Source of the DNA: Acinetobacter sp. ANC 3903 | GTDB taxonomy: Bacteria > Pseudomonadota > Gammaproteobacteria > Pseudomonadales > Moraxellaceae | Assembly: GCF_002135315.1 (NCBI RefSeq) | Contig: NZ_NEGA01000006.1 | Coordinates: forward strand, 124,001-188,000 | DNA length: 64,000 bases | Direction: 5' to 3' | Shown: piece by piece, positions 1-64,000 of the stretch | Layout of the letters: every line of letters starts with the position of its first letter | Position numbering within the stretch: the stretch's first letter is position 1 | Notes under the pieces: generated by a model | Told to the model about the DNA's origin: nothing | Databases searched by the model: none | The model's input: the letters and a program-made list of their open reading frames with translations, nothing else | Program-made: the position numbers and the translations under genes

Positions 1-2
1 AT

Positions 3-83
3 CAAATGAATAAACGTTTATATCTGGAAGCAAGTCAGTCACTAGAACGTGCCATCGATGTATTCTATAACTGGCGCTTCTAA
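3..83 (+). CDS. 3' end of an unidentified gene (partial)
   Basis: An open frame runs in from the left edge and ends at a TAA at 81-83. The last residues read QMNKRLYLEASQSLERAIDV followed by FYNWRF. A factor-independent terminator follows at once, which fits a real gene end. Too little is present to name a family. It could also be a very short ORF starting at the ATG at 6, but a gene truncated by the window edge is likelier. Confidence 0.5.
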   Translation, partial: QMNKRLYLEASQSLERAIDVFYNWRF

Positions 84-114
84 ATTTAGCGATGCGATCT
101 TCTTTTCATCACTG

Positions 115-135
115 ACCGCCTTCGGGCGGTTTTTT
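115..135 (+). terminator. Rho-independent terminator
   Basis: ACCGCC and GGCGGT form a 6-bp stem around a TTCG tetraloop, followed by a T tract. It closes the partial gene that enters from the left. Confidence 0.85.
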
Positions 136-190
136 GTGATATAAAATATTGTTTTTGCTGATTTATTATTAATTATAAAGGAGATTTGGA

Positions 191-628
191 ATGAAAAAAT
201 TATTGATGGTGGGAATAGTAGCGATTGGATTGACTGGTTGTACGGCCATTCAGGTGAATAACAGCATAGGATTTCATCCGGAGTCAATTAAACAGGTGTG
301 TATTGTTCATAATCCAAAAGTCATCATTCAGGATTTTGATCAATTGGTTGCAAAGAGTTTTGCACGTTATCACATTCAGGCGCAAACTTATAAGGAAACC
401 GATAATTTAGGCTTCTGTCAAACCACATTGCATTATACGGCGTTAAGAGCTTGGGATATGGCTCCATATATGGTGTCGGCACGGTTTAATCTGATTCAAG
501 ATGGTCGTCAGGTATCTGAAGCTTCCTTTAGATTAAAAGGCAATGGAGGTTTGGCTTTGAATAAATGGAGAAGTACCGAGACTAAAATCAATGAGCTGGT
601 GGATCAATTATTAAATAAAACACCTTGA
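191..628 (+). CDS. Small outer-membrane-type lipoprotein
   Basis: A 145-residue protein with a lipoprotein signal: two lysines, a hydrophobic stretch and the lipobox LTGC, so Cys17 would be lipidated and the protein anchored to a membrane in the periplasm. The start has a clear AAGGAGA site 8 bases upstream. The rest is a single small soluble domain without motifs I can tie to a function. It resembles uncharacterised proteobacterial lipoproteins of the Sbal_3080 type, from memory and unverified. It stands alone between two terminators, so it is probably monocistronic. Confidence 0.8.
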   Translation: MKKLLMVGIVAIGLTGCTAIQVNNSIGFHPESIKQVCIVHNPKVIIQDFDQLVAKSFARYHIQAQTYKETDNLGFCQTTLHYTALRAWDMAPYMVSARFNLIQDGRQVSEASFRLKGNGGLALNKWRSTETKINELVDQLLNKTP

Positions 629-664
629 AAATAGGTTCAATTTTTATTGAACCTAAATACAAAA

Positions 665-691
665 AAGCGAGAGTTTAACTCTCGCTTTTTT
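665..691. terminator. Terminator between convergent genes
   Basis: AGCGAGAG and CTCTCGCT form a perfect 8-bp stem with A-rich and T-rich flanks on both sides, so it can end transcription from the lipoprotein gene on the left and from the cold-shock gene on the right. Confidence 0.85.
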
Positions 692-727
692 CTAATCCGG
701 CTTACTGCTGTAAGCGTGATTATAAAA

Positions 728-937
728 TTATAGTGCTACGATGTTTACAGCATTTGGGCCTTTTTGACCTTGAGCGATGCTGAATTCAACTTGTTGGCCT
801 TCAGCTAAAGTTTTGAAGCCGTTACCAGTGATTTCGCTGAAATGAGCGAAAACGTCAGGACCATTTTCTTGTTGAATGAAACCGAAACCTTTAGTTTCGT
901 TAAACCACTTTACAGTACCTTTTACAGTGTTAGACAT
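728..937 (-). CDS. Cold-shock protein (CspA family)
   Basis: A 69-residue single cold-shock domain, the standard length of the family. Both RNA-binding motifs are present: RNP1 as KGFGFIQ near residue 16 and RNP2 as VFAHFSEI near residue 30. Proteins of this family bind single-stranded RNA and DNA in the cytoplasm and melt RNA structure at low temperature or in stationary phase. The start is preceded by AGGA about 9 bases away. A long gene-free stretch lies upstream, as expected for csp genes with long 5' leaders. Which paralogue this is cannot be told. Confidence 0.95.
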
Positions 938-1471
938 AATATAAATCCTATGAAAATATTTTTTAGCTTATTGAAAAGCTTGATGATTTAACTTGAAAAG
1001 AAGAATGGAACTTTAAATCTGAAAAAACGAAGGATTATGACTAAAACTGCGAAATACTAAAAGATTTACCAGAACAAACTATTTTTCTAGTTGGGATTAA
1101 GTATATAGCGATGTTTCATTTTATGCAACCGAATATCTATTTATTCGGGTTTTTATCTTCTATAATTTGTAATTATATAAATACCTTTAATAAAAACAAT
1201 AATTTAATATTTGTAATAGGATGTAGGTTTGTACAAATAATAAACGAGATAAGTTCTGCTGTTATTCATTTCATTCGTAATTAATCGTTTCTTTATAAAA
1301 GCAATCAATTTGTTATGAAAAATAAGCATATTCAATAAGCGTACATAGGGGTGTATCAATCAGTATTTGGAAGTATTAGGTTTATTTTGAAGTGGTTGTT
1401 CTGATTTCGGGCCAGGAGATTTCGTATTTTCTTTAACTTTGATTATCATAGGGGGCAACAGGAGAACATTG
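938..1471. other. Gene-free region upstream of csp
   Basis: About 530 AT-rich bases without a credible ORF. The part nearest the csp gene holds an imperfect hairpin (AGCTT...AAGCT, near 967-983) that would lie in the csp leader RNA. No promoter could be assigned with confidence. The right end carries the ribosome-binding site of the lipoprotein gene at 1472. Confidence 0.5.
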
Positions 1472-1831
1472 ATGAAAAAATTATTTGCTTTGACGGTATT
1501 GGTTGCCTTGGTTGGATGTGCTGAAAAAAAGCCGTTAACGCCTGAAGAGCAGTGGAAAGGCTATTGTACAAGTATGGGTAATGCTGCGAACAACATTATG
1601 TATGATCGTCAAAATACCATTACCAAAGCGGCTGCCATAGAACATGCCAACAAAATTGAAGATGAAATCACCAAAACCTTTATTTTGGATATTATTGAGC
1701 AGGTTTATGCATTACCGTTAGAAGAAATAACGAAAGATCCGGAAGCAAGCCGTAATCAGTTCAAGCAAAAAATTACTGAAAAATGTATTTCTACACCGCA
1801 TGACAAAATGCCAAATTACAAACCGTTCTAA
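1472..1831 (+). CDS. Small lipoprotein, function unknown
   Basis: A 119-residue protein with a short signal peptide and lipobox ALVGC. A possible TTG start at 1439 would add 11 residues ahead of the signal, but the ATG at 1472 has an AGGAGA site 6 bases upstream and puts the signal peptide at the true N-terminus. The mature part is hydrophilic and probably helical, with two further cysteines (near residues 32 and 110) that could form a disulphide in the periplasm. No enzyme motif is visible. Confidence 0.75.
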   Translation: MKKLFALTVLVALVGCAEKKPLTPEEQWKGYCTSMGNAANNIMYDRQNTITKAAAIEHANKIEDEITKTFILDIIEQVYALPLEEITKDPEASRNQFKQKITEKCISTPHDKMPNYKPF

Positions 1832-1846
1832 GGAACGGTTTTTTTA
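1821..1846 (+). terminator. Terminator overlapping the stop codon
   Basis: AACCGTTC and GAACGGTT form an 8-bp stem whose loop contains the TAA stop of the lipoprotein gene, followed by seven T. Coding end and terminator are fused. Confidence 0.85.
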
Positions 1847-1975
1847 TTGCTGAATAATAAAAATAGCCTAAGCAAAATTTAGTACAAATTGTGACATTTA
1901 CTTAATGAAAAATATGGAAAAGCTTATCTTATTATTGAATAATGAACTCTACAACAATAACGTAGGAGCAGGAAA

Positions 1976-2248
1976 ATGGATGTGATCGGCTACTTACATC
2001 ATGCAGATTTTCTTTTGGAAGATGAGCAAGGCATGGCCATTATTGGTGGTGGAAATTATGTGCTTAGCGTAGGTGATAAAGTATTTCTGCGCAGAAAAAT
2101 TGATGGGGAAAACAATCCACGCTATATGGTGGATATTTCATTTGCCAGTTCTAATCACAATGACTTATTTGAAGACCAATGCATGCTTAAATTTTCAGGC
2201 AATCGTGCAGAATTACAGCAATATTTATCCGAAACCACAGTCCACTAA
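1976..2248 (+). CDS. Small conserved-looking hypothetical protein
   Basis: A 90-residue acidic protein with no signal peptide or membrane segment. A GTAGGAGCAGG ribosome-binding site lies just upstream of the ATG and a terminator follows the stop, so it is very likely expressed on its own. No recognised domain. Confidence 0.65.
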   Translation: MDVIGYLHHADFLLEDEQGMAIIGGGNYVLSVGDKVFLRRKIDGENNPRYMVDISFASSNHNDLFEDQCMLKFSGNRAELQQYLSETTVH

Positions 2249-2275
2249 GGTTGAATATTTTTATAGAAGAAAAAA

Positions 2276-2300
2276 AGGCAACATTAGGTTGTCTTTTTTA
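2276..2300 (+). terminator. Rho-independent terminator
   Basis: GGCAAC and GTTGTC pair (one G-T) around a short loop, with A tract before and T tract after. It ends the 90-residue gene. Confidence 0.7.
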
Positions 2301-2542
2301 TGTTTAATGTTCCGGTAAAACTCAGTTTTTTGCTATTAAAAAGCCTTGAAAGTGAAGTATTTGCCTAATGTGTAACCAATATGAACATCATTTAGCTACA
2401 AAATAATGGACATCACAAAGAAACACTTTAGTTGCATTAACTTTTAACTGGAATTTTAGTAAAATTTAGCAGTCCATATTATTTGCGAAGCTTTGAATAA
2501 GCTGGAATTCGTAGATAATTTTTTAAAAAGAGGAATAACACC

Positions 2543-5182
2543 GTGCTAGAAGCTTACCGCCAACACGTTGAAGAACGTGCCGCACTCGGAGTCCCACCGA
2601 AGCCACTTGACGATGCTCAAACAGCTGACTTGGTTGAACTATTAAAAAATCCACCGGCTGGAGAAGAAGCATTTTTAGTTGATTTGCTAGAAAACCGTGT
2701 TCCTGCAGGTGTTGACCAAGCTGCTTATGTAAAAGCTGCATTCTTGGCTGCATTGGCAAAAGGTGAAGCAACATCTCCTTTAATCACTAAAGAACGTGCT
2801 GTTTACTTACTAGGTACTATGCTTGGTGGTTACAACGTTGCACCTTTAGTTGCACTTCTTGATGACGCTGAACTTGCAGAACTTGCTGCTGAAGCGCTTA
2901 AGAAAACTCTTCTTGTATTTGATGCATTCCATGACGTTGCTGATAAAGCAAAAGCAGGTAATGCAAATGCACAAGCTGTTATGCAGTCTTGGGCTGATGC
3001 TGAATGGTTCACTACACGTCCAGACGTTCCATCTGAAATTAAATTGACAGTTTTCAAAGTAACTGGCGAAACAAATACAGATGATTTGTCTCCTGCACAA
3101 GACGCTTGGAGCCGTCCAGACATCCCGTTACACGCGAATGCGATGTTGAAAAACGAACGTGACGGTATCAACCCTGAAAAACCAGGTGAAGTTGGTCCAT
3201 TAAACCAAATCAAAGACTTAATCGCGAAAGGCAACCAAGTTGCTTACGTAGGTGACGTTGTTGGTACTGGTTCATCTCGTAAATCTGCAACTAACTCTGT
3301 TCTTTGGTTCTTTGGTGACGACATTGCTCACATCCCGAACAAAAAAGACGGTGGTTACTGCCTAGGTTCTAAAATCGCTCCGATCTTCTTCAACACCATG
3401 GAAGATGCTGGTGCGTTACCGATCGAGATCGACGTTGCTAACATGAACATGGGCGATGAAATCGTTCTTAACATCGATCATGCTGCTGCAAAAGTGACTG
3501 CGTCTAAAGACGGTGCGGTTATTGCTGAAGCTGAACTTAAAACTCCAGTTCTTCTTGACGAAGTTCGTGCGGGTGGTCGTATCAACCTGATCGTTGGTCG
3601 TGGTTTGACTACTAAGGCTCGTGAAGCTTTAGGTCTTCCTGTATCTACTTTGTTCCGTACTCCAGTTCAACCTGCTGCTACTGGCAAAGGCTTCACTCAA
3701 GCACAGAAAATGGTTGGTCGCGCTTGTGGTCTTCCTGAAGGTCAAGGCGTACTTCCAGGTACTTACTGTGAACCTAAGATGACGACTGTTGGTTCGCAAG
3801 ATACAACTGGTCCTATGACTCGTGACGAATTGAAAGACTTGGCTTGCCTAGGTTTCTCTGCTGACCTTGTTATGCAATCTTTCTGTCATACAGCTGCTTA
3901 TCCAAAACCAGTTGACGTTCAAATGCAACACTCGCTTCCTGATTTCATCATGAACCGTGGTGGTGTGTCTTTACGCCCAGGTGACGGTATTATTCACTCT
4001 TGGTTAAACCGTATGCTTCTTCCGGATACCGTTGGTACTGGTGGTGACTCGCATACTCGTTTCCCAATTGGTATTTCATTCCCAGCGGGTTCTGGTCTTG
4101 TAGCGTTCGCTGCAGCGACTGGTGTTATGCCACTTGATATGCCTGAATCTGTTCTTGTTAAGTTCAAAGGTAAAATGCAACCTGGTATCACTCTACGTGA
4201 CCTAGTACATGCAATTCCTTATGTTGCGATTCAGCAAGGTGACTTAACTGTAGAGAAGAAAGGTAAGAAAAACATCTTCTCTGGTCGTATCCTTGAGATC
4301 GACTTAACAGAAATGGAAACTGATTTAACTGTTGAGCAAGCGTTCGAATTGTCTGATGCTTCTGCTGAACGTTCAGCTGCTGGTTGTTCAATCACTCTTT
4401 CTGAAGAGAAAGTTGCTGAATACCTTAAATCAAACATTACTATGTTGAAATGGATGATTTCTGAAGGTTATGGCGATGCGCGTACTATGGCTCGTCGTGT
4501 TGAGAACATGGAAAAATGGTTAGCAAACCCATCACTTCTTAAAGCTGATGCTGACGCTGAATACACTAAAGTGTATGAAATCGACCTTGCTACCATCACT
4601 GAACCAGTTCTTTGCTGCCCGAACGATCCAGATGATGCGAAATTACTTTCTGACGTTCAAGGCGTGAAAATTGACGAAGTATTCGTTGGTTCATGTATGA
4701 CGAACATCGGTCACTTCCGTGCAACTGGTAAGTTACTTGAGAAAGTTCCTGGTGGCGTATTGTCTACTCGTCTGTGGATTGCTCCACCGACTCGTATGGA
4801 CGAACGTCAATTGATGGAAGAAGGTTTCTATAACATCTATGGTAAAGCTGGCGCTCGTACAGAAATGCCAGGTTGTTCATTGTGTATGGGTAACCAGGCA
4901 CGTGTAGCTCCGAATACAACTTGTGTATCGACTTCTACTCGTAACTTCCCGAACCGTTTAGGTCAAGGTGCGAACGTTTACTTAGCTTCTGCTGAACTTG
5001 CATCTGTTGCTGCTGTACTTGGTAAATTACCAACTCCAGAAGAATACCAACAGTATGCAGCTCAAATTGACAGCATGTCTGCTGACATCTATCAATACTT
5101 AAGCTTCGACAAAATGGGCGACTATACTGACGCTGCTAAAGACGTTGATACTAAGAAAATTGCTGCTGCTCAATTGTCTTAA
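2543..5182 (+). CDS. acnB: Aconitate hydratase B
   Basis: An 879-residue protein, the usual AcnB length. It interconverts citrate and isocitrate in the TCA cycle and contains a [4Fe-4S] cluster. The AcnB order is clear: an N-terminal helical HEAT-like domain (residues 1-160), then the swivelling domain with DDLSPAQDAWSRPDIP, then the three catalytic domains. The three cluster cysteines are visible in VGSCMTNIGH and in PGCSLCMGNQ. Translation starts at GTG with AGAGGA 6-9 bases upstream. The N-terminal HEAT domain separates it from AcnA. A strong terminator follows. Confidence 0.98.
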   Translation: MLEAYRQHVEERAALGVPPKPLDDAQTADLVELLKNPPAGEEAFLVDLLENRVPAGVDQAAYVKAAFLAALAKGEATSPLITKERAVYLLGTMLGGYNVAPLVALLDDAELAELAAEALKKTLLVFDAFHDVADKAKAGNANAQAVMQSWADAEWFTTRPDVPSEIKLTVFKVTGETNTDDLSPAQDAWSRPDIPLHANAMLKNERDGINPEKPGEVGPLNQIKDLIAKGNQVAYVGDVVGTGSSRKSATNSVLWFFGDDIAHIPNKKDGGYCLGSKIAPIFFNTMEDAGALPIEIDVANMNMGDEIVLNIDHAAAKVTASKDGAVIAEAELKTPVLLDEVRAGGRINLIVGRGLTTKAREALGLPVSTLFRTPVQPAATGKGFTQAQKMVGRACGLPEGQGVLPGTYCEPKMTTVGSQDTTGPMTRDELKDLACLGFSADLVMQSFCHTAAYPKPVDVQMQHSLPDFIMNRGGVSLRPGDGIIHSWLNRMLLPDTVGTGGDSHTRFPIGISFPAGSGLVAFAAATGVMPLDMPESVLVKFKGKMQPGITLRDLVHAIPYVAIQQGDLTVEKKGKKNIFSGRILEIDLTEMETDLTVEQAFELSDASAERSAAGCSITLSEEKVAEYLKSNITMLKWMISEGYGDARTMARRVENMEKWLANPSLLKADADAEYTKVYEIDLATITEPVLCCPNDPDDAKLLSDVQGVKIDEVFVGSCMTNIGHFRATGKLLEKVPGGVLSTRLWIAPPTRMDERQLMEEGFYNIYGKAGARTEMPGCSLCMGNQARVAPNTTCVSTSTRNFPNRLGQGANVYLASAELASVAAVLGKLPTPEEYQQYAAQIDSMSADIYQYLSFDKMGDYTDAAKDVDTKKIAAAQLS

Positions 5183-5200
5183 TTGATTAAGTAGTTAAAA

Positions 5201-5232
5201 ATAAGGGTCGAGAAATCGGCCCTTATTTTTTT
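5201..5232 (+). terminator. acnB terminator
   Basis: AAGGG-CGA and TCG-CCCTT arms around a GAAA loop, followed by a run of T. Confidence 0.85.
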
Positions 5233-5271
5233 GTGTGTTAAAAAAATAAATTTATAAACTTATGGTGCTTT

Positions 5272-6006
5272 ATGAATATTAAACAAAACTTATTCAATTT
5301 GTATTCTACTAAGTGGGATGATTTTGCTCATCATTTAGAAAAAAGTAATTATTTTGATAATTTTGCAATGCCTTTTTTATTAGATGTACCTGATTCATTA
5401 GAAGATAAATTTAAAATTATGATTTATGGTCAGGAAACTTGGGGATGGGATGATGGGGCGAGTCTTGATGGTTGGGTTGAAAAAGGAATGCATGGCTATA
5501 AAAGATTCTTCTGGGATAAAAAATTTTATGATGGTTATCAAAGAAGTTCTTTTTGGCAGGCTTTTAGGTTTTATGAAAAACATATTCCTAAAATTCTAAA
5601 CGAAAATAAGATTATTCAAGAACCTATTTTTATATGGAATAATATTTCCAAACTTGGTTTGGGTAATGGAAAAACTGGAGTTAATAATATTAGTCGAGCT
5701 GTAGAGCAAAAATACTTTAGTGTTGTAAAGGAAGAATTTGAAATAATTCAGCCTGATTTAGTCATTTTTTTAACAGGTCCAACAAGAGATCATGATATTA
5801 AATTCAATTTTAAAGATGCAAAATTCACACAAGCTATTGATACTTTTTCTCAAAGAAAAATGGCTTTAGTTGATATAAATGGAATTAGTGGGTTGCGTTT
5901 GTATCATCCAGCTTATTTTGGCGGTTTTAATAAAAAATATAAGAAAGATACTTTAGAAGTATTGAAATCAATAATTAGTCAAAAATTAATCATTTCATGC
6001 GAATAG
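5272..6006 (+). CDS. Putative uracil-DNA-glycosylase-fold protein
   Basis: A 244-residue AT-rich gene. Two places recall the UDG superfamily: MIYGQETWGWDDG near residue 50, where the fold carries its water-activating loop (GxDPY-like), and LYHPAYFGG near residue 215, comparable with the C-terminal HPS-type loop; IIQPDLVIFLTGP near residue 165 looks like a core strand. The usual catalytic Asp/Asn is not obvious, so glycosylase activity is doubtful. It stands alone after the acnB terminator, beside the prophage attachment site, and its base composition is lower in GC than acnB, which suggests accessory DNA. Family placement is inference. Confidence 0.5.
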   Translation: MNIKQNLFNLYSTKWDDFAHHLEKSNYFDNFAMPFLLDVPDSLEDKFKIMIYGQETWGWDDGASLDGWVEKGMHGYKRFFWDKKFYDGYQRSSFWQAFRFYEKHIPKILNENKIIQEPIFIWNNISKLGLGNGKTGVNNISRAVEQKYFSVVKEEFEIIQPDLVIFLTGPTRDHDIKFNFKDAKFTQAIDTFSQRKMALVDINGISGLRLYHPAYFGGFNKKYKKDTLEVLKSIISQKLIISCE

Positions 6007-6188
6007 GCATCTTCTAGCACTTCCAAAACCAAATTGTCGGTATTGAGCATGATTTTAATCTTTCAGGCTAAGCTTACTTGGTTTGATTAACAGTCCATCT
6101 ACGCATGTCGTTCGCTATACTTTACAGTTGTAGCAATAAGTCGTTTAATCACGCAAGTTGTAGCGATTTAAAAAGTTGATGTAAGCAT

Positions 6189-6410
6189 ATGCCAAAACAA
6201 TCCCGATTCCTCTGTATTGGTGGTTTCCTTAATGGAACCCAAATCAAAGACCAAGGCGATAGCTTTGTATGTGTCGAAAAAGGTAAGAATGTCACTTATC
6301 ATAAAAAAGAAATTTTCCATTCAGATGCGTGGGATCATGACTACTATGTGTGTGAAACGACCAGTGATAAAGACGCTCGAAATTGGGTATATGATATAAA
6401 ACCCAATTAA
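6189..6410 (+). CDS. Small hypothetical protein
   Basis: A 73-residue soluble protein, Lys- and Asp-rich, with two cysteines and no known motif. The ATG has only a weak GTAAGC-like site in front. It is the last host gene before attL, and the attachment hairpin lies about 70 bases after its stop, where a terminator would be expected. Confidence 0.5.
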   Translation: MPKQSRFLCIGGFLNGTQIKDQGDSFVCVEKGKNVTYHKKEIFHSDAWDHDYYVCETTSDKDARNWVYDIKPN

Positions 6411-6482
6411 TTATCCATTTTTAAAAGATATTTGATACAAAAGATGGCTGGTGGTGGAGTATTGCCCAACAATTATTCTTGA

Positions 6483-6511
6483 ATTTCAGACATTAAAAAG
6501 CCCCATGGTTA
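6483..6511 (+). repeat. attL core (29-bp direct repeat)
   Basis: All 29 bases match 55360-55388. It sits 205 bases before the integrase start. In the rejoined host site the core would form the left arm and loop of a hairpin with AGCCCC and GGGGCT arms; at attL the right arm is changed to AGTGCT. Confidence 0.92.
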
Positions 6512-6691
6512 AGTGCTATCTAAAATCACTGAATTGTAAGTGGTTTTCTAAGAAATAATTAATAAACACTTATAAAACAATAAATTAAAATAAAATATTT
6601 AGTTTTAAACCCTTGTATTATTACCCTTGAAAGTTCTTTTAATTGAACATATTGGACGTTTTTGACAAAAAATAAGTTAAGATGAAACATT

Positions 6692-6711
6692 ATTTACGCC
6701 AAGATTACGCC
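6692..6711 (+). promoter_or_regulatory. Paired arm-type integrase boxes, left
   Basis: Two TTACGCC boxes separated by AAGA, just before the integrase ATG. The same pair with the same spacing lies next to attR at 55321-55340 (17 of 20 bases equal). The symmetric placement suggests arm-type binding sites for integrase, and the left pair could also let integrase repress its own gene. Confidence 0.6.
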
Positions 6712-6715
6712 AGAA

Positions 6716-7735
6716 ATGAAACTACCAAAAGCAAGAAAGCGTGGGGAATCATACCGTATTGAATTAATGTTTAATGGTAAACGTATCAGTGCTACACGAG
6801 ACACTGAAAAGGAGTGTGAGCAATGGGCTATGCTTAAACTCCTAGAATTAAAGACTGAGCAAAATAAGAATCAGAGCGAAGTTAAGCAACACTACCCATT
6901 TTCTGCACTACTGCATAAATACTATGAAGAGATAGGCAGGCATAAGAAATCCAGCAGAACTATTAGAATTTCAATCAAACAGTTTATTGACAGCTATCCG
7001 GTTATTTCGCAAATGTCCGTTCACGATATTACACCTCAGATATTGACGGATTGGCGCAACTCAAGATTAAAAAGTGTCAGTATTGGTACCGTACTTCGTG
7101 ACATATCTTTATTCTCAGCAATTTTTACCTATGCACAGAAAGAACTTTTTCTAATTGAAAGTAATCCTTTCTCCATGGTGAGTAAACCATCCCAGCCAAA
7201 ATCAAGAAATCGACGTATAAGTGATGCTGAAATTGATCTGGTACTAAAAGCCCATAATTATGAGCGTGGACAAGTACCAACAGAGATACAGCATTTTATT
7301 GCTTGGGCTTTCCTATTTGCTATTGAGACAACAATGCGGCAAGGGGAGATATTGTCTATTAAAAGGTCAAATATCCATAAAGACTATATTCACTTGCCTG
7401 ATACCAAGAATGGTCATTCGCGTGATGTGCCATTAATGGATAGTGCGAAAGAGTTATTAAAGCTTATTCCAGATAATGGATCTGATCAGCTACTTGAGAT
7501 AAGCAGTAGTACTTTTCAGAATACGTTCAGCAAGAGGGTAAAGAGCGCAAATATCAAAGAACTGCATTTCCATGATACCCGGCATGAGGGAATTACAAGA
7601 TTGGTTAAATTAAGAAAGGTGCCAATTGAAATTCTAATGAAAATTACTGGTCATAAGACTGCAGGGATTCTGATTAATACTTATTATAATCCTACAGCTA
7701 GCGAAATCAGTGAAATGTTGAACGGGTCTAATTGA
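6716..7735 (+). CDS. Tyrosine-type phage integrase
   Basis: A 339-residue site-specific recombinase for insertion and excision. N-terminal residues 1-60 form an AP2-like arm-binding region (rich in Lys/Arg, FNGKRISATRDTE), 65-170 the SAM-like core-binding domain, and 175-339 the catalytic domain. Catalytic residues are visible: Arg in TTMRQGEI (about residue 210), His286-x-x-Arg289 in HDTRHEG, His313 in TGHKTAG and the nucleophile Tyr323 or 324 in NTYYNPT. Length is normal. No good ribosome-binding site precedes the ATG, which lies 4 bases after the arm boxes. Confidence 0.95.
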   Translation: MKLPKARKRGESYRIELMFNGKRISATRDTEKECEQWAMLKLLELKTEQNKNQSEVKQHYPFSALLHKYYEEIGRHKKSSRTIRISIKQFIDSYPVISQMSVHDITPQILTDWRNSRLKSVSIGTVLRDISLFSAIFTYAQKELFLIESNPFSMVSKPSQPKSRNRRISDAEIDLVLKAHNYERGQVPTEIQHFIAWAFLFAIETTMRQGEILSIKRSNIHKDYIHLPDTKNGHSRDVPLMDSAKELLKLIPDNGSDQLLEISSSTFQNTFSKRVKSANIKELHFHDTRHEGITRLVKLRKVPIEILMKITGHKTAGILINTYYNPTASEISEMLNGSN

Positions 7736-7744
7736 CCCGTTTTG
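7721..7744. terminator. Bidirectional terminator between int and xis-like gene
   Basis: AACGGGTC and GACCCGTT form an 8-bp stem spanning the overlapping stop codons of the integrase and the leftward gene, followed by TTTT. It can stop both converging transcripts. Confidence 0.7.
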
Positions 7745-8021
7745 CTCCACGTTTATTTTTTTGAGGCTTTGATAAAATCATCATAGCTGTCTTGGTTTCG
7801 TAAAGATGCTTACCATCAGTACCTTGATTGTAGCCCTCAAGCTTTTTAATGATAGTTGTTTTGGTTAAACCATATTTTTCAACTAGCCACGATACTGGAA
7901 CCAAAGCCGGCAATTCTTCCATCTTAAGTTGAACAATTTTCCCACCAAAGATGTTTTGGCCAAGATAAAGCTGAGGCTCTACATCAGCCTCAACCGTAAT
8001 GGTGTACTTAAGTGCCCCCAT
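7728..8021 (-). CDS. Putative excisionase / HTH regulator
   Basis: A 97-residue basic protein. Residues 40-75 (VPVSWLVEKYGLTKTTIIKK) look like a helix-turn-helix of the kind in phage excisionases and PrtN-type activators, and the C-terminus is strongly basic. It is the last gene of the leftward early operon and overlaps the integrase 3' end by 8 bp, the usual position of xis. GAAGGAGG lies 7 bases before the ATG. Its role in excision is inferred from position and fold. Confidence 0.6.
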   Translation of the reverse strand: MGALKYTITVEADVEPQLYLGQNIFGGKIVQLKMEELPALVPVSWLVEKYGLTKTTIIKKLEGYNQGTDGKHLYETKTAMMILSKPQKNKRGAKRVN

Positions 8022-8080
8022 TAAGATACCTCCTTCAAACTTTGAATCACCCCAAACAGCAACTTAAGTTCAATAACCAT
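8021..8080 (-). CDS. 19-residue coupled ORF
   Basis: ATG overlaps the stop of the preceding 47-residue ORF (TGATG) and its own stop overlaps the next ATG (TAATG). A GGAGAAG site precedes it. It may be a real micropeptide or only a device that passes ribosomes to the excisionase-like gene. Confidence 0.35.
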   Translation of the reverse strand: MVIELKLLFGVIQSLKEVS

Positions 8081-8223
8081 CATCTTCTCCAAGTCGCTTC
8101 TTTAAACTTCGCATTGATTAATAGTTCTTCAATTTCACCAACACCTACGTTGTTAAATATGTGTGTCATTTTTGCCCCGAACACTGTGAGTGTTCGGGTG
8201 ATAGTGGAATAGTTGAAATTCAT
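8080..8223 (-). CDS. 47-residue hypothetical phage protein
   Basis: Begins MNFNYSTITRTLTVFG and ends EATWRR. Its ATG overlaps the stop of the 406-residue gene (TAATG), which implies translational coupling in the leftward operon. No ribosome-binding site of its own is obvious. Function unknown. Confidence 0.5.
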   Translation of the reverse strand: MNFNYSTITRTLTVFGAKMTHIFNNVGVGEIEELLINAKFKEATWRR

Positions 8224-9443
8224 TAAGGCTCACCAATCGCTGCAGTAAACGGATCTAATTCAAGACGACGCTTCTCAACCAATTCCATCAATTGCGGTTG
8301 AATTTCTTCATCACATGCCGACACATCAATTTCCAGCGCATCTAACTCAGTCAGGTCTTCAGCTTTCTGAATACGAACTGCAAGTGATGATTGAGTTTTT
8401 GGAGGATTAAGCTCTACCAGACGTTTATTGATTGCATCAATTAATGGCTTGCGCTGTTCTTCGGTCCATGACTTTGTATATTTGATCTGTGCATTTACTT
8501 CTGCCGGAGTAGTAGCATTGGTCACTCGATCAAGTAGATCAGCCAGCAGCTCCTTATACACAGCATCTTCATCAACTTGAACAGGTTGTTCCGAAGAATC
8601 ATCTTTTTGAGATTGGATAAGCTTTTCAGCATCTTCCTGTAGTCGCTTTAGTTCATTAACCGACAAATCCTTTGACTCAGATGGAGGTGTAGTAAGCTCT
8701 TCAATGCGTTTTTCACCCAACTTATTCAGTTCAATGATTTGTCCACGGACCATATGACCATTTGCACTTAATTGATAGCGGATCCGCATAACATCATCTA
8801 CAGTTTCAGCGGCATTAATTTCTGCCGTGAACTTTTCAACAAGCTTTACTGCATCAGTTTCGATAGGATCATCTATCAAATTATCTTCAACTGCAGTAAC
8901 TGGGCCTTGTTCGGTAATCTGAATATCTGACTGACTTTCAGATGCCTTTTCTTCCACATCATTTGATGTGGAATTTTGGTCATTTGCAGCCGGTTCTTCT
9001 GTTTTACGGCTACGACGTTTTTTGGTTTTACCTGTATTGTCAATTGTTGGTGGATAAAAGATGTTCCGGCCAAACAGCTCGCCAATTGCCTGCAGCTGTA
9101 GTTCAGCATTTTCTTTATCTGCCTGGGCGAAACCATTACGCACAGATGCGAAGTATTCCATGCACTGTTTGTTGTATTTAACCTGGGAAATATGGTCGGG
9201 ATGGACAATGAATATTTCCTGATCTTCTACCACATCCTCAGGAGTTAAAGGCTTGGCAAATGTAATACCAGCCAATTCCATGGTTTCAACTTTGATGCAA
9301 AACTCATAACCCTGTTTAGCAAAGATGTTGGCAGGGAACTGATCGATATCATTAAACTCGATTAATTCACCAATAGCGCGGCACATAATATTCCGACCAG
9401 CCATCATTGCTGCAAAAGCTTCATTACTATTTAAAATATTCAT
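8223..9443 (-). CDS. Hypothetical phage early protein, 406 aa
   Basis: The N-terminal 130 residues form a compact region (FNDIDQFPANIFAKQGYEFC). A low-complexity acidic linker rich in Glu, Ser, Thr and Gln runs from about 145 to 195, preceded by a KKRRSRK basic patch. The C-terminal half holds three similar helical segments (around 205-250, 290-345 and 355-395) that look like repeats of one small domain. It lies directly downstream of the annealing-type protein, so a role in early DNA metabolism is likely, but no catalytic motif is seen. Confidence 0.7.
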   Translation of the reverse strand: MNILNSNEAFAAMMAGRNIMCRAIGELIEFNDIDQFPANIFAKQGYEFCIKVETMELAGITFAKPLTPEDVVEDQEIFIVHPDHISQVKYNKQCMEYFASVRNGFAQADKENAELQLQAIGELFGRNIFYPPTIDNTGKTKKRRSRKTEEPAANDQNSTSNDVEEKASESQSDIQITEQGPVTAVEDNLIDDPIETDAVKLVEKFTAEINAAETVDDVMRIRYQLSANGHMVRGQIIELNKLGEKRIEELTTPPSESKDLSVNELKRLQEDAEKLIQSQKDDSSEQPVQVDEDAVYKELLADLLDRVTNATTPAEVNAQIKYTKSWTEEQRKPLIDAINKRLVELNPPKTQSSLAVRIQKAEDLTELDALEIDVSACDEEIQPQLMELVEKRRLELDPFTAAIGEP

Positions 9444-9463
9444 ATTCTTATCCCTATGTTTAA

Positions 9464-10234
9464 TTAATGATGAAGCTGGCTAGGCTGGTTATTTTGTTGC
9501 TGCGATCGACTTTGAGTTGGCCAACCCATCTGATCGGCGCGAGCACGGCAAGCATTCTTGATACCAGCCTCATAAGTGGTACCTTTAAATCTTTCAGCTG
9601 CTGCTTTAAGAATCCCTTTGTCTTTAGCATCTTTAATAGCGACTAAAGCATCGTTATAAAGCTGTGCCTGGGTACGTTTTGGTTTTTGCTGAGCACTTGA
9701 TTGCTGTTGAGCCGGTTGCTGATTATTTTGATGCTGCTGCGTCGGGGCAGTCTGTTGGTTCTGACCGTTATAATGTGCTGCTGCCATTTCCTGATATTTC
9801 CAGTCATCCCAGATTCCTGAGAAAATATCTCCCGCAAAACCAATGAAACTAAGTGCCTTGACCATGGCATCAGTTACAGATTTTTTAGGTGCGTCTTCGT
9901 CATACACCATTTTTCCGGCATTGGTTTTATACATGGCCATTGTTCCACCCATGTGCTCAACAGAACATTTTTTGCCATCCTGCATATACCAGACTCGGAC
10001 AGTAGCGTAATGCATCATGGTTTCGGCATTACATTGCTGGAAACCTTGTTGAACAATTTCAATGCCCCATCCAAAGCCACATGGCCCAAAAGTTTCAGTC
10101 GCACGTTGCACCAACCAATATGGTTGAGGGGATGAGCCTTTATAAGATTTCCCGGTAATAGGTTTAACTTTTTTCGGATCAGTAATAGAAACTGATGCCC
10201 ATAGATCCATATTTGAGTTATTAGAAGTTGTCAT
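9464..10234 (-). CDS. Putative single-strand-annealing recombination protein
   Basis: A 256-residue protein. Residues 15-145 have the features of Rad52-like phage annealing proteins: the early tract VKPITGKSYKG, WLVQRATETFGPCGFGWG, and the later helix VTDAMVKALSFIGFAGDIF. Such proteins coat single strands and pair homologous ends during phage recombination. A Gln/Pro/Asn-rich linker (165-195) leads to a small C-terminal helical domain. No partner exonuclease is recognisable next to it. It is in the repressor-controlled leftward operon, as expected for a lambda Red-like position. Confidence 0.65.
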   Translation of the reverse strand: MTTSNNSNMDLWASVSITDPKKVKPITGKSYKGSSPQPYWLVQRATETFGPCGFGWGIEIVQQGFQQCNAETMMHYATVRVWYMQDGKKCSVEHMGGTMAMYKTNAGKMVYDEDAPKKSVTDAMVKALSFIGFAGDIFSGIWDDWKYQEMAAAHYNGQNQQTAPTQQHQNNQQPAQQQSSAQQKPKRTQAQLYNDALVAIKDAKDKGILKAAAERFKGTTYEAGIKNACRARADQMGWPTQSRSQQQNNQPSQLHH

Positions 10235-10245
10235 GATAATTCCCC

Positions 10246-10791
10246 TTAATGCACAGCACGATGGGTTTTAGCCCATTTTTTATATTCGTCAGATTTGAAG
10301 TGACCAGTATTTTCTAGAATCTGGTTACGCTCAGCATTCCGTTTTGCGTTCCGTGCAGTGACTAATGCTTTTATTAACCAATCTGGCGCTGTGTCTTTTT
10401 CTACAAGTGTGAGATTGCCTTGAGACTCTTTATAGATGATGAAGCCATCTAAGTTGATACCACTGCGACCGCTAGGTTTAAGTACATAGAAACTTGGGCG
10501 ATCTTTACCGATACGGTAGCGCTCGTTTTTATCGCCATCTAAGCCCAAGTATTCGGAGAAGTAGTTTTCAGATTTAGCTTTAGCCTGGCGTTTCAAACCT
10601 TCATCAAGAGTCTGTGCAAAACGGAACTTAATAAAGCCACCAAAGAAATCAGCAAAACCTAAACGCGCTTGTTGTGTTAAAGGTTCCCAGTCGTTGGTTT
10701 CAATTTCGGCATATTCGATATTGAAACCCTTAGCCAGTGCTTCAAATACTTGAGCAGGTGCAAGGGTTTGCTTGATGATTTGAGTAGTCAT
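10246..10791 (-). CDS. Hypothetical phage early protein, 181 aa
   Basis: Soluble and lysine-rich, with a positively charged C-terminal third (NAKRNAERNQ, YKKWAKTHRAVH) that could bind nucleic acid. It sits 11 bases before the annealing-type gene and overlaps the small membrane gene upstream by 4 bp, so it is part of the same translationally coupled operon. No known domain. Confidence 0.6.
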   Translation of the reverse strand: MTTQIIKQTLAPAQVFEALAKGFNIEYAEIETNDWEPLTQQARLGFADFFGGFIKFRFAQTLDEGLKRQAKAKSENYFSEYLGLDGDKNERYRIGKDRPSFYVLKPSGRSGINLDGFIIYKESQGNLTLVEKDTAPDWLIKALVTARNAKRNAERNQILENTGHFKSDEYKKWAKTHRAVH

Positions 10792-11054
10792 TTCCCCACC
10801 TCCATCTGAAACTTAACCGCCTGCACTGCCTGACGATCTGCATCATCTGAACAGCTTTGAACTGTAAATAGGGTGGAAACAATGGTGATGCCGATCAAGG
10901 AAATAGCAGCCACTTCTTTGAAAACCACTTTAGATTTAGCCCAAAAAGAAAGATGCATTTCTTCAGGCTTGGGTGGCTGAAACAAAATGGAAGTCGTTTG
11001 ACTTTTATTAGTGCCAAACTCTGGGGTTTGACTGTGGGATGGTGTTTGGTTCAT
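10788..11054 (-). CDS. Small single-pass membrane protein
   Basis: 88 residues from the ATG at 11054, which has a GAGTGAG site; an upstream in-frame start at 11084 would add 10 residues. One transmembrane segment (VFKEVAAISLIGITIVSTLFTV, given here only as its position, about residues 45-65 of the product). First gene of the leftward early operon. In other phages this position often holds host-takeover or exclusion proteins, but nothing specific is seen. Confidence 0.55.
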   Translation of the reverse strand: MNQTPSHSQTPEFGTNKSQTTSILFQPPKPEEMHLSFWAKSKVVFKEVAAISLIGITIVSTLFTVQSCSDDADRQAVQAVKFQMEVGK

Positions 11055-11131
11055 ACTTATCTCACTCTTTGAGTAAAAGCACATTGGATTTGACGGTCGG
11101 TGTGCTTTTTTGTTATCTGGTGATATAAATA

Positions 11132-11188
11132 CTACTTTAAGTAGAGATTAAGTCAATAGTTGGTAGAAAATAATTCTACTTAAAGTTG
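11132..11188 (-). promoter_or_regulatory. Leftward early promoter with repressor operators
   Basis: On the minus strand a -35 TTGACT (plus-strand 11151-11156) is followed 16 bases later by TAGTAT. The palindrome CTACTTTAAGTAG at 11132-11144 overlaps the -10 region, and a second copy with one change lies at 11176-11188. The first copy is identical to the operator at 16194-16206 beside cro, so the prophage repressor most likely shuts this operon in the lysogen. Confidence 0.75.
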
Positions 11189-11305
11189 TTTTTTGATTTA
11201 TAGTAGACAAAAGAAAAATAAAATTTATGTGTAGTGAAATTTAGTATTTGATAAAATTAGGAGGTTAAAATCTTTAATTATTTAATAAAATGTAGGAGGG
11301 GAGTT

Positions 11306-12202
11306 ATGTCTAATAAAGCAGAGTTGATTCTTATTGCAGACGATGAAAAATTATTAGAAATTGCAAAGGGATCTAAAATAAAATTTGATAAACAATTAGC
11401 TTTAGATATAGCAGAAATTTTAAGCAAATTTTTTTCATACAACCCTTTTGCTGCAGCAATTAACACTACATTGACATTCTTAAATAAAAAAGAAAGAGCA
11501 AAAGAAAGTAAAAATTTAAAAGCATTACCATTGCTGAAAGAACAAATATTGCGGCAGATAAAAAAGGAGCTGAATATTTCTTCCGAAATTAAATGTATTT
11601 CACCAAATAATACAGAAGGAATGAAATTTGATATCGGCGATAAAGCCACAAACGGCAGTTTTTATCTTAAACATCCTTTGCTTGATAATGTATATATACG
11701 TCCATGCAATTATGAGGCTGTACTAGCGCGTGAAAAAGAGGCGTGCTTTAGACGGTTGGCAAGTGCATTAGGAGCTAAAACAATTACTCTTAAAGATGCT
11801 AAATTTTTCGATAATAAAGGTAAATTAAGTGTTGGAACGACGATACCTCAGGCTGTATGTACAAATATTGGCATAAATGTTCAATTTGAAAAAGACGGTG
11901 CTGTTATAAAGGAAGTCTATAGTGAATTTGGAGAGCCAAGAGTTGCACCCTATATTCCTGAACATCTAAAGTCTTGGACAATGATTGATACTGATTTGCG
12001 TACAATGGCTCAAGATCGCTTAGAAGGACATTTAATTAAGCATCAAGTCACTTTGCAGTTTAAAGAATCTTTCTCAGGTGGTGGGAAAATTGCTGCAGAG
12101 ATAGCAGACAAAGGTTTGGATATTGGGGGATCTATATCTAATAACGTAAGTTCTGTATGGTTTTTTGAAGTCGAGTATTATCCTATTACGGAAACTATCT
12201 AA
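11306..12202 (+). CDS. Unknown prophage cargo protein, 298 aa
   Basis: An AT-rich rightward gene between a leftward operon and leftward cargo genes, with its own GGAGGGGAG site and terminator, hence an independent unit. Residues 1-75 are helical and moderately hydrophobic (LSKFFSYNPFAAAINTTLTF); the rest is a soluble alpha/beta region. The tail GGSISNNVSSVWFFEVEYYP is unusual. No motif links it to a known family. Position and composition suggest a lysogeny-expressed cargo gene, possibly for exclusion of other phages; that is inference only. Confidence 0.6.
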   Translation: MSNKAELILIADDEKLLEIAKGSKIKFDKQLALDIAEILSKFFSYNPFAAAINTTLTFLNKKERAKESKNLKALPLLKEQILRQIKKELNISSEIKCISPNNTEGMKFDIGDKATNGSFYLKHPLLDNVYIRPCNYEAVLAREKEACFRRLASALGAKTITLKDAKFFDNKGKLSVGTTIPQAVCTNIGINVQFEKDGAVIKEVYSEFGEPRVAPYIPEHLKSWTMIDTDLRTMAQDRLEGHLIKHQVTLQFKESFSGGGKIAAEIADKGLDIGGSISNNVSSVWFFEVEYYPITETI

Positions 12203-12203
12203 T

Positions 12204-12232
12204 AAAAAGCCCATCAAAAAGATGGGCTTTTT
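12204..12232. terminator. Bidirectional terminator
   Basis: AAAAGCCCATC and GATGGGCTTTT form an 11-bp stem, serving the 298-residue gene and the converging lipoprotein gene. Confidence 0.9.
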
Positions 12233-12238
12233 ATTGTC

Positions 12239-12586
12239 TTAGCACTGCACATTGTCTTTTTTCTTATAGTAGTCCAAAGCTATGTCCAGATCCTCTAATA
12301 GCTGTGATCTGGTGTAGTCTTTTGCAGCCAGTCTAAGTAAAGCTGGCATGTAATTGGTTTTGTATTCAGTAGGGTAGTCTTTACATAAGATCCTGGTCTT
12401 TTCTTCAATGGTGGTGTTTGGTGATTCTAACTGGTCTAGATATTTATTGATGATTGCATCTGACTTTTCAAATTGGGCTTTTGCTTCAGGATCTGTGTTA
12501 TGAGAAGCGGTAGCTTGCTCTGGTTGTTTTTGGCAGCCGGTGATTAAAAGAGTTAGAAGTAGGGTAGTGAATATTTTTGTTTTCAT
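12239..12586 (-). CDS. Small prophage lipoprotein
   Basis: 115 residues beginning MKTKIFTTLLLTLLITGCQ, a clear lipoprotein signal with lipobox LITGC. The mature part is helical with two cysteines (CKDYP and the C-terminal QC). A surface or periplasmic lipoprotein expressed from a prophage is a typical lysogenic-conversion product, sometimes blocking superinfection; no direct evidence for that here. Confidence 0.65.
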   Translation of the reverse strand: MKTKIFTTLLLTLLITGCQKQPEQATASHNTDPEAKAQFEKSDAIINKYLDQLESPNTTIEEKTRILCKDYPTEYKTNYMPALLRLAAKDYTRSQLLEDLDIALDYYKKKDNVQC

Positions 12587-12664
12587 GGTTTGGTTTTGTT
12601 GTTATTGGTGAGGGGATTATAAGCTGAAATTAGGAAAAGAAAACCCACCGCTGGAGTGGGGAGT

Positions 12665-13534
12665 TTAAGCAATAGTAAAATCAAGTTGCTGTTGTTTAGA
12701 GGGAACGTCGACTTTTTTTATATCATCGCAGTAAATCATCACTTCAGACCCCTTAACCTTATAGTATGCACTGTAGTTAAGTTCATAATCTTCTTGACGA
12801 TAACCTGAATAAATTTCTTTTATTTCTATGCAGTTATCATAAGAAACTATCCATTTTGTTCTTACTTTATCTAAAGCTTGTCGGATTTGCACGTGATCTT
12901 CATGAATGTAAAAATTACGATATAAACCCTGACCTTTAACGTAGTATGGAGGGTCTAAATAAATTAGAGAATTTTCTGGGAGTAAAGAATCTACTTTGCC
13001 CAATAACTCTAGTGCATCATAATTATAAACTTTAATATACTCCTTGAACTCTCCAATTTTTTCAATTCGTTTTGATAAGTTTTCTTTATGAAAACGAGCA
13101 TCAAGCCTATAGTATCCATCCTGATTTTTGCCGCCAATTACTCCTCCTTTTAAGATACCTGATCGGTTGGTACGATTTAAAAAGAAAGCAGCAAAACCGT
13201 GTTCAAGCTCGGTATGTTCAGTAGGTGTAGAAAGGATAGCTTTTTGTTTATACCACTCTTCGATAGTTACTGGAGTATCATGCAAGACCTTTAGGAATTC
13301 CTCAGTTTCTAACGTTACCGATTTCCAAAAATTATAAACAGCTTTATCGAAATCATTAATATGTATATTTTTACAATATCCACTAAAGAGCAAATCCAAA
13401 GCCACACCTGCTCCTCCCGCAAAAGGCTCGAGATAATCGCCCGAAAGATGATTTATTTCCATCAAATCTTTCACAAAGGGCGCAAATTTGGCTTTTCCAC
13501 CAGGATAGCGTAGAGGAGTTAAAAACTTAGACAT
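12665..13534 (-). CDS. DNA adenine methyltransferase, Dam/D12 class
   Basis: 289 residues from the ATG at 13534. It transfers a methyl group from S-adenosylmethionine to N6 of adenine. The class signatures are present: PLRYPGGKAKFAPF near residue 8, EPFAGGAGVALDL near residue 38 (cofactor binding) and YLDPPYY near residue 190 (catalytic DPPY). Length fits Dam-type enzymes; the recognition sequence cannot be read from the protein. It follows the ParB-like gene after a 25-base gap, in the same direction. No restriction enzyme is adjacent. Confidence 0.9.
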   Translation of the reverse strand: MSKFLTPLRYPGGKAKFAPFVKDLMEINHLSGDYLEPFAGGAGVALDLLFSGYCKNIHINDFDKAVYNFWKSVTLETEEFLKVLHDTPVTIEEWYKQKAILSTPTEHTELEHGFAAFFLNRTNRSGILKGGVIGGKNQDGYYRLDARFHKENLSKRIEKIGEFKEYIKVYNYDALELLGKVDSLLPENSLIYLDPPYYVKGQGLYRNFYIHEDHVQIRQALDKVRTKWIVSYDNCIEIKEIYSGYRQEDYELNYSAYYKVKGSEVMIYCDDIKKVDVPSKQQQLDFTIA

Positions 13535-13559
13535 AGGCACATTACATCACAAATAATTT

Positions 13560-15008
13560 TCATTGGCCACTTTTTTGCTTAAGTGCTTTTAGGATATGCT
13601 CAGAAACTACAAAGCCAATTATACTTTGAATTCTATTAAATTTTTGTGCAATCTCTAAACCATTAAAAGTTGCATAATTATTACTGTGTTTTGTGAAATT
13701 GCCTTCCTTCGAGAGCCAATCAAGAATTTCTTTATCTGATTTTGAATCTTCAGCATTATCAAATGAGTAATTCTGTAACTTACCTTTAAAATAACCTGCA
13801 AAATCTTTTGAGTAAGAACTGTCTAATCTAGCCAAGCTATCTAGCAAGGACCAAATTCCGACAATTGTTAGAAGTGGATGTTCTGTTGGATCTATTGTTA
13901 AAAGTGATTTATACAAGACATTAAATTTTGGTATCTCCAGTGAGTTTATGGCTAAAGTTAATGAATCATTTTTAAGTATTTTTTTATCAAATTTTGGCTT
14001 ATTTAACTTAACAGTCTGTAACTGATTATTAGCTAATAACAATTCTCCTTGTAACTCATCGACTGATTTTTTTAAACTTTCGGCTGGAATACTATTATTA
14101 GGTGGTGAAATTTGAGGAGGTTGGTCTGATATAATAGGTAGTGGCTCCTTCTTTTTTCTTGTATTTTTTAGGGTAGGCGGTTTAATGGTTGTTACAATGC
14201 TAAAGTACTGTTTTAAAAATAGCTCAATGTTTTTAGCTGATGCGTAATTACCTTCACGAGACAAAGATATTTCTCTATTTTTAAGTAATTCAAGCAATGT
14301 TTCAACAAAACTAAGTGCTAGTTTGTAGGCTGGAGTATTTGGCAATAAAGTAGATGTTGATACATCAAATATTGAATGATCAATATAACCTAATTGGTAT
14401 GCGCTTCGAATAACGCGTGTGAAAGTTTCAAATGAAAAATGGCTATCAGAGATAAAGTCATTATATTTATTATTAGTATTTTGAAAATGCAATAATAAGG
14501 CTATGGCGATCCAATTTGAATCGCCGTGTTGTTGTATATCATATCTAAATCTAGCATTTGCGTAAGCAGACCATTTAATTCTACCAACACCCCCAGTAGC
14601 AGCGTGCCTCTCATATACTGTTTTAGAAATAGCTTCTAAATCTTCGCTCACAAAAGCTCCAACAAAGTTTAAATCACATTTAGCATTCTGCCTGAGCTGT
14701 TTAGCTAAATTTTTAACAGATTCATTGGGAGCTAATTCGGGATTGTTTAAAATTTTGAGTATAGAGGCTCGTCTATTTCCATCTAAAATGGTTAATTTTT
14801 TTTCATTTTTATAAACTAGCAAATGTTCACCTAAATCATTTTCAGCAATATCCTCCATGATATTTTTAAAATTTTCAGGGCTGTGATTATATATTTTATT
14901 AATACAATCTTGCTGGGATGTTGCCATACCGAAACGATAGTTTTTTTCATCAAGCTCAATATCTACGATTTTCACAGATGTTATTGAATCAAATCTCATA
15001 AAACCCAT
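13560..15008 (-). CDS. ParB/Srx-like domain protein paired with methylase
   Basis: 482 residues. The first 110 have the ParB N-terminal pattern: DIELDEKNYRFG, then LGEHLLVYKNEKKLTILDGN followed by RRASILKIL, where DGNRR corresponds to the ParB G-x-R-R box that binds or hydrolyses nucleotides. The middle is helical with a Pro-rich linker (about 285-320), and a C-terminal helical domain (350-480) has no recognised relative. No HTH typical of chromosomal ParB is evident, so plasmid-style partition is unlikely. The ATG has AAGGAG close by. Possible roles: DNA-modification guide, nuclease, or phage exclusion with the Dam enzyme. Confidence 0.6.
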   Translation of the reverse strand: MGFMRFDSITSVKIVDIELDEKNYRFGMATSQQDCINKIYNHSPENFKNIMEDIAENDLGEHLLVYKNEKKLTILDGNRRASILKILNNPELAPNESVKNLAKQLRQNAKCDLNFVGAFVSEDLEAISKTVYERHAATGGVGRIKWSAYANARFRYDIQQHGDSNWIAIALLLHFQNTNNKYNDFISDSHFSFETFTRVIRSAYQLGYIDHSIFDVSTSTLLPNTPAYKLALSFVETLLELLKNREISLSREGNYASAKNIELFLKQYFSIVTTIKPPTLKNTRKKKEPLPIISDQPPQISPPNNSIPAESLKKSVDELQGELLLANNQLQTVKLNKPKFDKKILKNDSLTLAINSLEIPKFNVLYKSLLTIDPTEHPLLTIVGIWSLLDSLARLDSSYSKDFAGYFKGKLQNYSFDNAEDSKSDKEILDWLSKEGNFTKHSNNYATFNGLEIAQKFNRIQSIIGFVVSEHILKALKQKSGQ

Positions 15009-15192
15009 AACTCCTTATTATAGTAAGTACAAATTGACATCTATTTAATAATAGAGATCTATAAAATTAAACAATTACTATGTGCTAAAAATACCTAATA
15101 ACCAATGAATAAGAAAAAAGGAAGGCTTTAAATTTCAATTCTTCCTAATTCAGCTTTTTATCCTATGTGCTATGATAGGTTTTTAGTTTCAA

Positions 15193-15408
15193 TCACACAA
15201 AAATCTGAATACGCCTAAACTTTTTATTCGCTTCAATTTCAGTTTTATAGAATCTATCTTTATCATCGGAATCTATAAATTTAGTAAACGTACTTGATTC
15301 AAGAAGTCGATAAAGAAACCTTTCACCTGTTCTAAGCACTACTGTCAACAGGTAGTGCTGATAAAGCACATGGCTGATCTTGCGGGAATTTATTTCAATT
15401 TTCTGCAT
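15193..15408 (-). CDS. Small KTSC-like domain protein
   Basis: 71 residues from the ATG at 15408; a GTG at 15417 would add three. The pattern IEINSRKISHVLYQHYLLTV then GERFLYRLLESSTFTKFI followed by a C-terminal basic stretch is like the KTSC domain, a small RNA- or DNA-associated domain often found in phages. It lies 33 bases after the repressor stop and would be co-transcribed with it in the lysogen, the position of lambda rex. Family match is tentative. Confidence 0.5.
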   Translation of the reverse strand: MQKIEINSRKISHVLYQHYLLTVVLRTGERFLYRLLESSTFTKFIDSDDKDRFYKTEIEANKKFRRIQIFV

Positions 15409-15420
15409 TAATAACACCCC

Positions 15421-15436
15421 AAGTCACCGGTGACTT
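15421..15436. repeat. 16-bp perfect palindrome between repressor and next gene
   Basis: AAGTCACCGGTGACTT reads the same on both strands. It lies 5 bases after the repressor stop and about 12 bases ahead of the next start. It has no T tract, so it is not a terminator; it could be an operator for a dimeric regulator or a hairpin tuning translation. Confidence 0.6.
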
Positions 15437-15441
15437 ACTTT

Positions 15442-16104
15442 TTAGACATCCCGATACAACCCAACTACCTTACCAACCAACTTACATCCATCCATTAATG
15501 GAATGGTTTGTTCCGGCCAATTCGGGTTAAGAGGCTGTAAATACATATTGCCGCTTTCAACAATTAACTTCTTGAACGTAGCTTCGGCATCACCTTCACA
15601 AGACACAATCACCAGATCGCCAGTTTTCAACTCACTTGGTTGAAAGTCAGGATTCACATAAATTTTGTCACCTGGGCGGAAGTCTGGAAGCATTGATTCA
15701 CCAACAACTTCTAAACCATAGCCATTTTTGCCACATTTAGGATTTGGTGGTAACCATTCATCAAGTTGAGTTCCAGCTGGCACAGCATCTACAGTAGTCC
15801 AGGAACCAGCTTGTACCCATGAAATGACGGGAACGAGTCGACCAGCAATAGGAAAGGGTGCAGTGACGTTTGGTTCTAAGCCTGTACCATGATCTAAATA
15901 ACTAATGTCAACATTAAACTTTTCGGCAAGAATCTGCATTTTTTCTTCACGTGGTTTAGCAATACCAAGCGTGTAGCGACGTGCCATTTCGTAAGTAACT
16001 TCGATGGCATCTTTTAATTGATTCACTGTTTTAATTGGTGAGCCTTCTTTTTCCATAAGACTTTTAAGCCGTAAAGCAAAATCTTGATATTTGGCCGTTT
16101 TCAC
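15442..16104 (-). CDS. CI/LexA-type prophage repressor (S24 peptidase)
   Basis: 220 residues if it starts at GTG 16104, which has GGAAAGA 9 bases upstream; the longer open frame reaching 16380 would run through the operators and into cro, so it is rejected. Residues 1-75 contain an HTH (YEMARRYTLGIAKPREEKMQ). The C-terminal half is the self-cleaving peptidase: cleavage site in WVQAGSW (Ala-Gly), catalytic Ser in GESMLPDF and Lys in ATFKKLI. RecA-stimulated self-cleavage on DNA damage would induce the prophage. Transcribed leftward from a promoter in the operator region. Confidence 0.92.
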   Translation of the reverse strand: MKTAKYQDFALRLKSLMEKEGSPIKTVNQLKDAIEVTYEMARRYTLGIAKPREEKMQILAEKFNVDISYLDHGTGLEPNVTAPFPIAGRLVPVISWVQAGSWTTVDAVPAGTQLDEWLPPNPKCGKNGYGLEVVGESMLPDFRPGDKIYVNPDFQPSELKTGDLVIVSCEGDAEATFKKLIVESGNMYLQPLNPNWPEQTIPLMDGCKLVGKVVGLYRDV

Positions 16105-16124
16105 CTTGTAAGTCTTTCCATTTT

Positions 16125-16206
16125 CTACGCTAGGTAGAAGTTTAACTCGTATTTTATGTTGCACCAATTCTATTTTTGGTAGTATATTATCTTCTACTTT
16201 AAGTAG
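16125..16206. promoter_or_regulatory. Immunity operator region with divergent promoters
   Basis: Three 13-bp operators: CTACGCTAGGTAG (16125-16137), CTATTTTTGGTAG (16170-16182) and CTACTTTAAGTAG (16194-16206). Rightward promoter for cro: TTGCAC at 16159-16164, 18-base spacer, TATATT at 16183-16188. Leftward promoter for the repressor: minus-strand TTGGTG (16162-16167), 17-base spacer, TAAACT (16139-16144). The middle operator sits in the cro promoter spacer and the right one at its start site. The outermost copy is identical to the one at 11132. Confidence 0.8.
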
Positions 16207-16222
16207 TGTAGTTGGTAGCATT

Positions 16223-16468
16223 ATGTCATCTCCAAAAGATGCTTTTGAAAAAGCAATAAAGATTGCAGGTAGCAAATCTGCATTAGCTCGTAGTTTAGGG
16301 ATTACTCCATGGGCTCTAAGTAAATGGAATATTGAGAAAATTCCTGAAGAACGTTGTTTGTCTATTGAAAAATTTACCAATAAACAGGTAAGAGCTGAGC
16401 AATTACGACCGGATATAAACTGGGTTTTTGTTCGTTCTACTCAAAATAGTAATAAGGCAGCCGTTTAA
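16223..16468 (+). CDS. Cro-like HTH repressor
   Basis: 81 residues, YdaS/Cro type. Residues 8-45 form the HTH (AGSKSALARSLGITPWALSK), a pattern seen in small Cro proteins where the tryptophan follows the recognition helix. It is the first gene of the rightward operon, divergent from the repressor, with the start 17 bases after the last operator. Expected to bind the same operators and favour lytic growth. Confidence 0.85.
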   Translation: MSSPKDAFEKAIKIAGSKSALARSLGITPWALSKWNIEKIPEERCLSIEKFTNKQVRAEQLRPDINWVFVRSTQNSNKAAV

Positions 16469-16492
16469 TAAATACGTTCGAAGGAATTTCAC

Positions 16493-16948
16493 ATGAACAT
16501 TATCGATGCTGCATATAACACGGTTCACGATTACCCAGGCGGTTCAAGTGCCTTAGCAACCCGTATGGGAATCAAAAGCCCGGCTGTACTAAACAGCAAA
16601 GTGAATCCAAATACTGAGACTCACCACTTAACACTTGCTGAAGCATCAAAGCTGATGGCCTTAACTGGTGATTATCGAATCTTGCAGGCTTTGGCTGCTG
16701 AACACGACATGGTGGCAATTGATCTGCCAGATATTCCTGAATGTCGCGATATGGCTCTTACCGACACAATTTTATGCATCGGCACGAAAGGTGGTGATGT
16801 GATGAGTAAGTTTCGCGAAATGATGGCAGATGGCCGTATTACATCAGGTGAGGCTAAAGACATGTCGAAGATCATTCACCAGATGCATATCAAATTAGGG
16901 CAGCTTGATGCAGAGATTCAAGCATGTATCGAAACCCCACAAAAATAA
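16493..16948 (+). CDS. CII-like phage regulatory protein
   Basis: 151 residues resembling the phage regulatory protein CII/YmfL family: N-terminal HTH region (YNTVHDYPGGSSALATRMGI), KSPAVLNSKVNP, then LTLAEASKLMALTGDYRILQ, and a long C-terminal helix for oligomerisation. Proteins of this type activate establishment of lysogeny or early phage genes. AAGGAA lies about 8 bases before the ATG. It follows cro by 24 bases and a terminator follows it, which would allow control of downstream genes by read-through. Confidence 0.75.
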   Translation: MNIIDAAYNTVHDYPGGSSALATRMGIKSPAVLNSKVNPNTETHHLTLAEASKLMALTGDYRILQALAAEHDMVAIDLPDIPECRDMALTDTILCIGTKGGDVMSKFREMMADGRITSGEAKDMSKIIHQMHIKLGQLDAEIQACIETPQK

Positions 16949-16977
16949 AAAGCCTGATTTTGTGAATCAGGCTTTTT
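16947..16977 (+). terminator. Early terminator after the CII-like gene
   Basis: AAAAGCCTGATT and AATCAGGCTTTT form a 12-bp stem around TTGTG, with the stop codon just before. A place where antitermination could decide entry into the replication genes. Confidence 0.9.
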
Positions 16978-17001
16978 GTAATTCATCGAAAGGAAAGGTC
17001 A

Positions 17002-17358
17002 ATGAATATAAGCAGGAATTTACCACAACAGATCGCTGATAAGAAGGCGGGTGAGGGCAAAAAATTGCAGGTTCCGATGAGTGAGTTTCAACATATCGGA
17101 AAGCAAGAGATCGACTTGAGCTTGGCACCGGATGAAGCTTACGTGAAATGCGATTTTCTTAAAGGGGATGTGGTGGTTTATATGGACCACATATCTTTCG
17201 ATAGCCTTCAAACAATTGATAACTATCAGCTTAATGAATACTACTGGCTTGAGAATGGCCAGCTTGTCCACCGAGCCGATATTCGATCTGCTACTCCAGG
17301 TGAACTCAAGGCTAAACGCCGTCTGGATCAACCCACTGCATTATTTGTCTCGGGGTGA
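17002..17358 (+). CDS. Hypothetical early phage protein, 118 aa
   Basis: Soluble, mixed alpha/beta, no motif recognised. AAAGGAAAGG precedes the ATG. The following start overlaps its end, so it belongs to the replication operon. Function unknown. Confidence 0.6.
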   Translation: MNISRNLPQQIADKKAGEGKKLQVPMSEFQHIGKQEIDLSLAPDEAYVKCDFLKGDVVVYMDHISFDSLQTIDNYQLNEYYWLENGQLVHRADIRSATPGELKAKRRLDQPTALFVSG

Positions 17359-17360
17359 TC

Positions 17361-17663
17361 ATGAATAGCCAGTTCCAGAAACAGCCGGACTTTAAGCAAC
17401 AGCAGGGTATTCAATCATTTTATGAACCGGCTTTGTGTGTGCTGAATGAAATCCATGAACAAAAGAAATTAAGTCTTCGCAAAAAGGGCTATGACGAAAA
17501 CAACGCCGCCGTTACCAAAATTGAATTATCCCATTTAATGGCGCGGAGATTTCGCATCACGATTTACCTGGCTGATCAGATCGTATCAAGCCTGGTGAAA
17601 TCGAATGCAGTTGAATCATTTGGTGGATACGTGAAGCCAAAAGCAGTTGAGGTACAGCCATGA
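17361..17663 (+). CDS. Hypothetical early phage protein, 100 aa
   Basis: Starts at ATG 17361 after GGGGTG; an in-frame GTG at 17355 is less likely. Gln-rich N-terminus, then a helical winged-helix-like part (AAVTKIELSHLMARRFRITI YLADQ, residues about 50-75) that could read DNA. Overlaps the HNH gene by 4 bp. Confidence 0.55.
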   Translation: MNSQFQKQPDFKQQQGIQSFYEPALCVLNEIHEQKKLSLRKKGYDENNAAVTKIELSHLMARRFRITIYLADQIVSSLVKSNAVESFGGYVKPKAVEVQP

Positions 17664-18088
17664 GAGAAGATCAAGTAAATAGAGATGAACGAATTTATTG
17701 CGATATATGCCATACAAAAGAGATATTCAATCCTATTCATCGAATGAGTAGTCGAATACGCCTATGTGTTGAGTGTGCAAGAGAAGTAGCCAATCTATAT
17801 GTTTATGATTTTGAAGTTCGTTGGATAGATGCGGACTATGCAGAAAAATATGGGTCAGCAACTAAGAGCAAAGTTCGCAAAACCCTTCCTAATGCTACAA
17901 GAGAATTCATTTTTAAACGAGATGGCTATACCTGTTTGCATTGTAAGAGCACAACCGATTTATCAATAGATCATATTATGCCTGTTGTGCATGGTGGTGG
18001 CGATGAATTGGAGAATCTCCAAACATTATGTCGTGTCTGTAATTCTAAAAAAGGTTCTAACCTTTTAAGTGAGGTTGACCATGAGTAA
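17660..18088 (+). CDS. HNH endonuclease with N-terminal zinc ribbon
   Basis: 142 residues. N-terminal CDICHTK with a later CVEC forms a zinc ribbon; the C-terminal 60 residues are a classical HNH nuclease: YTCLHCKSTTDLSIDHIMPV, NLQTLCRVCNSKKG, in which DH is the metal-binding pair, Asn the second element and CxxC pairs bind zinc. It would nick or cut DNA. It sits in the replication operon and overlaps the next gene, not beside the terminase, so a role in early DNA processing is likelier than packaging. Confidence 0.85.
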   Translation: MREDQVNRDERIYCDICHTKEIFNPIHRMSSRIRLCVECAREVANLYVYDFEVRWIDADYAEKYGSATKSKVRKTLPNATREFIFKRDGYTCLHCKSTTDLSIDHIMPVVHGGGDELENLQTLCRVCNSKKGSNLLSEVDHE

Positions 18089-19133
18089 GTTTGTTCCAAA
18101 TTCCTTTCAGCTTACAAATGCATTCGTTGACGAAGCGATGAATAAAATCAGTGATGCTTCAGTCAAAATCTATTTGTTAATTGTGAGAAAAACTCGAGGT
18201 TGGGGAAAAGAGAGTGATTCACTGTCATTAAGTCAGTTAGAAGCACTGTCTAAAAAAAGTCGTCCTACGGTTGTGAAATGCTTAAATGAACTGATAAAGG
18301 TCGGATTAGTCAAGAAGGGTCATCAATCGAAATTTGGTAATGTTTATTCGTTAATTGATAACTACAGCATTGGTGAAATTATTAAATTCCCTAGTAAAAA
18401 ATCTTTACTAGTAAAAAACTTCACACCATTCAAAAATGGACTAGTTAAAAATTTTAACTATCCTAAACTTGATGGCAAATTAGACAAAAAATCAGTTCAG
18501 ATATTAAGCGAAATACGCTTAAATTTTCCTAGTAAAAATTCTTTACTAGTTAAAAGTTTTAACCAGACTAGTAAAATATTTTTACCGCAACTAGTAAAAA
18601 TTTTTAACACACAAAGTAAAACTATCAAAAGAAACTATCAAAATAAAAAAAAGAGCTGGTTAATTTTGAAAAATTTGAAAGATGAAATTGCTTTGGCAAA
18701 TGATTCAATTCCAGTTGAGAAAATCACTGAGGCCACTTGGTTCAATCGTGAGTTAACTGCATTTGAAAATTTCAATGCTGAACGAAATCACAACCAAGGA
18801 TTCAAAATTTATTTGTTCGCTGATTGGTTGATCAAGGCGTATTTCAAATACGAAAAACAGACCAATTTGAAATCAGCTCTGGATAATCCTCAGAAACAAT
18901 CTGGCTCAGAACGTAAACCCACAAACCTTAGTGAAAAACAGATTCACACCTTCGCTCAGAAACTTTCCCAGCATCCTGAGTTTTCAAGCAAGTTCTCTGA
19001 ACCAGGTGAGTCCTACGAAAAACTTGCAGCTCGTATCGCCGTAAAACTCGAAGATCCAGCACAAGCCAAAAAATGGGAATCGTATTTGAAACAGGTTGGG
19101 TTCAATGGATCACTCCCGGGAGCTGCAGCATGA
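18081..19133 (+). CDS. Phage replication initiator, O-like
   Basis: 350 residues from the ATG at 18081 (a start 12 bases earlier lacks support). The N-terminal 100 residues match replication protein O: FVPNSFQLTNAFVDEAMNKI, then the winged helix ISDASVKIYLLIVRKTRGWG with LEALSKKSRPTVVKCLNELI. Residues 105-185 are encoded by a repeated DNA tract and read as LVKNF/LVKSF repeats, matching lambda, where the origin lies inside O. The C-terminal part would recruit the host helicase machinery; no DnaC- or helicase-like partner is seen nearby. Confidence 0.8.
   Translation: MSKFVPNSFQLTNAFVDEAMNKISDASVKIYLLIVRKTRGWGKESDSLSLSQLEALSKKSRPTVVKCLNELIKVGLVKKGHQSKFGNVYSLIDNYSIGEIIKFPSKKSLLVKNFTPFKNGLVKNFNYPKLDGKLDKKSVQILSEIRLNFPSKNSLLVKSFNQTSKIFLPQLVKIFNTQSKTIKRNYQNKKKSWLILKNLKDEIALANDSIPVEKITEATWFNRELTAFENFNAERNHNQGFKIYLFADWLIKAYFKYEKQTNLKSALDNPQKQSGSERKPTNLSEKQIHTFAQKLSQHPEFSSKFSEPGESYEKLAARIAVKLEDPAQAKKWESYLKQVGFNGSLPGAAA
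18391..18601 (+). repeat. Iteron cluster, probable phage replication origin
   Basis: CTAGTAAAA or CTAGTTAAA occurs seven times, starting at 18391, 18408, 18441, 18529, 18546, 18568 and 18591. Six fit into two close groups around a gap. The surroundings are very AT-rich. The tract lies inside the O-like gene, as the lambda origin does. Confidence 0.7.
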
Positions 19134-19390
19134 CTGATGCAGAGCGCACGTATACAAACCTGATGATCTTCAAAACAATGGCATCAACCAAAGGCCGCAT
19201 CTCTGTTAAACAAATTCATGCAGCGATAGAGCCAAACATGGGGATTTCAATTCGTAGTTTGCAGCGTTACCTGAATGATCTGGCTCACTGGGGATTGGTG
19301 GCCAAGGATGGTGAAACACCACAGGGATTTAGCTTAACTCACCATGCAAAACAGCTTTTTGCAGAGTTGGCCAGTGGGACAGATGCATGA
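19130..19390 (+). CDS. Small winged-helix-like phage protein
   Basis: 86 residues from ATG 19130, which overlaps the stop of the replication gene (ATGA). The upstream open part is not used. The pattern ISVKQIHAAIEPNMGISIRS then LQRYLNDLAHWGLVAKDGE is a winged-helix of the DeoR/MarR kind, so DNA binding is likely. In the replication operon; may assist initiation or regulate it. Confidence 0.6.
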   Translation: MTDAERTYTNLMIFKTMASTKGRISVKQIHAAIEPNMGISIRSLQRYLNDLAHWGLVAKDGETPQGFSLTHHAKQLFAELASGTDA

Positions 19391-19794
19391 CCAGCTACTC
19401 AATTGCTGAATACAAGAAAATGATTGGGGCACCTAAACCTAAACGAGGCTCTAAGCGTCCTAAGGTCAAGGATGAGAAAGTACCGAATGAGTTTGAAGTA
19501 AAGTTGGCTAGGGAGTTAAGGGCCCTAAAAATCAACTTTGAACAGGAATACCAATTTCACTCAAAACGGAAATGGCGAGCTGATTTCCACCTGGTAGGCA
19601 AAATGATTTTGGTCGAAGTTGAAGGTGGGATCTGGAGTGGTGGCAGACATACGAGAGGTAAGGGATACATTGGGGATATGGAGAAATACAACGCAGCAGT
19701 AATGATGGGTTACCAGGTAATACGGTTTAGCACAGAGCAAGTAAAGTCAGGTTTGGCGGTTCAGCAAATAGAGAAGATGGTTGGAGATTTATAA
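19387..19794 (+). CDS. PD-(D/E)XK-like nuclease, DUF559-like
   Basis: 135 residues. Core motif from about residue 55: WRADFHLVGKMILVEVEGGI, with Asp of RADF and Glu-x-Glu of VEVEG as the metal-binding residues, then HTRGKGYIGDMEKYNAAVMM and a final YQVIRFS strand. This is like small Vsr/DUF559-type endonucleases. It may resolve branched DNA during replication, as RusA does in other phages at this position. A diverged copy lies at 25660-26097. Confidence 0.65.
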   Translation: MTSYSIAEYKKMIGAPKPKRGSKRPKVKDEKVPNEFEVKLARELRALKINFEQEYQFHSKRKWRADFHLVGKMILVEVEGGIWSGGRHTRGKGYIGDMEKYNAAVMMGYQVIRFSTEQVKSGLAVQQIEKMVGDL

Positions 19795-19796
19795 CG

Positions 19797-20297
19797 ATGA
19801 GTACTGCAGTAGCGAAGCAACATATTTTACAGTCGGTGGATTGGTCACGTTTTGATTTAGAAGGCTGGTTACAGCAGTTTGGGGCATGGTTATATACCAA
19901 CACAAGTTCAAGCGGTCGTACTGTGAATCCTATCGCCGTGGCTATGGACAATGCTGTAAAGGCGAAGAAATCTAAAAAGCTTAATTCTGACCAGCAGCTG
20001 CAAATTATTGCGGACTATCTCACTGGGGACTATGTACCACCTAAACCACGTAAAACGAAATTGACTTGTGAAATTGATGACAATGAAGCTCGAGCAGTTC
20101 AGCGTCTGGTTTTGGATCTGCAGGGGCAATCAGAAGTACTGGATGATTGGATCGATGCCATTATTAGCCGTTATTTTTACAGCTGCTCATGGTCGGAGAT
20201 GGTGACAGATGAACGCAGTCAGTTAGATGCCCGGATGGATGTGAAGTGTGGGTTGGCTGCGTTGCATAGTCGGTATGGGTTTATTGAGTTTATTTAA
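19797..20297 (+). CDS. Putative Q-like late antiterminator
   Basis: 166 residues, last gene of the early rightward operon, 2 bases after the nuclease stop. WSRFDLEGWLQQFGAWLYTN at the N-terminus and the C-terminal WSEMVTDERSQLDARMDVKC resemble phage antitermination Q-family proteins. Such proteins load on RNA polymerase at the late promoter and let it pass terminators. Many terminators lie in the late region here, which agrees. Family call rests mostly on position and local resemblance. Confidence 0.6.
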   Translation: MSTAVAKQHILQSVDWSRFDLEGWLQQFGAWLYTNTSSSGRTVNPIAVAMDNAVKAKKSKKLNSDQQLQIIADYLTGDYVPPKPRKTKLTCEIDDNEARAVQRLVLDLQGQSEVLDDWIDAIISRYFYSCSWSEMVTDERSQLDARMDVKCGLAALHSRYGFIEFI

Positions 20298-20388
20298 TTT
20301 TGGAGCTAAAAGGATTAAAAGTTTATTGACCTTGGTCTAACTCCATAGTTTTGAATAAAGATAATGGAAACCGAGAGAGATCATTGTG

Positions 20389-21093
20389 ATGGAAGAATTG
20401 CTGAAAGAAACACCTATATTGGACTATAACCACCTTTTAATAAAAGATTTAATTGAGCAAAGAAAATGGAATGAGTTAAGTGATGCAGAAAAAGTCAAAA
20501 ATATTTATAACTTTGTTCGAGACGAGATTAAGTTTGGCTATAACACTGGGGACACGATTTCTGCTTCTGATGTTTTAAAAGCTGGCTATGGCCAATGCAA
20601 TACAAAAGCAACTTTATTGATGGCGCTGTTAAGAGCAGTCAAAATACCGACTCGACTGCATGGCTTCACTATTGATAAAGAGCTACAGAAAGGGGCGATT
20701 GACGGTATCTGGTATAAGCTTTCACCTAAAAACATATTACATAGTTGGGTAGAGGTTTATGTGAATGAGCATTGGTATATTTTGGAAGGAGTCATTCTTG
20801 ATAGGGAGTATCTTCAAGAACTAAGAAACATCAATAAAAACGTCACTAAGACATTCTGTGGTTTCGGAGTATTTACTGATAATTTTGATAATCCACCTAT
20901 AGACTGGAATCTAAATAATACTTTTATTCAAGACAAGGGAATTAACCAAGACTTCGGTATATTTGATAGCCCTGACGATTTTTATAGAAGTCACCAGCAA
21001 GAGCTTAGTTATATTAAAAGTCTATCTTTTAAGTACTTTATAAGACATTTAATGAACAGGAATGTAAATACGATTAGGAATAAACATAATTAG
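20389..21093 (+). CDS. Transglutaminase-like cysteine protease-fold protein
   Basis: 234 residues from ATG 20389 (an adjacent GTG is possible) with GAGAGAG upstream. The papain-like transglutaminase triad is visible: Cys in GYGQCNTKATLLMALLRAV near 80, His in LHSWVEVYVNEHWYILEG near 125 and an acidic residue just after. Bacterial members are mostly proteases or amidases. No signal peptide, so cytosolic. It is AT-rich and stands between the antiterminator and the reversed xseAB genes: likely cargo, maybe host takeover or defence. Substrate unknown. Confidence 0.7.
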   Translation: MEELLKETPILDYNHLLIKDLIEQRKWNELSDAEKVKNIYNFVRDEIKFGYNTGDTISASDVLKAGYGQCNTKATLLMALLRAVKIPTRLHGFTIDKELQKGAIDGIWYKLSPKNILHSWVEVYVNEHWYILEGVILDREYLQELRNINKNVTKTFCGFGVFTDNFDNPPIDWNLNNTFIQDKGINQDFGIFDSPDDFYRSHQQELSYIKSLSFKYFIRHLMNRNVNTIRNKHN

Positions 21094-21118
21094 AATTTAT
21101 CTAGGTCTTAACTTAAAC

Positions 21119-21313
21119 CTATTCCTTAAAAGTCTCATTCAAAGCCTGTTGCACTGCATCTACACGTGACTTGCAGGCTTTGTAAGCAGACATAGACTCT
21201 TCAACGATCTTCATCAAATTATCAATATCAGGTTCTTCTTGCGACTCAAGCAATTCAGCATTCTTTTTAAGAACTTCATAACCTTCTTTAAATGTTAATT
21301 CTTTTTTAGTCAT
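21119..21313 (-). CDS. xseB: Exonuclease VII small subunit
   Basis: 64 residues, a helical hairpin typical of XseB: LTFKEGYEVLKKNAELLESQ, followed by ESMSAYKACKSRVDAVQQAL. Several copies wrap the large subunit in the E. coli enzyme. It overlaps xseA by 8 bp downstream, giving coupled synthesis. Finding it inside a prophage is unusual. Confidence 0.8.
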   Translation of the reverse strand: MTKKELTFKEGYEVLKKNAELLESQEEPDIDNLMKIVEESMSAYKACKSRVDAVQQALNETFKE

Positions 21314-22568
21314 TGCTTATTACCTGAGTCACTGTGGCTTCGATGATACCATCCTGTAATTCTATCTGGATGCTGTCACCTGAAATTTGTTGGATGGAAC
21401 GAATGGCTTTGCCATGGCTACGAACGATACCGTAACCCTTGGCCATCACATTACGGGGATTCTGTAATAGGGTTTCACGCATCAATGAATCAACCTGATT
21501 GGAGGCTAATTTGATTTGCTGTTGGGCTAAGTATTGCAATGTACCTTTCATCAAATCCAGGCTTTTATTGGCTTCATTGATCTGGCCATGAGCAAGCGTT
21601 TTAATTACTCGGAGGTACTGGTCATTTTGGCTTTGATACGCCGTGATCTGGTGCTGGGACAATAGCTTGATCGTTTGTAGAGAATCTAAAACTTCCTGGG
21701 TGCGTTCAACAATTAGATTGCGAATACCGCCAATTACTTTGCTAGGTGTATCAAAAGACCGGTGCGCCACTTCATCCAGAATGGTTCGATCTTTTTCATG
21801 GCCAATACCCACCCATATAGGAACTGTACGTTTACAGAGTAGGGCGGCCAAATCATAGTCATTCAAATAGGCCAGATCATTCACAGCACCGCCACCACGA
21901 ATAATCACAATCAGATCTGGTGCAGCTTTAAAGTCTTTAGCCCACTGACGTAAACCATCGCCCAATGAACCAATGATTGAAGCTGCAGCTGTATTTCCCT
22001 GAAAGGTCGCGTTGTGATAAACAAAATGGCAAACACCGGCTTTATCTAAGGCATCTGCATCTTTCTTGAAGTCACCTAAACCTGCAGCATTTTCAGGGGC
22101 AATGACCAGGACATTTTGAATATCGAATGGAGTGGGGAGTAGCTTATTTTTATTAGCCAAACCTTCAAAAGTTAAGCGTTCTAATATCTGCTGATAGCGC
22201 CGTGCTATATCACCTAAGGTGTAACTTGAATCAATATCTTCAACATTAACCGAGAAACCGAATTGAGGGCTGAAAGTAGCTTTAATCTTAATCAGAACGT
22301 TCAGATCTCGAGATAATTCAATTCCGCTTTCTCGCTCAAACTTTAATACCATTTTTGCTGCAGCAGATTTCCAGATCGTCGCTTTGCAACTGGCAATCAC
22401 TTTGTCTGTATCTTCTTCTTTTTCAGCCAGCTCTAAATAGTAGTGTCCACCTTTAATACTTAAATTCCTAATCTCAGCTTTAACCCATACCGGTTCATCG
22501 AAAGTTACACGTATAACTTCTTGTACAGTTGAAAGGTATTCACTTAAGGAAAGCTGAAAGTCGGGCAT
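21306..22568 (-). CDS. xseA: Exonuclease VII large subunit
   Basis: 420 residues from ATG 22568 (the frame is open to a TTG at 22586). N-terminal OB fold (VWVKAEIRNLSIKGGHYYLE), catalytic domain from about 125, with VLVIAPENAAGLGDFKKDAD, IIRGGGAVNDLAYLNDYDLA, VGIGHEKDRTILDEVAHRS and DTPSKVIGG, all diagnostic of XseA, then the coiled-coil that carries XseB. Length is slightly below the E. coli enzyme. ExoVII degrades single-stranded DNA from both ends. The pair is reversed relative to the phage operons, so it has its own promoter and probably entered as a cassette. Confidence 0.88.
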   Translation of the reverse strand: MPDFQLSLSEYLSTVQEVIRVTFDEPVWVKAEIRNLSIKGGHYYLELAEKEEDTDKVIASCKATIWKSAAAKMVLKFERESGIELSRDLNVLIKIKATFSPQFGFSVNVEDIDSSYTLGDIARRYQQILERLTFEGLANKNKLLPTPFDIQNVLVIAPENAAGLGDFKKDADALDKAGVCHFVYHNATFQGNTAAASIIGSLGDGLRQWAKDFKAAPDLIVIIRGGGAVNDLAYLNDYDLAALLCKRTVPIWVGIGHEKDRTILDEVAHRSFDTPSKVIGGIRNLIVERTQEVLDSLQTIKLLSQHQITAYQSQNDQYLRVIKTLAHGQINEANKSLDLMKGTLQYLAQQQIKLASNQVDSLMRETLLQNPRNVMAKGYGIVRSHGKAIRSIQQISGDSIQIELQDGIIEATVTQVISND

Positions 22569-22639
22569 GGAAGAGAGGATTTCCAAGATTATTAATGAAA
22601 ATAGTATATAACCATGAAAATAAAGGCAATGTAGATATA

Positions 22640-22668
22640 TTGACCTTGCGCAAGGGATATGGCATATT
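22640..22668 (+). promoter_or_regulatory. Promoter with palindromic operator in the spacer
   Basis: TTGACC (22640-22645), 17 bases, CATATT (22663-22668). The spacer begins with the perfect 12-bp palindrome CCTTGCGCAAGG (22644-22655). It points to the small genes on the right and also lies 70 bases upstream of xseA, so a repressor here could control both sides. Confidence 0.45.
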
Positions 22669-22717
22669 TCAGGTATAGTGATCGAAGTGTACGTTAAAGC
22701 ACTAGATTGATTTAAAA

Positions 22718-22741
22718 GCTCGCCAAATGGTGGGTTTTTTT
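22718..22741 (+). terminator. Terminator before small cargo gene
   Basis: GCTCGCC and GGTGGGT pair with G-T steps around AAAT, then seven T. Nearly the same element recurs at 23056 and a related one at 24024. Confidence 0.65.
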
Positions 22742-22791
22742 ATTTGTCACACTCATTTGCTATTCTTTGGAAAAAATACCGGGCTGTTGTT

Positions 22792-23037
22792 ATGAGTGCA
22801 TTAACTAAAGACGAATTACAGTCATTATTGGCAATAGCAATACAAGAGAATGAAGAATTAAAGGAAGAAAACCGAAAGTTATTGTTAATGGTTACTGATT
22901 CTGCTGAGCAAATAAAGAAAGCTGCTTATATTACTGAAGAGTATCAGCGAATGTTTAATGAGATTACCGAAGCGCTTAGAGCTCGTTATCCTGAAGGGTT
23001 TAATGTTGTTGAATATATTCCAAAACACCTAAGTTAA
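22792..23037 (+). CDS. Small coiled-coil phage protein
   Basis: 81 residues from ATG 22792; a TTG at 22744 would extend it into the terminator and is rejected. Residues 8-60 are a continuous amphipathic helix (LLAIAIQENEELKEENRKLL), likely a dimerising coiled coil. No strong ribosome-binding site. Stands between two near-identical terminators. Function unknown. Confidence 0.5.
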   Translation: MSALTKDELQSLLAIAIQENEELKEENRKLLLMVTDSAEQIKKAAYITEEYQRMFNEITEALRARYPEGFNVVEYIPKHLS

Positions 23038-23055
23038 TTCATATAAAAAAATTGA

Positions 23056-23080
23056 AGCTCGCCAAATGGTGGGCTTTTTT
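23056..23080 (+). terminator. Rho-independent terminator
   Basis: GCTCGCC-AAAT-GGTGGGC hairpin and six T, a close copy of the one at 22718. Confidence 0.7.
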
Positions 23081-23126
23081 CATATTGCCGATGGTATAGT
23101 GGGCTACCAAATCAGTAATTTGTTTT

Positions 23127-23414
23127 ATGTCAGAATTTTATAAATACCGATACACTCAAATAAGTGTATTGGGTTCATTACCAACACACAAAGTGCTTAT
23201 AAGTAATATCCCTAATAAAGCAAAATTGGTATTTGCCGATAATACTTTTATATATGGCTCAATTTCTGATTGGGTGTTAGGTAATTCAGATTTTGATTCA
23301 CGAGCATCAACATGGCTAGAAGAGCCAAAGGCTTTTTTGGAAGATGAGAGAAGAAGACTGAGCCTTTATAGGGCTTCTCATCCGTTGTTTAAGACTGAGC
23401 CGAGTATGGGTTAA
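23127..23414 (+). CDS. Hypothetical prophage protein, 95 aa
   Basis: Soluble, with a small beta-rich N-terminal half (VLISNIPNKAKLVFADNTFI) and a helical, charged C-terminus. The ATG has no clear ribosome-binding site; GTATAGT 30 bases upstream could be a -10 element. No known family. Confidence 0.45.
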   Translation: MSEFYKYRYTQISVLGSLPTHKVLISNIPNKAKLVFADNTFIYGSISDWVLGNSDFDSRASTWLEEPKAFLEDERRRLSLYRASHPLFKTEPSMG

Positions 23415-23508
23415 GATGTTTAATTAATCTAATTGCCTCTGTAAGTGACTATATTTCTAATAAAGTTTGCTTTGATGCTGCTTATGACGTATAAAGTCAC
23501 CTCGTTGA

Positions 23509-23585
<77 letters not shown>

Positions 23586-23610
23586 ACGAAAAAAGATTCA
23601 AAGTTTATAG

Positions 23611-23637
23611 CCCAGTCTACCCAGACTGGGTTTTTTT
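23611..23637 (+). terminator. tRNA terminator
   Basis: CCCAGTCT and AGACTGGG, perfect 8-bp stem, loop ACCC, seven T. Supports a separate tRNA transcript. Confidence 0.9.
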
Positions 23638-23768
23638 ATGGCTGCTTTATGTATAAAGCAGCAGTGTGAATATTTGTATTAGTGATGATCTAGAAGGGCA
23701 AACTTTTTTGATACGAGATATTCATAAAATTAAAGTATGATGTTTTTTTAGGTTTCAGTTCAATTCAA

Positions 23769-24005
23769 ATGCCAAATATCAGTGTAAAAAAACTAGATAA
23801 ACTTATTGGTGATATGGTCTCAAAAAATCAAACACCTGAAAAAATATTAATTGGTTATAAGGCTTATGGCGAGCTAATGAAAGATCGCAAATTCTTTGAA
23901 GAAGTGGTCGGTTCAGCTATGGAGCCCAGTAAGCGAAAATATAAGAAGTTTAAAATTAGAGTTACTCAAGATGATTATCAGCTTGAGGTGAAGGGTCTAA
24001 CTTAA
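23769..24005 (+). CDS. Hypothetical prophage protein, 78 aa
   Basis: Lysine-rich and soluble, helical N-terminal half and a beta-strand end (KYKKFKIRVTQDDYQLEVKG). Weak translation signal. A terminator follows. No family recognised. Confidence 0.5.
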   Translation: MPNISVKKLDKLIGDMVSKNQTPEKILIGYKAYGELMKDRKFFEEVVGSAMEPSKRKYKKFKIRVTQDDYQLEVKGLT

Positions 24006-24023
24006 TAGATTGATATATCACTA

Positions 24024-24052
24024 AAAGCTCGGTCATTTGATCGGGCTTTTTT
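24024..24052 (+). terminator. Rho-independent terminator
   Basis: AAAGCTCGGTC and GATCGGGCTTTT pair around ATTT, followed by T. Confidence 0.75.
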
Positions 24053-24118
24053 GTTGCCTAGTGTTTTTGATGCACAAATGAATTTGTCTCTCAAAATAAC
24101 CAAAAAAGGAGAATCAAA

Positions 24119-24531
24119 ATGCCAGCATATGCATAAGGGTATTGCGCCACCCGAACCAAGGGCGATTTTGATTTGTGATGTCGTACGTTAATTTGTTCGG
24201 CTACCAGCGCAAACGGTGGGATGCAGAAACCAGCCGTATAAGTGGTTTGAATCCAATGTGATTTCGTCACACATTGAGTTAGCCTCAGAGCCTTCAGTTG
24301 TGGGTGACACCCCGCCTAAAAAGAACGAAAAACATAAAAGTAAAATCAATAGCTAACTTTGAGTTTACGAGTAGTGTTAAGTAGCGGTAGATCAGTTGCC
24401 GAGCTGATTAATATCGAAACTAAAGGCAAGGGTGTGGCAGATCACCACATCCTTTTTATGCCTTGAGAAATGCCCGTGTAAGCAATATCAGGGCACCTAG
24501 ATTCTAATTCCCTAGAGTTCGCTGGAATTAA
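24119..24531 (+). ncRNA. Candidate structured regulatory RNA
   Basis: About 400 bases with no credible gene in any frame, but with a row of hairpins: CCGAAC/GTTCGG with flanking A-T pairs (24151-24200), AAACCA/TGGTTT (24227-24248), CAATGTG/CACATTG (24254-24277), ATCAG/CTGAT (near 24391-24408), an AAGGCA/TGCCTT stem enclosing GGGTGTGG/CCACATCC (24423-24464), TGCCC/GGGCA (near 24471-24495) and TAATTCC/GGAATTA (near 24504-24530). A strong ribosome-binding site precedes a five-codon ORF (MPAYA) at 24119. The first 200 bases remind me of prophage immunity RNAs such as the P1/P7 C4 antisense RNA; that is unverified. Confidence 0.45.
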
Positions 24532-24546
24532 ATTATAAAAAGACAT

Positions 24547-24795
24547 TTACCCTGCTGACGGTACCTTTATAAATGAAGGGACCATATCGAGTATATTAAC
24601 GTAATGGTGAGCTTTTTTAATATTTAATAAATCATTAATTAAGTTTTTATAATATATTGATTTGTCTTGTATTATTTTAATTTTTGGAATATTTAGCCAG
24701 TGAAAACTATTTGAATAGTGTACAAAATGGTCAATAGAAACTGCTGTAGTTTCTGAATGACCTCCCAAGGTCCTTAGTTTATAAGCCCACGTCAT
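24547..24795 (-). CDS. Doubtful leftward ORF, 82 aa
   Basis: Very AT-rich frame whose start has GGAAAG 1-6 bases upstream but lies inside the terminator of the opposite strand. The product has no motif. It faces the hairpin-rich noncoding region tail to tail. It may be real cargo or chance. Confidence 0.25.
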   Translation of the reverse strand: MTWAYKLRTLGGHSETTAVSIDHFVHYSNSFHWLNIPKIKIIQDKSIYYKNLINDLLNIKKAHHYVNILDMVPSFIKVPSAG

Positions 24796-24819
24796 CTTTC
24801 CATGTGTGGGCTTTTTTTT
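24784..24819 (+). terminator. Rho-independent terminator
   Basis: AGCCCAC and GTGGGCT with a 16-base loop and eight T. It would end any rightward transcript from the noncoding region. Confidence 0.7.
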
Positions 24820-24834
24820 GCATGGAGAAAAGCA

Positions 24835-24948
24835 ATGCTCCGTTTGTTAATGTGTTTATTCGGCCTACATGGTGCGACAGAAATCGATTACACAATTGAT
24901 GATGAAGAAATCAAGGTGTGTCGAGATTGTTTGAAAGAAGTTAAATAA
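24835..24948 (+). CDS. 37-residue CxxC protein
   Basis: Begins MLRLLMCLFGLHGATEIDYT and ends with VCRDCLKEVK. The LFGLHG opening followed by a late CxxC is a common small phage zinc-binding layout. GGAGAAAAGC precedes the ATG at a good distance. Too short for usual ORF cutoffs but well supported by its signal and the terminators on both sides. Confidence 0.6.
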   Translation: MLRLLMCLFGLHGATEIDYTIDDEEIKVCRDCLKEVK

Positions 24949-24975
24949 TTTGCCGGACGTATTACGGCACATAAG

Positions 24976-25009
24976 ACCCCGCTAAATATGCATTATTGGT
25001 GGGGTTTTT
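24976..25009 (+). terminator. Rho-independent terminator
   Basis: ACCCCGC and GGTGGGGT pair around a 16-base loop, then five T. Confidence 0.6.
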
Positions 25010-25030
25010 CTTTTCTTATTGGTGGTGTCT

Positions 25031-25177
25031 ATGGCTTATATCGTAGTGGCTTTTGTATCGTTCCTTATTGGATATGCTTTGTGTTTTAGATGGTTCCAGA
25101 AAGACATTATTGAAGGAAAGCCAATTGTGTTTAACAAAGGTGTGTATGTAGCTACCAAAAAGAAGATTGAACCATGA
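25031..25177 (+). CDS. 48-residue membrane protein
   Basis: One N-terminal transmembrane helix (MAYIVVAFVSFLIGYALCF) and a short basic cytoplasmic tail. Its stop overlaps the next start (ATGA), so the two are coupled. Weak GGTGGTG site upstream. Function unknown. Confidence 0.55.
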   Translation: MAYIVVAFVSFLIGYALCFRWFQKDIIEGKPIVFNKGVYVATKKKIEP

Positions 25178-25347
25178 CAGACAAAGTACAAGCGAAACAA
25201 GACTTAGAATTTTGCAGTGCTGAGCTGTCTAAGTATCAGAATCTCAGTCGATCAGGTTTAAAGCATCACCAGTTAATGGTGATTGATGAAATCATGATTG
25301 GGCTTAAAGATCGGATTAAGAATTTACGTACGGTACTTTATGCATAA
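25174..25347 (+). CDS. 57-residue helical phage protein
   Basis: Starts MTDKVQAKQDLEFCSAELSK; entirely helical and soluble. The 4-bp overlap with the 48-residue membrane gene argues that both are real. No family recognised. Confidence 0.55.
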   Translation: MTDKVQAKQDLEFCSAELSKYQNLSRSGLKHHQLMVIDEIMIGLKDRIKNLRTVLYA

Positions 25348-25423
25348 TAATTTGCCAAATTAGTACAAATTAATTAAATTAGTTATTCAATAATAATTAA
25401 CTACTAATTTAAGGTAAATCAAA

Positions 25424-25606
25424 ATGTTAATAAAGCATGAAGATAGAATTGTAAATTTAAACAATGTTTCATATATAAAATTAAATGAAAAATCTCTAAA
25501 AATTATTTTTTATTTTGATGATGAGCATAGTTGTAGTTTTACATTTGAATCACCAGAGGCATTTTCAAATTTTGTTTCTAGCTTAAAGGCAAAAGAGATT
25601 GTGTAA
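25424..25606 (+). CDS. 60-residue hypothetical protein
   Basis: Small beta-rich protein (IVNLNNVSYIKLNEKSLKII) with an acidic turn. AAGGTAA lies 8 bases before the ATG. The 75-base AT-rich leader contains an inverted repeat AAATTAGTA (25357-25365) and TACTAATTT (25402-25410), a possible operator. A terminator follows. Confidence 0.55.
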   Translation: MLIKHEDRIVNLNNVSYIKLNEKSLKIIFYFDDEHSCSFTFESPEAFSNFVSSLKAKEIV

Positions 25607-25623
25607 GAATTAGGAATTGTATA

Positions 25624-25646
25624 AAACCTCCTCCGGGAGGTTTTTA
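25624..25646 (+). terminator. Rho-independent terminator
   Basis: AACCTCC-TCC-GGGAGGTT stem loop followed by T, just before the packaging genes. Confidence 0.7.
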
Positions 25647-25659
25647 ATGGGTGGAATTT

Positions 25660-26097
25660 ATGGACATAGATGACTATTTCTGGAAAACCAAGAAACGCCC
25701 ACATAAAACTAAATCGCGCACTAAGCCTCTACCAAAAGCAAAAGAGGCATATTTAGAAGAGGAAGAAACCTTATTTCAAGAATTAGAAGAATATCGAATT
25801 GGTTATCGACGGAAGTTTCAATTTGAATCAACCAAAAATTGGCGGTTTGATTTTTACATTGTGAAGTTAAATCTTCTTATCGAAATCGCTGGTAGCCCAT
25901 GGTCAGTTGGTCGTGGTGGGAAAAAGATAGCAAATGCATTTTCCAAATACGATGATGCTGAAGAAATGGGATACACATTTGTGCGTCTTGAGCCTCATCA
26001 AATTGAGTCGGGTTATGCAATTAACTGGATTAGAGGTCAGTTGGAGAGATTAGAAGATGGACCAGTTCAGACCATTCCCGCCGACAGATCTGATTGA
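25660..26097 (+). CDS. Diverged copy of the DUF559-like nuclease
   Basis: 145 residues from ATG 25660 (a GTG at 25651 is possible). Its C-terminal 85 residues follow the protein at 19387-19794: WRFDFYIVKLNLLIEIAGSP against the other copy's WRADF...VEVEGG, then GYTFVRLEPHQIESGYAINW. The first Asp and Glu are kept, but the second acidic residue of E-x-E is Ala here, so activity may be reduced or changed. It overlaps the metallopeptidase gene by 41 bp and opens the packaging block. Confidence 0.6.
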   Translation: MDIDDYFWKTKKRPHKTKSRTKPLPKAKEAYLEEEETLFQELEEYRIGYRRKFQFESTKNWRFDFYIVKLNLLIEIAGSPWSVGRGGKKIANAFSKYDDAEEMGYTFVRLEPHQIESGYAINWIRGQLERLEDGPVQTIPADRSD

Positions 26098-26698
26098 TCG
26101 TGCAGAAGAGCAAGAAGCAATTTTATTAGCACCAGCCGTAGAGTTAAAAGAATGGGTTGTTAAAAACTGGCTGACCATTGGTGGTGAACTTCATAACCCG
26201 GATCATGACCACATTGCTGAGTTACTGCATGATGATGAAACCTTTCTAGCATTTGCTTGGGCTTCATCGGCCGCCTTAGCTAAAAAGCGTATGGTGCTTG
26301 GCCAATGTGAAAAAGTGATGTTTAACCAAGGTGGATGGAAGAAGGCACGACAAGAACAGCAGATGCGTGACTGGTTTGGTTTTGTGCCGGTGTATCTAAT
26401 CACTGTAGATGCGGCATTTTGTGAGCAAACTTCAGATCGTGAGTTCTGTCGTCTGATTGAACATGAGCTTTATCACATCGGTGTTGAACGTGATGCAGAT
26501 GGCGAGATTATTTATAGCGACCATACCGGTCTACCTAAACATTACCTGGCTGGCCACGATGTCGAAGTGTTCTTCGGTGAAACCAAACGCTGGGGTGCAG
26601 ATGAGTCAGTAAAACGACTTTTGGAAATCGCCAAGAATGCGCCGTTTGTATCTGAAACTAATATTGCTGCGTGCTGTGGGAACTGTGTCATCGGTTAA
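26057..26698 (+). CDS. Putative zinc metallopeptidase
   Basis: 213 residues. HELYH near residue 135 is the zinc-binding HExxH motif, and HDVEVFFGE downstream can give the third ligand. FGFVPVYLITVDAAFCEQ precedes it as a core strand. This is the phage-associated putative metallopeptidase family found next to terminase genes. C-terminal CCGNC suggests another metal site. Cytosolic. Substrate unknown; possibly head processing or host takeover. Confidence 0.75.
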   Translation: MDQFRPFPPTDLIDRAEEQEAILLAPAVELKEWVVKNWLTIGGELHNPDHDHIAELLHDDETFLAFAWASSAALAKKRMVLGQCEKVMFNQGGWKKARQEQQMRDWFGFVPVYLITVDAAFCEQTSDREFCRLIEHELYHIGVERDADGEIIYSDHTGLPKHYLAGHDVEVFFGETKRWGADESVKRLLEIAKNAPFVSETNIAACCGNCVIG

Positions 26699-26743
26699 AT
26701 TTTTTGCCCGTCTTCTTAGACGTGCTTAGACGGATTGAGATTT

Positions 26744-27208
26744 ATGGCCAGACTTAAAAAAGAGGTACAAACCTATATAGTGCGGTCACTTGCACAGTTT
26801 AATACTCCTCAAGAAACAGCCATTCTTGTCAAAGAAGAATTTGGAATTGATGTTACTCGACAGCAGTGTGAGGCATATGATCCAACTAAGCGTATTGGTA
26901 AAGATTTAAGTCAAGCTTTAAAAAAGGAGTTTGAAGCAACTCGAGAAGAATATTTAGATAAACCTAAAAATATTCCTATTGCTAACCAGACTGTTCGGCT
27001 TGAACTGTACCAAAAATTAATTACTAAAAATAAAAGTCCAGCAATGGCTTTAAAGATATTGAAACAAGCTGCACAAGAGGCTGGTGGTCAATTTACAAAT
27101 AGGCAAGAAATCACTGGTAAAGACGGCAAGCCAATTGAAACAATAAACTCAAACGTGCCGACTGAAAGCTACCTTAAGGCAAGGGAGCGGGCTTTAAATG
27201 AATATTGA
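26744..27208 (+). CDS. Terminase small subunit-like (DUF2280)
   Basis: 154 residues from ATG 26744 (start 26735 lacks support). N-terminal helices and an HTH-like segment (NTPQETAILVKEEFGIDVTR), then KRIGKDLSQALKKEFEATRE, characteristic of DUF2280 proteins placed directly before terminase large subunits. It would recognise the packaging site. It overlaps terL by 11 bp. An inverted repeat CCGTC...GACGG at about 26709-26732 just upstream might belong to the packaging signal or only be an RNA hairpin. Confidence 0.75.
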   Translation: MARLKKEVQTYIVRSLAQFNTPQETAILVKEEFGIDVTRQQCEAYDPTKRIGKDLSQALKKEFEATREEYLDKPKNIPIANQTVRLELYQKLITKNKSPAMALKILKQAAQEAGGQFTNRQEITGKDGKPIETINSNVPTESYLKARERALNEY

Positions 27209-28604
27209 TCCAGCACGCGAATTAGCAATTCAGATTGAAGCCCAAGAGGATCTGTATTTCTTCTCTCGCTATATGTTTAAAGAGCATCGCAAATACAAGT
27301 GGCTGCATAACTGGCACCATAGAGTGGTTTGTGATGCTTTGATGAAGGTATTCCGGGGTGAAACCAAGCGTCTAATCATTAATATTCCACCGCGATACTC
27401 TAAAACTGAATTAGCTGTAATCAACTTCATGGCCTGGTGCTTTGGTAAGGTGCCGGATAGTGAGTTTATTCATGTCAGTTATTCTGCCACCCTTGCAGCA
27501 AACAATGCCTTTCAAACACGTAATTTAGTGCAGGAAGAAGCGTATAAGCGAGTATTTCCTGATTTTGCATTGCGTGATGACAGTAAAGCCAAAGATGACT
27601 GGCGCACTGCTAAGGGTGGGGTTTGTTACTCTCAGGGTACTGGCGGTACGATTACTGGTTTTGGTGCTGGTAAATTTCGAGATTCATTTGGTGGTGCCAT
27701 CATTATTGATGACCCACATAAAGCCAGTGAAGCTCGGTCAGACACGATTCGTAAAGGTGTGATTGAGTGGTTTCAGAATACACTTGAATCACGTACTAAC
27801 TCACCTGATACGCCGATCATTGTCATTATGCAGCGTTTACATGAAGAGGACTTGGCAGGGTGGTTACTTGATGGTGGTAATGGTGAAGAATGGGAGCATT
27901 TAGAACTTTCAGCCATTCAACCTGATGGCACGGCCTTATGGCCAGAAAAGCACTCGATTGAAGTATTAAATCGAATGGAGTTGGCAGCGCCGTATGTATT
28001 CTCAGGGCAATATCGACAAAGACCATCACCACCAGCCGGTGGTTTTTTTAAGCCTGACAATATTGAAATCGTGGATGCATTACCTGCCGATATTACCCAT
28101 CACGTACGTGCATGGGATTTAGCATCTTCTGAAAATGAGGGTGATTACACTGCAGGTGTACGGGAAGCTAAAAGCCGTGATGGGTATATCTATATTGTTG
28201 ATGTAGAGCGTGCACAGTTAGGGCCTGATGGTGTTGAAAAACGTATCAAACAAACTGCTGAGTTGGATGGAAAATCTGTAGCGATAAGATTGCCTCAAGA
28301 TCCCGGCCAAGCAGGTAAGTCGCAAGCGAAAAACTTCATCACCAAACTATCGGGTTTTAATGTGAAAGCTGAAACGGTATCGGGTGACAAGATTACTCGT
28401 GCACAACCTTTTGCTGCTCAGGTCAACGTAGGCAATGTGAAGATGCTTCGTGGCGACTGGAACAAAGCATTCATTGAGGAATTGCGAAACTTTCCAAATG
28501 GCAAACATGACGACCAGGTAGATGCTGGTAGTGATGCATTCAATGAACTAAATGAAGCAAGAGTTGGTAAGAAACCTGCAGGTGCGGGCACTCGAACTTA
28601 TTGA
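27198..28604 (+). CDS. Terminase large subunit
   Basis: 468 residues. The packaging ATPase has a Walker A-like segment (IINIPPRYSKTELAV near 60) and Walker B IIIDDPHKASEARS near 170; the C-terminal nuclease domain from about 290 starts with HVRAWDLASSENEGDYTAGV and ends with NFPNGKHDDQVDAGSDAF, whose Asp residues hold the metals. It cuts concatemeric DNA and pumps it into proheads. Confidence 0.95.
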   Translation: MNIDPARELAIQIEAQEDLYFFSRYMFKEHRKYKWLHNWHHRVVCDALMKVFRGETKRLIINIPPRYSKTELAVINFMAWCFGKVPDSEFIHVSYSATLAANNAFQTRNLVQEEAYKRVFPDFALRDDSKAKDDWRTAKGGVCYSQGTGGTITGFGAGKFRDSFGGAIIIDDPHKASEARSDTIRKGVIEWFQNTLESRTNSPDTPIIVIMQRLHEEDLAGWLLDGGNGEEWEHLELSAIQPDGTALWPEKHSIEVLNRMELAAPYVFSGQYRQRPSPPAGGFFKPDNIEIVDALPADITHHVRAWDLASSENEGDYTAGVREAKSRDGYIYIVDVERAQLGPDGVEKRIKQTAELDGKSVAIRLPQDPGQAGKSQAKNFITKLSGFNVKAETVSGDKITRAQPFAAQVNVGNVKMLRGDWNKAFIEELRNFPNGKHDDQVDAGSDAFNELNEARVGKKPAGAGTRTY

Positions 28605-28616
28605 TAAGGAAAACAC

Positions 28617-30086
28617 ATGGCAAAGTCTAAAAAGGACAAAGCGTCAAAGAAGGCTTTGTCTTATGGCAACTTATACACTCAAGAAGCAGTCACTCAGTTT
28701 TTGGTGAATTTTGGGAAGCAACCAGATACCGATGAAGTGCTTCGTAAAGCAGGGATTGCACGCCATAGATTGCGTGTGTTGCTGGATGATGACGAGATTG
28801 CACAGGCGGTTGAAACCCGTGTAGACGCATTGCTAGCAACGCCGTTGAGAGTTGAGCCAGGCGATACTAAAGAGGCTGAGATGCTGAATTTAGTATTGAA
28901 AGAATGGTTTCATGAAATTGCTACTGGTGCCATGAGCGCATTGTTCTTTGGTTATTCTGTTCAAGAGGCTGTCTATGAACTAAAGCCGGAAGGCTTTATG
29001 GGTATTCAGTGGATCGGCGAGAAGCCGATGCAATGGTTTGAGCCTAAGAACGATGGTCGTTTAATTTATCGGCAAGATGGCCATAATGCAGAGCGTGAAG
29101 TGGATCAGGTATTCAAATTCTTCTTAACACGCCGTAAAGCCACATACGAGCAGCCTTATGGCAAGGCATTGCTAGCCACACTGTATTGGTTATTCTTCTT
29201 TAAGCAAAACGGTTTTAAGTTCTGGGCGAAATTCCTGGAGCGCTTCGGTACGCCAATTCTGCTTGGTAAATGCAAAGATACTGAAACTGATGATATGAGC
29301 AAAGCACTATTAGATGCTCATGCTCAAAGTGTTTTGTCTATTGATATTGAAGATGATGTGCAAATCCTTTCTGCACCAGGAACAAGTGGGACAGCCGGTG
29401 CAGCATTCGAGGCCTTTAACAATCAATTGGTTCGCCAGATCCAAAAGGTTGTATTGGGGCAGACGCTCACCAGTGGTACCGATGGCAAGGGGAGTTATGC
29501 ATTAGGACAAGTGCATGAGAATGTACGAGCAGATAAGCTTAAGTCGGATATTCGCTTAGTAACACCAACTTTGCAGGCAGTGGTTAATGCGCTTTGTGCA
29601 TTAAATAGCTGGGGTGAATATAAGGTCATGCTTGGCGAAAAGCCAAAGCCACTCAACAAAGAACAGGCAGAGCGTGATGCTCATCTTAAAAATGCCGGGG
29701 CTAACCTGACACCGCAATATTTTCAGCGTGAATATGGATTGCAGGACGGTGATATTGCTGAAGTGACACCTCAAGGTGACACCAAGGTGGCACCAACGTT
29801 CACCGCCTTCCCAAAGCAGGCATTCAGCTTTAAGGCATCTGCCAACAAGTTATCTGCAGCGCAGCAAGAAGTTGAAGAGCTGACGGATGGCCAAGGTGAT
29901 TTAGAGCTTTTAAATCAGGATCAGATTAAACAATTGGTGGCTGAATCCGATAGTCCTGAAACTCTAGTTTTTAACTTGGCAAAGTTATTACCTGAGGCAT
30001 CACGGACTGAATTCACTGCGAATTTAGATCAGGCTTTATATGCGGCTGATGTGCTGGGGTATGCAATCTCAAGTAAGGGTGAATAA
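28617..30086 (+). CDS. Portal protein, DUF935 (Mu gp29-like)
   Basis: 489 residues. The DUF935 signature includes LRKAGIARHRLRVLLDDDEI near 45, QWIGEKPMQWFEPKNDGRL near 145, LERFGTPILLGKC near 215 and QIQKVVLGQTLTSGTDGKG near 280. Twelve copies would form the portal ring for DNA entry and tail joining. AAGGAAAA precedes the ATG. Confidence 0.92.
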   Translation: MAKSKKDKASKKALSYGNLYTQEAVTQFLVNFGKQPDTDEVLRKAGIARHRLRVLLDDDEIAQAVETRVDALLATPLRVEPGDTKEAEMLNLVLKEWFHEIATGAMSALFFGYSVQEAVYELKPEGFMGIQWIGEKPMQWFEPKNDGRLIYRQDGHNAEREVDQVFKFFLTRRKATYEQPYGKALLATLYWLFFFKQNGFKFWAKFLERFGTPILLGKCKDTETDDMSKALLDAHAQSVLSIDIEDDVQILSAPGTSGTAGAAFEAFNNQLVRQIQKVVLGQTLTSGTDGKGSYALGQVHENVRADKLKSDIRLVTPTLQAVVNALCALNSWGEYKVMLGEKPKPLNKEQAERDAHLKNAGANLTPQYFQREYGLQDGDIAEVTPQGDTKVAPTFTAFPKQAFSFKASANKLSAAQQEVEELTDGQGDLELLNQDQIKQLVAESDSPETLVFNLAKLLPEASRTEFTANLDQALYAADVLGYAISSKGE

Positions 30087-30088
30087 CG

Positions 30089-31294
30089 ATGCAACCAGTC
30101 ACATTCCTTGAGGCGCTTCAGTATGCTCACAGCAAAAAGATTGTACTCCCGGATGAGTTCTACTCAATGGACCTTAAGACCCGGCAGATGGCGACTACGG
30201 TTAGCTTTTTATCAAGTCTTGAACAGATTGAAACCGTCATCAAGGCTGTGAATAAATCGATTGCAGACGGTGGAACATTTAACGACTTCCAAAAGCTAAT
30301 TGCTGAATCTGAAATCATTCTGCCAAAGCATTACCTGGACAATGTGTTTCGTACAAATATCCAGAATGCATATGGTCATGGGCGGTGGCAGCAACAACAA
30401 CGGAACAAAGCTAAACGTCCATACCTGATGTATTCAGCTATCAATGATAGTCGAGTGCGTCCTAGTCATTTGGCTTTGAATCGAATTGTATTGCCGATTG
30501 ATCATCCATTTTGGTTGACCCATTACCCACCGTTGGGCTTCCGTTGCCGCTGTACCGTGATTGCCTTAACCGAGAAGCAGGCATTGAAATACGGCATTAC
30601 ACCTGATGATCAGTTGCCAGAGGTTGCTGAGGCTTTGGATTGGAGTTCTCATCCTTTGCAGTTCGGCGAGCTTGAATCACTGGTGGATAAAAAGATCAGT
30701 GCTTCATCTCTGGATAAGGAATATCTCCTCGAGCAGAAAGAAGTGATTAGGGCTGAATGGACTGCATCCAAAAAGCTGACCAGTTTATTCGCTCCAATGG
30801 ATGATAAGAGTCGGGATCTATTCGATACGGTGGCCAATACGGTGATTCCACTCGATCCACAAATCAGACCAAGTGCGATCCGTACCTTTCTGGATTATAC
30901 ACAAGGTAATGATGCTGCATTGACTTCATATCTTAGCCAGCCGTCAATTAGTTTGGCTGATGATGTACTGAAGCGCTGGGTTAAAGAGGATATGGCAAAT
31001 ATCCAAGCTGTATCAGCAAACACTTCACCTGTTGTGACGGGGTCTGCTTCATTGGCTTATGCAGCATCTTTAGAGGTGGGCAAGGTCGTCACCTTAGATT
31101 CACCGTTGCTGATGACTGGTAGTGGCTCAAGCATCGTGATTCAGATTGAGAATGCAAAAGGTCTAGGTATTGATCTTGAAAAGCTTAATGCCGGACAGGG
31201 TGTGCTGTTTCAAATGGGATTGTCTTTTGAGGTAGCTTCGGTGGAGATGATCGAGGGTAAGATGGTTTATCTACTTAAAGCTTTGAATAATTGA
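30089..31294 (+). CDS. Head morphogenesis protein, Mu gpF-like
   Basis: 401 residues. The minor-head domain (YHLDNVFRTNIQNAYGHGRW-like stretch near 85-100; KRPYLMYSAINDSRVRPSHL near 110; PPLGFRCRCTVIALTEKQAL near 148) is the gpF/SPP1 gp7 pattern with its His-Cys-Arg-Cys tail. The last 120 residues carry an extra small beta-rich domain. Two bases after the portal stop. Acts in prohead assembly. Confidence 0.9.
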   Translation: MQPVTFLEALQYAHSKKIVLPDEFYSMDLKTRQMATTVSFLSSLEQIETVIKAVNKSIADGGTFNDFQKLIAESEIILPKHYLDNVFRTNIQNAYGHGRWQQQQRNKAKRPYLMYSAINDSRVRPSHLALNRIVLPIDHPFWLTHYPPLGFRCRCTVIALTEKQALKYGITPDDQLPEVAEALDWSSHPLQFGELESLVDKKISASSLDKEYLLEQKEVIRAEWTASKKLTSLFAPMDDKSRDLFDTVANTVIPLDPQIRPSAIRTFLDYTQGNDAALTSYLSQPSISLADDVLKRWVKEDMANIQAVSANTSPVVTGSASLAYAASLEVGKVVTLDSPLLMTGSGSSIVIQIENAKGLGIDLEKLNAGQGVLFQMGLSFEVASVEMIEGKMVYLLKALNN

Positions 31295-31339
31295 ATTTTT
31301 ATATTAGATTAGGTTCAAAATTAACTTATTAACCATAAT

Positions 31340-31954
31340 ATGGAACTCTTTTTAAAATTACTGACAGTTGTAGGATCAATCGTTGTACCAATCTTCATTG
31401 CATTTTGGAATACGAAGAACTCGATCAAAAAACACCCTAAAGAAGAGTTTGCTGAAGATGTGAAAATTGCAGAGAGGTTTGCTACTGCAGTAAATACTGC
31501 TCAACCCATGTTAGTGAAGGATAGATTAACTCAGCAATTGCTTGAGACTAAAAAAGTTACGTATTTTGAGGTTATGTACTTCTATGAATATTCTGACATG
31601 GAGAAATGGGTTAATAAATATATAAGCGTACGTGATGAGCTTAAGTTGGTTCGAAACTCAAAGGGTGAAATTGTAAAAATTCACCATCCTCATTCTCGCA
31701 AAAAGGCTATTTTATTTAGTTTAGGGTATATCTGTTTTGCACTCTTAGGTTTACTACCTTTTCTGTTTATAAATTGGTATACCGAGACATATTTCAATAG
31801 TATAGATTCTAAGCAATATCTTGTTGTTTTTAATCTAATAATATGGCCAATTTTATCTTTAATTATAGCGCTCACATTTTTGATAGAAGGTATTAAATAC
31901 AAAGATGCCAAAAGATTTGTAAAAAAGTTTGAAGCTGAGGCAATAAAAGTCTAA
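31340..31954 (+). CDS. Membrane protein moron within head operon
   Basis: 204 residues with an N-terminal transmembrane helix (KLLTVVGSIVVPIFIAF) and two more near 130-150 and 165-185. AT-rich, weak translation start, own terminator 14 bases after the stop. Its place between head genes and its different composition mark it as an inserted cargo gene. Membrane cargo of this kind may alter the lysogen's envelope; no specific function visible. Confidence 0.6.
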   Translation: MELFLKLLTVVGSIVVPIFIAFWNTKNSIKKHPKEEFAEDVKIAERFATAVNTAQPMLVKDRLTQQLLETKKVTYFEVMYFYEYSDMEKWVNKYISVRDELKLVRNSKGEIVKIHHPHSRKKAILFSLGYICFALLGLLPFLFINWYTETYFNSIDSKQYLVVFNLIIWPILSLIIALTFLIEGIKYKDAKRFVKKFEAEAIKV

Positions 31955-31968
31955 GCCTGATTGAAATC

Positions 31969-31996
31969 GACCGCTCCTTAAGGGGCGGTTTTTTTA
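31969..31996 (+). terminator. Terminator inside the late operon
   Basis: GACCGCTCC and GGGGCGGT pair around TTAA, then seven T. It ends the membrane moron but stands in the path of late transcription. Confidence 0.85.
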
Positions 31997-32009
31997 TGGA
32001 GCATGAAAA

Positions 32010-32975
32010 ATGCCAGATCCAAATGAAAAGCCAAAGGATCAGTTTTGCTTTGAGCTTGGTACGTTTGCAGTTGAGCAGCCCGTAGAAGGGAAGAAAAAGC
32101 GCACCTTCACAGGTGTGGCTTACAGTGGTGAACCGATCGTCGACCACTGGTATTGGGAACGAGTCATTTTTGATTTGGATTCCATTGAAATAAAAGGTCG
32201 TATCCCAGCTTTACTTGAACACTCACCTCGACAACGCGTTGGTGCAATCAATAGCCATAGCGTCAACCACGAGCAAGGTTTGGTGATTTCAGGAGACCTG
32301 ATGAGTAATGAGTTCGGTACACAAGTTGCTCAAGACTCGGATGATGGTTTTCCATGGCAAATGTCGGTGCGTATTGAGCCGGGCAATGTGGAAGAAATTG
32401 CACCCGATAAAACAGTTTTCGTAAACGGTAAAAACTACCAAGGACCAATTACGGTATTCCGTCATGGTCGTATTCGTGAAGTGTCTTTCTGTGCTTTGGG
32501 TGCGGATGACAACACAAATGCAGTGGCAGCCAGTCACTCTCCAAAAAACTTTAATCAACCAGAGGGCACAGACGTGGACCTAGAACAAGCGAAAGCAAAA
32601 ATTAAAGAGCATGAGCAAACCATTTCAGGTTTGCAGGATCAGGTTAAAAAGTTTGCTACAGATAGGCGTAATGCTGAGATTGATGCTTTGGCCAAAGCCT
32701 TGAACAAAGAGTTTAGTGCTGATGAGAAATCCAAGTTTGCTGCAATGCCAGATGATGCATTTGATCTGATGGCTGGAACACTTAAGCAATTTGCAGCAGG
32801 CAGCCAACAACCGCCAGCTGGACAGCAACAACAGCAACCAGCACCAAGTGTTAATCCAGCATATGCACACTTGTTTAATCATCAGGCAACTGGTGGTCAA
32901 GGTGGGCAAGCTCCACAAGGATCAGCTTTGGATCAGGCATTCGCCAAATTTGCGGCATCTCAGGAGTCTAAATAA
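32010..32975 (+). CDS. Prohead protease with scaffold tail
   Basis: 321 residues. Residues 20-175 are a phage prohead protease: KRTFTGVAYSGEPIVDHWYW, IPALLEHSPRQRVGAI (probable His) and the closing HGRIREVSFCALGADDNTNA with the conserved Ser. From 195 a coiled coil, then a Gln/Pro/Gly-rich tail (260-321) like a scaffolding protein. The fusion of protease and scaffold in one frame is common in this group. Confidence 0.8.
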   Translation: MPDPNEKPKDQFCFELGTFAVEQPVEGKKKRTFTGVAYSGEPIVDHWYWERVIFDLDSIEIKGRIPALLEHSPRQRVGAINSHSVNHEQGLVISGDLMSNEFGTQVAQDSDDGFPWQMSVRIEPGNVEEIAPDKTVFVNGKNYQGPITVFRHGRIREVSFCALGADDNTNAVAASHSPKNFNQPEGTDVDLEQAKAKIKEHEQTISGLQDQVKKFATDRRNAEIDALAKALNKEFSADEKSKFAAMPDDAFDLMAGTLKQFAAGSQQPPAGQQQQQPAPSVNPAYAHLFNHQATGGQGGQAPQGSALDQAFAKFAASQESK

Positions 32976-33358
32976 TGGGAACAATTACTCAAACGATTAC
33001 CACCAATCAATTGGTGGTAGGTGATGGTATTCGCACTGAAAATGCCAAAGTAAAAACAGCAACTGCATATAAACGAGGTGATTTACTCAACGTTGGTGCA
33101 AATAATGTGGCTGATCATCCTATTGTTACCACTGGTGTGGTAGGGGATTGGAATGCAATTGCTGTGTCAGATTTTACAGTAGAGCAAGCTACTTACCATG
33201 CTGCAAATAATCTTGAAATGCCAATCTACACACAAGGCCCTTTCGATATTGCTGTAGTTACTGTGAACGGAGTTCCATTAACCACAGATCAATATGATGC
33301 AGTACGTGCACAGGCACTAAAAAACAAAATTGAACTTCGTAAAGTTGTGGGGAATTAA
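32975..33358 (+). CDS. Head decoration protein, lambda gpD-like
   Basis: 127 residues, with KTATAYKRGDLLNVGANNVA and WNAIAVSDFTVEQATYHAAN, as in head decoration/stabilisation proteins that trimerise on the expanded capsid. It overlaps the protease gene by 1 bp and precedes the capsid gene by 3 bases, the usual order. Confidence 0.75.
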   Translation: MGTITQTITTNQLVVGDGIRTENAKVKTATAYKRGDLLNVGANNVADHPIVTTGVVGDWNAIAVSDFTVEQATYHAANNLEMPIYTQGPFDIAVVTVNGVPLTTDQYDAVRAQALKNKIELRKVVGN

Positions 33359-33361
33359 GAC

Positions 33362-34435
33362 ATGAGTCAAACTTTTACATTTCAAAATGCACCAGTTGAA
33401 TTGCTGGATGTACCACAGCTGGTGCTACTGACTGATACTACTCAAAAGGTTGACACCTGGTTGATTGATCGATTTTTCCCTCAGCGTGTTTCGTACACCA
33501 AAAAGGAAGTTCCGGTTGGTGAGCTGAATACAGCAACTCCACTTGCGCCGTTCGTTACTCCGACTACAGCTGGTCGCCAAATCAAAGTAGGTGAATCTGG
33601 CAACGTAAAATTCGTGAAGCCTGCTTACTTAAAACCAATGATGACGGTTATGCCAAGTGAAGTGCAAAACACTGCCCTGATCGCACGCTTACGTCAATTT
33701 GGTGTGATTGCGACCGGCTCAAACCGTTTATCCGATGCGGATCTATTGTTAATCGATCAGGCTCAAAAGGCTTTATATCTTCGCCAATCTATCGAAAATC
33801 GAAAGTTATTGATTGCCCGTGATGTCTTACTCTACGGTAAAACCACTTTCGCTTCAGCAGACTTCCCAATGTATGAAGTAGATTATGAGCGTAACCCTGC
33901 TTGTAACTTCACGCCGTTGATCAAATGGGGACAAGCCGGCGCTACTCCTGTTAAAGATATTCAATCAATGATTGACTTATCTGTTGAGCACTCAGGTACA
34001 TCGCCGAATATGGCTTTGACCACTTCCAAAGTATTTAATACCTTAATTAAGGATGCTGAGTTTAAAGAAAAATTCATCGCTCCTTATGCGGGTATTAGTG
34101 TTCCAATCACGCCAACTTTTGACCAGGCTGATAAGCCTCAGTTCCGTGGCACAGTGGATAATATTGAAATCTGGACGTATGACGTGAAACACAGCATGGA
34201 AGGTGCTGCGGAACGTTTTATTCCTGAAGATTTCTTCGGTCTTGTTTCTGATGCAAATGGATGGATCGCACATTGTGCATTGCAAAACGTTGAAGCATTT
34301 GGCCAGGCCTTGGAATTCTACTTAAGCCAATGGCAAGAAAAGAACCCTTCAAGCATTCAATTATTAGCTGAATCCTCTCCACTGGCTGTTCCAAATAACA
34401 AGAATGGTTTAGTTGGTGGTCGTGGTTTCGTTTAA
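33362..34435 (+). CDS. Major capsid protein (E family)
   Basis: 357 residues. The lambda gpE-type family is indicated by IDRFFPQRVSYTKKEVPVGE near 35, FVKPAYLKPMMTVMPSEV near 90 and the C-terminal SPLAVPNNKNGLVGGRGF. HK97 fold. Most abundant virion protein, so the gene should be strongly translated. Confidence 0.92.
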   Translation: MSQTFTFQNAPVELLDVPQLVLLTDTTQKVDTWLIDRFFPQRVSYTKKEVPVGELNTATPLAPFVTPTTAGRQIKVGESGNVKFVKPAYLKPMMTVMPSEVQNTALIARLRQFGVIATGSNRLSDADLLLIDQAQKALYLRQSIENRKLLIARDVLLYGKTTFASADFPMYEVDYERNPACNFTPLIKWGQAGATPVKDIQSMIDLSVEHSGTSPNMALTTSKVFNTLIKDAEFKEKFIAPYAGISVPITPTFDQADKPQFRGTVDNIEIWTYDVKHSMEGAAERFIPEDFFGLVSDANGWIAHCALQNVEAFGQALEFYLSQWQEKNPSSIQLLAESSPLAVPNNKNGLVGGRGFV

Positions 34436-34445
34436 GGAGAACTAA

Positions 34446-34736
34446 ATGCCAAAGTACATTGCAAAACAGTCGATCGGACATTTCCGTCCAGGTCAGGAAA
34501 TCGAAGGGCTTGAAGCTAACCAACTTCAAGCCCTTTTAGCATCTGGGGCTATTGAAGAATATCAAGAGCCTAATGAACCTAAGGCAGATGGCGCCGCCGC
34601 ACGTTTGGCTGAACTGGAAAAGGAAAATGCTGAATTAACCAAAGCCAATGCTGATCTTGAAAAAGCACTATCTGATTCTCAAGCGGCTTTGAAAAAAGCG
34701 AATGCTGAACTAAAGAAAGCTGCCGAAGCTAAATAG
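34446..34736 (+). CDS. Small structural-module protein with coiled coil
   Basis: 96 residues. The first 40 (MPKYIAKQSIGHFRPGQEIE) form a small SH3-like unit shared with the protein at 36174-36362; residues 50-96 are a long Ala/Glu/Lys coiled coil. Likely a head-completion or DNA-binding accessory. A perfect terminator hairpin lies inside its coding sequence at 34506. Confidence 0.65.
   Translation: MPKYIAKQSIGHFRPGQEIEGLEANQLQALLASGAIEEYQEPNEPKADGAAARLAELEKENAELTKANADLEKALSDSQAALKKANAELKKAAEAK
34506..34537 (+). terminator. Terminator hairpin within a coding region
   Basis: GGGCTTGAAG and CTTCAAGCCC, a perfect 10-bp stem with an 8-base loop, then TTTT. It falls in codons 21-31 of the 96-residue gene. 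Confidence 0.6.
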
Positions 34737-34743
34737 GTGATCT

Positions 34744-35184
34744 ATGTACGCGACTGAAGCGAATTTGGTCGCACGATTTGGTGATGAGATTAATAACCTG
34801 AAACTCATGGTGACTAATCCCAAATTTGTTGAAGATGCAATTCAGGATGCAACTGAAGAAATCAACGGTCATATCGGTGGTCGTTATCCTTTGCCGTTGC
34901 CTAATGTGCCTAGCAATTTAAAGCGTATGGCGTGTGATATTGCGCGCTATCGTCTTTATTTTGAGAAACCGACTGACGAAGTACGGCAGCGCTATGAGGA
35001 TGCAATTGCATTCTTAAAACGTGTTGCTGACAACAAAGCACATTTGCAAATTCAATTGCCTGAAACAAATGAAATCGTGGACGATCAACCGAAAAACAAA
35101 CCATCTACTGCACCAATCGGTACCACTTATACAGGTGGTGTATTTGGTGATTCCATCTTGGATCAAATGCCAAGCATGAAGTGA
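34744..35184 (+). CDS. Head-tail connector, DUF1320 (Mu gp36-like)
   Basis: 146 residues. MYATEANLVARFGDEINNLK, then INGHIGGRYPLPLPNVPSNL and RMACDIARYRLYFEKPTDEV are the DUF1320 pattern. These proteins close the head after packaging and join it to the tail. Confidence 0.9.
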   Translation: MYATEANLVARFGDEINNLKLMVTNPKFVEDAIQDATEEINGHIGGRYPLPLPNVPSNLKRMACDIARYRLYFEKPTDEVRQRYEDAIAFLKRVADNKAHLQIQLPETNEIVDDQPKNKPSTAPIGTTYTGGVFGDSILDQMPSMK

Positions 35185-35191
35185 GGTGTTT

Positions 35192-35740
35192 ATGAGTGGT
35201 GTAGCGATATCGATTGAGGCTGATGGCGAATCCGCAGTGATGCAGGCTTTGGCTCATCTATCTGCCTTTGATCAAAGTAAGCCAAAGCTTTTTGATGCAA
35301 TTGGACAAACAGTGGTGAGTAATATACGTAGCCGCTGGACTAAAGGTGAGGGATTAGAGGGTAAGTGGCGCTTATCAGGACGTGTAATGCGTGAGGGTGG
35401 TACCACGATGCGTGACACATCCAGATCAATGAACTCTATTACTCACAATGTGCTTGCTGATGGAGTCGAAATTGGTACCAATGTTGTTTATGGTGCGATT
35501 CATCACTTTGGTGGAGAAATCCACTATGAAGCACGTATGCGCCGCACTTACTTCAGACAGAACCAGCGGACAGGTTTAGTGGGTAACAAGTTCGTGCGTA
35601 AAGCCCGTTCCAATTTCATGCAGGAAAGTATGGGTAAAGCCTACAAGATCAATATGCCTCGTCGCCCATTCCTTGGTTTAACTGAAAGTGATGAGCAGGA
35701 AGTATTAAACCTAATTACGGAGCATTTAACAGATGACTGA
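35192..35740 (+). CDS. Virion morphogenesis protein, Mu gpG-like
   Basis: 182 residues from ATG 35192 with GAGGTG upstream (GTG 35186 is the alternative). FDAIGQTVVSNIRSRWTKGE, a beta region MRDTSRSMNSITHNVLADGV and YGAIHHFGGEIHYEARM are typical of the phage virion morphogenesis family. Tail completion role expected. Confidence 0.85.
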   Translation: MSGVAISIEADGESAVMQALAHLSAFDQSKPKLFDAIGQTVVSNIRSRWTKGEGLEGKWRLSGRVMREGGTTMRDTSRSMNSITHNVLADGVEIGTNVVYGAIHHFGGEIHYEARMRRTYFRQNQRTGLVGNKFVRKARSNFMQESMGKAYKINMPRRPFLGLTESDEQEVLNLITEHLTDD

Positions 35741-36164
35741 GGATGAAAATTTCTTTGCGGTCCGCAGTGAAATTGCAGAAAAGCTGAAAGAGATTATAGA
35801 TTTTAAAAAAATCTACACACCAGCCAATTCTGCAAAAGTTACAGAGCTTTCCCAGGTAACTCCAAATGCACAAGTCTACTATCGCCGTGTCCGCATATTA
35901 GATGATGCAGGGCGCTCTTCTGCAAATATGCTGAACCAGCAATGGGAAGTTACGATATCTGAACGGCATGCAGCCTCACAGCTCAATGATGGATCTGCGG
36001 TGCTTGATCGTGTGGGAATTTTAACAATGAAAGTTTTAAAGCTTTTATCTGGTTGGAAGCCTGACTCAAGTATCCGACCATTAAATATAGTAGCAGTTGA
36101 GGAAGACTATTCATCAACATGTGTCTACATCACTCTGGTATTTGAATCAAAACTTATTACTTAG
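35733..36164 (+). CDS. Tail terminator-like protein (gp37/DUF1834-like)
   Basis: 143 residues, overlapping the previous gene by 8 bp. YYRRVRILDDAGRSSANMLN and the strand-rich NQQWEVTISERH and IVAVEEDYSSTCVYITLVFE fit proteins that cap the tail tube. Family call rests on position and fold pattern. Confidence 0.6.
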   Translation: MTEDENFFAVRSEIAEKLKEIIDFKKIYTPANSAKVTELSQVTPNAQVYYRRVRILDDAGRSSANMLNQQWEVTISERHAASQLNDGSAVLDRVGILTMKVLKLLSGWKPDSSIRPLNIVAVEEDYSSTCVYITLVFESKLIT

Positions 36165-36173
36165 GAGCCACTC

Positions 36174-36362
36174 ATGGCAAAACAATATAAAGCCCGGCAA
36201 CCTGTCGGGCGTTTTCGTTCTGGGGATATTGTTGGTGGATTGAATACAACCCAAATCCAAGATTTACTGCAGCGTGGAGTTATTGAAGAAGTGGAAGTCG
36301 CTTCAGAGCCAAAGCCAGCTGTACAACCTAAAACACAAAAAGAGGCTAAAGTAGATGGCTAA
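36174..36362 (+). CDS. Small duplicate of the SH3-like structural protein
   Basis: 62 residues, beginning MAKQYKARQPVGRFRSGDIV, which aligns without gaps in its first 41 residues with the protein at 34446-34736. It lacks the coiled-coil tail and ends in a Lys/Pro linker. A GC-rich hairpin (GCCCGGCA/TGTCGGGC, 36192-36210) lies in its 5' part. Overlaps the tail-tube gene by 8 bp. Confidence 0.6.
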   Translation: MAKQYKARQPVGRFRSGDIVGGLNTTQIQDLLQRGVIEEVEVASEPKPAVQPKTQKEAKVDG

Positions 36363-37116
36363 AAAAGAGTACATGTCGCTTCAGGGAGCGTTTCACCTCG
36401 CTCCAATTACAAATGGTATTGCTGGTGCACTTCGTGAACTTGGCAACATTCCAGAATTTGAAATTGAAATTACTGCGAATGTGATTGAGCATCAAGAAAG
36501 TATGTCAGGTAATCGGACAACTGACTTTGTGATGACAACAACCACGGGAGTTAACTTCTCAGGGCAACTAGAGAAGGTAAATAAAGAGAATATGAAGTAC
36601 ATTCTCTCCGGTGAAAACTTTGAAATTCCATCTGCTAGTGTAGTGGATTCAGAGTTGGGTACTGTTGTGGCTGATCAATCAATTCTAATTGGTGCTTATA
36701 ATTTAAGTACAGTGACCATTAAGGATTCAACAGCAGCTCCAGTTACGGTAGATCCAAGCAAGTACTCATTAGATCCGGTATTTGGTATCTTAAAGTTCAA
36801 TGATGTAACTGGCCTAACAATGCCTTTAACTATCAGCTATACATCTGGTGCTGTAACGCAAACTACTATTGCTTCAGACTTAGACCGTGAATATATGTTG
36901 TTCTTTGCAGGCACTAATACTGCCAACGGTGATAAAGTGGCGATGAAACTTTGGCGAACTCAAAAGTCTCCGGAAGCTACATTCCCTTTAATTCATGAAG
37001 AGTTAGGGAAATATCAAATCCAAGGGCGTGCAATGTCAGATTTATCGAAGGCCAATGACTCTAAATTAGGTCTATATGGTCATCTGGTGACGATTCCTGC
37101 TGTAGCAAACCCTTAA
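36355..37116 (+). CDS. Major tail tube protein
   Basis: 253 residues. Beta-rich, with EYMSLQGAFHLAPITNGIAG, an N-terminal tube domain and an Ig-like insertion (VTIKDSTAAPVTVDPSKYSL, FGILKFNDVTG). Position between the tail terminator and the assembly chaperone matches siphovirus tail-tube genes. No sheath gene accompanies it, so the tail is non-contractile. Confidence 0.75.
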   Translation: MAKKEYMSLQGAFHLAPITNGIAGALRELGNIPEFEIEITANVIEHQESMSGNRTTDFVMTTTTGVNFSGQLEKVNKENMKYILSGENFEIPSASVVDSELGTVVADQSILIGAYNLSTVTIKDSTAAPVTVDPSKYSLDPVFGILKFNDVTGLTMPLTISYTSGAVTQTTIASDLDREYMLFFAGTNTANGDKVAMKLWRTQKSPEATFPLIHEELGKYQIQGRAMSDLSKANDSKLGLYGHLVTIPAVANP

Positions 37117-37123
37117 CTAGATA

Positions 37124-37175
37124 CAGGCACAAAGAACTCCATGACGCATAAGCGTCTTTTTTTGTGCCTGTTTTT
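37124..37175 (+). terminator. Long terminator hairpin after tail-tube gene
   Basis: CAGGCACAAA and TTTGTGCCTG form a 10-bp stem enclosing an inner GACGC/GCGTC hairpin, followed by five T. Confidence 0.8.
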
Positions 37176-37238
37176 AATGCTTGAAAAATATACAATTTCA
37201 GATATAACTTAGATTTCTATTTTAAAATTTGGGGATAT

Positions 37239-37364
37239 ATGAAAAGAATAATTGCATTGGCATTAATAGCATCTTTTGCAACATCTGCTTATTCCCATGG
37301 TGGGCGTACAGATAAAAATGGTTGCCATAAGCAGCGCTCTACTGGTGAAAGACATTGCCATTAA
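37239..37364 (+). CDS. Small secreted His/Cys-rich protein
   Basis: 41 residues: signal peptide MKRIIALALIASFATSAYSH, then a mature part GGRTDKNGCHKQRSTGERHC ending with His. The pattern SHGGRTDxxGCHxxRxTGxRHCH is a known small secreted-domain layout in bacteria and phages; two cysteines may bridge or bind metal with the histidines. GGGGATAT precedes the ATG. Flanked by terminators on both sides, so a moron within the tail operon. Confidence 0.65.
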   Translation: MKRIIALALIASFATSAYSHGGRTDKNGCHKQRSTGERHCH

Positions 37365-37370
37365 GAAAAA

Positions 37371-37392
37371 AAGCACCTAAGGGTGCTTTTTT
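37371..37392 (+). terminator. Rho-independent terminator
   Basis: AAGCACC-TAA-GGGTGCTT stem loop and T tract, ending the small secreted-protein gene. Confidence 0.8.
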
Positions 37393-37422
37393 AATGTCTA
37401 AAATTTATATCGAGATTCCATC

Positions 37423-37989
37423 ATGAATGATTTTTTCTTAGCAACGAACCGATCTATCGCAGTGAATGATATCGAAGTCCGCCAGATCCAAATGAAAGAC
37501 TTTGACACATTGGCTGCACATGCTGAGCCAATCAAGCAGTTCCTCAAAGACAAAGATCATTCAGATGAGATTTTGACAGAGTTATTTGCAGCGCATGGTA
37601 TGCAGGTCATTTCAACAATTGCATGTGTAACCGATCTGGACAATCAATCACTGTTTAAACTCGCTTCAAATGAGCAGGCTTTCAAGCAATTGCTTAAAAC
37701 CGTGTTTCTGGTAAACCAAGCCTATTTCAAATATGAAAAGCCAAAGCATGGGGCAATCAAAGCCCAGACAAGTGAGGCTACTTGGTTCGATTCATTTCAG
37801 TTCCTGGTATCAATGGGCCATCAGCATAGTGAGATTATGGAAATGACTTACGGTGCGTTTGATGGTTATGTTAAGGCTGCAAGCAAGATGCATAGGCAAG
37901 GGATTATCAATTCTGCTGTTGCTGCGCGTGTAGCTCAAGCTGACAAGAAAGGATTTGAGACATTTAAAAAAGATATGAGCTCTGATTGA
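37423..37989 (+). CDS. Tail assembly chaperone-like protein
   Basis: 188 residues, helical, starting with the short beta hairpin AVNDIEVRQIQMKDFDTLAA typical of tail assembly chaperones. Sits before the tape-measure gene as expected, separated by one moron. I looked for a programmed frameshift at the AAAAAAG near its end; a -1 shift meets a stop almost at once, so no long fusion product is predicted. Confidence 0.65.
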   Translation: MNDFFLATNRSIAVNDIEVRQIQMKDFDTLAAHAEPIKQFLKDKDHSDEILTELFAAHGMQVISTIACVTDLDNQSLFKLASNEQAFKQLLKTVFLVNQAYFKYEKPKHGAIKAQTSEATWFDSFQFLVSMGHQHSEIMEMTYGAFDGYVKAASKMHRQGIINSAVAARVAQADKKGFETFKKDMSSD

Positions 37990-38046
37990 TCAGCCACTCA
38001 CCTAAAGTTATGATGTGTAAATAATAATTGAGGGTAGTGTGGAAAA

Positions 38047-38472
38047 ATGGCTACAGTTCAGTGCCTTGTTTGCGGACATGTTGGGGCATCAAAAACCAAA
38101 GGTAGTTTCTTTGTAACTATCATCTTGCTTTTTATTGGGATTCTTCCAGGAATTATTTATGAAATTTGGCGTAGATCGGGTGGTAAAGTTTGTAGTGCTT
38201 GTGGTAGTCAAAATGTAAGGCTTTATGTACCAACACCAAGAACAGTACAGCAACCAATTAATCACATTCAGCAGGCCGAACCAATTAGAACCCACAATAA
38301 AACTAAATTGGTAGCTGAGGATGCCTACTCATATAATGCAGGGGTAAGACTCAACCAAGAAGACCAAAGTGAAAATTCTGAATTCAAAGAATGCCCGTTT
38401 TGTGCAGAACAAATAAAGATAGCTGCAATTAAGTGCAAGCACTGTGGCTCAATGATGGAAGACTTACCTTAA
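38047..38472 (+). CDS. Zinc-ribbon membrane moron
   Basis: 141 residues: an N-terminal CxxC (CLVCGHVG), one transmembrane helix (FVTIILLFIGILPGIIYEIW), a second CxxC (CSACGSQ), a linker, and a C-terminal ribbon ECPFCAEQIKIAAIKCKHCG of the UPF0547 kind. GAGGGTAG upstream, terminator downstream. Inserted between chaperone and tape measure, where most phages have nothing. Confidence 0.65.
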   Translation: MATVQCLVCGHVGASKTKGSFFVTIILLFIGILPGIIYEIWRRSGGKVCSACGSQNVRLYVPTPRTVQQPINHIQQAEPIRTHNKTKLVAEDAYSYNAGVRLNQEDQSENSEFKECPFCAEQIKIAAIKCKHCGSMMEDLP

Positions 38473-38494
38473 AAGCTTATCGAAATTAAATATA

Positions 38495-38517
38495 AACCCG
38501 CCATGTGCGGGTTTTTT
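38495..38517 (+). terminator. Rho-independent terminator
   Basis: AACCCGC-CATG-TGCGGGTT hairpin and six T, just before the tape-measure gene. Confidence 0.85.
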
Positions 38518-38541
38518 GTTGCCTAAAATTTAGAGGTTATC

Positions 38542-41500
38542 ATGGCTGGAGAAAATCTAACTTTTAAATTGGTGATGGATGCTGATACTAAAAGCTTTGT
38601 CACTAATGTTAATCAGTCTAAACAAGCTGCGGAAAAAGCAATAGCTGCAATTAAAGACGGATCTGCAAGTATAGTTGGTGTTGCAGATCAAGCAGCCAAA
38701 GCTATTGATGGCATTATTCCAAAAAATGCAAATGAACGAGCCATCAAACTTACTGAATCATTAAACACTATTACAGAGTCGTTAAAAAGCACAGATATTG
38801 CAGCAGATGGGGCGATTGACGGGTTTAAAAAGTTAGGGGTTGATTCGGTTCGATCGCTGAATATCTTAAAAGCCAATTTGGCGACTTCAAAAACAAAGCT
38901 TGAAGAGTTCTCAAAAACCAATGCAACACCAGAGAATATTCGTAATGCGCAACAGCAAGTAGATGCGTTAGAAAAAGAGGTCTTGCAAGCGGATAAGGCG
39001 TTCAAAAATTTTAAATCAGAATTAGGTTTAGTTTCCCCAGAGATTAGTGCCCTTGATCAAGCTATAGATAAAACAAATACTGAGCTTGCACAGACTGACA
39101 CAGCAGCTCAAACAGCTCAAAAAGGTATAGCTGGACTTAAAACTGGATATACAGCTCTTGTTGGTGCAATGGGTGGTATTGGTATTGGTTTGGGTATTCG
39201 AGAGCTTGCTCAGGCTGCTGATTCTTATACAAACCTATCTGTTCGGATTCAAATCGCTACACGTGATGGTGGTGATTTTGAATCTGCAATGGCGGGTGTA
39301 CATCAAGTAGCTCTTGCCACAAATTCTAGTCTTGACGCAACAGCCAGTCTATTTACTCGGATAAATACTGTCGGTAAAGATATGGGGATGACGCAACAAC
39401 AAGCGTTGAACCTAACCAAGACTGTAACCCAGGCGATTCAAATCGGTGGCGGCTCAGCTCAGGCTAGTGAAGCAGCAGTACAGCAATTTATCCAGAGCCT
39501 CCAGGGCGGAGTCCTAAGGGGAGAAGAATTCAACTCCATCATGGAGAATGGTTATGGGCTGGCTGAAGCATTAGCAAAAGGATTGGGGGTCACTACTGGT
39601 GAACTCCGCAAGATGGCTGAAAACGGTGAGCTTTCCGCAGAGCGTGTAATCAAGGCTATCAGTAGTCAGGCAAATGCGGTTCAAGAAACATATAACCAAT
39701 TCCCAACCACTATCAGCAATGCACTGCAAAAGATTTCTACACAGTGGCAGATCCTAATTGGTGAAATGGATCAGGCCAATGGCTCGAGTGCAACAGTAGC
39801 AAATGCCCTATCGGTCATTGCAGATAATTTGGGTATTTTAAAAGTATTCTTTGATGATGTTGCTGCCGGGGTAGGATGGTTTCAAGATCAGTTGTCAGAG
39901 ATTGACCCATCTACTATTGAGTCCATTAGAAGCACATTATCTGCTGTGTATGACACAATTAAAACAGTCATATCTAGTCTTGCTGGAATTGCTCAGACTG
40001 CATGGAGTGCATTTTCATCCACCTTAGATGCTATTGCTCCTTTGTTTAATGTAATTTTGAATGGCAAGGAAGAGGTAAGTGGATTAACTACATTATTTAA
40101 TGTTTTTAAAATTGCATTAGGTGTAGTTGCTGACGGGGCAACAGGGTTAAATATTGCACTTAAACTACTGCTTGCTGGTGTTCAATTTATTGCAGGGGGT
40201 ATTTATTCATTAAATGCCTCTGTGCTGGATTTCTTGGGCTTTGATGAGCTGTCAGCACAGGCTCAAAATGCCTCAGATGCACTATTTAGACAGGCTGAAA
40301 AAAATGCCTCAGAAGCCAAACGTCTAGCCTTAGAAAGTAAATCGGCTACCCGTGAAGCCATTAAGGATATCACCCAAACAGAGCAAGAAGCCAATCAGGA
40401 AAGGGTGACCAATGCCCAGCAAACCCTTGACCAGTTAAAAGCCCAAGAGGAAAAACACAAGGCTGACTATAAAGTCATAAGTGACGAGCGAGTTAAGGCA
40501 GAGCAACAACTTTTTGATGCGCGTAAATCTGGTAATCAAGCTGCAATTGATTTGGCCATAAAGGGTATTGCAGACTTAGATGCCAAGGAGAAGGCATACC
40601 AGGCTGAAAGTAAAAAGATTACCGATGAGAAAATTAAAGCCGCTCAAGATTGGGTAAATGCTCAGCTTGTGGCGGCAGATGGCACCCAAAAAGCAGCCGA
40701 TGCAGCTACCCAAAAAACCATGCAGACCACACTTGCGGCGCAAGGGTTAAAACTTGAGTTTGATGGTGCTGGAAAAGCTATTGTAAAAGCCATGGATGAT
40801 GGTTCTGCTGGCGTAACTAATTTAAATAATAAATTGGTTGCGGGTCGCAAAGGTGCTGAAGCATTAGGCTTGGATTTAGATGTTGCACTCAATCGAGTAT
40901 CGGAGGGGTTTGGTGGCAAAAAGAAAAACCTTGATGATTTCGTTAATAGTCTTGAACTTATGGGGGTTAAGGGTAAGCAAGCCGGTGATGTCACCTATGA
41001 AGCATGGCTAAAGTGGCTTGAAACTGCAAAAAGCCAGGCGGAAATTGATTTTGCAAAAACCAAACTTAAAGAATTCGGTGATCAAGGGAAAGTATCAACA
41101 TCTCAGGTTGAGCAGGGCTTGATTGCAATTAAGCTTCAGGCTCAAAAGCTCCCAGATGATATTGATCCTGTTACCGAAGCATTTAAACGACTTGGCATTC
41201 AAACCAAAGAAAACCTAAAGCTCGCAGCACAACAAGCCTTAATGGACTACATCACCATCCGTGATAGCGGAAAGGCTACAGCGGAAGGTGTTCAGAAGGC
41301 CTATGAAAAAGCCGCTCAGGCAGCTGCTGCATCTGGTGATGCTGGTGTAATAGCATCGACAAATGCGGCAAATGCAGGTCGCAACCTTGAGATTCAAATT
41401 GATGACACAGGTGTTGCCGCCGTCAAATCCATGGATGAATGGACTAAATCCAACGATCGTGTACGTGATTCAGCAAGAAGCATAGGCGATGGTTATCGCA

Positions 41501-42135
41501 ATGTCGGTAAGGTAGCACGTGAAGAGGCTAAGTCATCTACAGAGGCATGGCGTGATGCCGTTGCAGCCACTGCAAAGCAATTTGATGCTGAAATGAAACG
41601 CCAAGGCGAATCACTAAGCAAAGGGATTTATAACTACAACTCATACAGCAAAGCTGATGTTATTTCTCAGCTGAAGAGTAAGGGTTATAGCGATAAAGAG
41701 GCTCAGCAATTGGCTGGCGATATCTGGTCACAAGGCTTGGCAGCTGATAGAAGTGCAAAAGAAGACGGCATGACTAAAGGCGGTAATGCAGCAATGCGTA
41801 CACTCATTAGCCAAGAGTTTGATAATGCTGCATCTAAGGGCTTAACCACTCAATGGGGGACTAATAAGATCAATGATCTGTTGCGTCAACTCGATAGTAA
41901 TAGTCTTGTTTCTACAGGCCCATCAGTCAAAGCACCTTCAGTGGATATCAATAGCCTTGCGCCTAATGTAAACGCGAATCTACCTACTCCAGATACATCA
42001 TCGGTACCTCAAAATACAACCAGAATTGAGCTAGCGCTAGGGAATCAGACTGCTACTGTCTATGGTAATCAGTCTTCTGTTAGCACTCTTGAATCAATTA
42101 TTAATCAACTTAAAACACAGGCGAAATCAACATGA
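38542..42135 (+). CDS. Tape-measure protein
   Basis: 1197 residues. Long N-terminal coiled coils, then the tape-measure N-terminal domain (LSVRIQIATRDGGDFESAMA-like stretch near 230, QALNLTKTVTQAIQIGGGSA near 290, LQGGVLRGEEFNSIMENGYG near 320), hydrophobic helices near 540-570, more coiled coil (595-720), and a variable C-terminus. It sets tail length: at about 0.15 nm per residue, roughly 170-180 nm for this size as a general expectation. The last bases overlap the next start. Confidence 0.93.
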   Translation: MAGENLTFKLVMDADTKSFVTNVNQSKQAAEKAIAAIKDGSASIVGVADQAAKAIDGIIPKNANERAIKLTESLNTITESLKSTDIAADGAIDGFKKLGVDSVRSLNILKANLATSKTKLEEFSKTNATPENIRNAQQQVDALEKEVLQADKAFKNFKSELGLVSPEISALDQAIDKTNTELAQTDTAAQTAQKGIAGLKTGYTALVGAMGGIGIGLGIRELAQAADSYTNLSVRIQIATRDGGDFESAMAGVHQVALATNSSLDATASLFTRINTVGKDMGMTQQQALNLTKTVTQAIQIGGGSAQASEAAVQQFIQSLQGGVLRGEEFNSIMENGYGLAEALAKGLGVTTGELRKMAENGELSAERVIKAISSQANAVQETYNQFPTTISNALQKISTQWQILIGEMDQANGSSATVANALSVIADNLGILKVFFDDVAAGVGWFQDQLSEIDPSTIESIRSTLSAVYDTIKTVISSLAGIAQTAWSAFSSTLDAIAPLFNVILNGKEEVSGLTTLFNVFKIALGVVADGATGLNIALKLLLAGVQFIAGGIYSLNASVLDFLGFDELSAQAQNASDALFRQAEKNASEAKRLALESKSATREAIKDITQTEQEANQERVTNAQQTLDQLKAQEEKHKADYKVISDERVKAEQQLFDARKSGNQAAIDLAIKGIADLDAKEKAYQAESKKITDEKIKAAQDWVNAQLVAADGTQKAADAATQKTMQTTLAAQGLKLEFDGAGKAIVKAMDDGSAGVTNLNNKLVAGRKGAEALGLDLDVALNRVSEGFGGKKKNLDDFVNSLELMGVKGKQAGDVTYEAWLKWLETAKSQAEIDFAKTKLKEFGDQGKVSTSQVEQGLIAIKLQAQKLPDDIDPVTEAFKRLGIQTKENLKLAAQQALMDYITIRDSGKATAEGVQKAYEKAAQAAAASGDAGVIASTNAANAGRNLEIQIDDTGVAAVKSMDEWTKSNDRVRDSARSIGDGYRNVGKVAREEAKSSTEAWRDAVAATAKQFDAEMKRQGESLSKGIYNYNSYSKADVISQLKSKGYSDKEAQQLAGDIWSQGLAADRSAKEDGMTKGGNAAMRTLISQEFDNAASKGLTTQWGTNKINDLLRQLDSNSLVSTGPSVKAPSVDINSLAPNVNANLPTPDTSSVPQNTTRIELALGNQTATVYGNQSSVSTLESIINQLKTQAKST

Positions 42136-42551
42136 AACTTATTCGCTTAGCAACATCAGAGACCGTCCCACTAGAGGACGGTTTTTTATGGCCTGATGAA
42201 TTCTCATGGAAGGCTATTGAGCAGACTCAAAACCATGCAATTGATGGCTCTCTGGTGATTCAAGAAGGGAAAAAGAAATCCGGTCGACCGATTACGTTGC
42301 AGCCGGCAGATAAGGAAATGGGCTGGATCAAGCTGCGTGAATTACGAACTGTTCTGGAATGGTCCAAGTTGCAAGATGAGAATTTCAAACTGCAATTTGA
42401 ACAGCCACACGATAACCGGCAGTTCACAGTCAAATTTAATCACCAGGATGGGGCCTTAGAGGCCGCACCGGTGAAGGGCATTCCAGCGGTATCACTGGAT
42501 GATTATTACAACGTGACCTTGCGCTTTACGGAGTTAAACGATGGCGATTGA
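42132..42551 (+). CDS. Distal tail protein, function unassigned
   Basis: 139 residues, beta-rich. Starts in the ATGA overlap of the tape-measure stop and overlaps the following gene by 11 bp. Likely a tail-tip component from position. A terminator hairpin lies inside its 5' part at 42162. Confidence 0.6.
   Translation: MKLIRLATSETVPLEDGFLWPDEFSWKAIEQTQNHAIDGSLVIQEGKKKSGRPITLQPADKEMGWIKLRELRTVLEWSKLQDENFKLQFEQPHDNRQFTVKFNHQDGALEAAPVKGIPAVSLDDYYNVTLRFTELNDGD
42162..42187 (+). terminator. Terminator hairpin within a coding region
   Basis: ACCGTCC-CACTAGA-GGACGGT, perfect 7-bp stem followed by five T, in codons 11-19 of the distal tail gene. Confidence 0.6.
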
Positions 42552-44505
42552 AACAAAGGATTTAGTGGTTTACAAGTCTGAACGCCCAACAGATAACTCA
42601 GATGGCGGTGGGAAATATTCAGGCGTTGTAGTACAGGACGGCATCAGCAATAACCTGTTCAACGATGTGTCTGAGATGGATCGCACTATGGGTGATGTCT
42701 CCATGCGTAAAGTTTTCCCGGCAGTCACGACTGAAGACACCGATTTATTAATGGGTGCAACGGTGTTTATATCTGAGCTGCCTGCGGATCCAAACGTCTC
42801 AGCATTGCTGTTCAGCACAAAGTCATGGACGGATGAGCGTCAAGCAGCTAAAAACCGAGTTGAAAACTATAAGGCGAAAGGTGGGCAAATAGCAGGGACA
42901 CCACTGGATACACATTTAAAAGGAATGAAGCTATTACAAGTCGCTATGTTCTTGCAAGAAACAGAAAGTTCAGTGGGTGACACTATTGTGCTGATCAGTG
43001 ATGAGGGTAAAACCTTAGAGCATGAACAGTACTTGTACATTATCAAGGTGGAAACAAGAACGGCAATCATGGTGATTGATGGTAAAAATGTGGAATATAA
43101 GATTGCCACTTATACGCTTAATGACCCACTTGATATGGATTATGTTGGATTGTCAGCTCGCCAGTGGTATAGCGGTCAGGCATCAAAAACCATTATCCGT
43201 GATTCGATTGTTGCTGATACGGGTGAATATTATGCATCGACTGGCTTGTCTACTAATGCAAGTGTTGGTGAATACACAGTCAATGCTAAAAGTATTTTTG
43301 CTCAACTCATTCCATCAGCACAAACTGAATCTCCAATTGTTGATGTTAATGCGGCAGGCGAGAGCACTATTCTAGTACCTGGAAATAGTGGATCAATCAC
43401 TGCCAGTTTTTCAACTACGGTTGGAGTAAGCCAAAACTTATATATTGGTTCAGCCGTGATGCCATCAAGCGTAGCGTTTACCTTGTTTGGTCAGGCAATC
43501 ACAGATCAAGGCGGGTTACTCAAAACCAGTACAGGCACTCAAGTCGGCACGATTGATTATCAACGTGGTCTAATTCAATGGACTGCAGCTGCTACAGCGG
43601 GAGCAACAACTCTGGGTATCACATTTAAACCAGCAGCTGCACCGAATCAGTATTTCCAGTCTTATGCTGTGCCAGTTACCCAGAATAACCAAAGCACCAA
43701 TTGGACCGGAGTACTAGTCCCGATCCCAGCCCCGGGAAGTCTTTCAATTTCGTATATGTCCCAAGGCAAGTTTTATGAACTGAAAGATAATGGCTCGGGC
43801 CAACTCAAGGCATCTAGTCCTTCCTTTGGCTCAGGCATGATCAATTATGAAACTGGCTCCTGGTTATTGACTACAGGGGCTTTGCCTGATGTAGACACAC
43901 CGATTTTGTTACTTTGGGGCACACCAATCGTTACTTTCATACGTTCAAATTTGAGCGTAGAAAAGGCTGCCTTTGAGTTTGATCTTGGGCAAACAGGTAT
44001 TGCACCAGGTGTGACTGTGAACTGGTTGCTAGAAGGGGTAACTAAGTCTGCAGTGAGCAATGCCCAAGGTAAATTTACCGGTGATGCAACGGGTGAAATT
44101 AACTATGCCAATGGTACTGGAAAAATCATTCCGAATAAGCTGCCGCAGAAAAATACCCAATTCACGGTGGCTTACAATTTTGGTGAGCAATCAACCCAAG
44201 TCAAAGCAGCTATTGCACCAGACTCAAATCAGAAACTTAACTTTACCATCGGGACTGGTATAGCCATTCAGCCAAACAGTGTTGAATTAAGCATCCCGGT
44301 TTCTGATGAAGTAGGCCAAAAGACAGGAACTGTAATTTTGGTTGATGTGCCAGTTGATAGCAATACGGGTAATTTGATTACCAATACTGGTGAAATTCAA
44401 GGAACGATTAACTACAACACTGGTGCAGTTGAAGTCACACCAGCATTGACTAAAAAAACCTTTATCCAGATTTTTACCACTGAAACTCTATACGCTTCTG
44501 CGTAA
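42541..44505 (+). CDS. Tail-tip structural protein, 654 aa
   Basis: Beta-rich with several repeated modules of the form SGSISASFSTTVG / LSISYMSQGKFYEL / TGTVILVDVPVDSNT and the recurrent phrase 'xGTINYNTGAVEVTP' or 'IGTIDYQRGLIQWT' (four similar copies between 330 and 640), suggesting tandem Ig-like or tail-protein repeats. No enzyme motif. Position after the tape measure suggests a baseplate or tip subunit. Confidence 0.65.
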   Translation: MAIETKDLVVYKSERPTDNSDGGGKYSGVVVQDGISNNLFNDVSEMDRTMGDVSMRKVFPAVTTEDTDLLMGATVFISELPADPNVSALLFSTKSWTDERQAAKNRVENYKAKGGQIAGTPLDTHLKGMKLLQVAMFLQETESSVGDTIVLISDEGKTLEHEQYLYIIKVETRTAIMVIDGKNVEYKIATYTLNDPLDMDYVGLSARQWYSGQASKTIIRDSIVADTGEYYASTGLSTNASVGEYTVNAKSIFAQLIPSAQTESPIVDVNAAGESTILVPGNSGSITASFSTTVGVSQNLYIGSAVMPSSVAFTLFGQAITDQGGLLKTSTGTQVGTIDYQRGLIQWTAAATAGATTLGITFKPAAAPNQYFQSYAVPVTQNNQSTNWTGVLVPIPAPGSLSISYMSQGKFYELKDNGSGQLKASSPSFGSGMINYETGSWLLTTGALPDVDTPILLLWGTPIVTFIRSNLSVEKAAFEFDLGQTGIAPGVTVNWLLEGVTKSAVSNAQGKFTGDATGEINYANGTGKIIPNKLPQKNTQFTVAYNFGEQSTQVKAAIAPDSNQKLNFTIGTGIAIQPNSVELSIPVSDEVGQKTGTVILVDVPVDSNTGNLITNTGEIQGTINYNTGAVEVTPALTKKTFIQIFTTETLYASA

Positions 44506-44515
44506 GTGAGGCGAT

Positions 44516-46138
44516 ATGTCTTTTTATTCACCACAAACATCAAGAATTGAAGAAGGCGCAGATGTTATTTTAAAAGCGCATCAAGCTACTGACATTTCCG
44601 TTAAATACCGTGATGTTTCTGGATTAAATTCAGGATCTAAAATTGTGACAGGTGATAAGTTGCGATTGGACTTATCATCTGGATTTGATGAGCAGATTTT
44701 GACGGGTTCTGCTCGTTTTAAGTTGGGTTCAGATACTTTTTTAGACCGTACTGGTACGCTGTATCGCAATGTAGATCCTTCAAATAACAGCGGTATTGCA
44801 TCCGGTGTTATTCAGTATGGTAATGGCAAAGTCGAGATAGACTCATGGACGCCGAGTGCTGATAACACAATCAGTTTGCAGTCACTCACAACAACAACTG
44901 ACCTGCCGCCAATCAATAAAGTCAGTTTTAGAACACCGATCATTCCAATTCGACCCCAGTCACTCACTGTTGTTGTTGCTTCATTGGATTTTGGCCAACT
45001 CACATTAACTACAGATGAAAATGGCATCATTGAAACCAGTCGTGCGCATTGCTCTATTAATCACGACACTGGTTTTGTGAATATCTATTTCTATACCAAG
45101 ACTGAAATCACATCAGCTAACCGGGCAGCAATTGAAGCGAATGCCTGGTATGACATTTTGCTTGAATATGAGGAACTGGGTAAAACTTATATCAATGTAC
45201 CGGTCTGGGTGGATGCATCATCTGTTCGCTATAACGCAGTGGCTTATACCTATATCCCGCTTGATTCTGAAATTTTAGGTTTATCCGCAACACGTTTGCC
45301 ACTGGATGGGAGAGTTCCGATTTTTCGTGTTGGTGGCATTGGAATTGTCAGCTCAAGTAAGTCTCAAGCGCTACCAAGTGCAATTGCAGGCACTACCTAT
45401 AATCTGAATGATCAGCGCATTTCGTGGGCTGAACTTGAAGATGCCAACGGAACCAAAGTACCGTTTGATTTGTACGTGGTTGATTATGATTATGGTCGTG
45501 TGACGCTTGGTGGTGATTTTACGCTGGGTAATCTGGTTGCTCCGCTTACAGTGAAATATCGCTATCAAGACATGGGACTGATCCGTGATGTGCAGATCAA
45601 TGGTCAGCTAACATTTACCAAGCCTTTAACTCATAACTATGATGCGGTGGACACTATTGTTGGATCAGCTTTAGTTATTGGTGATATGCAGGCACGTTAT
45701 ACACGCAAGTTTGTACAGCAGTCCTGGTCAAATATCTGGTCGGATGCAGCCGCTGGTGGGGCGATTTCAGCCAATTACAATGATGCACTCTATCCAATTC
45801 AAGTCACCAACAATGGTGCGATTCAGGAGCGCTGGGCAATTGTATTTACTGATGCTACGAATTTTAAATGTGTCGGTGAATATACGGGTGAGCTTGCGTT
45901 ACGTGGAACAATTAATACTGACTATGCACCCATTAACCCGGTGACAGGTGTGCCGTACTTCACAGTTAAAAAAGAAGGTTGGGGTAGTGGCTGGGCCAAT
46001 GGTAATGTTCTGCGCCACAATACCGTGGCTGCCAATTTCCCAGTCTGGGTGATTCGTACAGTGAAGCAATCCGAGCCCACTGTATTATCTGATCAATTCC
46101 AGATCATGCTACGTGGTGATATTGATCGCGTACTGTAA
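44516..46138 (+). CDS. Tail-tip structural protein, 540 aa
   Basis: Beta-rich, with the same type of phrases as the 654-residue neighbour (VIQYGNGKVEIDSWTPSA, DYDYGRVTLGGDFTLGN), so the two may share domains by duplication. GTGAGGCG upstream of the ATG. Likely a tip or baseplate protein. Confidence 0.6.
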   Translation: MSFYSPQTSRIEEGADVILKAHQATDISVKYRDVSGLNSGSKIVTGDKLRLDLSSGFDEQILTGSARFKLGSDTFLDRTGTLYRNVDPSNNSGIASGVIQYGNGKVEIDSWTPSADNTISLQSLTTTTDLPPINKVSFRTPIIPIRPQSLTVVVASLDFGQLTLTTDENGIIETSRAHCSINHDTGFVNIYFYTKTEITSANRAAIEANAWYDILLEYEELGKTYINVPVWVDASSVRYNAVAYTYIPLDSEILGLSATRLPLDGRVPIFRVGGIGIVSSSKSQALPSAIAGTTYNLNDQRISWAELEDANGTKVPFDLYVVDYDYGRVTLGGDFTLGNLVAPLTVKYRYQDMGLIRDVQINGQLTFTKPLTHNYDAVDTIVGSALVIGDMQARYTRKFVQQSWSNIWSDAAAGGAISANYNDALYPIQVTNNGAIQERWAIVFTDATNFKCVGEYTGELALRGTINTDYAPINPVTGVPYFTVKKEGWGSGWANGNVLRHNTVAANFPVWVIRTVKQSEPTVLSDQFQIMLRGDIDRVL

Positions 46139-46154
46139 ACATTAATTCAAATAT

Positions 46155-46176
46155 GACCGCTTACGCGGTCTTTTTT
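46155..46176 (+). terminator. Rho-independent terminator
   Basis: GACCGC-TTAC-GCGGTC stem loop with six T, between two tail genes. Confidence 0.85.
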
Positions 46177-46190
46177 ATGGATCAAAGAAA

Positions 46191-47459
46191 ATGGCAACAG
46201 ATGTGGATGTTCAGTTTTTTAGTCACTTAAATGGCTTGGTGCTTGGCAATAACTGGGGTGATTTAATTCGCTTGCTGGATAAGGTATTGGTCACCGGTAT
46301 TGACTTTACCCAGATCACAGCAGCATCTATTGATGCGCAAGGTGATTTAACACTGACATTTTATGCAGCACACAATGCATTGTTATTCCAGATTATGGAA
46401 TTATCAGGCTTTGCAGCAAGTGAATTGAATCAAAAGTACCGTATAAAAGGTGTACCAAACACCACACAATTGATTCTAAAGCCAAGCCAAGCATTAACAG
46501 TATCAAGTGTTTCCACACTCGGCACAGCAAAACTCGCACCGTTAGGTTATGACATTATTTTTCGTGATAACAATGATGTTAAACGGGTTTATCGTGCAAA
46601 AAACCCACGTGCTGAGCACCCTTTTATTCGGGTAGACGAAACAATTTCCGACGGCACTAACAGCTACACCTCAACCTATACTAAGTGTGCAATGGTTGGA
46701 CTACTTGAATCAATGGAACACATTGATGACTATCAAAATCCAAACGTGTTGCAGCTACCATTTGACCCTAACAACCTCCAGCGCAACTGGAAAATTACAG
46801 GAACAGGTAGCTCTGTAGTTCGAGGCTGGTGTAAATGGCAGTGGGCTGGGCAGTATGACACCACTATTGGGTACGGTGAGTCTCAATTACCAGCTGCTGG
46901 TAGCAGAGCATTCACTATCTTTGGTGATAGTGATGCTTTTTATTTCTTAAGAGCCGCAACTTCTAACGTAACCTCTAAACTCTTAGGTGGGTGCGGTCTT
47001 TTTAATAATGCACATAGTAATAGCATTATTCCCAACTGGTTCTTGATGGCGACAACCTTTAATTACGCGGCAAGTTCATCAAACTACCTTTACAACTATA
47101 CAGCCTGTATGCCGCTAGCTGTTAATGCAAATACTGCTAAGTTTCACGCGCCAAACTTCAATGAAACCGCGAGACTATCCGCTTCTGTCTTGGCAGCTGC
47201 GGTAATCCCAGATTATAACTCCGGTTCTAGTAGTATTTATTCATCTAATACAGTTGCTGCACTTGAGATACCAATGTCGGATGATAGTAAATTTTTGCGT
47301 GGGTCTCTTAAGCACCTTTACTATAACGGTAAAAGTCTGGGAAATATAGGCGGGGCAACCCCTAGTATTTACGATAACTCCATGTACGTTGTTGAGAATA
47401 TTGGAGGTACTACTTGGAATGGTGGTAGCGTTCTGTTCTACTTGGGAGAGCTTGAATGA
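46191..47459 (+). CDS. Tail protein, possible receptor-binding part
   Basis: 422 residues. N-terminal 110 residues attach-like; residues 120-170 (HPFIRVDETISDGTNSYTST) and a C-terminal 200-residue domain rich in aromatic and Ser/Asn residues (SNVTSKLLGGCGLFNNAHSN) without enzyme motif. Such variable C-termini near the end of the tail operon often decide host range. Confidence 0.55.
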   Translation: MATDVDVQFFSHLNGLVLGNNWGDLIRLLDKVLVTGIDFTQITAASIDAQGDLTLTFYAAHNALLFQIMELSGFAASELNQKYRIKGVPNTTQLILKPSQALTVSSVSTLGTAKLAPLGYDIIFRDNNDVKRVYRAKNPRAEHPFIRVDETISDGTNSYTSTYTKCAMVGLLESMEHIDDYQNPNVLQLPFDPNNLQRNWKITGTGSSVVRGWCKWQWAGQYDTTIGYGESQLPAAGSRAFTIFGDSDAFYFLRAATSNVTSKLLGGCGLFNNAHSNSIIPNWFLMATTFNYAASSSNYLYNYTACMPLAVNANTAKFHAPNFNETARLSASVLAAAVIPDYNSGSSSIYSSNTVAALEIPMSDDSKFLRGSLKHLYYNGKSLGNIGGATPSIYDNSMYVVENIGGTTWNGGSVLFYLGELE

Positions 47460-47752
47460 AACCTCATTCCCGAAAAGCCAGACCATCATCAAATTTACTT
47501 CAAAACATTAATGTTGGCCCTGTGGCCGCAAAAGTGGCAGGGTCAGTGAAAAAACTGGGCCAGCAATATAAAGATGCAACTTTGGTGCTTTACAACAAAG
47601 TAAATTTACAGCCTATAGCAGTGAAAAAACCCGACGAAAATGGCAATTATCAATTTTTAGGCTTAAATACCAATTTAAAAACTTTTATTGTGGCGTTTGA
47701 CCAAAAGCAGCAATTCAACGCAGTCATCCAAGATAATGTGGTGCCAAAATGA
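47456..47752 (+). CDS. Small Ig-like tail protein
   Basis: 98 residues. Basic N-terminus, then DATLVLYNKVNLQPIAVKKP DENGNYQF, the pattern of a carboxypeptidase-regulatory-like beta sandwich often appended to tail fibres. Overlaps the genes on both sides by 4 bp. Confidence 0.55.
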   Translation: MKPHSRKARPSSNLLQNINVGPVAAKVAGSVKKLGQQYKDATLVLYNKVNLQPIAVKKPDENGNYQFLGLNTNLKTFIVAFDQKQQFNAVIQDNVVPK

Positions 47753-48141
47753 ATATTCCATCACAAGTTGTAAGCTTGTTTATGCTGCAAGCATTAGCCG
47801 GGTATTTAGACCAGGGTAGCTCAAATGCTACCCTGGTTTTTTATGACGACACAAAACCTGCATCTATCAACATTATTGCTGATGACACAGCAAAACTTTT
47901 AACACTCAACTTGCCGAAACCCTGCTTCAAATCAGTCAATGAAAACAATATTGAGCTATTTGCTTCAAATGTAGGAGTTGCCACAAAAACAGGTACTACA
48001 ACATGGGCAAGGCTCTTTAATGGCGAAGACATAGCTGTTGTGGATGTGGCCATGGAAACAGATATTGTTTTGGATAATTACAATATTGTGATGGGTTCAA
48101 GTGTAAAACTGGATGTGATTTATTTAAGTCCACAGTTTTAA
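47749..48141 (+). CDS. Small tail protein, 130 aa
   Basis: Beta-rich. Residues 27-34 ATLVFYDD echo ATLVLYNK of the preceding gene, so they may be related. A perfect terminator hairpin lies in its early codons (47811). No function recognised. Confidence 0.55.
   Translation: MNIPSQVVSLFMLQALAGYLDQGSSNATLVFYDDTKPASINIIADDTAKLLTLNLPKPCFKSVNENNIELFASNVGVATKTGTTTWARLFNGEDIAVVDVAMETDIVLDNYNIVMGSSVKLDVIYLSPQF
47811..47842 (+). terminator. Perfect terminator hairpin within a coding region
   Basis: CCAGGGTAGC-TCAAAT-GCTACCCTGG, a 10-bp perfect stem followed by TTTTTT. The strongest of the intragenic hairpins; codons 21-31 of the 130-residue gene. Confidence 0.75.
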
Positions 48142-48154
48142 AATGAGGTGGTAA

Positions 48155-50059
48155 ATGTCCGACTACACACCACCAGATGCTTTAAATGTGATTCTAAATT
48201 TCACTAAAGAAGCCACATTGATCGATAGTCATAATGTCATTTTGAACTTTGGCATTGAAGATGGTTTTAACTATGCCAATATCAGTATTGATACAGCATT
48301 TAAATTTAGTGCAGCAGGTACGGTTGAGCTACCCATCGATATCCATGGTACCGCCAATATAGCAATTGATACGTTATTTCTCTTGGGATCTGTTGGTACA
48401 TTTGATATCAATCATATTGTTGGGGTGTCGCTGAGCTGTAATTCAAGTTTTCAAAAAGCAATCACAGCATTAAGCACAACAGAAATACCATGGGCTAAGC
48501 CAATATTAAGAGTCTCGAATGAGGCTCTTTTTTATGATCAGGGCTTGGTGATTTCCACTCAAGTAGGTCTCTGGCATGAGCAAGCAAGGTCGTTGAATCG
48601 TGCGATCAGGTCGATACATGAGCAAGCAACCGGGTTAAGTTCTAATGCGTACGTGATCTGGGAAGAAGCTGATAAGCGCTTTATTCACCAACTTTATGCG
48701 CATCAAGAAACAATTAAACTGCGTCATAACCGTAAAGCAATCTGGCAGGAGATGATCCGCCGGCGCAAGACATTTACTTACTCACATGAAGTGGCGCATG
48801 TCTTTGAAAAACGTTTCTCATTTGAATGGGATAAGAGCCTTGAGATTATCACAAAGTCAGATTTTCCATGGGACAAAGCTAAAGCGATTCATTACCGCAA
48901 ACATCCGGTTCAACCTTGGCCATTGGCAGAACATAAGCCATATCAGGGCAGTACAGACTTCAACTTTATCTGCTCATGTCGTGACGTTGATTCACACAAT
49001 GTTGTTTTAAATTTTGGTGCAGATGACTGTATTCCAGCACTGCCGAACAGAAACTGGTGGTATATCGTGAATGTATTAACAGCCGAGCGATTAGATACAG
49101 GCGAGAAGATTAAAGTAATTGATGGTACCTACAGCACCAGCCGGTCTCAATGGTGCTGGACCTATTCCGTTACTGTAGCACCAACAGAAATGGAAAAGCT
49201 TCAACCAATTGATGGCCAGCCGGTGATTTTGAAAGTCATGATTAATGGCTTTGAGCATCACATACTGCTCGAAGATCCCGAGGAAACTCGGCGCTTTGCC
49301 AATGTGCTATACACTTACCCGGGCCGAAGTGTAACGGCTTTAAACTCTGATAAATATGCGCCTTTACGTTCATTCATCCAGGATAACGAGCGAACCTCTG
49401 TGCAGCTGGTCCAGGCTGAAATTGATAGAGCACAGTCAAATACGATTCTAGAATGGAAGTTAATAGATGAACTGGGCTGGATCGTACCTGTTGAGAGCCT
49501 AAGCTATGCTGAACTTGCCCCAATAGATGCAATTAAACAGGTGGTTGATGCTGGTGGTGGCTTTATCTACAGCCAAAAAGCAGATAATACACTCACTATT
49601 TTGTCACGATATCAGAAAGGCTACTGGGATTCGATGACTGTTGATGATTATGACATTCTGCTGCCTGAAAGCGTGGTGATACAGCAAAACATCAAAAAGA
49701 ATGATGAATACATTGCTGATTTTAATGCCATTACTATTGTGAATAGTCGCAGCGGTGAAAGCCTAAAAGTATTGCAGCGTGGCACTTCAGGCGATGTGCC
49801 ACTGGAAGCAGTCACAGGGCCATTGTTTAACGTGGTATCGGGTGCCAGTTTTGGCAAGGCAGAGTTGATAAAAGCAAACATTCAGGAATTGCATACCTTT
49901 GCAGACCTTCCGGTAAGCCAAGAAATTGGCGAAATGCTACCAGGTAAAACCATTGCTTTTAATGGCCAGTGGTGGGGTGTCATTGATGGTGTAAGTGGTC
50001 GCTTTTCACATGAAAAGGTCAATGAAACCATTACAGTGGAGCGTATCAGTCGTGACTAA
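48155..50059 (+). CDS. Tail hub or tip protein, 634 aa
   Basis: The motif DSHNVILNFG near residue 23 recurs as DSHNVVLNFG near 278. The middle is rich in Trp, His and Arg (WDKAKAIHYRKHPVQPWPLA). The C-terminal 250 residues (EEDPEETRRFANVLYTYPGR-like region, NTLTILSRYQKGYWDSMTVD) look like a phage hub protein. Exact role unassigned; could include the receptor-binding tip. Confidence 0.55.
   Translation: MSDYTPPDALNVILNFTKEATLIDSHNVILNFGIEDGFNYANISIDTAFKFSAAGTVELPIDIHGTANIAIDTLFLLGSVGTFDINHIVGVSLSCNSSFQKAITALSTTEIPWAKPILRVSNEALFYDQGLVISTQVGLWHEQARSLNRAIRSIHEQATGLSSNAYVIWEEADKRFIHQLYAHQETIKLRHNRKAIWQEMIRRRKTFTYSHEVAHVFEKRFSFEWDKSLEIITKSDFPWDKAKAIHYRKHPVQPWPLAEHKPYQGSTDFNFICSCRDVDSHNVVLNFGADDCIPALPNRNWWYIVNVLTAERLDTGEKIKVIDGTYSTSRSQWCWTYSVTVAPTEMEKLQPIDGQPVILKVMINGFEHHILLEDPEETRRFANVLYTYPGRSVTALNSDKYAPLRSFIQDNERTSVQLVQAEIDRAQSNTILEWKLIDELGWIVPVESLSYAELAPIDAIKQVVDAGGGFIYSQKADNTLTILSRYQKGYWDSMTVDDYDILLPESVVIQQNIKKNDEYIADFNAITIVNSRSGESLKVLQRGTSGDVPLEAVTGPLFNVVSGASFGKAELIKANIQELHTFADLPVSQEIGEMLPGKTIAFNGQWWGVIDGVSGRFSHEKVNETITVERISRD
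48509..48533 (+). terminator. Terminator hairpin within a coding region
   Basis: AGAGTCTC-GAAT-GAGGCTCT, 8-bp stem with one G-T pair, then six T, about 350 bases into the 634-residue gene. Confidence 0.5.
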
Positions 50060-50285
50060 TCCTTTATTTGAATTACGAAAGCTTCTCAATCCAACCCATG
50101 CTGAATACATTGGCACTATTACATCGGTGAATCATCCTGAATATCGGGTACAGGTTGATGGTGGATCTGGTCCAGTACTGTGCACCTCAGGCACAACCTA
50201 TAATTTGGGTGCCCGGGTGTTTATTGCAAATCAAGTTATCTTGCGACCTGCGCCCAGCGGGTCACATTCAGAAATAGAAGTTTAA
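50052..50285 (+). CDS. Small tail-associated OB-like protein
   Basis: 77 residues starting at GTG 50052 with GGAG 10 bases upstream; the start overlaps the previous stop region. HAEYIGTITSVNHPEYRVQV has the strand pattern of an OB or spike-tip fold. Function unknown. Confidence 0.5.
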   Translation: MTNPLFELRKLLNPTHAEYIGTITSVNHPEYRVQVDGGSGPVLCTSGTTYNLGARVFIANQVILRPAPSGSHSEIEV

Positions 50286-50302
50286 GTAAAAACAAACCAA
50301 TG

Positions 50303-50324
50303 GCACCCAATAGGGTGCTTTTTT
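50303..50324 (+). terminator. Rho-independent terminator before the lysis genes
   Basis: GCACCC-AATA-GGGTGC stem loop and six T. It separates tail and lysis genes. Confidence 0.85.
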
Positions 50325-50347
50325 ATTGCCAAAAATTAGGGGGCGAA

Positions 50348-50632
50348 ATGTCTGAAACGACAGGGCAAGCAATTGCCGAAGCAAGTTCGGCAGTTACTTC
50401 AGTATCAGCAAAAACAGCAGTAGGCGGATCAATAGCGGGATTATCCGGGAAGTTTTTAGGTTTAGATCCAGTCACAGCATTGGGTTTGGTTATCGCAATC
50501 TCCGGTCTACTGGTCAGCTTTATGAGCTTTTTAATCAACTGGTACTACAAGCGACAGGAAAATAAACGAGCAGATGAGTTGCATCAGCTGGCACTGCAAA
50601 AAGCAAAAGGGGAATGCAATGTCAAAGACTAA
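50348..50632 (+). CDS. Putative holin
   Basis: 94 residues from ATG 50348 with GGGGGCG upstream. One or two hydrophobic segments (VTALGLVIAISGLLVSFMSF, plus a weaker one near 30) and a charged C-terminal tail. Overlaps the endolysin gene by 14 bp. Forms the membrane lesion or depolarises the membrane to trigger lysis. Confidence 0.75.
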   Translation: MSETTGQAIAEASSAVTSVSAKTAVGGSIAGLSGKFLGLDPVTALGLVIAISGLLVSFMSFLINWYYKRQENKRADELHQLALQKAKGECNVKD

Positions 50633-51161
50633 ATATTTTGTGATTGGTACAGCTTTAACCGCCTCATTAGGCGGTTTTTTTATATCTGGGGTTAGTACTA
50701 AGCAAGTTCAGGCAACTGCTATTACAGAAGGATATGCACCTAAACCTGTAATTCCAGTGAAAGGAGACGTTCCAACAATCGGAAACGGCACAACTGTCTA
50801 CTGCGATGGTAAGAAAGTCACATTAAAGGACCCGGCTATTTCTAAAGAAAAAGCACTTCAGCAGCTTAAATGCCATATCGAAAAGAATGCACCAGCATTC
50901 AACAAATCTCTGCAGGGCGTGAAGGTTTCGCAGGTCGAGTATGACTTGTATAACGACTTTGTTTATCAGTTTGGCATCACAGCATGGAATAGCTCATCAA
51001 TGCTTCGCAATCTAAAGCAGGGCAAATATGTCCAGGCTTGCCAGTCGCTGTTGAAGTGGAAATATGTGGCCAAGCGCGACTGCAGCATCCGGTCAAACAA
51101 CTGTTATGGCGTTTGGACTCGGCAAGTTGATCGCTATCAAAAATGTATGGGAGTGCAGTAA
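50619..51161 (+). CDS. SAR-type endolysin (GH24 lysozyme-like)
   Basis: 180 residues from ATG 50619 after AGGGGAA. N-terminal weakly hydrophobic helix (residues 5-22, rich in Gly, Ala and Ser) fits a signal-arrest-release anchor. The lysozyme core shows TEGYAPKPV and GDVPTIGNGTT (Glu...Asp...Thr catalytic zone), then CHIEKNAPAFNKSL, YDLYNDFVYQFGITAW and the C-terminal SNNCYGVWTRQVDRYQKC. It cleaves peptidoglycan in the periplasm once freed. Confidence 0.88.
   Translation: MSKTKYFVIGTALTASLGGFFISGVSTKQVQATAITEGYAPKPVIPVKGDVPTIGNGTTVYCDGKKVTLKDPAISKEKALQQLKCHIEKNAPAFNKSLQGVKVSQVEYDLYNDFVYQFGITAWNSSSMLRNLKQGKYVQACQSLLKWKYVAKRDCSIRSNNCYGVWTRQVDRYQKCMGVQ
50657..50683 (+). terminator. Terminator hairpin inside the endolysin gene
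   Basis: AACCGCC-TCATTA-GGCGGTT, perfect 7-bp stem and seven more T, encoding part of the SAR helix (codons 13-22). Confidence 0.65.
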
Positions 51162-51457
51162 TGAATGAGTTTAGAAAAGTAAGTGATGTTCTGCTTGAAT
51201 CAAATGGTATTTACTTTATTGAATGCCCTGGATGTAAAACTTTGCATCCTATCCATGTTGGTGAACAATATCGAATTCGCTGGGGATTTAACGGCAATTT
51301 AGAAAAACCAACATTCACACCTTCATTGATGGTAAATCAAGGCCATCCAAGCCAATGCCACTCATTTATCACTGATGGGGAGATTCAATTCTTATCTGAC
51401 TGCAATCATAGTTTAGCTGGTCAAACCGTTGATTTGTTGCCGGTGGAGGGATTCTAG
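51161..51457 (+). CDS. DUF6527-like small protein
   Basis: 98 residues from ATG 51161. ECPGCKTLHPIHV, WGFNGNLEKPTFTPSLMVN, CHSFITDGEIQFLSDCNHSL and GQTVDLLPVE are, from memory, the pattern of DUF6527 proteins found in phage lysis regions. The CxxC and two later Cys suggest a metal site. Shares single-base or codon overlaps with genes on both sides. Confidence 0.7.
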   Translation: MNEFRKVSDVLLESNGIYFIECPGCKTLHPIHVGEQYRIRWGFNGNLEKPTFTPSLMVNQGHPSQCHSFITDGEIQFLSDCNHSLAGQTVDLLPVEGF

Positions 51458-51969
51458 TGCCAATACTCACAATCTTATGGAAATTCAAATACTGGGTCGC
51501 AATAGCGATCCTTTCTTTTATGTGGTTTGGACAGCTGGCTTACACCAATCATTTAAGCGGAAAGCTTCAGGATGCCGAAACCGTATGTGATGTACGTGTG
51601 GCCAAAGCAATTAAACCTTATCAAGATTCAATAGTAAAAGCCCAGGAAAAGAAAGCCATTGCTGAAAAAGCCTGGTCAGATAAATATATTGAGGTAGAAC
51701 AAAATGCGATTAAAAAAATACAAGATGCGAATGCTGCCGCTCGTAGTGCTGAGTTGGCTAATAACGGGTTGTCAAAGCAGCTCAGTGAAGCCAACAAACG
51801 TTTGTCCACAGCTTCCCATCAAACCATCGTTGAGTACACCATTACCAACAGTGAGTTACTCGAAGCTTGCACAGCAGAATATCGAAGCATGGCAGAAAAA
51901 GCAGATGGCCACGCAATTGATGTTGAAAGATTAAGTGAGGTTTGGCCAGATGAAAAAGCCCTTAAATGA
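51457..51969 (+). CDS. Rz-like inner-membrane spanin
   Basis: 170 residues from GTG 51457 with GGTGGAGGG upstream. N-terminal transmembrane anchor (YWVAIAILSFMWFGQLAY) and a long periplasmic coiled coil, the form of Rz. It fuses inner and outer membranes with Rz1, which is encoded inside it. Its final codons are duplicated at 54687-54755. Confidence 0.8.
   Translation: MPILTILWKFKYWVAIAILSFMWFGQLAYTNHLSGKLQDAETVCDVRVAKAIKPYQDSIVKAQEKKAIAEKAWSDKYIEVEQNAIKKIQDANAAARSAELANNGLSKQLSEANKRLSTASHQTIVEYTITNSELLEACTAEYRSMAEKADGHAIDVERLSEVWPDEKALK
51704..51934 (+). CDS. Rz1-like outer-membrane spanin lipoprotein, nested
   Basis: 76 residues in another frame wholly inside the Rz gene. Lipobox in VVLSWLITGCQSSS, then a Pro-rich mature part (CPQLPIKPSLSTPLP), both hallmarks of Rz1. 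GAGG lies 7-10 bases before its ATG. Dual coding of this kind is the common Rz/Rz1 arrangement. Confidence 0.85.
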   Translation: MRLKKYKMRMLPLVVLSWLITGCQSSSVKPTNVCPQLPIKPSLSTPLPTVSYSKLAQQNIEAWQKKQMATQLMLKD

Positions 51970-52024
51970 GGGCTAAATGGATAATATGCTCAGTACAAAT
52001 GATATATGATAGAAATACCATAAG

Positions 52025-52645
52025 TTATATTATTTGTGCTGAATCACAATGATTACAAATAATATGCTCAATACTTTTTTTACTCATGTTTGCAACACTT
52101 ACTGTAGTTATATCAATGTTTGTATAACATTTAGAGCATGGAAGATATTGAATTTCTTTTTTTAAAATATTAGGAATAATAGCTACTCTTCCCCCAATTT
52201 CATCTTGATGATTTTTTATATCCACAGCTTGTAAAATTTCAGAAAAAGATACTATTTTACGATTTTTATTTTCAGGATCATTCACAATTATACTATGTTG
52301 AATTACATTTTTAACTACTGAAAAATGTCCACCAATATTATCTTCAAAAGACCTATGATTAATAATTGGAGCAATAGCATTGTTATTGCAAAATAATAAA
52401 AAATCCTTGAGATCTGTATATCTAATAACGGTACAAGACAACCCAGATTGAGTTAAATATTGTGAAATTTTATGTGTTTTACAATAATATCTTCCTAACG
52501 TACTAATTTCTTTAATTTCATCAAAAGCTATAGATTGATCAATTTTTTTTTCTTTATAAAATTTAAAAATCATTGAGGCACAAGCTAAACCACACATTGT
52601 GGATCCTTTCGCTTGTTTAATATAAGGTATTTGAATTAGTGCCAT
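52025..52645 (-). CDS. C39-like cysteine protease with zinc ribbon
   Basis: 206 residues. Papain-like C39 core: GSTMCGLACASMIFKFYK with Cys about residue 18, GGHFSVVKNV with His about 105, and IIVNDPEN with Asp about 120. The C-terminal 40 residues form a zinc ribbon (CSKCY and CNHC). No transporter or bacteriocin gene is near, so it is not a bacteriocin exporter part. Very AT-rich, transcribed against the phage genes. Likely cargo; function unknown. Confidence 0.7.
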   Translation of the reverse strand: MALIQIPYIKQAKGSTMCGLACASMIFKFYKEKKIDQSIAFDEIKEISTLGRYYCKTHKISQYLTQSGLSCTVIRYTDLKDFLLFCNNNAIAPIINHRSFEDNIGGHFSVVKNVIQHSIIVNDPENKNRKIVSFSEILQAVDIKNHQDEIGGRVAIIPNILKKEIQYLPCSKCYTNIDITTVSVANMSKKSIEHIICNHCDSAQII

Positions 52646-52685
52646 AATAAAATTCTTTAAGAAATAATTGGTTATAGCACTTCAA

Positions 52686-53981
52686 TTACTTTACCGTCAA
52701 CACTCCATCCCAACTAAAATAATTCTGAGTTAAACTTTGTCTAGACATTGCCCATGCGCGTCCATGCATCTTGCAGGGACCAATCGCAATTTTCTTATCG
52801 CCAAATCTGATTTTAACTTTCTCTAAGGCTTCCTGCAGTTTTTCATTTTTCTCTATCTGATTACTATCCGATAGCAGGTCATATATGTATGTCGACTTCG
52901 GTTCGATTGCAGTCAAAATCACCCCGCATTTCTTAAACTCGATACCCTCTAAAAATAATTCTTTCATGTGTAGCATCATAGTTCTGTTGATTACTGCAGC
53001 CGAATCGGTAGGCTCTGGAAATCCAATGCTGACCGACTTGTTGTAGAAAGATCTATTCTTATCAAACGGATTAGATTGAGCGAAAGCAATCACACATCCA
53101 CATAAAGACCTATCTTCTCTTAGGCGTTTAACAGCATTTTGCAGGTAGTCACTCATTGCTTCAGAGAGTGATTCTATATCTGTCACACGAGATCCAAATG
53201 AGCGTGATGAAATGACCTGCTTTTTGGTTGGTGGTGCTTGCTCAAGCTCAATGCATGAGGTGCCTTGCAACTCCATTACTGTTCGCTGCATGACCACAGA
53301 AAACATTTTACCTAGTCTGTGTGGATCAGTTTGTGCTAAATCCAACACAGTATTAACTCCAAGAGCATTAAGCTTTTTACTATGTTTACGCCCAACTCCC
53401 CAAACTTCAGAAACATCAATCAAGCTTGAAAAATAATCTCTATGCTTGGGATCCATAGATACCAGATTGCATACACCGTTAAACCTTTTGGCTTTCTTGG
53501 CCATATGATTTGCCAGTTTAGCTTCAGTCTTGGATCTACCAATCCCAACACAAACTGGCAATCCCAGCCATTGCAAAATACGTTGCCGCATACCTTGAGC
53601 ATATTCAGTCAGATCATAGTTTTCAGCATAAGCAGTGACTTTTAAAAAACACTCATCAATCGAATAAATTTCTTGTTCACCTGGTGCAACGTAGTCAGCC
53701 AAAATTGAATGAAAACGATGTGACATTTCCGCATATAAAGCATAATTGCTGGATAGCACCTGTACATTATGCTTCTCAACAATATCGCGTATCTGGAAGA
53801 GAGGCACACCCATTTTAATCCCAAGATCTTTTGCTTCTTGAGAGCGGGCAACTGCACAACCATCATTATTAGAAAGTACGATAACAGGTACATTTTTAAG
53901 TTTTGGATTAAATAGACGCTCACATGAGACATAGCAATTATTTACATCAATGAGAGCATATATTTCTTCTTGTGATCTCAT
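52686..53981 (-). CDS. umuC: Y-family DNA polymerase V subunit
   Basis: 431 residues, the usual UmuC size. Catalytic palm motifs: [40 protein letters not shown], and [10 protein letters not shown] with the metal-binding Asp-Glu; then the HhH thumb ([20 protein letters not shown]) and little-finger domain. It copies damaged DNA with errors. It overlaps umuD by 4 bp. Carried by the prophage, so lysogens gain mutagenic repair capacity. Confidence 0.95.
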
Positions 53982-54541
53982 CTAAATTTTTTGATAACGT
54001 TGGTTACCACTCCCCAAATTTCAAACTCCTGTCCATCCACTGGATGTATATCTGGATATCCATCATTTTCGGCTTTTAACCAACATCCTTTTACATCAAT
54101 AATTAATCTTTTAACTGTAAATTCATTATCAACACAAGCAATGACAATATCCCTGTGTTGAGCTTCAATGCTTCGATCAACAATGAGAGCGTCATTGATA
54201 TCTATACCGGCATTAAGCATGGAAAGAGAATTTGCGCGTACGATAAAGGTAGCATTGGCGTTATTAATCAAGAATTCATTAAGATCTAATTTTTTATCAA
54301 TATAATCTTGAGCTGGGGAAGGGAAGCCAGCTTGTACACGCTCAGTTGCCAATGGGATCTCTAACTTCGTTACTGGATCAAATTGACGAATATCAGTGAT
54401 TTCATTTTCTTTTTTTGAAGACTTTAAGTATTCTTTGATATCAACAATACGAGACTCAGGCACACGAAGCACTTTTGTAGCTTCAGCCTTTTTTCTTCCC
54501 GCACCCACTCTAAAGCCCCCATGAGAATTTGTCTCAGACAT
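53978..54541 (-). CDS. umuD: UmuD with N-terminal extension
   Basis: 187 residues, about 45-50 longer than E. coli UmuD. The extra N-terminal part has [20 protein letters not shown], with basic and possibly DNA-binding character. The peptidase has Ala-Gly in [10 protein letters not shown], catalytic Ser in RANSLSML and Lys in FTVKRLI. Extended UmuD proteins in Acinetobacter (UmuDAb) act as LexA-like repressors; whether this one does is inference. An inverted repeat lies directly upstream. Confidence 0.9.
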
Positions 54542-54548
54542 TTTACAC

Positions 54549-54573
54549 CTTGATTATTGTTACATTAATCAAG
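54549..54573. promoter_or_regulatory. Inverted repeat upstream of umuD
   Basis: CTTGATTA and TAATCAAG are perfect 8-base arms separated by 9 bases. It ends 8 bases before the umuD start and lies where a repressor would block transcription. The core ATGTAAC on the minus strand recalls, from memory, the motif reported for the Acinetobacter DNA-damage regulon. Confidence 0.55.
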
Positions 54574-54686
54574 ATTGTAAAGATTCTAGTAATTTCAAAC
54601 AAATAAAATAAATCTTTTAAAATCAATATCACGACATTTATTGACGCCAGTTTTTATATTTTCTGATGAGCGGCATTGTAAAAAAT

Positions 54687-54755
54687 ACAGATGTCCACGC
54701 AATTGATGTCGAAAGATTAAGTGAAGTTTGGCCGGAAGAAAAAGCCCTCAGATAA
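54687..54755 (+). pseudogene. Duplicated 3' end of Rz (remnant)
   Basis: The last 22 codons of the Rz gene recur here: HAIDVERLSEVWP is identical and the end is EEKALR instead of DEKALK. The frame ends with TAA and a GAAAAAGCCCT...AGGGCTT hairpin follows, as behind the intact gene. The fragment lacks the start and most of the gene. The segment between the two copies is the protease/umuCD cassette. Confidence 0.85.
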
Positions 54756-54766
54756 GGGCTTTTAAT

Positions 54767-54982
54767 TTAAAGTAAGGGATTGGAATTAGCCTCATTGACA
54801 CGTTTACCCAAGAGTTCTTTTGACGCAGTTTTAAATTGAGGGCCAGTGCCAGTGAGTAAGCTTCCAAATATCTCATTATTATATTCTTCTTTTATCTTCT
54901 CTAAATCATAGCCTTTCAGTTTCAAAAGATTGATTAAAGCTGACAAAGTTACATTTGATAGTTGATCTTCATTTAATTGCAT
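54767..54982 (-). CDS. Small hypothetical prophage protein, 71 aa
   Basis: Helical and soluble (LSALINLLKLKGYDLEKIKE). AAGGATAAATAA precedes the ATG, so it is probably expressed. Last gene before attR. No known family. Confidence 0.5.
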   Translation of the reverse strand: MQLNEDQLSNVTLSALINLLKLKGYDLEKIKEEYNNEIFGSLLTGTGPQFKTASKELLGKRVNEANSNPLL

Positions 54983-55359
54983 TTATTTATCCTTCTATGA
55001 TTTTAATTAACAGTTTGTTGCATTTGAATTGGCTATGGTTATATTGGTATATTTTTCAACATTACAATATGAATTTATACAATATTTGAAACCTAACTCA
55101 CAACCCCACTCAAAACCAAAAACTCACTCCCACACTCATGCTCATAATCAAAACAACTATGCCAGACAGCCCATCCAAATTTTTTATTCCATGGCTCAGC
55201 AAATTTCATGCAGTGTTCAATATGAGAATATAGGTAGGTTTTCATTTTTCCATGTTCTGCTCATAAAGCAGATGATATAATCATCACAAACAAGCAGTTA
55301 ATAACTGTGGATAACTTTGTATTTACGCCAGTTTTACGCCGATTAATTTTAAGTTATTG
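54983..55359. other. Right-end noncoding region with arm sites
   Basis: About 375 bases without a convincing gene. One rightward frame at 55029-55280 has low-complexity His/Pro/Ser codons and no translation signal. A DnaA-box-like TGTGGATAA is at 55306-55314, and the right pair of TTACGCC boxes at 55321-55340. Confidence 0.5.
55321..55340 (+). promoter_or_regulatory. Paired arm-type integrase boxes, right
   Basis: TTACGCC-AGTT-TTACGCC, same orientation and spacing as the pair before the integrase at 6692-6711, and 19 bases from the attR core. Confidence 0.6.
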
Positions 55360-55388
55360 ATTTCAGACATTAAAAAGCCCCATGGTTA
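55360..55388 (+). repeat. attR core (29-bp direct repeat)
   Basis: Identical to 6483-6511. The next bases GGGGCTAG complete the hairpin AGCCCC-ATGGTTA-GGGGCT of the original host site. Confidence 0.92.
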
Positions 55389-55490
55389 GGGGCTAGTCGT
55401 ATATAGGTAAAGCCCATATACTGTAAGAGGCTCATCTCAAACTGAGAGTATTAGAACACACTAGCTTTCAAATAACTATCTATATCTCAT

Positions 55491-56351
55491 CTAAGCTGTC
55501 AATTGTTGTTCAATCACCCGCCATAAATTTTGATGCGATTTTTTAAACATCAGCATATGGCCAATGGCTTTATGTTCATAGCTTTTAGGCTTTAATTCAA
55601 TCATTTCAGTCGCTGCATTTGGGTACAAACGTAATAAATCCTTTACGTTAGCTTCGGTTGCAATTTCATCGTCTGAAGACCACAGTACCGTAATCGGACA
55701 TTTAATTTCTGCATGATAATCTTTAAATACCGTTTTACCTATGGCATTGATGACATAACCCGGTTTGCTACAAAATTGTGCCCATTGCTTGGCGACATCT
55801 TTAGGCAGGTTTTCACCCATGCCAATAGCTTGAGTCGGGCCATAACCTAAGGTGTAACGGGAAAGTGGGAAAATGCCGCGGAACATTACTGGTGCAAGCA
55901 GTTTGGTTTTACCTTTGAGTCCTTTCACATGTCCAGTTGAACCTGAAACCGCGACAACTTTAGCCACTTTTTCATAATTAGGTACAATGCCCAAAAGCTG
56001 ACCACCCGCACTATGACCTAATAAAATCACTTTTTGGGCCGTTGTTTTGGTAAGTAAGGTATCAATGGCAGCAGGAATGTCCAGTTGTCCCCATTGCACT
56101 ATACTGGCCTTGGATTTTTTCAGTGGGCCTGTCAGTGAATCCCCAATCCCGCGAAAATCAAAGACTAAAACATCATGACCTTGCTCTGCCAGCCATGTTG
56201 CATAGGCATGGTAAAACTGTTTGGTAATGCCGGTTGCTGGACAAATTAAAACCGGTAAGGACTTTGCATGCGCAGTTTGATGTGAATAAAAGCGGGCATG
56301 TAGTGTATAGCCATCCTGACATTGGATTTCTAAATTTTCGTATTGAGACAT
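55491..56351 (-). CDS. Alpha/beta hydrolase, serine type
   Basis: 286 residues. Nucleophile elbow GHSAGGQ near residue 112, oxyanion region PATGITKQFYH, Asp in LWSSDDEIA near 225 and a late His (SYEHKAIGHMLM). VFDFRGIGDSL is a typical core strand. Related to uncharacterised esterase/lipase-like proteins. Cytosolic. First host gene to the right of attR, facing the prophage. Confidence 0.85.
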   Translation of the reverse strand: MSQYENLEIQCQDGYTLHARFYSHQTAHAKSLPVLICPATGITKQFYHAYATWLAEQGHDVLVFDFRGIGDSLTGPLKKSKASIVQWGQLDIPAAIDTLLTKTTAQKVILLGHSAGGQLLGIVPNYEKVAKVVAVSGSTGHVKGLKGKTKLLAPVMFRGIFPLSRYTLGYGPTQAIGMGENLPKDVAKQWAQFCSKPGYVINAIGKTVFKDYHAEIKCPITVLWSSDDEIATEANVKDLLRLYPNAATEMIELKPKSYEHKAIGHMLMFKKSHQNLWRVIEQQLTA

Positions 56352-56471
56352 GATTTTCCAGTGGGCAATGTCATAAAGTCATTGTTTTACTTTATCTAAG
56401 TTCCAAAAAGAAACTTGTAAAATGTATGACTTTAAAGTCAAATAGTGCTCTAAAAATAAGGATATATATGA

Positions 56472-56936
56472 ATGGAAACAGGAATGTTAAATCAGTCGGT
56501 TGCCTGGGCAATCATCTTTAGTGGGGTATTTCTGTGGGTAGGCATGCTTACAGGCGTATGGAAATATTATCAAATCCGGCATTCTCCACAGGCACGTGCA
56601 CATTATTATGTCGATATTGCTCATAGAAGTAGCTTGCTCTATGCACCAGCCAGCCTGATTATTGCAGTTTTAGCTTATTTTTCAGTTTGGAGTGAGGGAC
56701 TTAATCTAATTTTTGTGCTGATCAATCTGTTCTTTTTTAGTTTTTCAATTTTAAGTTATGTCTTATATGGCTGGCTTAAAGATACCACCAATCAATTTAA
56801 ACAACCACACCAAATGGGGCGCTGGCATTTGCCAAAATGGATGCTGAGCAGTGCGATGATTTTTTTGGTGATCGGGGAGTTGGGTGCGACAGTAGGATTG
56901 TTACTTGGAACTATGCGGGGATTAGGGAAATTTTAA
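56472..56936 (+). CDS. Four-helix membrane protein
   Basis: 154 residues with four transmembrane segments (near 10-28, 55-75, 80-100 and 125-148). Divergent from the hydrolase and ending at a shared terminator. A start at ATG 56484 is also possible since GGAAACAGGA precedes it. No family recognised. Confidence 0.65.
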   Translation: METGMLNQSVAWAIIFSGVFLWVGMLTGVWKYYQIRHSPQARAHYYVDIAHRSSLLYAPASLIIAVLAYFSVWSEGLNLIFVLINLFFFSFSILSYVLYGWLKDTTNQFKQPHQMGRWHLPKWMLSSAMIFLVIGELGATVGLLLGTMRGLGKF

Positions 56937-56997
56937 TTTAATGATTTTTATTTTTTAAATAAGTATTTGATTAATATTTATTATTGTTCTTTTTTAA

Positions 56998-57023
56998 GAT
57001 GGGTGAGGGTTCACCCATCTTTT
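56998..57023. terminator. Bidirectional terminator
   Basis: GATGGGTGA-GGGT-TCACCCATC, 9-bp stem with A/T tracts on both sides, between two converging membrane-protein genes and touching the stop of the second. Confidence 0.85.
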
Positions 57024-57270
57024 ATTCTGTGGAATTACTCTGCTTCTGGTAACGATATTTTTGGTCGACCACCGCCCAAATATAAAAGGCAACCGAGACA
57101 ATAAAAGCATACATAAAGAATTCAGGCTTTAAATTACCCTGAATTAATCCATGGATAATGAGTGTCACCACTAAAGCTATTGAGGTACTTAGATAAGTGA
57201 CCATGTTCTTGTTTGCTTTTAGAGCGTTAATGAAGATTTCCTTATTGAAATGTAATGTTAACATCCCCAC
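57022..57270 (-). CDS. Small two-helix membrane protein
   Basis: 82 residues, two transmembrane segments (near 25-43 and 52-70), charged ends. GGAGGGG lies 4-10 bases before the ATG. Unknown function. Confidence 0.6.
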   Translation of the reverse strand: MGMLTLHFNKEIFINALKANKNMVTYLSTSIALVVTLIIHGLIQGNLKPEFFMYAFIVSVAFYIWAVVDQKYRYQKQSNSTE

Positions 57271-57748
57271 CCCTCCGGTTATTTTATGACCTAAACCTAA
57301 TTGTTTTAGTCAGATTAGTTTCTAATGTTTTACTTCGAATTTCATCTCATTTCAATAGCCAATGTCATTATTTTGTCATAAAACAATGCTAGTACATAAA
57401 ACTATATGCTTATCTTATTCAAAATATGAATATGAGCTATTTTTTGATCAAATATTGTACTGTTCATACATATTATCAAAATGAAAAAAATTGAAGATAT
57501 TCAACAATAGTCGATATAAAAACAGCAATATTGATGCCAAGCTTTAAGCAAAAAATCTGCTATAGCTCAGACGGAGAGAAATTAAAAAGGGAGTGATTGA
57601 TTTTATTTAATTTTAAGTTGTTAGAAAACATATCAAGCCGATGTGAATGTAAACAATAAAATTCTGTTTGGGTAAAACATGACATTTTATTGATTACGCT
57701 TAAAATCAGGTTTGGGTAAAACGCAATTTTAATGACATCAACTTGAGG
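57271..57748. other. Gene-free region with a repeated 13-mer
   Basis: About 480 AT-rich bases downstream of brnQ and upstream of the small membrane gene. GTTTGGGTAAAAC occurs at 57666-57678 and 57710-57722, 44 bases apart. No ORF or clear terminator for brnQ was found. Confidence 0.45.
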
Positions 57749-59035
57749 TTATTTTTTAACTTTGTCGATCAAAATAGCCATAATCAGCACAATAGTAGAT
57801 GGAATAAGCCAGGCTAAATTTTGCGCATTTAAAGGTAAATGTTGAATGATTTCAGGTAAGTTGAAACCTGCTACCTTAAGTCCATCAAGCACGCCAAATA
57901 AAAATGCAATCGCGGTTACCGGGGCAACAACATAGGCAGGTTTATTGAAATACTTCCACAAGAAACTGAGCAGGATCACCACAATGGCTGGTGGGTAAAT
58001 GGCACTCAACACAGGCACAGATACGGCAATCAGTTTGGTTAAACCCAGGTTTGAAATGATGAAAGAGAAGCCTACCAACACAAAAACGAAAATTTTATAA
58101 GGAATTTTAGTCAGTGCTGAGAAGTATTCTGCACATGCACAGGTTAAGCCAATAGCGGTAACCATACAGGCAAGAAAAATCATGCCAGTCAAGAATAGAG
58201 AGCCAATATCACCAAAAGCATGTTGTACATATGCATGCAGGATCACTGCACCATTGGCAGCATTTGGTGCAACTTCGTGGCTACCTAAACCAAGTTTGAA
58301 CAGACTTAAATAAACCAGGGTTAAACCGACACCCGAGATTAAACTCGCAATCACGGCGTATTTGGTGACCAGTTTTTTATCTATTACTCCACGTGAATGA
58401 ATCGCGTTAATGATCACAATACCGAATACCAAAGCACCTAAGGTGTCCATGGTTAAGTAACCATTGACAAAACCTTCGGAAACCGGGGCAGTTACATAGT
58501 TGTCAATTGCAGGCGGAATAAATCCGGCTGGAATCATAAATGCAGCAATACCCAATACAGCTAAAGAAACAATCTTTAACGGTGCAAGGAAATGACCAAC
58601 AGTATCTAAGAGTTTATTTGGGTATAAAGAAATAGCCGTCACCAGCGCAAAATAAATCGCACTGTAAAGGAGCAGGCTGCTACTTGATGTACCAAAATAA
58701 GAAGAAAAACCGATTTCATAAGAAACCGTTGCTGTACGCGGAGTTGCAAATAAAGGACCAACAGCTAAGTAACACACGATAGTTAAAATCAGACTTGCGA
58801 TTTTACCTAAAGGGGAACTTAAATTTTGGATGGATCCTTCTACACGTGATAACGCCATAATGGTGATAACAGGCAGACCAACTGCGGTAATAAGAAAACC
58901 TAAAGCAGCTAGCCATACATGTTCACCGGCTTGTTGAGCCACAATAGGTGGAAAGATAATATTGCCCGCACCAATAAAAAGTGCAAAGGTCATAAAACCT
59001 AAGGCAACAATATCTCTTGTACGGAGACTTGTCAT
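57749..59035 (-). CDS. brnQ: Branched-chain amino acid carrier BrnQ
   Basis: 428 residues, 12 predicted membrane helices. The N-terminus GFMTFALFIGAGNIIFPPIV and GPLFATPRTATVSYEIGF near 90 are the family hallmark. Sodium- or proton-coupled uptake of Leu, Ile and Val across the inner membrane. Standing alone, with an AT-rich promoter region to the right. Confidence 0.95.
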   Translation of the reverse strand: MTSLRTRDIVALGFMTFALFIGAGNIIFPPIVAQQAGEHVWLAALGFLITAVGLPVITIMALSRVEGSIQNLSSPLGKIASLILTIVCYLAVGPLFATPRTATVSYEIGFSSYFGTSSSSLLLYSAIYFALVTAISLYPNKLLDTVGHFLAPLKIVSLAVLGIAAFMIPAGFIPPAIDNYVTAPVSEGFVNGYLTMDTLGALVFGIVIINAIHSRGVIDKKLVTKYAVIASLISGVGLTLVYLSLFKLGLGSHEVAPNAANGAVILHAYVQHAFGDIGSLFLTGMIFLACMVTAIGLTCACAEYFSALTKIPYKIFVFVLVGFSFIISNLGLTKLIAVSVPVLSAIYPPAIVVILLSFLWKYFNKPAYVVAPVTAIAFLFGVLDGLKVAGFNLPEIIQHLPLNAQNLAWLIPSTIVLIMAILIDKVKK

Positions 59036-59394
59036 AGAGGGGAGATAGATTGATCAAAAGAGGCAATTTTAGAGGATATGAAAGTTTTTTTGTAGATTAT
59101 TTTATGAAGGTTATGAACTTTAGTGATTTAAAAACCTACTTAAATGAACAATTGGAAAAAATTAAGTTTAATTATATATATGATTAATTGGAAAAAAATT
59201 AAATAATATAAAATATTATTCTTTTTTAATTATTTAAGTAGATTTTAATTTTTTTATAATGATTGGTTAAATGTATGTAAATCAATCACCCAACTTGCAA
59301 AAAATGGTCAAAACGATCCTGTTTATCTGTTCTAATTAAACAAAATAAAAGTAAAAGGATTATAATCATAAGCCTTATTCTTGAGGATGATGCA
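59036..59394. other. AT-rich intergenic region between brnQ and map
   Basis: About 360 bases with divergent promoters expected for brnQ (left) and map (right). Long A/T runs; no ORF, repeat or clear operator found. Confidence 0.4.
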
Positions 59395-60189
59395 ATGAAA
59401 GCTTCCACTATTACCATCAAAACTGAGCAAGATTTAGAAAAACTCCGTATTTCCGGGCGTTTGGCTGCTCAGGTTTTAGAAATGATAGGGAAGTATGTCA
59501 AGCCGGGAGTAAGCACAGAATATCTGGATGACATCTGTAACGACTTCATTGTGAACACCTTAAAAGTGATTCCGGCCAATGTGGGTTATTACGGCTATAC
59601 CAAAACCACCTGTATTTCCCCAAATGAAGTAGTGTGCCATGGTATTCCATCTGCAAATACCATTTTGCAAGATGGTGACATTATCAATATTGATGTGGCA
59701 ATCATTAAAGATGGTTATTTTGGTGATACCAGCCGCATGTATTATGTCGGTACGGTGAAGCCTGAAGCCAAAAAACTGGTTGAAACCACCTATGAAGCGA
59801 TGGTTGCCGGTATTCATGCAGTGAAACCGGGTGCAACTTTGGGTGATATCGGATTTGCCATTCAGTCGGTTGCGCACCGCGAAGGCTATAGCATTGTCCG
59901 TGAATACTGCGGTCACGGCATTGGTAAGGTCTATCACGAACAACCGAATGTTCTACATTATGGACAGTCAGGACAAGGTCTTATCCTTAAAAAAGGCATG
60001 GTTTTTACCATTGAACCGATGATCAATGCAGGCAAGGCACGTGTCAAAGAGCTTAAAGATGGCTGGACTGTAGTGACTGCTGACCGTTCATTGACAGCGC
60101 AGTGGGAACATATGGTTGCAGTAACCGATACTGGCTTTGAACTTCTATCTCCTTGGCCAGAAGGTACAGGTACATATCCTGCAATTTAA
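59395..60189 (+). CDS. map: Methionine aminopeptidase, type I
   Basis: 264 residues. Removes the N-terminal methionine from new proteins. All metal and catalytic residues are seen: His in VCHGIPS, Asp in NIDVAIIKDGYFGDTSRMYY, His in CGHGIGKVYHE, Glu in FTIEPMI and Glu in QWEHMVAV. AGGATGATGC precedes the ATG. Since it is not beside rpsB, it may be a second copy. Confidence 0.95.
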   Translation: MKASTITIKTEQDLEKLRISGRLAAQVLEMIGKYVKPGVSTEYLDDICNDFIVNTLKVIPANVGYYGYTKTTCISPNEVVCHGIPSANTILQDGDIINIDVAIIKDGYFGDTSRMYYVGTVKPEAKKLVETTYEAMVAGIHAVKPGATLGDIGFAIQSVAHREGYSIVREYCGHGIGKVYHEQPNVLHYGQSGQGLILKKGMVFTIEPMINAGKARVKELKDGWTVVTADRSLTAQWEHMVAVTDTGFELLSPWPEGTGTYPAI

Positions 60190-60593
60190 GTGAGAAGAGT
60201 TAAATGAAATAGATAGTTTTATACTTTGGTATAGAATTGTTGATTTTATGTTCAAACAAAGTTTTAAAATCTATTACTTTAAAGACTAATCTTATGATTT
60301 TAAATGAAAATTTATTTTTATTATTTTTTCATAATATATTTTAGATATTAGATTTATATATTTTTTTTTTGTACTATACAAATATAGATTCTAGCTGTAG
60401 TTTCTTATTTAAAGTTTATAAGCTTATCCACCTCGGATAAGCTTTTTTTTGCCTAAAATTTTGTATTACTCAAGTGAATTTTATATTTTTGTGGCAAGGT
60501 TGGTAGTTTTATGCTAAGGCAATCAAAAATTCAAAGGCATCTTCCAATTGCATAAAGATAGTCTTATTGTTTTTCTAAGCAGAGGCAAAAGTA
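60190..60593. other. AT-rich intergenic region
   Basis: About 400 bases with no ORF. The terminator at 60421 is the only clear element. Confidence 0.45.
60421..60450 (+). terminator. Rho-independent terminator
   Basis: AGCTTATCC-ACCTC-GGATAAGCT, 9-bp perfect stem and eight T, for a rightward transcript such as map. Confidence 0.85.
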
Positions 60594-61493
60594 TTAATGC
60601 TTACTGAGCTGTTCCACCAAATAGTCGATAAAGACCCGAACAGCGGGTAATAAGCCACGGCGTGAAGGATAAACTGCATGGAAAATACCGTGTGGTGCTT
60701 TCCAGTCCGGCAGTACACGCACCAATTCACCACTTTGAACATAATCTTGAACAATGGTGTCGGGCAACAAGGCAATACCGCAATTTTGTCGTGCCAGTTG
60801 TGCCAGCATCATCAAGTCAGAACCCATTACCATAGGGTTGACCTTAATTTTTTTCTGCTGGTTTTTATCATCATGTACAACGATATACTGGTCTAAATGT
60901 TCATCCGACATACTCAGGATGTGATGCTGGCTTAAATCTTCCGGCTGTTTTAAGTCACCAAATTCATTCAGGTAGGCTTGACTGGCAAATAAATGCTGTT
61001 CGATATTTTCAAATTGGCGTAAAACCAGGTTCGGGTCATCATCCAGATTGGAACGTACCCGTAATGCCACATCTATCCCTTCATTGATAATGTCGACACG
61101 GCGATTGCTGACAATCAGCTGTACCTTAATTTCGGGATAGGTTTTCAGAAATTTTGGCAGAATCTTGGCAATTTCATTTTGCGCTATGGAAACCGGCAGA
61201 CTGACTTTAATTACCCCACGCGGCTGAATACTTAAATGATCCACCAGATCATGAGCAGCTTGTGCAGCATTCATCATCACTTGCGCATGGCGATAAACAT
61301 TCATGCCAATTTCAGTCACGGCAAAATGGCGGGAACTGCGCTGGATTAAGCGAACCCCTAAATGTTCTTCAAGATTGTAAACGCGACGGCTTAATTTTGA
61401 TTTTGGAATATCCGTGGCACGTTCTGCTGCACTAAACCCGCCATGTTCAACCACCAATGCAAAGCAATAAAAATCATCAAGATCAGACAGCAT
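60594..61493 (-). CDS. LysR-type transcriptional regulator
   Basis: 299 residues. N-terminal HTH (VVEHGGFSAAERATDIPKSK, then LSRRVYNLEEHLGVRLIQRS), then the effector-binding domain (VIKVSLPVSIAQNEIAKILP and the later IALLPDTIVQDYVQSGELV). The KSKLSRR form is like the CrgA/AaeR group. The genes it controls are not evident; map and the second LysR lie on either side. Confidence 0.93.
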   Translation of the reverse strand: MLSDLDDFYCFALVVEHGGFSAAERATDIPKSKLSRRVYNLEEHLGVRLIQRSSRHFAVTEIGMNVYRHAQVMMNAAQAAHDLVDHLSIQPRGVIKVSLPVSIAQNEIAKILPKFLKTYPEIKVQLIVSNRRVDIINEGIDVALRVRSNLDDDPNLVLRQFENIEQHLFASQAYLNEFGDLKQPEDLSQHHILSMSDEHLDQYIVVHDDKNQQKKIKVNPMVMGSDLMMLAQLARQNCGIALLPDTIVQDYVQSGELVRVLPDWKAPHGIFHAVYPSRRGLLPAVRVFIDYLVEQLSKH

Positions 61494-61830
61494 TTAAGAA
61501 TTCCATTTATGCAACAATATCTAAGATTAAAGATGTATCGTTGCAATTTGTCAATTTCAAATTTGCTCAATCTTCAGGATTTATATTTTTATTCTGCACC
61601 GTGATCAGCTGTTATCCGCTTTGCTTTATTGAAAATCATAAATATCTGAAAAATAAAATCATCTTCTTCTATCTGACTATCAAAAGAGCAAGCGAAAGAG
61701 CAAGGCTAAAGTGGAATAGCCAGTGACAGTGCTTTTCTTTATGGTTTATTTCAGTGCTTTGAATTGGCTACGGTGAATTGCCTTGCTGTTTTTGGGCTGG
61801 ATGTATAGAGATCAATAAAGGAAAAATGTC
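61494..61830. other. Intergenic region between divergent LysR genes
   Basis: About 340 bases. One frame spans much of it without start signal or sensible composition and is not called. The region must hold both LysR promoters. Confidence 0.4.
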
Positions 61831-62745
61831 ATGGAATTAAGACATTTACGCTATTTTGTTGCGGTAGTAGAAGAACAGAGTTTTACCAAAGCGGCAGAAA
61901 AATTATTTATTGCTCAGCCTCCATTAAGCCGTCAAATTCAAAATCTTGAAACAGAACTCGGCGCTCAGCTGTTTGAACGCGGCAGCCGACCATTGCAACC
62001 GACTGTAATCGGGCGTTTTTTTTATCAGCAGGCGCTCAAGTTGTTAGCCAATGCTGAGCAGCTTAAATCCATGACCATGCGTGAAGGCATGATTGAAAGA
62101 ACGCTGACCATTGCCTTTGGTGGTTCCTTATTGTTTGGACTGTTGCCTCGAGTGGTGTATTTATTTCGTCAGCAGCACCCACATTTGAAAATCAAAATGG
62201 TCAAGATGAATGCCATGCAGCAAATCGATGCGCTGAAAGAAGGGCGTATTGATGCTTGCTTTGGCCGCGTACGTATATCAGACCCGGATATAAAACGGAT
62301 TTTACTGCGTGAAGAACCTTTAATGGTTGCGGTGCATTCAAGTCATGCTATTGCACAGCATAAAGAAGGGCTGAGACTTGCAGATATTGTCGATGAAACT
62401 TTAATTCTATATCCCAATTTGCCCAAACCCAGTTTTTCGACCCAAATGAAAGGCCTGTTTTCTGAATATGGACTGAATCCCCAAAATTTAACTGTGGTGG
62501 AAGATATCCAGTTGGCCTTGGGTATGGTGGCTGCTGGTGAAGGTCTCTGTATTGTCCCGGAGAGTGCTACAACCATGCAATTTAAACACTTAGATTATGT
62601 GCCGATCATTGATGATGCAGCGGTCAGTCCGGTATTTTTAATTCTGCGTAACAATGATGAAAGTGACTATATCCGTGCATTAATCGATAGTGTTTATCAG
62701 GTCTATGATCTGGAAGCCATTAAATATGACCGCATCATTTTTTAA
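61831..62745 (+). CDS. LysR regulator of the CatM/BenM type
   Basis: 304 residues. MELRHLRYFVAVVEEQSFTK, IAQPPLSRQIQNLETELGAQ and LFERGSRPLQPT are the N-terminal pattern shared by CatM and BenM of Acinetobacter. The effector domain includes LTIAFGGSLLFGLLPRVVYL and ALGMVAAGEGLCIVPESAT. True CatM/BenM lie beside cat/ben genes, which are absent here, so this is a paralogue with unknown inducer. AAAGGAAAA precedes the ATG. Confidence 0.9.
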   Translation: MELRHLRYFVAVVEEQSFTKAAEKLFIAQPPLSRQIQNLETELGAQLFERGSRPLQPTVIGRFFYQQALKLLANAEQLKSMTMREGMIERTLTIAFGGSLLFGLLPRVVYLFRQQHPHLKIKMVKMNAMQQIDALKEGRIDACFGRVRISDPDIKRILLREEPLMVAVHSSHAIAQHKEGLRLADIVDETLILYPNLPKPSFSTQMKGLFSEYGLNPQNLTVVEDIQLALGMVAAGEGLCIVPESATTMQFKHLDYVPIIDDAAVSPVFLILRNNDESDYIRALIDSVYQVYDLEAIKYDRIIF

Positions 62746-62759
62746 TGCTGCTTCAATAC

Positions 62760-63668
62760 TTATCGGGTCCGTTTAAGAAACTTGGTAATTTCACGACCGA
62801 ATTTAACCGGTTCACTCAGCAATGGCGTGTGCCCGGATTTTTCAAAATGAACCTGTTTGGCATGTGGAATACTTTGCGCAATCAGGGTTTGGCCTTCTAC
62901 AGGATAAAGCTTGGATTGAGTGCCACTGAGGAAAGTTACCGGGCATTGCAGTTTTTGAATCGCCTCACGGTAATCTTCCTGATGATACAGATAATTGTTG
63001 ATATACCAGGCCGTATAGTCGAGCCGCTTAGAGGGTAGTAATAAACTTTGTAATCGCGGCTGATTTAATACCCATTCAAAGGCCTTTAAACTGTATTTAT
63101 TGCTATTTTGCAGGCCCATAAACTGTAGCCAGAGTTTGGCAATTTGCCGGCGGGCTTTACTATCCAGATCTTTTAAATATTTGATGTTTTGGTATTGAGA
63201 TAGCAACTGCGATAGCTCAGTCAGAATAGAAATAAAGACCGGATGATGCTCGCCAAACAGTCCATAAGCCCAGCTGTCATCCACCGGAATTTTAGGGGTC
63301 TGGTCAATATGCAAATAGGCTGTGATATGTTCGGCAAAGTTGCCATATTGCATGCCATGCATCGCCGTGGTTGCACCCATGGAATAGGCAATCACAATCA
63401 CTTTGTCCAGTTGCAACTGGGCCATAACGGATTGTACATCTTGCCAGTGACTGGAAATGGCATCCATATCTGGAATACGGCAATTACTGGATGCTCCAAA
63501 ACCACGCCATTCTGGAATAATGAATTTATGATTTTTGGCATGGGGATATAAAAAAGGTAACCATTGCCAACTCTGCATGCCTAAACCTGACAGGACCAAT
63601 ACAGGCTGTCCTTGTCCAAATTCACGAACAAACAATTGTTCATTATCAGGCATGCGGTAGTGTGGCAT
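62760..63668 (-). CDS. Alpha/beta hydrolase
   Basis: 302 residues. Nucleophile in IAYSMGATTAM near 98, oxyanion LSGLGMQSW near 27, WRGFGAS strand, and His in EKSGHTPLLSEP near the end. Serine hydrolase of the lipase/haloperoxidase kind; substrate unknown. Ends 14 bases from the converging LysR gene; follows the PadR-like gene by 15 bases, so the two are likely co-transcribed. Confidence 0.85.
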   Translation of the reverse strand: MPHYRMPDNEQLFVREFGQGQPVLVLSGLGMQSWQWLPFLYPHAKNHKFIIPEWRGFGASSNCRIPDMDAISSHWQDVQSVMAQLQLDKVIVIAYSMGATTAMHGMQYGNFAEHITAYLHIDQTPKIPVDDSWAYGLFGEHHPVFISILTELSQLLSQYQNIKYLKDLDSKARRQIAKLWLQFMGLQNSNKYSLKAFEWVLNQPRLQSLLLPSKRLDYTAWYINNYLYHQEDYREAIQKLQCPVTFLSGTQSKLYPVEGQTLIAQSIPHAKQVHFEKSGHTPLLSEPVKFGREITKFLKRTR

Positions 63669-63683
63669 ACGCTTATCCTTTAT

Positions 63684-64000
63684 TTAGGTCTTATCTTCAA
63701 AGGCTTTTAATTGCGGAATAACAGTTTCGAGCCACTTGATCCAGCCCATTTCCAGATCAATGCCGAGTTGCAGAATCATTTTATGAATAAATTGGGTACG
63801 GTCTTGATCAGGCCCATCGGCAAAGTCTTTGGCAAAAATCGTTTGGTAAATTTTTAAATTTTCTTGGTGTAACAGCAAATGCCGTTCTAATTCAGGCAGT
63901 ATGCTATTGCCACCCAATTGTGCTTCAGCACGTAGCCTTACCATTAAATCATCGCGTAATTGAGCCGGGGCACTTTGCTTGAGCATCCAGTCTGCCAGTT
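63684..64000 (-). CDS. PadR-like regulator, C-terminal part (partial)
   Basis: The frame is open to the right edge, so the N-terminus lies outside. The visible 105 residues (LADWMLKQSAPAQLRDDLMV, then LPELERHLLLHQENLKIYQT) resemble the PadR C-terminal dimerisation domain. An internal ATG at 63986 is not the true start. Probably regulates the adjacent hydrolase. Confidence 0.6.
   Translation of the reverse strand, partial: LADWMLKQSAPAQLRDDLMVRLRAEAQLGGNSILPELERHLLLHQENLKIYQTIFAKDFADGPDQDRTQFIHKMILQLGIDLEMGWIKWLETVIPQLKAFEDKT

Follow-up and report, generated by a model that had tools for sequence, protein, structure and literature searches.

A larger form of the Rfam RNA RF03046, with predicted kissing loops and pseudoknots, between a Q-like gene and the terminase gene of an Acinetobacter prophage

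In phage lambda, the 6S RNA is a late leader behind pR' that is made from the late promoter adjoining gene Q and ends at tR'. Another small, structured RNA, the C4 antisense immunity RNA of P1 and P7 (RF01695), is found in prophages, and one account describes C4-like RNAs in A. baumannii (PMC5320573). GOLLD and ROOL are knotted RNAs of phages and prophages; they are described as often lying beside tRNA genes, with a function that is not known and with sizes of 659 nt for a ROOL RNA and above 800 nt for many GOLLD RNAs (PMC12286853). The closest described system is the Rfam family RF03046 (Pseudomonadales-1), for which a table entry reports one additional covarying base pair in Rfam 15 (PMC11701678). 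Our literature search located no paper on the function of Pseudomonadales-1 / RF03046, the discovery paper lying outside the literature searched. The RNA family itself is known; for its wider anatomy (extra helices) and late-gene context, we found no earlier account in print in the literature searched.

We analyzed a stretch of 64,000 nucleotides from Acinetobacter sp. ANC 3903 (the window), in which a preliminary description had marked 24119-24531 as a hairpin-rich region within a prophage. The segment 24253-24409 on the forward strand belongs to RF03046. It matches the covariance model end to end (model positions 1-164 of 164) at 110.6 bits, against a curated cut-off of 68 bits, with an E-value of 4.1e-25, and is the single match in its own genome at E ≤ 0.001. 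The prophage RNA is hence a further member of this catalogued family and has the same order of helices as the Rfam model: P1 and P3 are 99-100% paired with changes on both sides, P2 is 95.1% paired without such changes, and P4 was observed in several copies. Compared with the nested alignment line that cmscan prints for RF03046, the RNA described here also has a 5' domain, a mini-ORF, a predicted kissing contact between the P1 and P2 loops and two predicted pseudoknots, all of which are absent from that line.

The other relationships first proposed fared less well. The Rfam scan that returned RF03046 covered the C4, GOLLD and ROOL models, as the preliminary description had advised; none of the three matched in the 64-kb window at the Rfam cut-offs, and relaxing the threshold to E 5 for 23400-25400 brought up no match to them either. 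The suggested kinship with the C4 RNA of P1/P7 was thus not borne out, although the genome's own C4 RNA was detected at 68 bits on another contig (C25:165391-165478, L228); the present RNA differs from C4 in lacking a model match, in its place in the prophage, where the late genes start and not in an immunity region, and in having variable loops that pair internally. GOLLD and ROOL remain analogies only, with the present RNA far smaller at about 200-340 nt. Lambda 6S RNA resembles it in the inferred use of a late promoter next to Q, but the present RNA lies beyond a tR'-like terminator and has a conserved knotted fold. RsaF, MicX and other weak Rfam look-alikes (E 0.016-3) fell below their cut-offs and were rejected.

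The RNA and its parts are as follows, all on the forward strand; counts of changed pairs refer to 28 A-type copies.

24107..24111 and 24119..24136, +, ribosome-binding site AGGAG and mini-ORF MPAYA*, read from the sequence
24137..24252, +, optional 5' structured domain, outside RF03046, predicted from an alignment
24253..24409, +, RNA core, RF03046 Pseudomonadales-1, covariance-model match of 110.6 bits
24254..24276, +, P1 hairpin, 7 pairs, 4 changed on both sides, 99.0% of cells paired
24277..24283, +, predicted PK1 5' strand AGUUAGC, 7 pairs, 3 changed on both sides, 99.5% of cells paired
24302..24312, +, P2 hairpin, 95.1% of cells paired, no pair changed on both sides
24331..24378, +, P3 hairpin; outer helix 24331-24335/24374-24378 (5 pairs, 100% of cells paired, 2 changed on both sides); inner helix 24346-24349/24359-24362 (4 pairs, 99.1% of cells paired, 1 changed on both sides)
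24352..24358, +, predicted PK1 3' strand GCUAACU in the P3 apical loop, from the cis-versus-swap test and the A-type alignment
24390..24409, +, P4 hairpin, seen in the model alignment and in copies
24396..24400, +, predicted PK2 5' strand UUGCC in the P4 loop, from comparison of copies
24425..24429, +, predicted PK2 3' strand GGCAA, past the end of the Rfam model
24429..24457, +, terminator-like hairpin with T run, AGGGTGTGG/CCACATCCT followed by TTTTT, read from the sequence

Relatives of the RNA were found mainly within the genus. RF03046 matches occurred in 44 of 149 sampled Acinetobacter genomes, 41 of them above the cut-off. A sample of the host's family gave matches in 14 of 149 genomes (11 Acinetobacter and three in two other genera, these three all below the cut-off), and an order-wide sample of 293 genomes gave a match in the present genome alone; the larger surveys ran with filters that miss some weak matches. 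At the DNA level, the window copy and one B-type copy were each compared with 50,697 phage-isolate records and 72,556 plasmid records, and neither revealed a relative of the RNA. Two matches at E 0.5 fell behind the RNA and others lay at 24949-25014, which is not part of it; the rows listed for a longer B-type query were mostly tRNA-Trp genes, with two Acinetobacter records among its 169.

Two sets of copies were compared. The genome set began as 65 places in the 149 genomes; removal of the four weakest (32.9-38.1 bits, below the cut-off) left 60, or 61 with the window, and among the 60 two further copies (L069 and L070) score below the RF03046 cut-off. These copies are not independent, because near-identical prophages are included (L074/L075, L081/L082, L055/L056). 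The IMG/VR set comprises at least 80 loci picked by a pattern within P4 that fixes UUGCC. Together, the 61 genome copies and the 80 IMG/VR loci listed make 141 loci; a 133-copy set omits eight IMG/VR loci in which the start of P1 was not located, and a 54-row alignment omits L069. The B-type alignment holds 37 of 53 rows starting with CCT and excludes types D, E and others, L069, and the B-type copy L037, which has lost P2. Cis-versus-swap tests and separate A- and B-type alignments were used because cross-type alignment with MAFFT misregistered the pseudoknot strands.

The region is indeed rich in stable hairpins, as first described. Folding was more stable than that of shuffled sequences both for 24119-24531 (z -2.88, 0 of 100 equally stable) and for 24253-24457 (z -3.69, 0 of 200). 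In 28 distinct A-type cores, 30 pairs, including non-nested ones, were paired in 98.6% of cells, compared with 94.1% for the same pairs with shuffled partners and 28-39% when they were slid; the shuffle comparison may be inflated by the relatedness of the A-type copies, and the slid controls are free of this bias but favor a structure derived from these very sequences. Ten of the 30 pairs showed changes on both sides, a number that 0 of 500 shuffles reached. Covariation, the check proposed for homologous prophages, is therefore present in the form of compensating changes, which support the earlier suggestion that a conserved RNA rather than a protein is under selection.

Comparison of copies points to a kissing contact between the P1 loop (GUCA, 24266-24269) and the P2 loop (UGAC, 24305-24308). 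The partners differ among core types: GUCA/UGAC in A, UGCU/AGCG or UGCC/GGCG in B, CAUCG/UGAUG in C, ACCA/UGGU in D and GCCAA/UUGGC in E. When loops were swapped among 43 distinct loop pairs, the score fell from 9.05 in cis to 7.43, and none of 5000 permutations reached the cis value; L037 and L070 dropped out of this test, and the P2 loops of several copies, that of the window among them, were misregistered yet retained. Loops taken with their stem arms gave 11.9 in cis against 10.6 when swapped, above all 2000 permutations. Within types, the signal is sparser. No A-type kissing pair changed on both sides; in the 37 B-type copies, the lone variable kissing pair was U-A in 21, C-G in 13, U-G in two and broken in one, and two of five measures in the B-type copies were no better than shuffles. 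Some copies deviate from the common plan, L037 being without P2 and L069 without P1.

The P3 apical loop is predicted to pair with the strand that directly follows P1, forming PK1, whose cis score was reached by 0 of 2000 permutations. The same pairing can be written with other letters in other copies, as AACAUGC/GCAUGUU in type B, AUAGG/CCUAU in type C and AGUGGGC/GCCCAUU in L035. Outside Acinetobacter, L094 and L095, from another genus of the family, show AAUGCAC/GUGCAUU by eye, and PK1 could not be confirmed in L096, the third weak match. For the A-type kissing and PK1 pairs taken alone, the count of doubly changed pairs was reached in 22 of 500 shuffles and the count of pair types in 172; no shuffle came up to the observed covariation score, the share of paired cells or the tally of doubly changed cells. 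PK2, between the P4 loop and a strand about 25 bases away, fits 112 copies by pattern, 79 of them in the commonest form; there are some compensating changes, such as GUGGCC/GGCCAC in L045, and a few copies with three pairs only. Only the GGCAA-side strand is informative in the 80 IMG/VR loci, because their selection pattern fixed UUGCC. Overall, compensating changes support both proposed pseudoknots and, across types, the proposed kissing loops.

The hairpin at 24429-24457 is likely the 3' end of the RNA, judging from its sequence. Counting from where P1 starts, a hairpin of this terminator-like kind comes 120-270 bases on in 51 of the 61 genome copies, compared with 76 of 305 random stretches from the same loci; the remaining 10 lack one under the rule of our script, and a terminator scan with other rules did not list the window's hairpin. 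The coordinates originally given were right, but the RNA with its terminator-like hairpin stops at 24457, and 24458-24531 is a separate flank. This flank holds a separate hairpin at 24459-24495, TGCC(C/T)TGAGAAAT ... TCAGGGCA, which also stands behind the terminator-like hairpin in L079; hairpin starts resembling it were seen by eye in L033, L087, L107 and others. Sorted by 3' end, the 61 genome copies comprise 35 with P4-PK2, 11 with a CCACAG hairpin, 10 with a GCCCC terminator and five that no pattern fitted; by eye, two of these five are P4-PK2-like and two CCACAG-like. PK2 was not seen in the CCACAG and GCCCC ends (21 of 61 genome copies).

Upstream of the core, the strong ribosome-binding site leading into a five-codon ORF (ATG CCA GCA TAT GCA TAA) is present as first described. 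Among 31 A-type copies with the 5' domain, 30 have a start codon after a purine motif 110-136 bases before P1, with a stop after two codons (11 copies), four (8), five (9) or 14 (2); L089 keeps the mini-ORF and misses the purine motif. These counts have no chance control, the motif list is lenient and several domain copies hold more than one candidate; 44 of 95 copies without a recognized 5' domain also show some mini-ORF candidate upstream. To see whether the mini-ORF leader might begin a protein-coding cassette, 44 leaders were used as queries; they led to 38 places away from the RNA, and two of the six distinct places listed start frames of 35 and 21 codons. The mini-ORF may, sometimes, be a point of ribosome entry. 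The 5' domain itself was recognized by pattern in 31 A-type and 15 C-type copies of the 141, at least one more C-type copy (L042) being missed. In 22 non-redundant A-type copies, seven of its 24 predicted pairs outside P1 changed on both sides, mostly within one hairpin, the structure having been predicted from the same alignment used for counting and without a shuffle control.

The combination of core type, 5' domain and 3' end varies among copies. By eye, the window and L032 share a common leader with a ribosome-binding site and a five-codon ORF (MPAYA and MPVFA, respectively), behind which the window has an A-type RNA and L032 a C-type RNA. The same leader before different core types suggests an exchange point at the mini-ORF.

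The prophage neighborhood includes an integrase-looking frame near 6.7 kb of the window (by eye), a replication O-like gene at 18069-19133 and the following features around the RNA.

19797..20297, +, Q-like antiterminator gene, PHROG 79 at E 6.4e-32, Pfam Phage_antitermQ at E 1e-4, below its cut-off
22640..22679, +, late-promoter-like element, hexamers TTGACC and CATATT separated by 17 bases, spacer palindrome; 9 of 12 consensus positions and TG before the second hexamer
22714..22739, +, tR'-like terminator-like hairpin, from a terminator scan, with the same layout elsewhere by eye
23509..23585, +, initiator-type tRNA-Met (CAT), ARAGORN, Rfam tRNA at 62.9 bits
27198..28604, +, terminase large subunit, PHROG 38 at E 4.9e-118

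This order recurs among relatives. Of 86 loci, 51 have a Q-like match upstream on the same strand (not found in 35, contrary in none); of the 79 loci long enough for the test, 61 have terminase downstream, likewise on the RNA strand (not found in 18, contrary in none), the queries being five terminase and two Q sequences taken from these loci. The distance from the Q match to the RNA was measured in 73 loci, and in 24 of them the RNA starts 111-162 bases past the end of the match. A promoter scan of 20200-25200 returned 10 sites compared with 16.7 in shuffles, i.e., fewer than chance; support for the putative late promoter therefore comes from its recurrence behind Q matches in other prophages. 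Across 148 Acinetobacter genomes, the late-promoter pattern occurs at 61 sites, spread over 48 of the genomes, and in 25 of the 61 the RNA follows within 8 kb on the same strand (contrary in none, no RNA within 8 kb in 36), which is not an unbiased rate because the pattern was built from promoters already seen before the RNA. In these 25 cases, one with an RNA below the RF03046 cut-off, promoter and RNA are 105-6823 bases apart; in the window, they are about 1.6 kb apart, with frames, the tRNA and other terminator-like sites between them. When the slot behind the late promoter was scanned for other RNA families in 15 loci, two tRNAs were the only matches.

Several further features of the neighborhood were observed. 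The late promoters carry a palindrome of about 10-12 bp between the hexamers that differs between phages by eye (CCTTGCGCAAGG, TGGCATGCCA, TGTCTAGACG and others) and may be a type-specific binding element for Q. A gene for a transglutaminase-core protein (20386-21093, Pfam PF01841, E 1.7e-17) comes right after the Q-like gene. Between the Q-like gene and the late promoter, on the opposite strand, sits an ExoVII-like pair, namely a large-subunit-like gene (21119-22586, Pfam E 4e-46) with a weak small-subunit match below the cut-off. Two PHROG 503 genes (19387-19794 and 25660-26097) bracket the stretch from Q to terminase, and the latter is also weakly like HNH and homing endonuclease profiles.

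The initiator-type tRNA, previously placed about 530 bases from the region, ends 534 bases before 24119, and the proposed link with tRNA genes extends to relatives of the RNA. In the 61 genome copies, which were not selected by context, 22 have a tRNA within 1.5 kb, all on the same strand, and 39 have none; this 1.5-kb range makes up 16% of the bases in these loci and holds 23 of their 29 tRNAs, all on the RNA strand. In 17 of the 61, the RNA start is followed 150-330 bases on by the start of a tRNA, and 45 of the 80 IMG/VR loci listed have a tRNA near the RNA. Across the 141 loci, the kinds found within 1.5 kb were Arg(tct) 43, Met(cat) 20, Trp(cca) 14, Ile 2 and Val 1. The prophage tRNA-Met has three G-C pairs in its anticodon stem and a U1-U72 mismatch, where the usual initiator form is C1-A72. 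Right behind the RNA in L081, L082 and L089 is a tRNA-like sequence apparently without an anticodon arm, where relatives have an intact tRNA-Arg (by eye).

Whether the conservation could instead reflect a short protein, encoded through the 5' domain and P1 with RNA structure secondary, turns on the frame reading SSHIELASEPSVVG. Contrary to the initial statement that no gene exists in any frame, this frame is a 46-codon ORF (24216-24356), although it does not behave like a gene. Of 38 A-type copies, 19 keep an ORF of at least 30 codons in the SSHIELASEP frame (17 among the 31 that have the 5' domain), as a coding frame might, and the two remaining forward frames each do so in a single copy of the 38; the ORF spans 30-57 codons in those 19, never reaches 60, and is shorter than 30 in the other 19. 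In gap-free 5'-domain columns, minor letters fill 6 cells at codon position 1, 19 at position 2 and 7 at position 3, so that position 2 and not position 3 varies most, and the A5 columns, phased by hand, likewise vary mostly at position 2. In 24 distinct copies, upstream landmarks were out of phase with the frame in five and four and a downstream GAAA in eight. Searches of PHROG and Pfam with this frame and three neighboring frames returned nothing, even with E-values as high as 1 allowed, and the compensating base changes also stand against a protein. An intact protein frame elsewhere, which would have spoken against an RNA, is thereby weakened as an objection, even with half of the A-type copies open for 30 codons or more. 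We consider a protein very unlikely and read the open frame as a by-product of the conserved RNA. A C4-like antisense immunity RNA of the prophage is less credible still. The RNA is small, structured and prophage-borne, in a genus with many C4-like RNAs, but it is missed by a model that finds C4 elsewhere in the genome, it occupies a late-gene position, and no complementary target in the window rises above chance: the longest perfect complementarity to the rest of the 64 kb is 12 bases, compared with 11-16 in 40 shuffles per strand, in a perfect-run test that would miss short or imperfect pairing such as C4's own.

The choice between action in cis and in trans is less clear-cut. The RNA might be a cis-acting leader of the late operon that serves in pausing, antitermination or stabilization of late mRNA, with the mini-ORF coupling it to translation; the put RNA of HK022 is a precedent for antitermination of this kind. 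Such a leader would be expected where the RNA is found: it shares the strand of terminase and follows Q in every locus where these genes were detected, and in some loci (the 24 with the short Q-to-RNA distance) it comes immediately after the first terminator. It would sit uneasily with the widely varying distance from the promoter, with the frames, tRNA and terminator-like sites that intervene in the window, and with the RNA's own terminator-like hairpin in most genome copies, and we judge it rather unlikely. The variable distance, that hairpin and the combination of core types with different ends all favor trans over cis action. A terminator-like hairpin with a T run and several core types would equally suit a base-pairing regulatory RNA, whose type-specific single-stranded parts would target host or phage mRNAs. 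The variable loops, however, pair inside the RNA, leaving no shared free seed evident, and its perfect complementary runs with the prophage window are no longer than chance would give; these two points disfavor an antisense role, which we regard as improbable.

With the balance close to even, we favor a stable RNA that is made late, as a larger form of RF03046, and acts in trans during lytic growth. This form would comprise the mini-ORF, the 5' domain, the core, the pseudoknotted 3' module and the terminator-like hairpin. It would be part of a late transcript that starts at the promoter behind the Q gene, and Q would pass the polymerase through the next terminator, such that the RNA is made early in the late transcript. 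Release would come about through the RNA's own hairpin and, in relatives, also through cleavage at the tRNA behind it, and the kissing loops and two pseudoknots may hold the RNA as one compact particle. Once released, the stable RNA could act in trans in lytic growth, perhaps on host translation or RNA machinery; the suggestion of translation or the tRNA machinery as target is a guess prompted by the nearby tRNA genes.

More tentatively, the RNA could represent a further class of tRNA-linked, knotted phage RNAs, parallel to GOLLD and ROOL and far smaller. RNAs of this possible class would have exchangeable, internally co-varying cores, head the Q-controlled late operon of Acinetobacter phages, sometimes be entered by ribosomes via the mini-ORF, and be released late to act on the host translation machinery. 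For RF03046, the present analysis provides a testable anatomy, with non-nested helices and compensating changes, a place in the phage program, in the late region downstream of Q, and an association with tRNA genes. The small size of the RNA suits chemical probing and, if it does act in trans, it would offer a compact model for the role of tRNA-linked phage RNAs such as GOLLD and ROOL.
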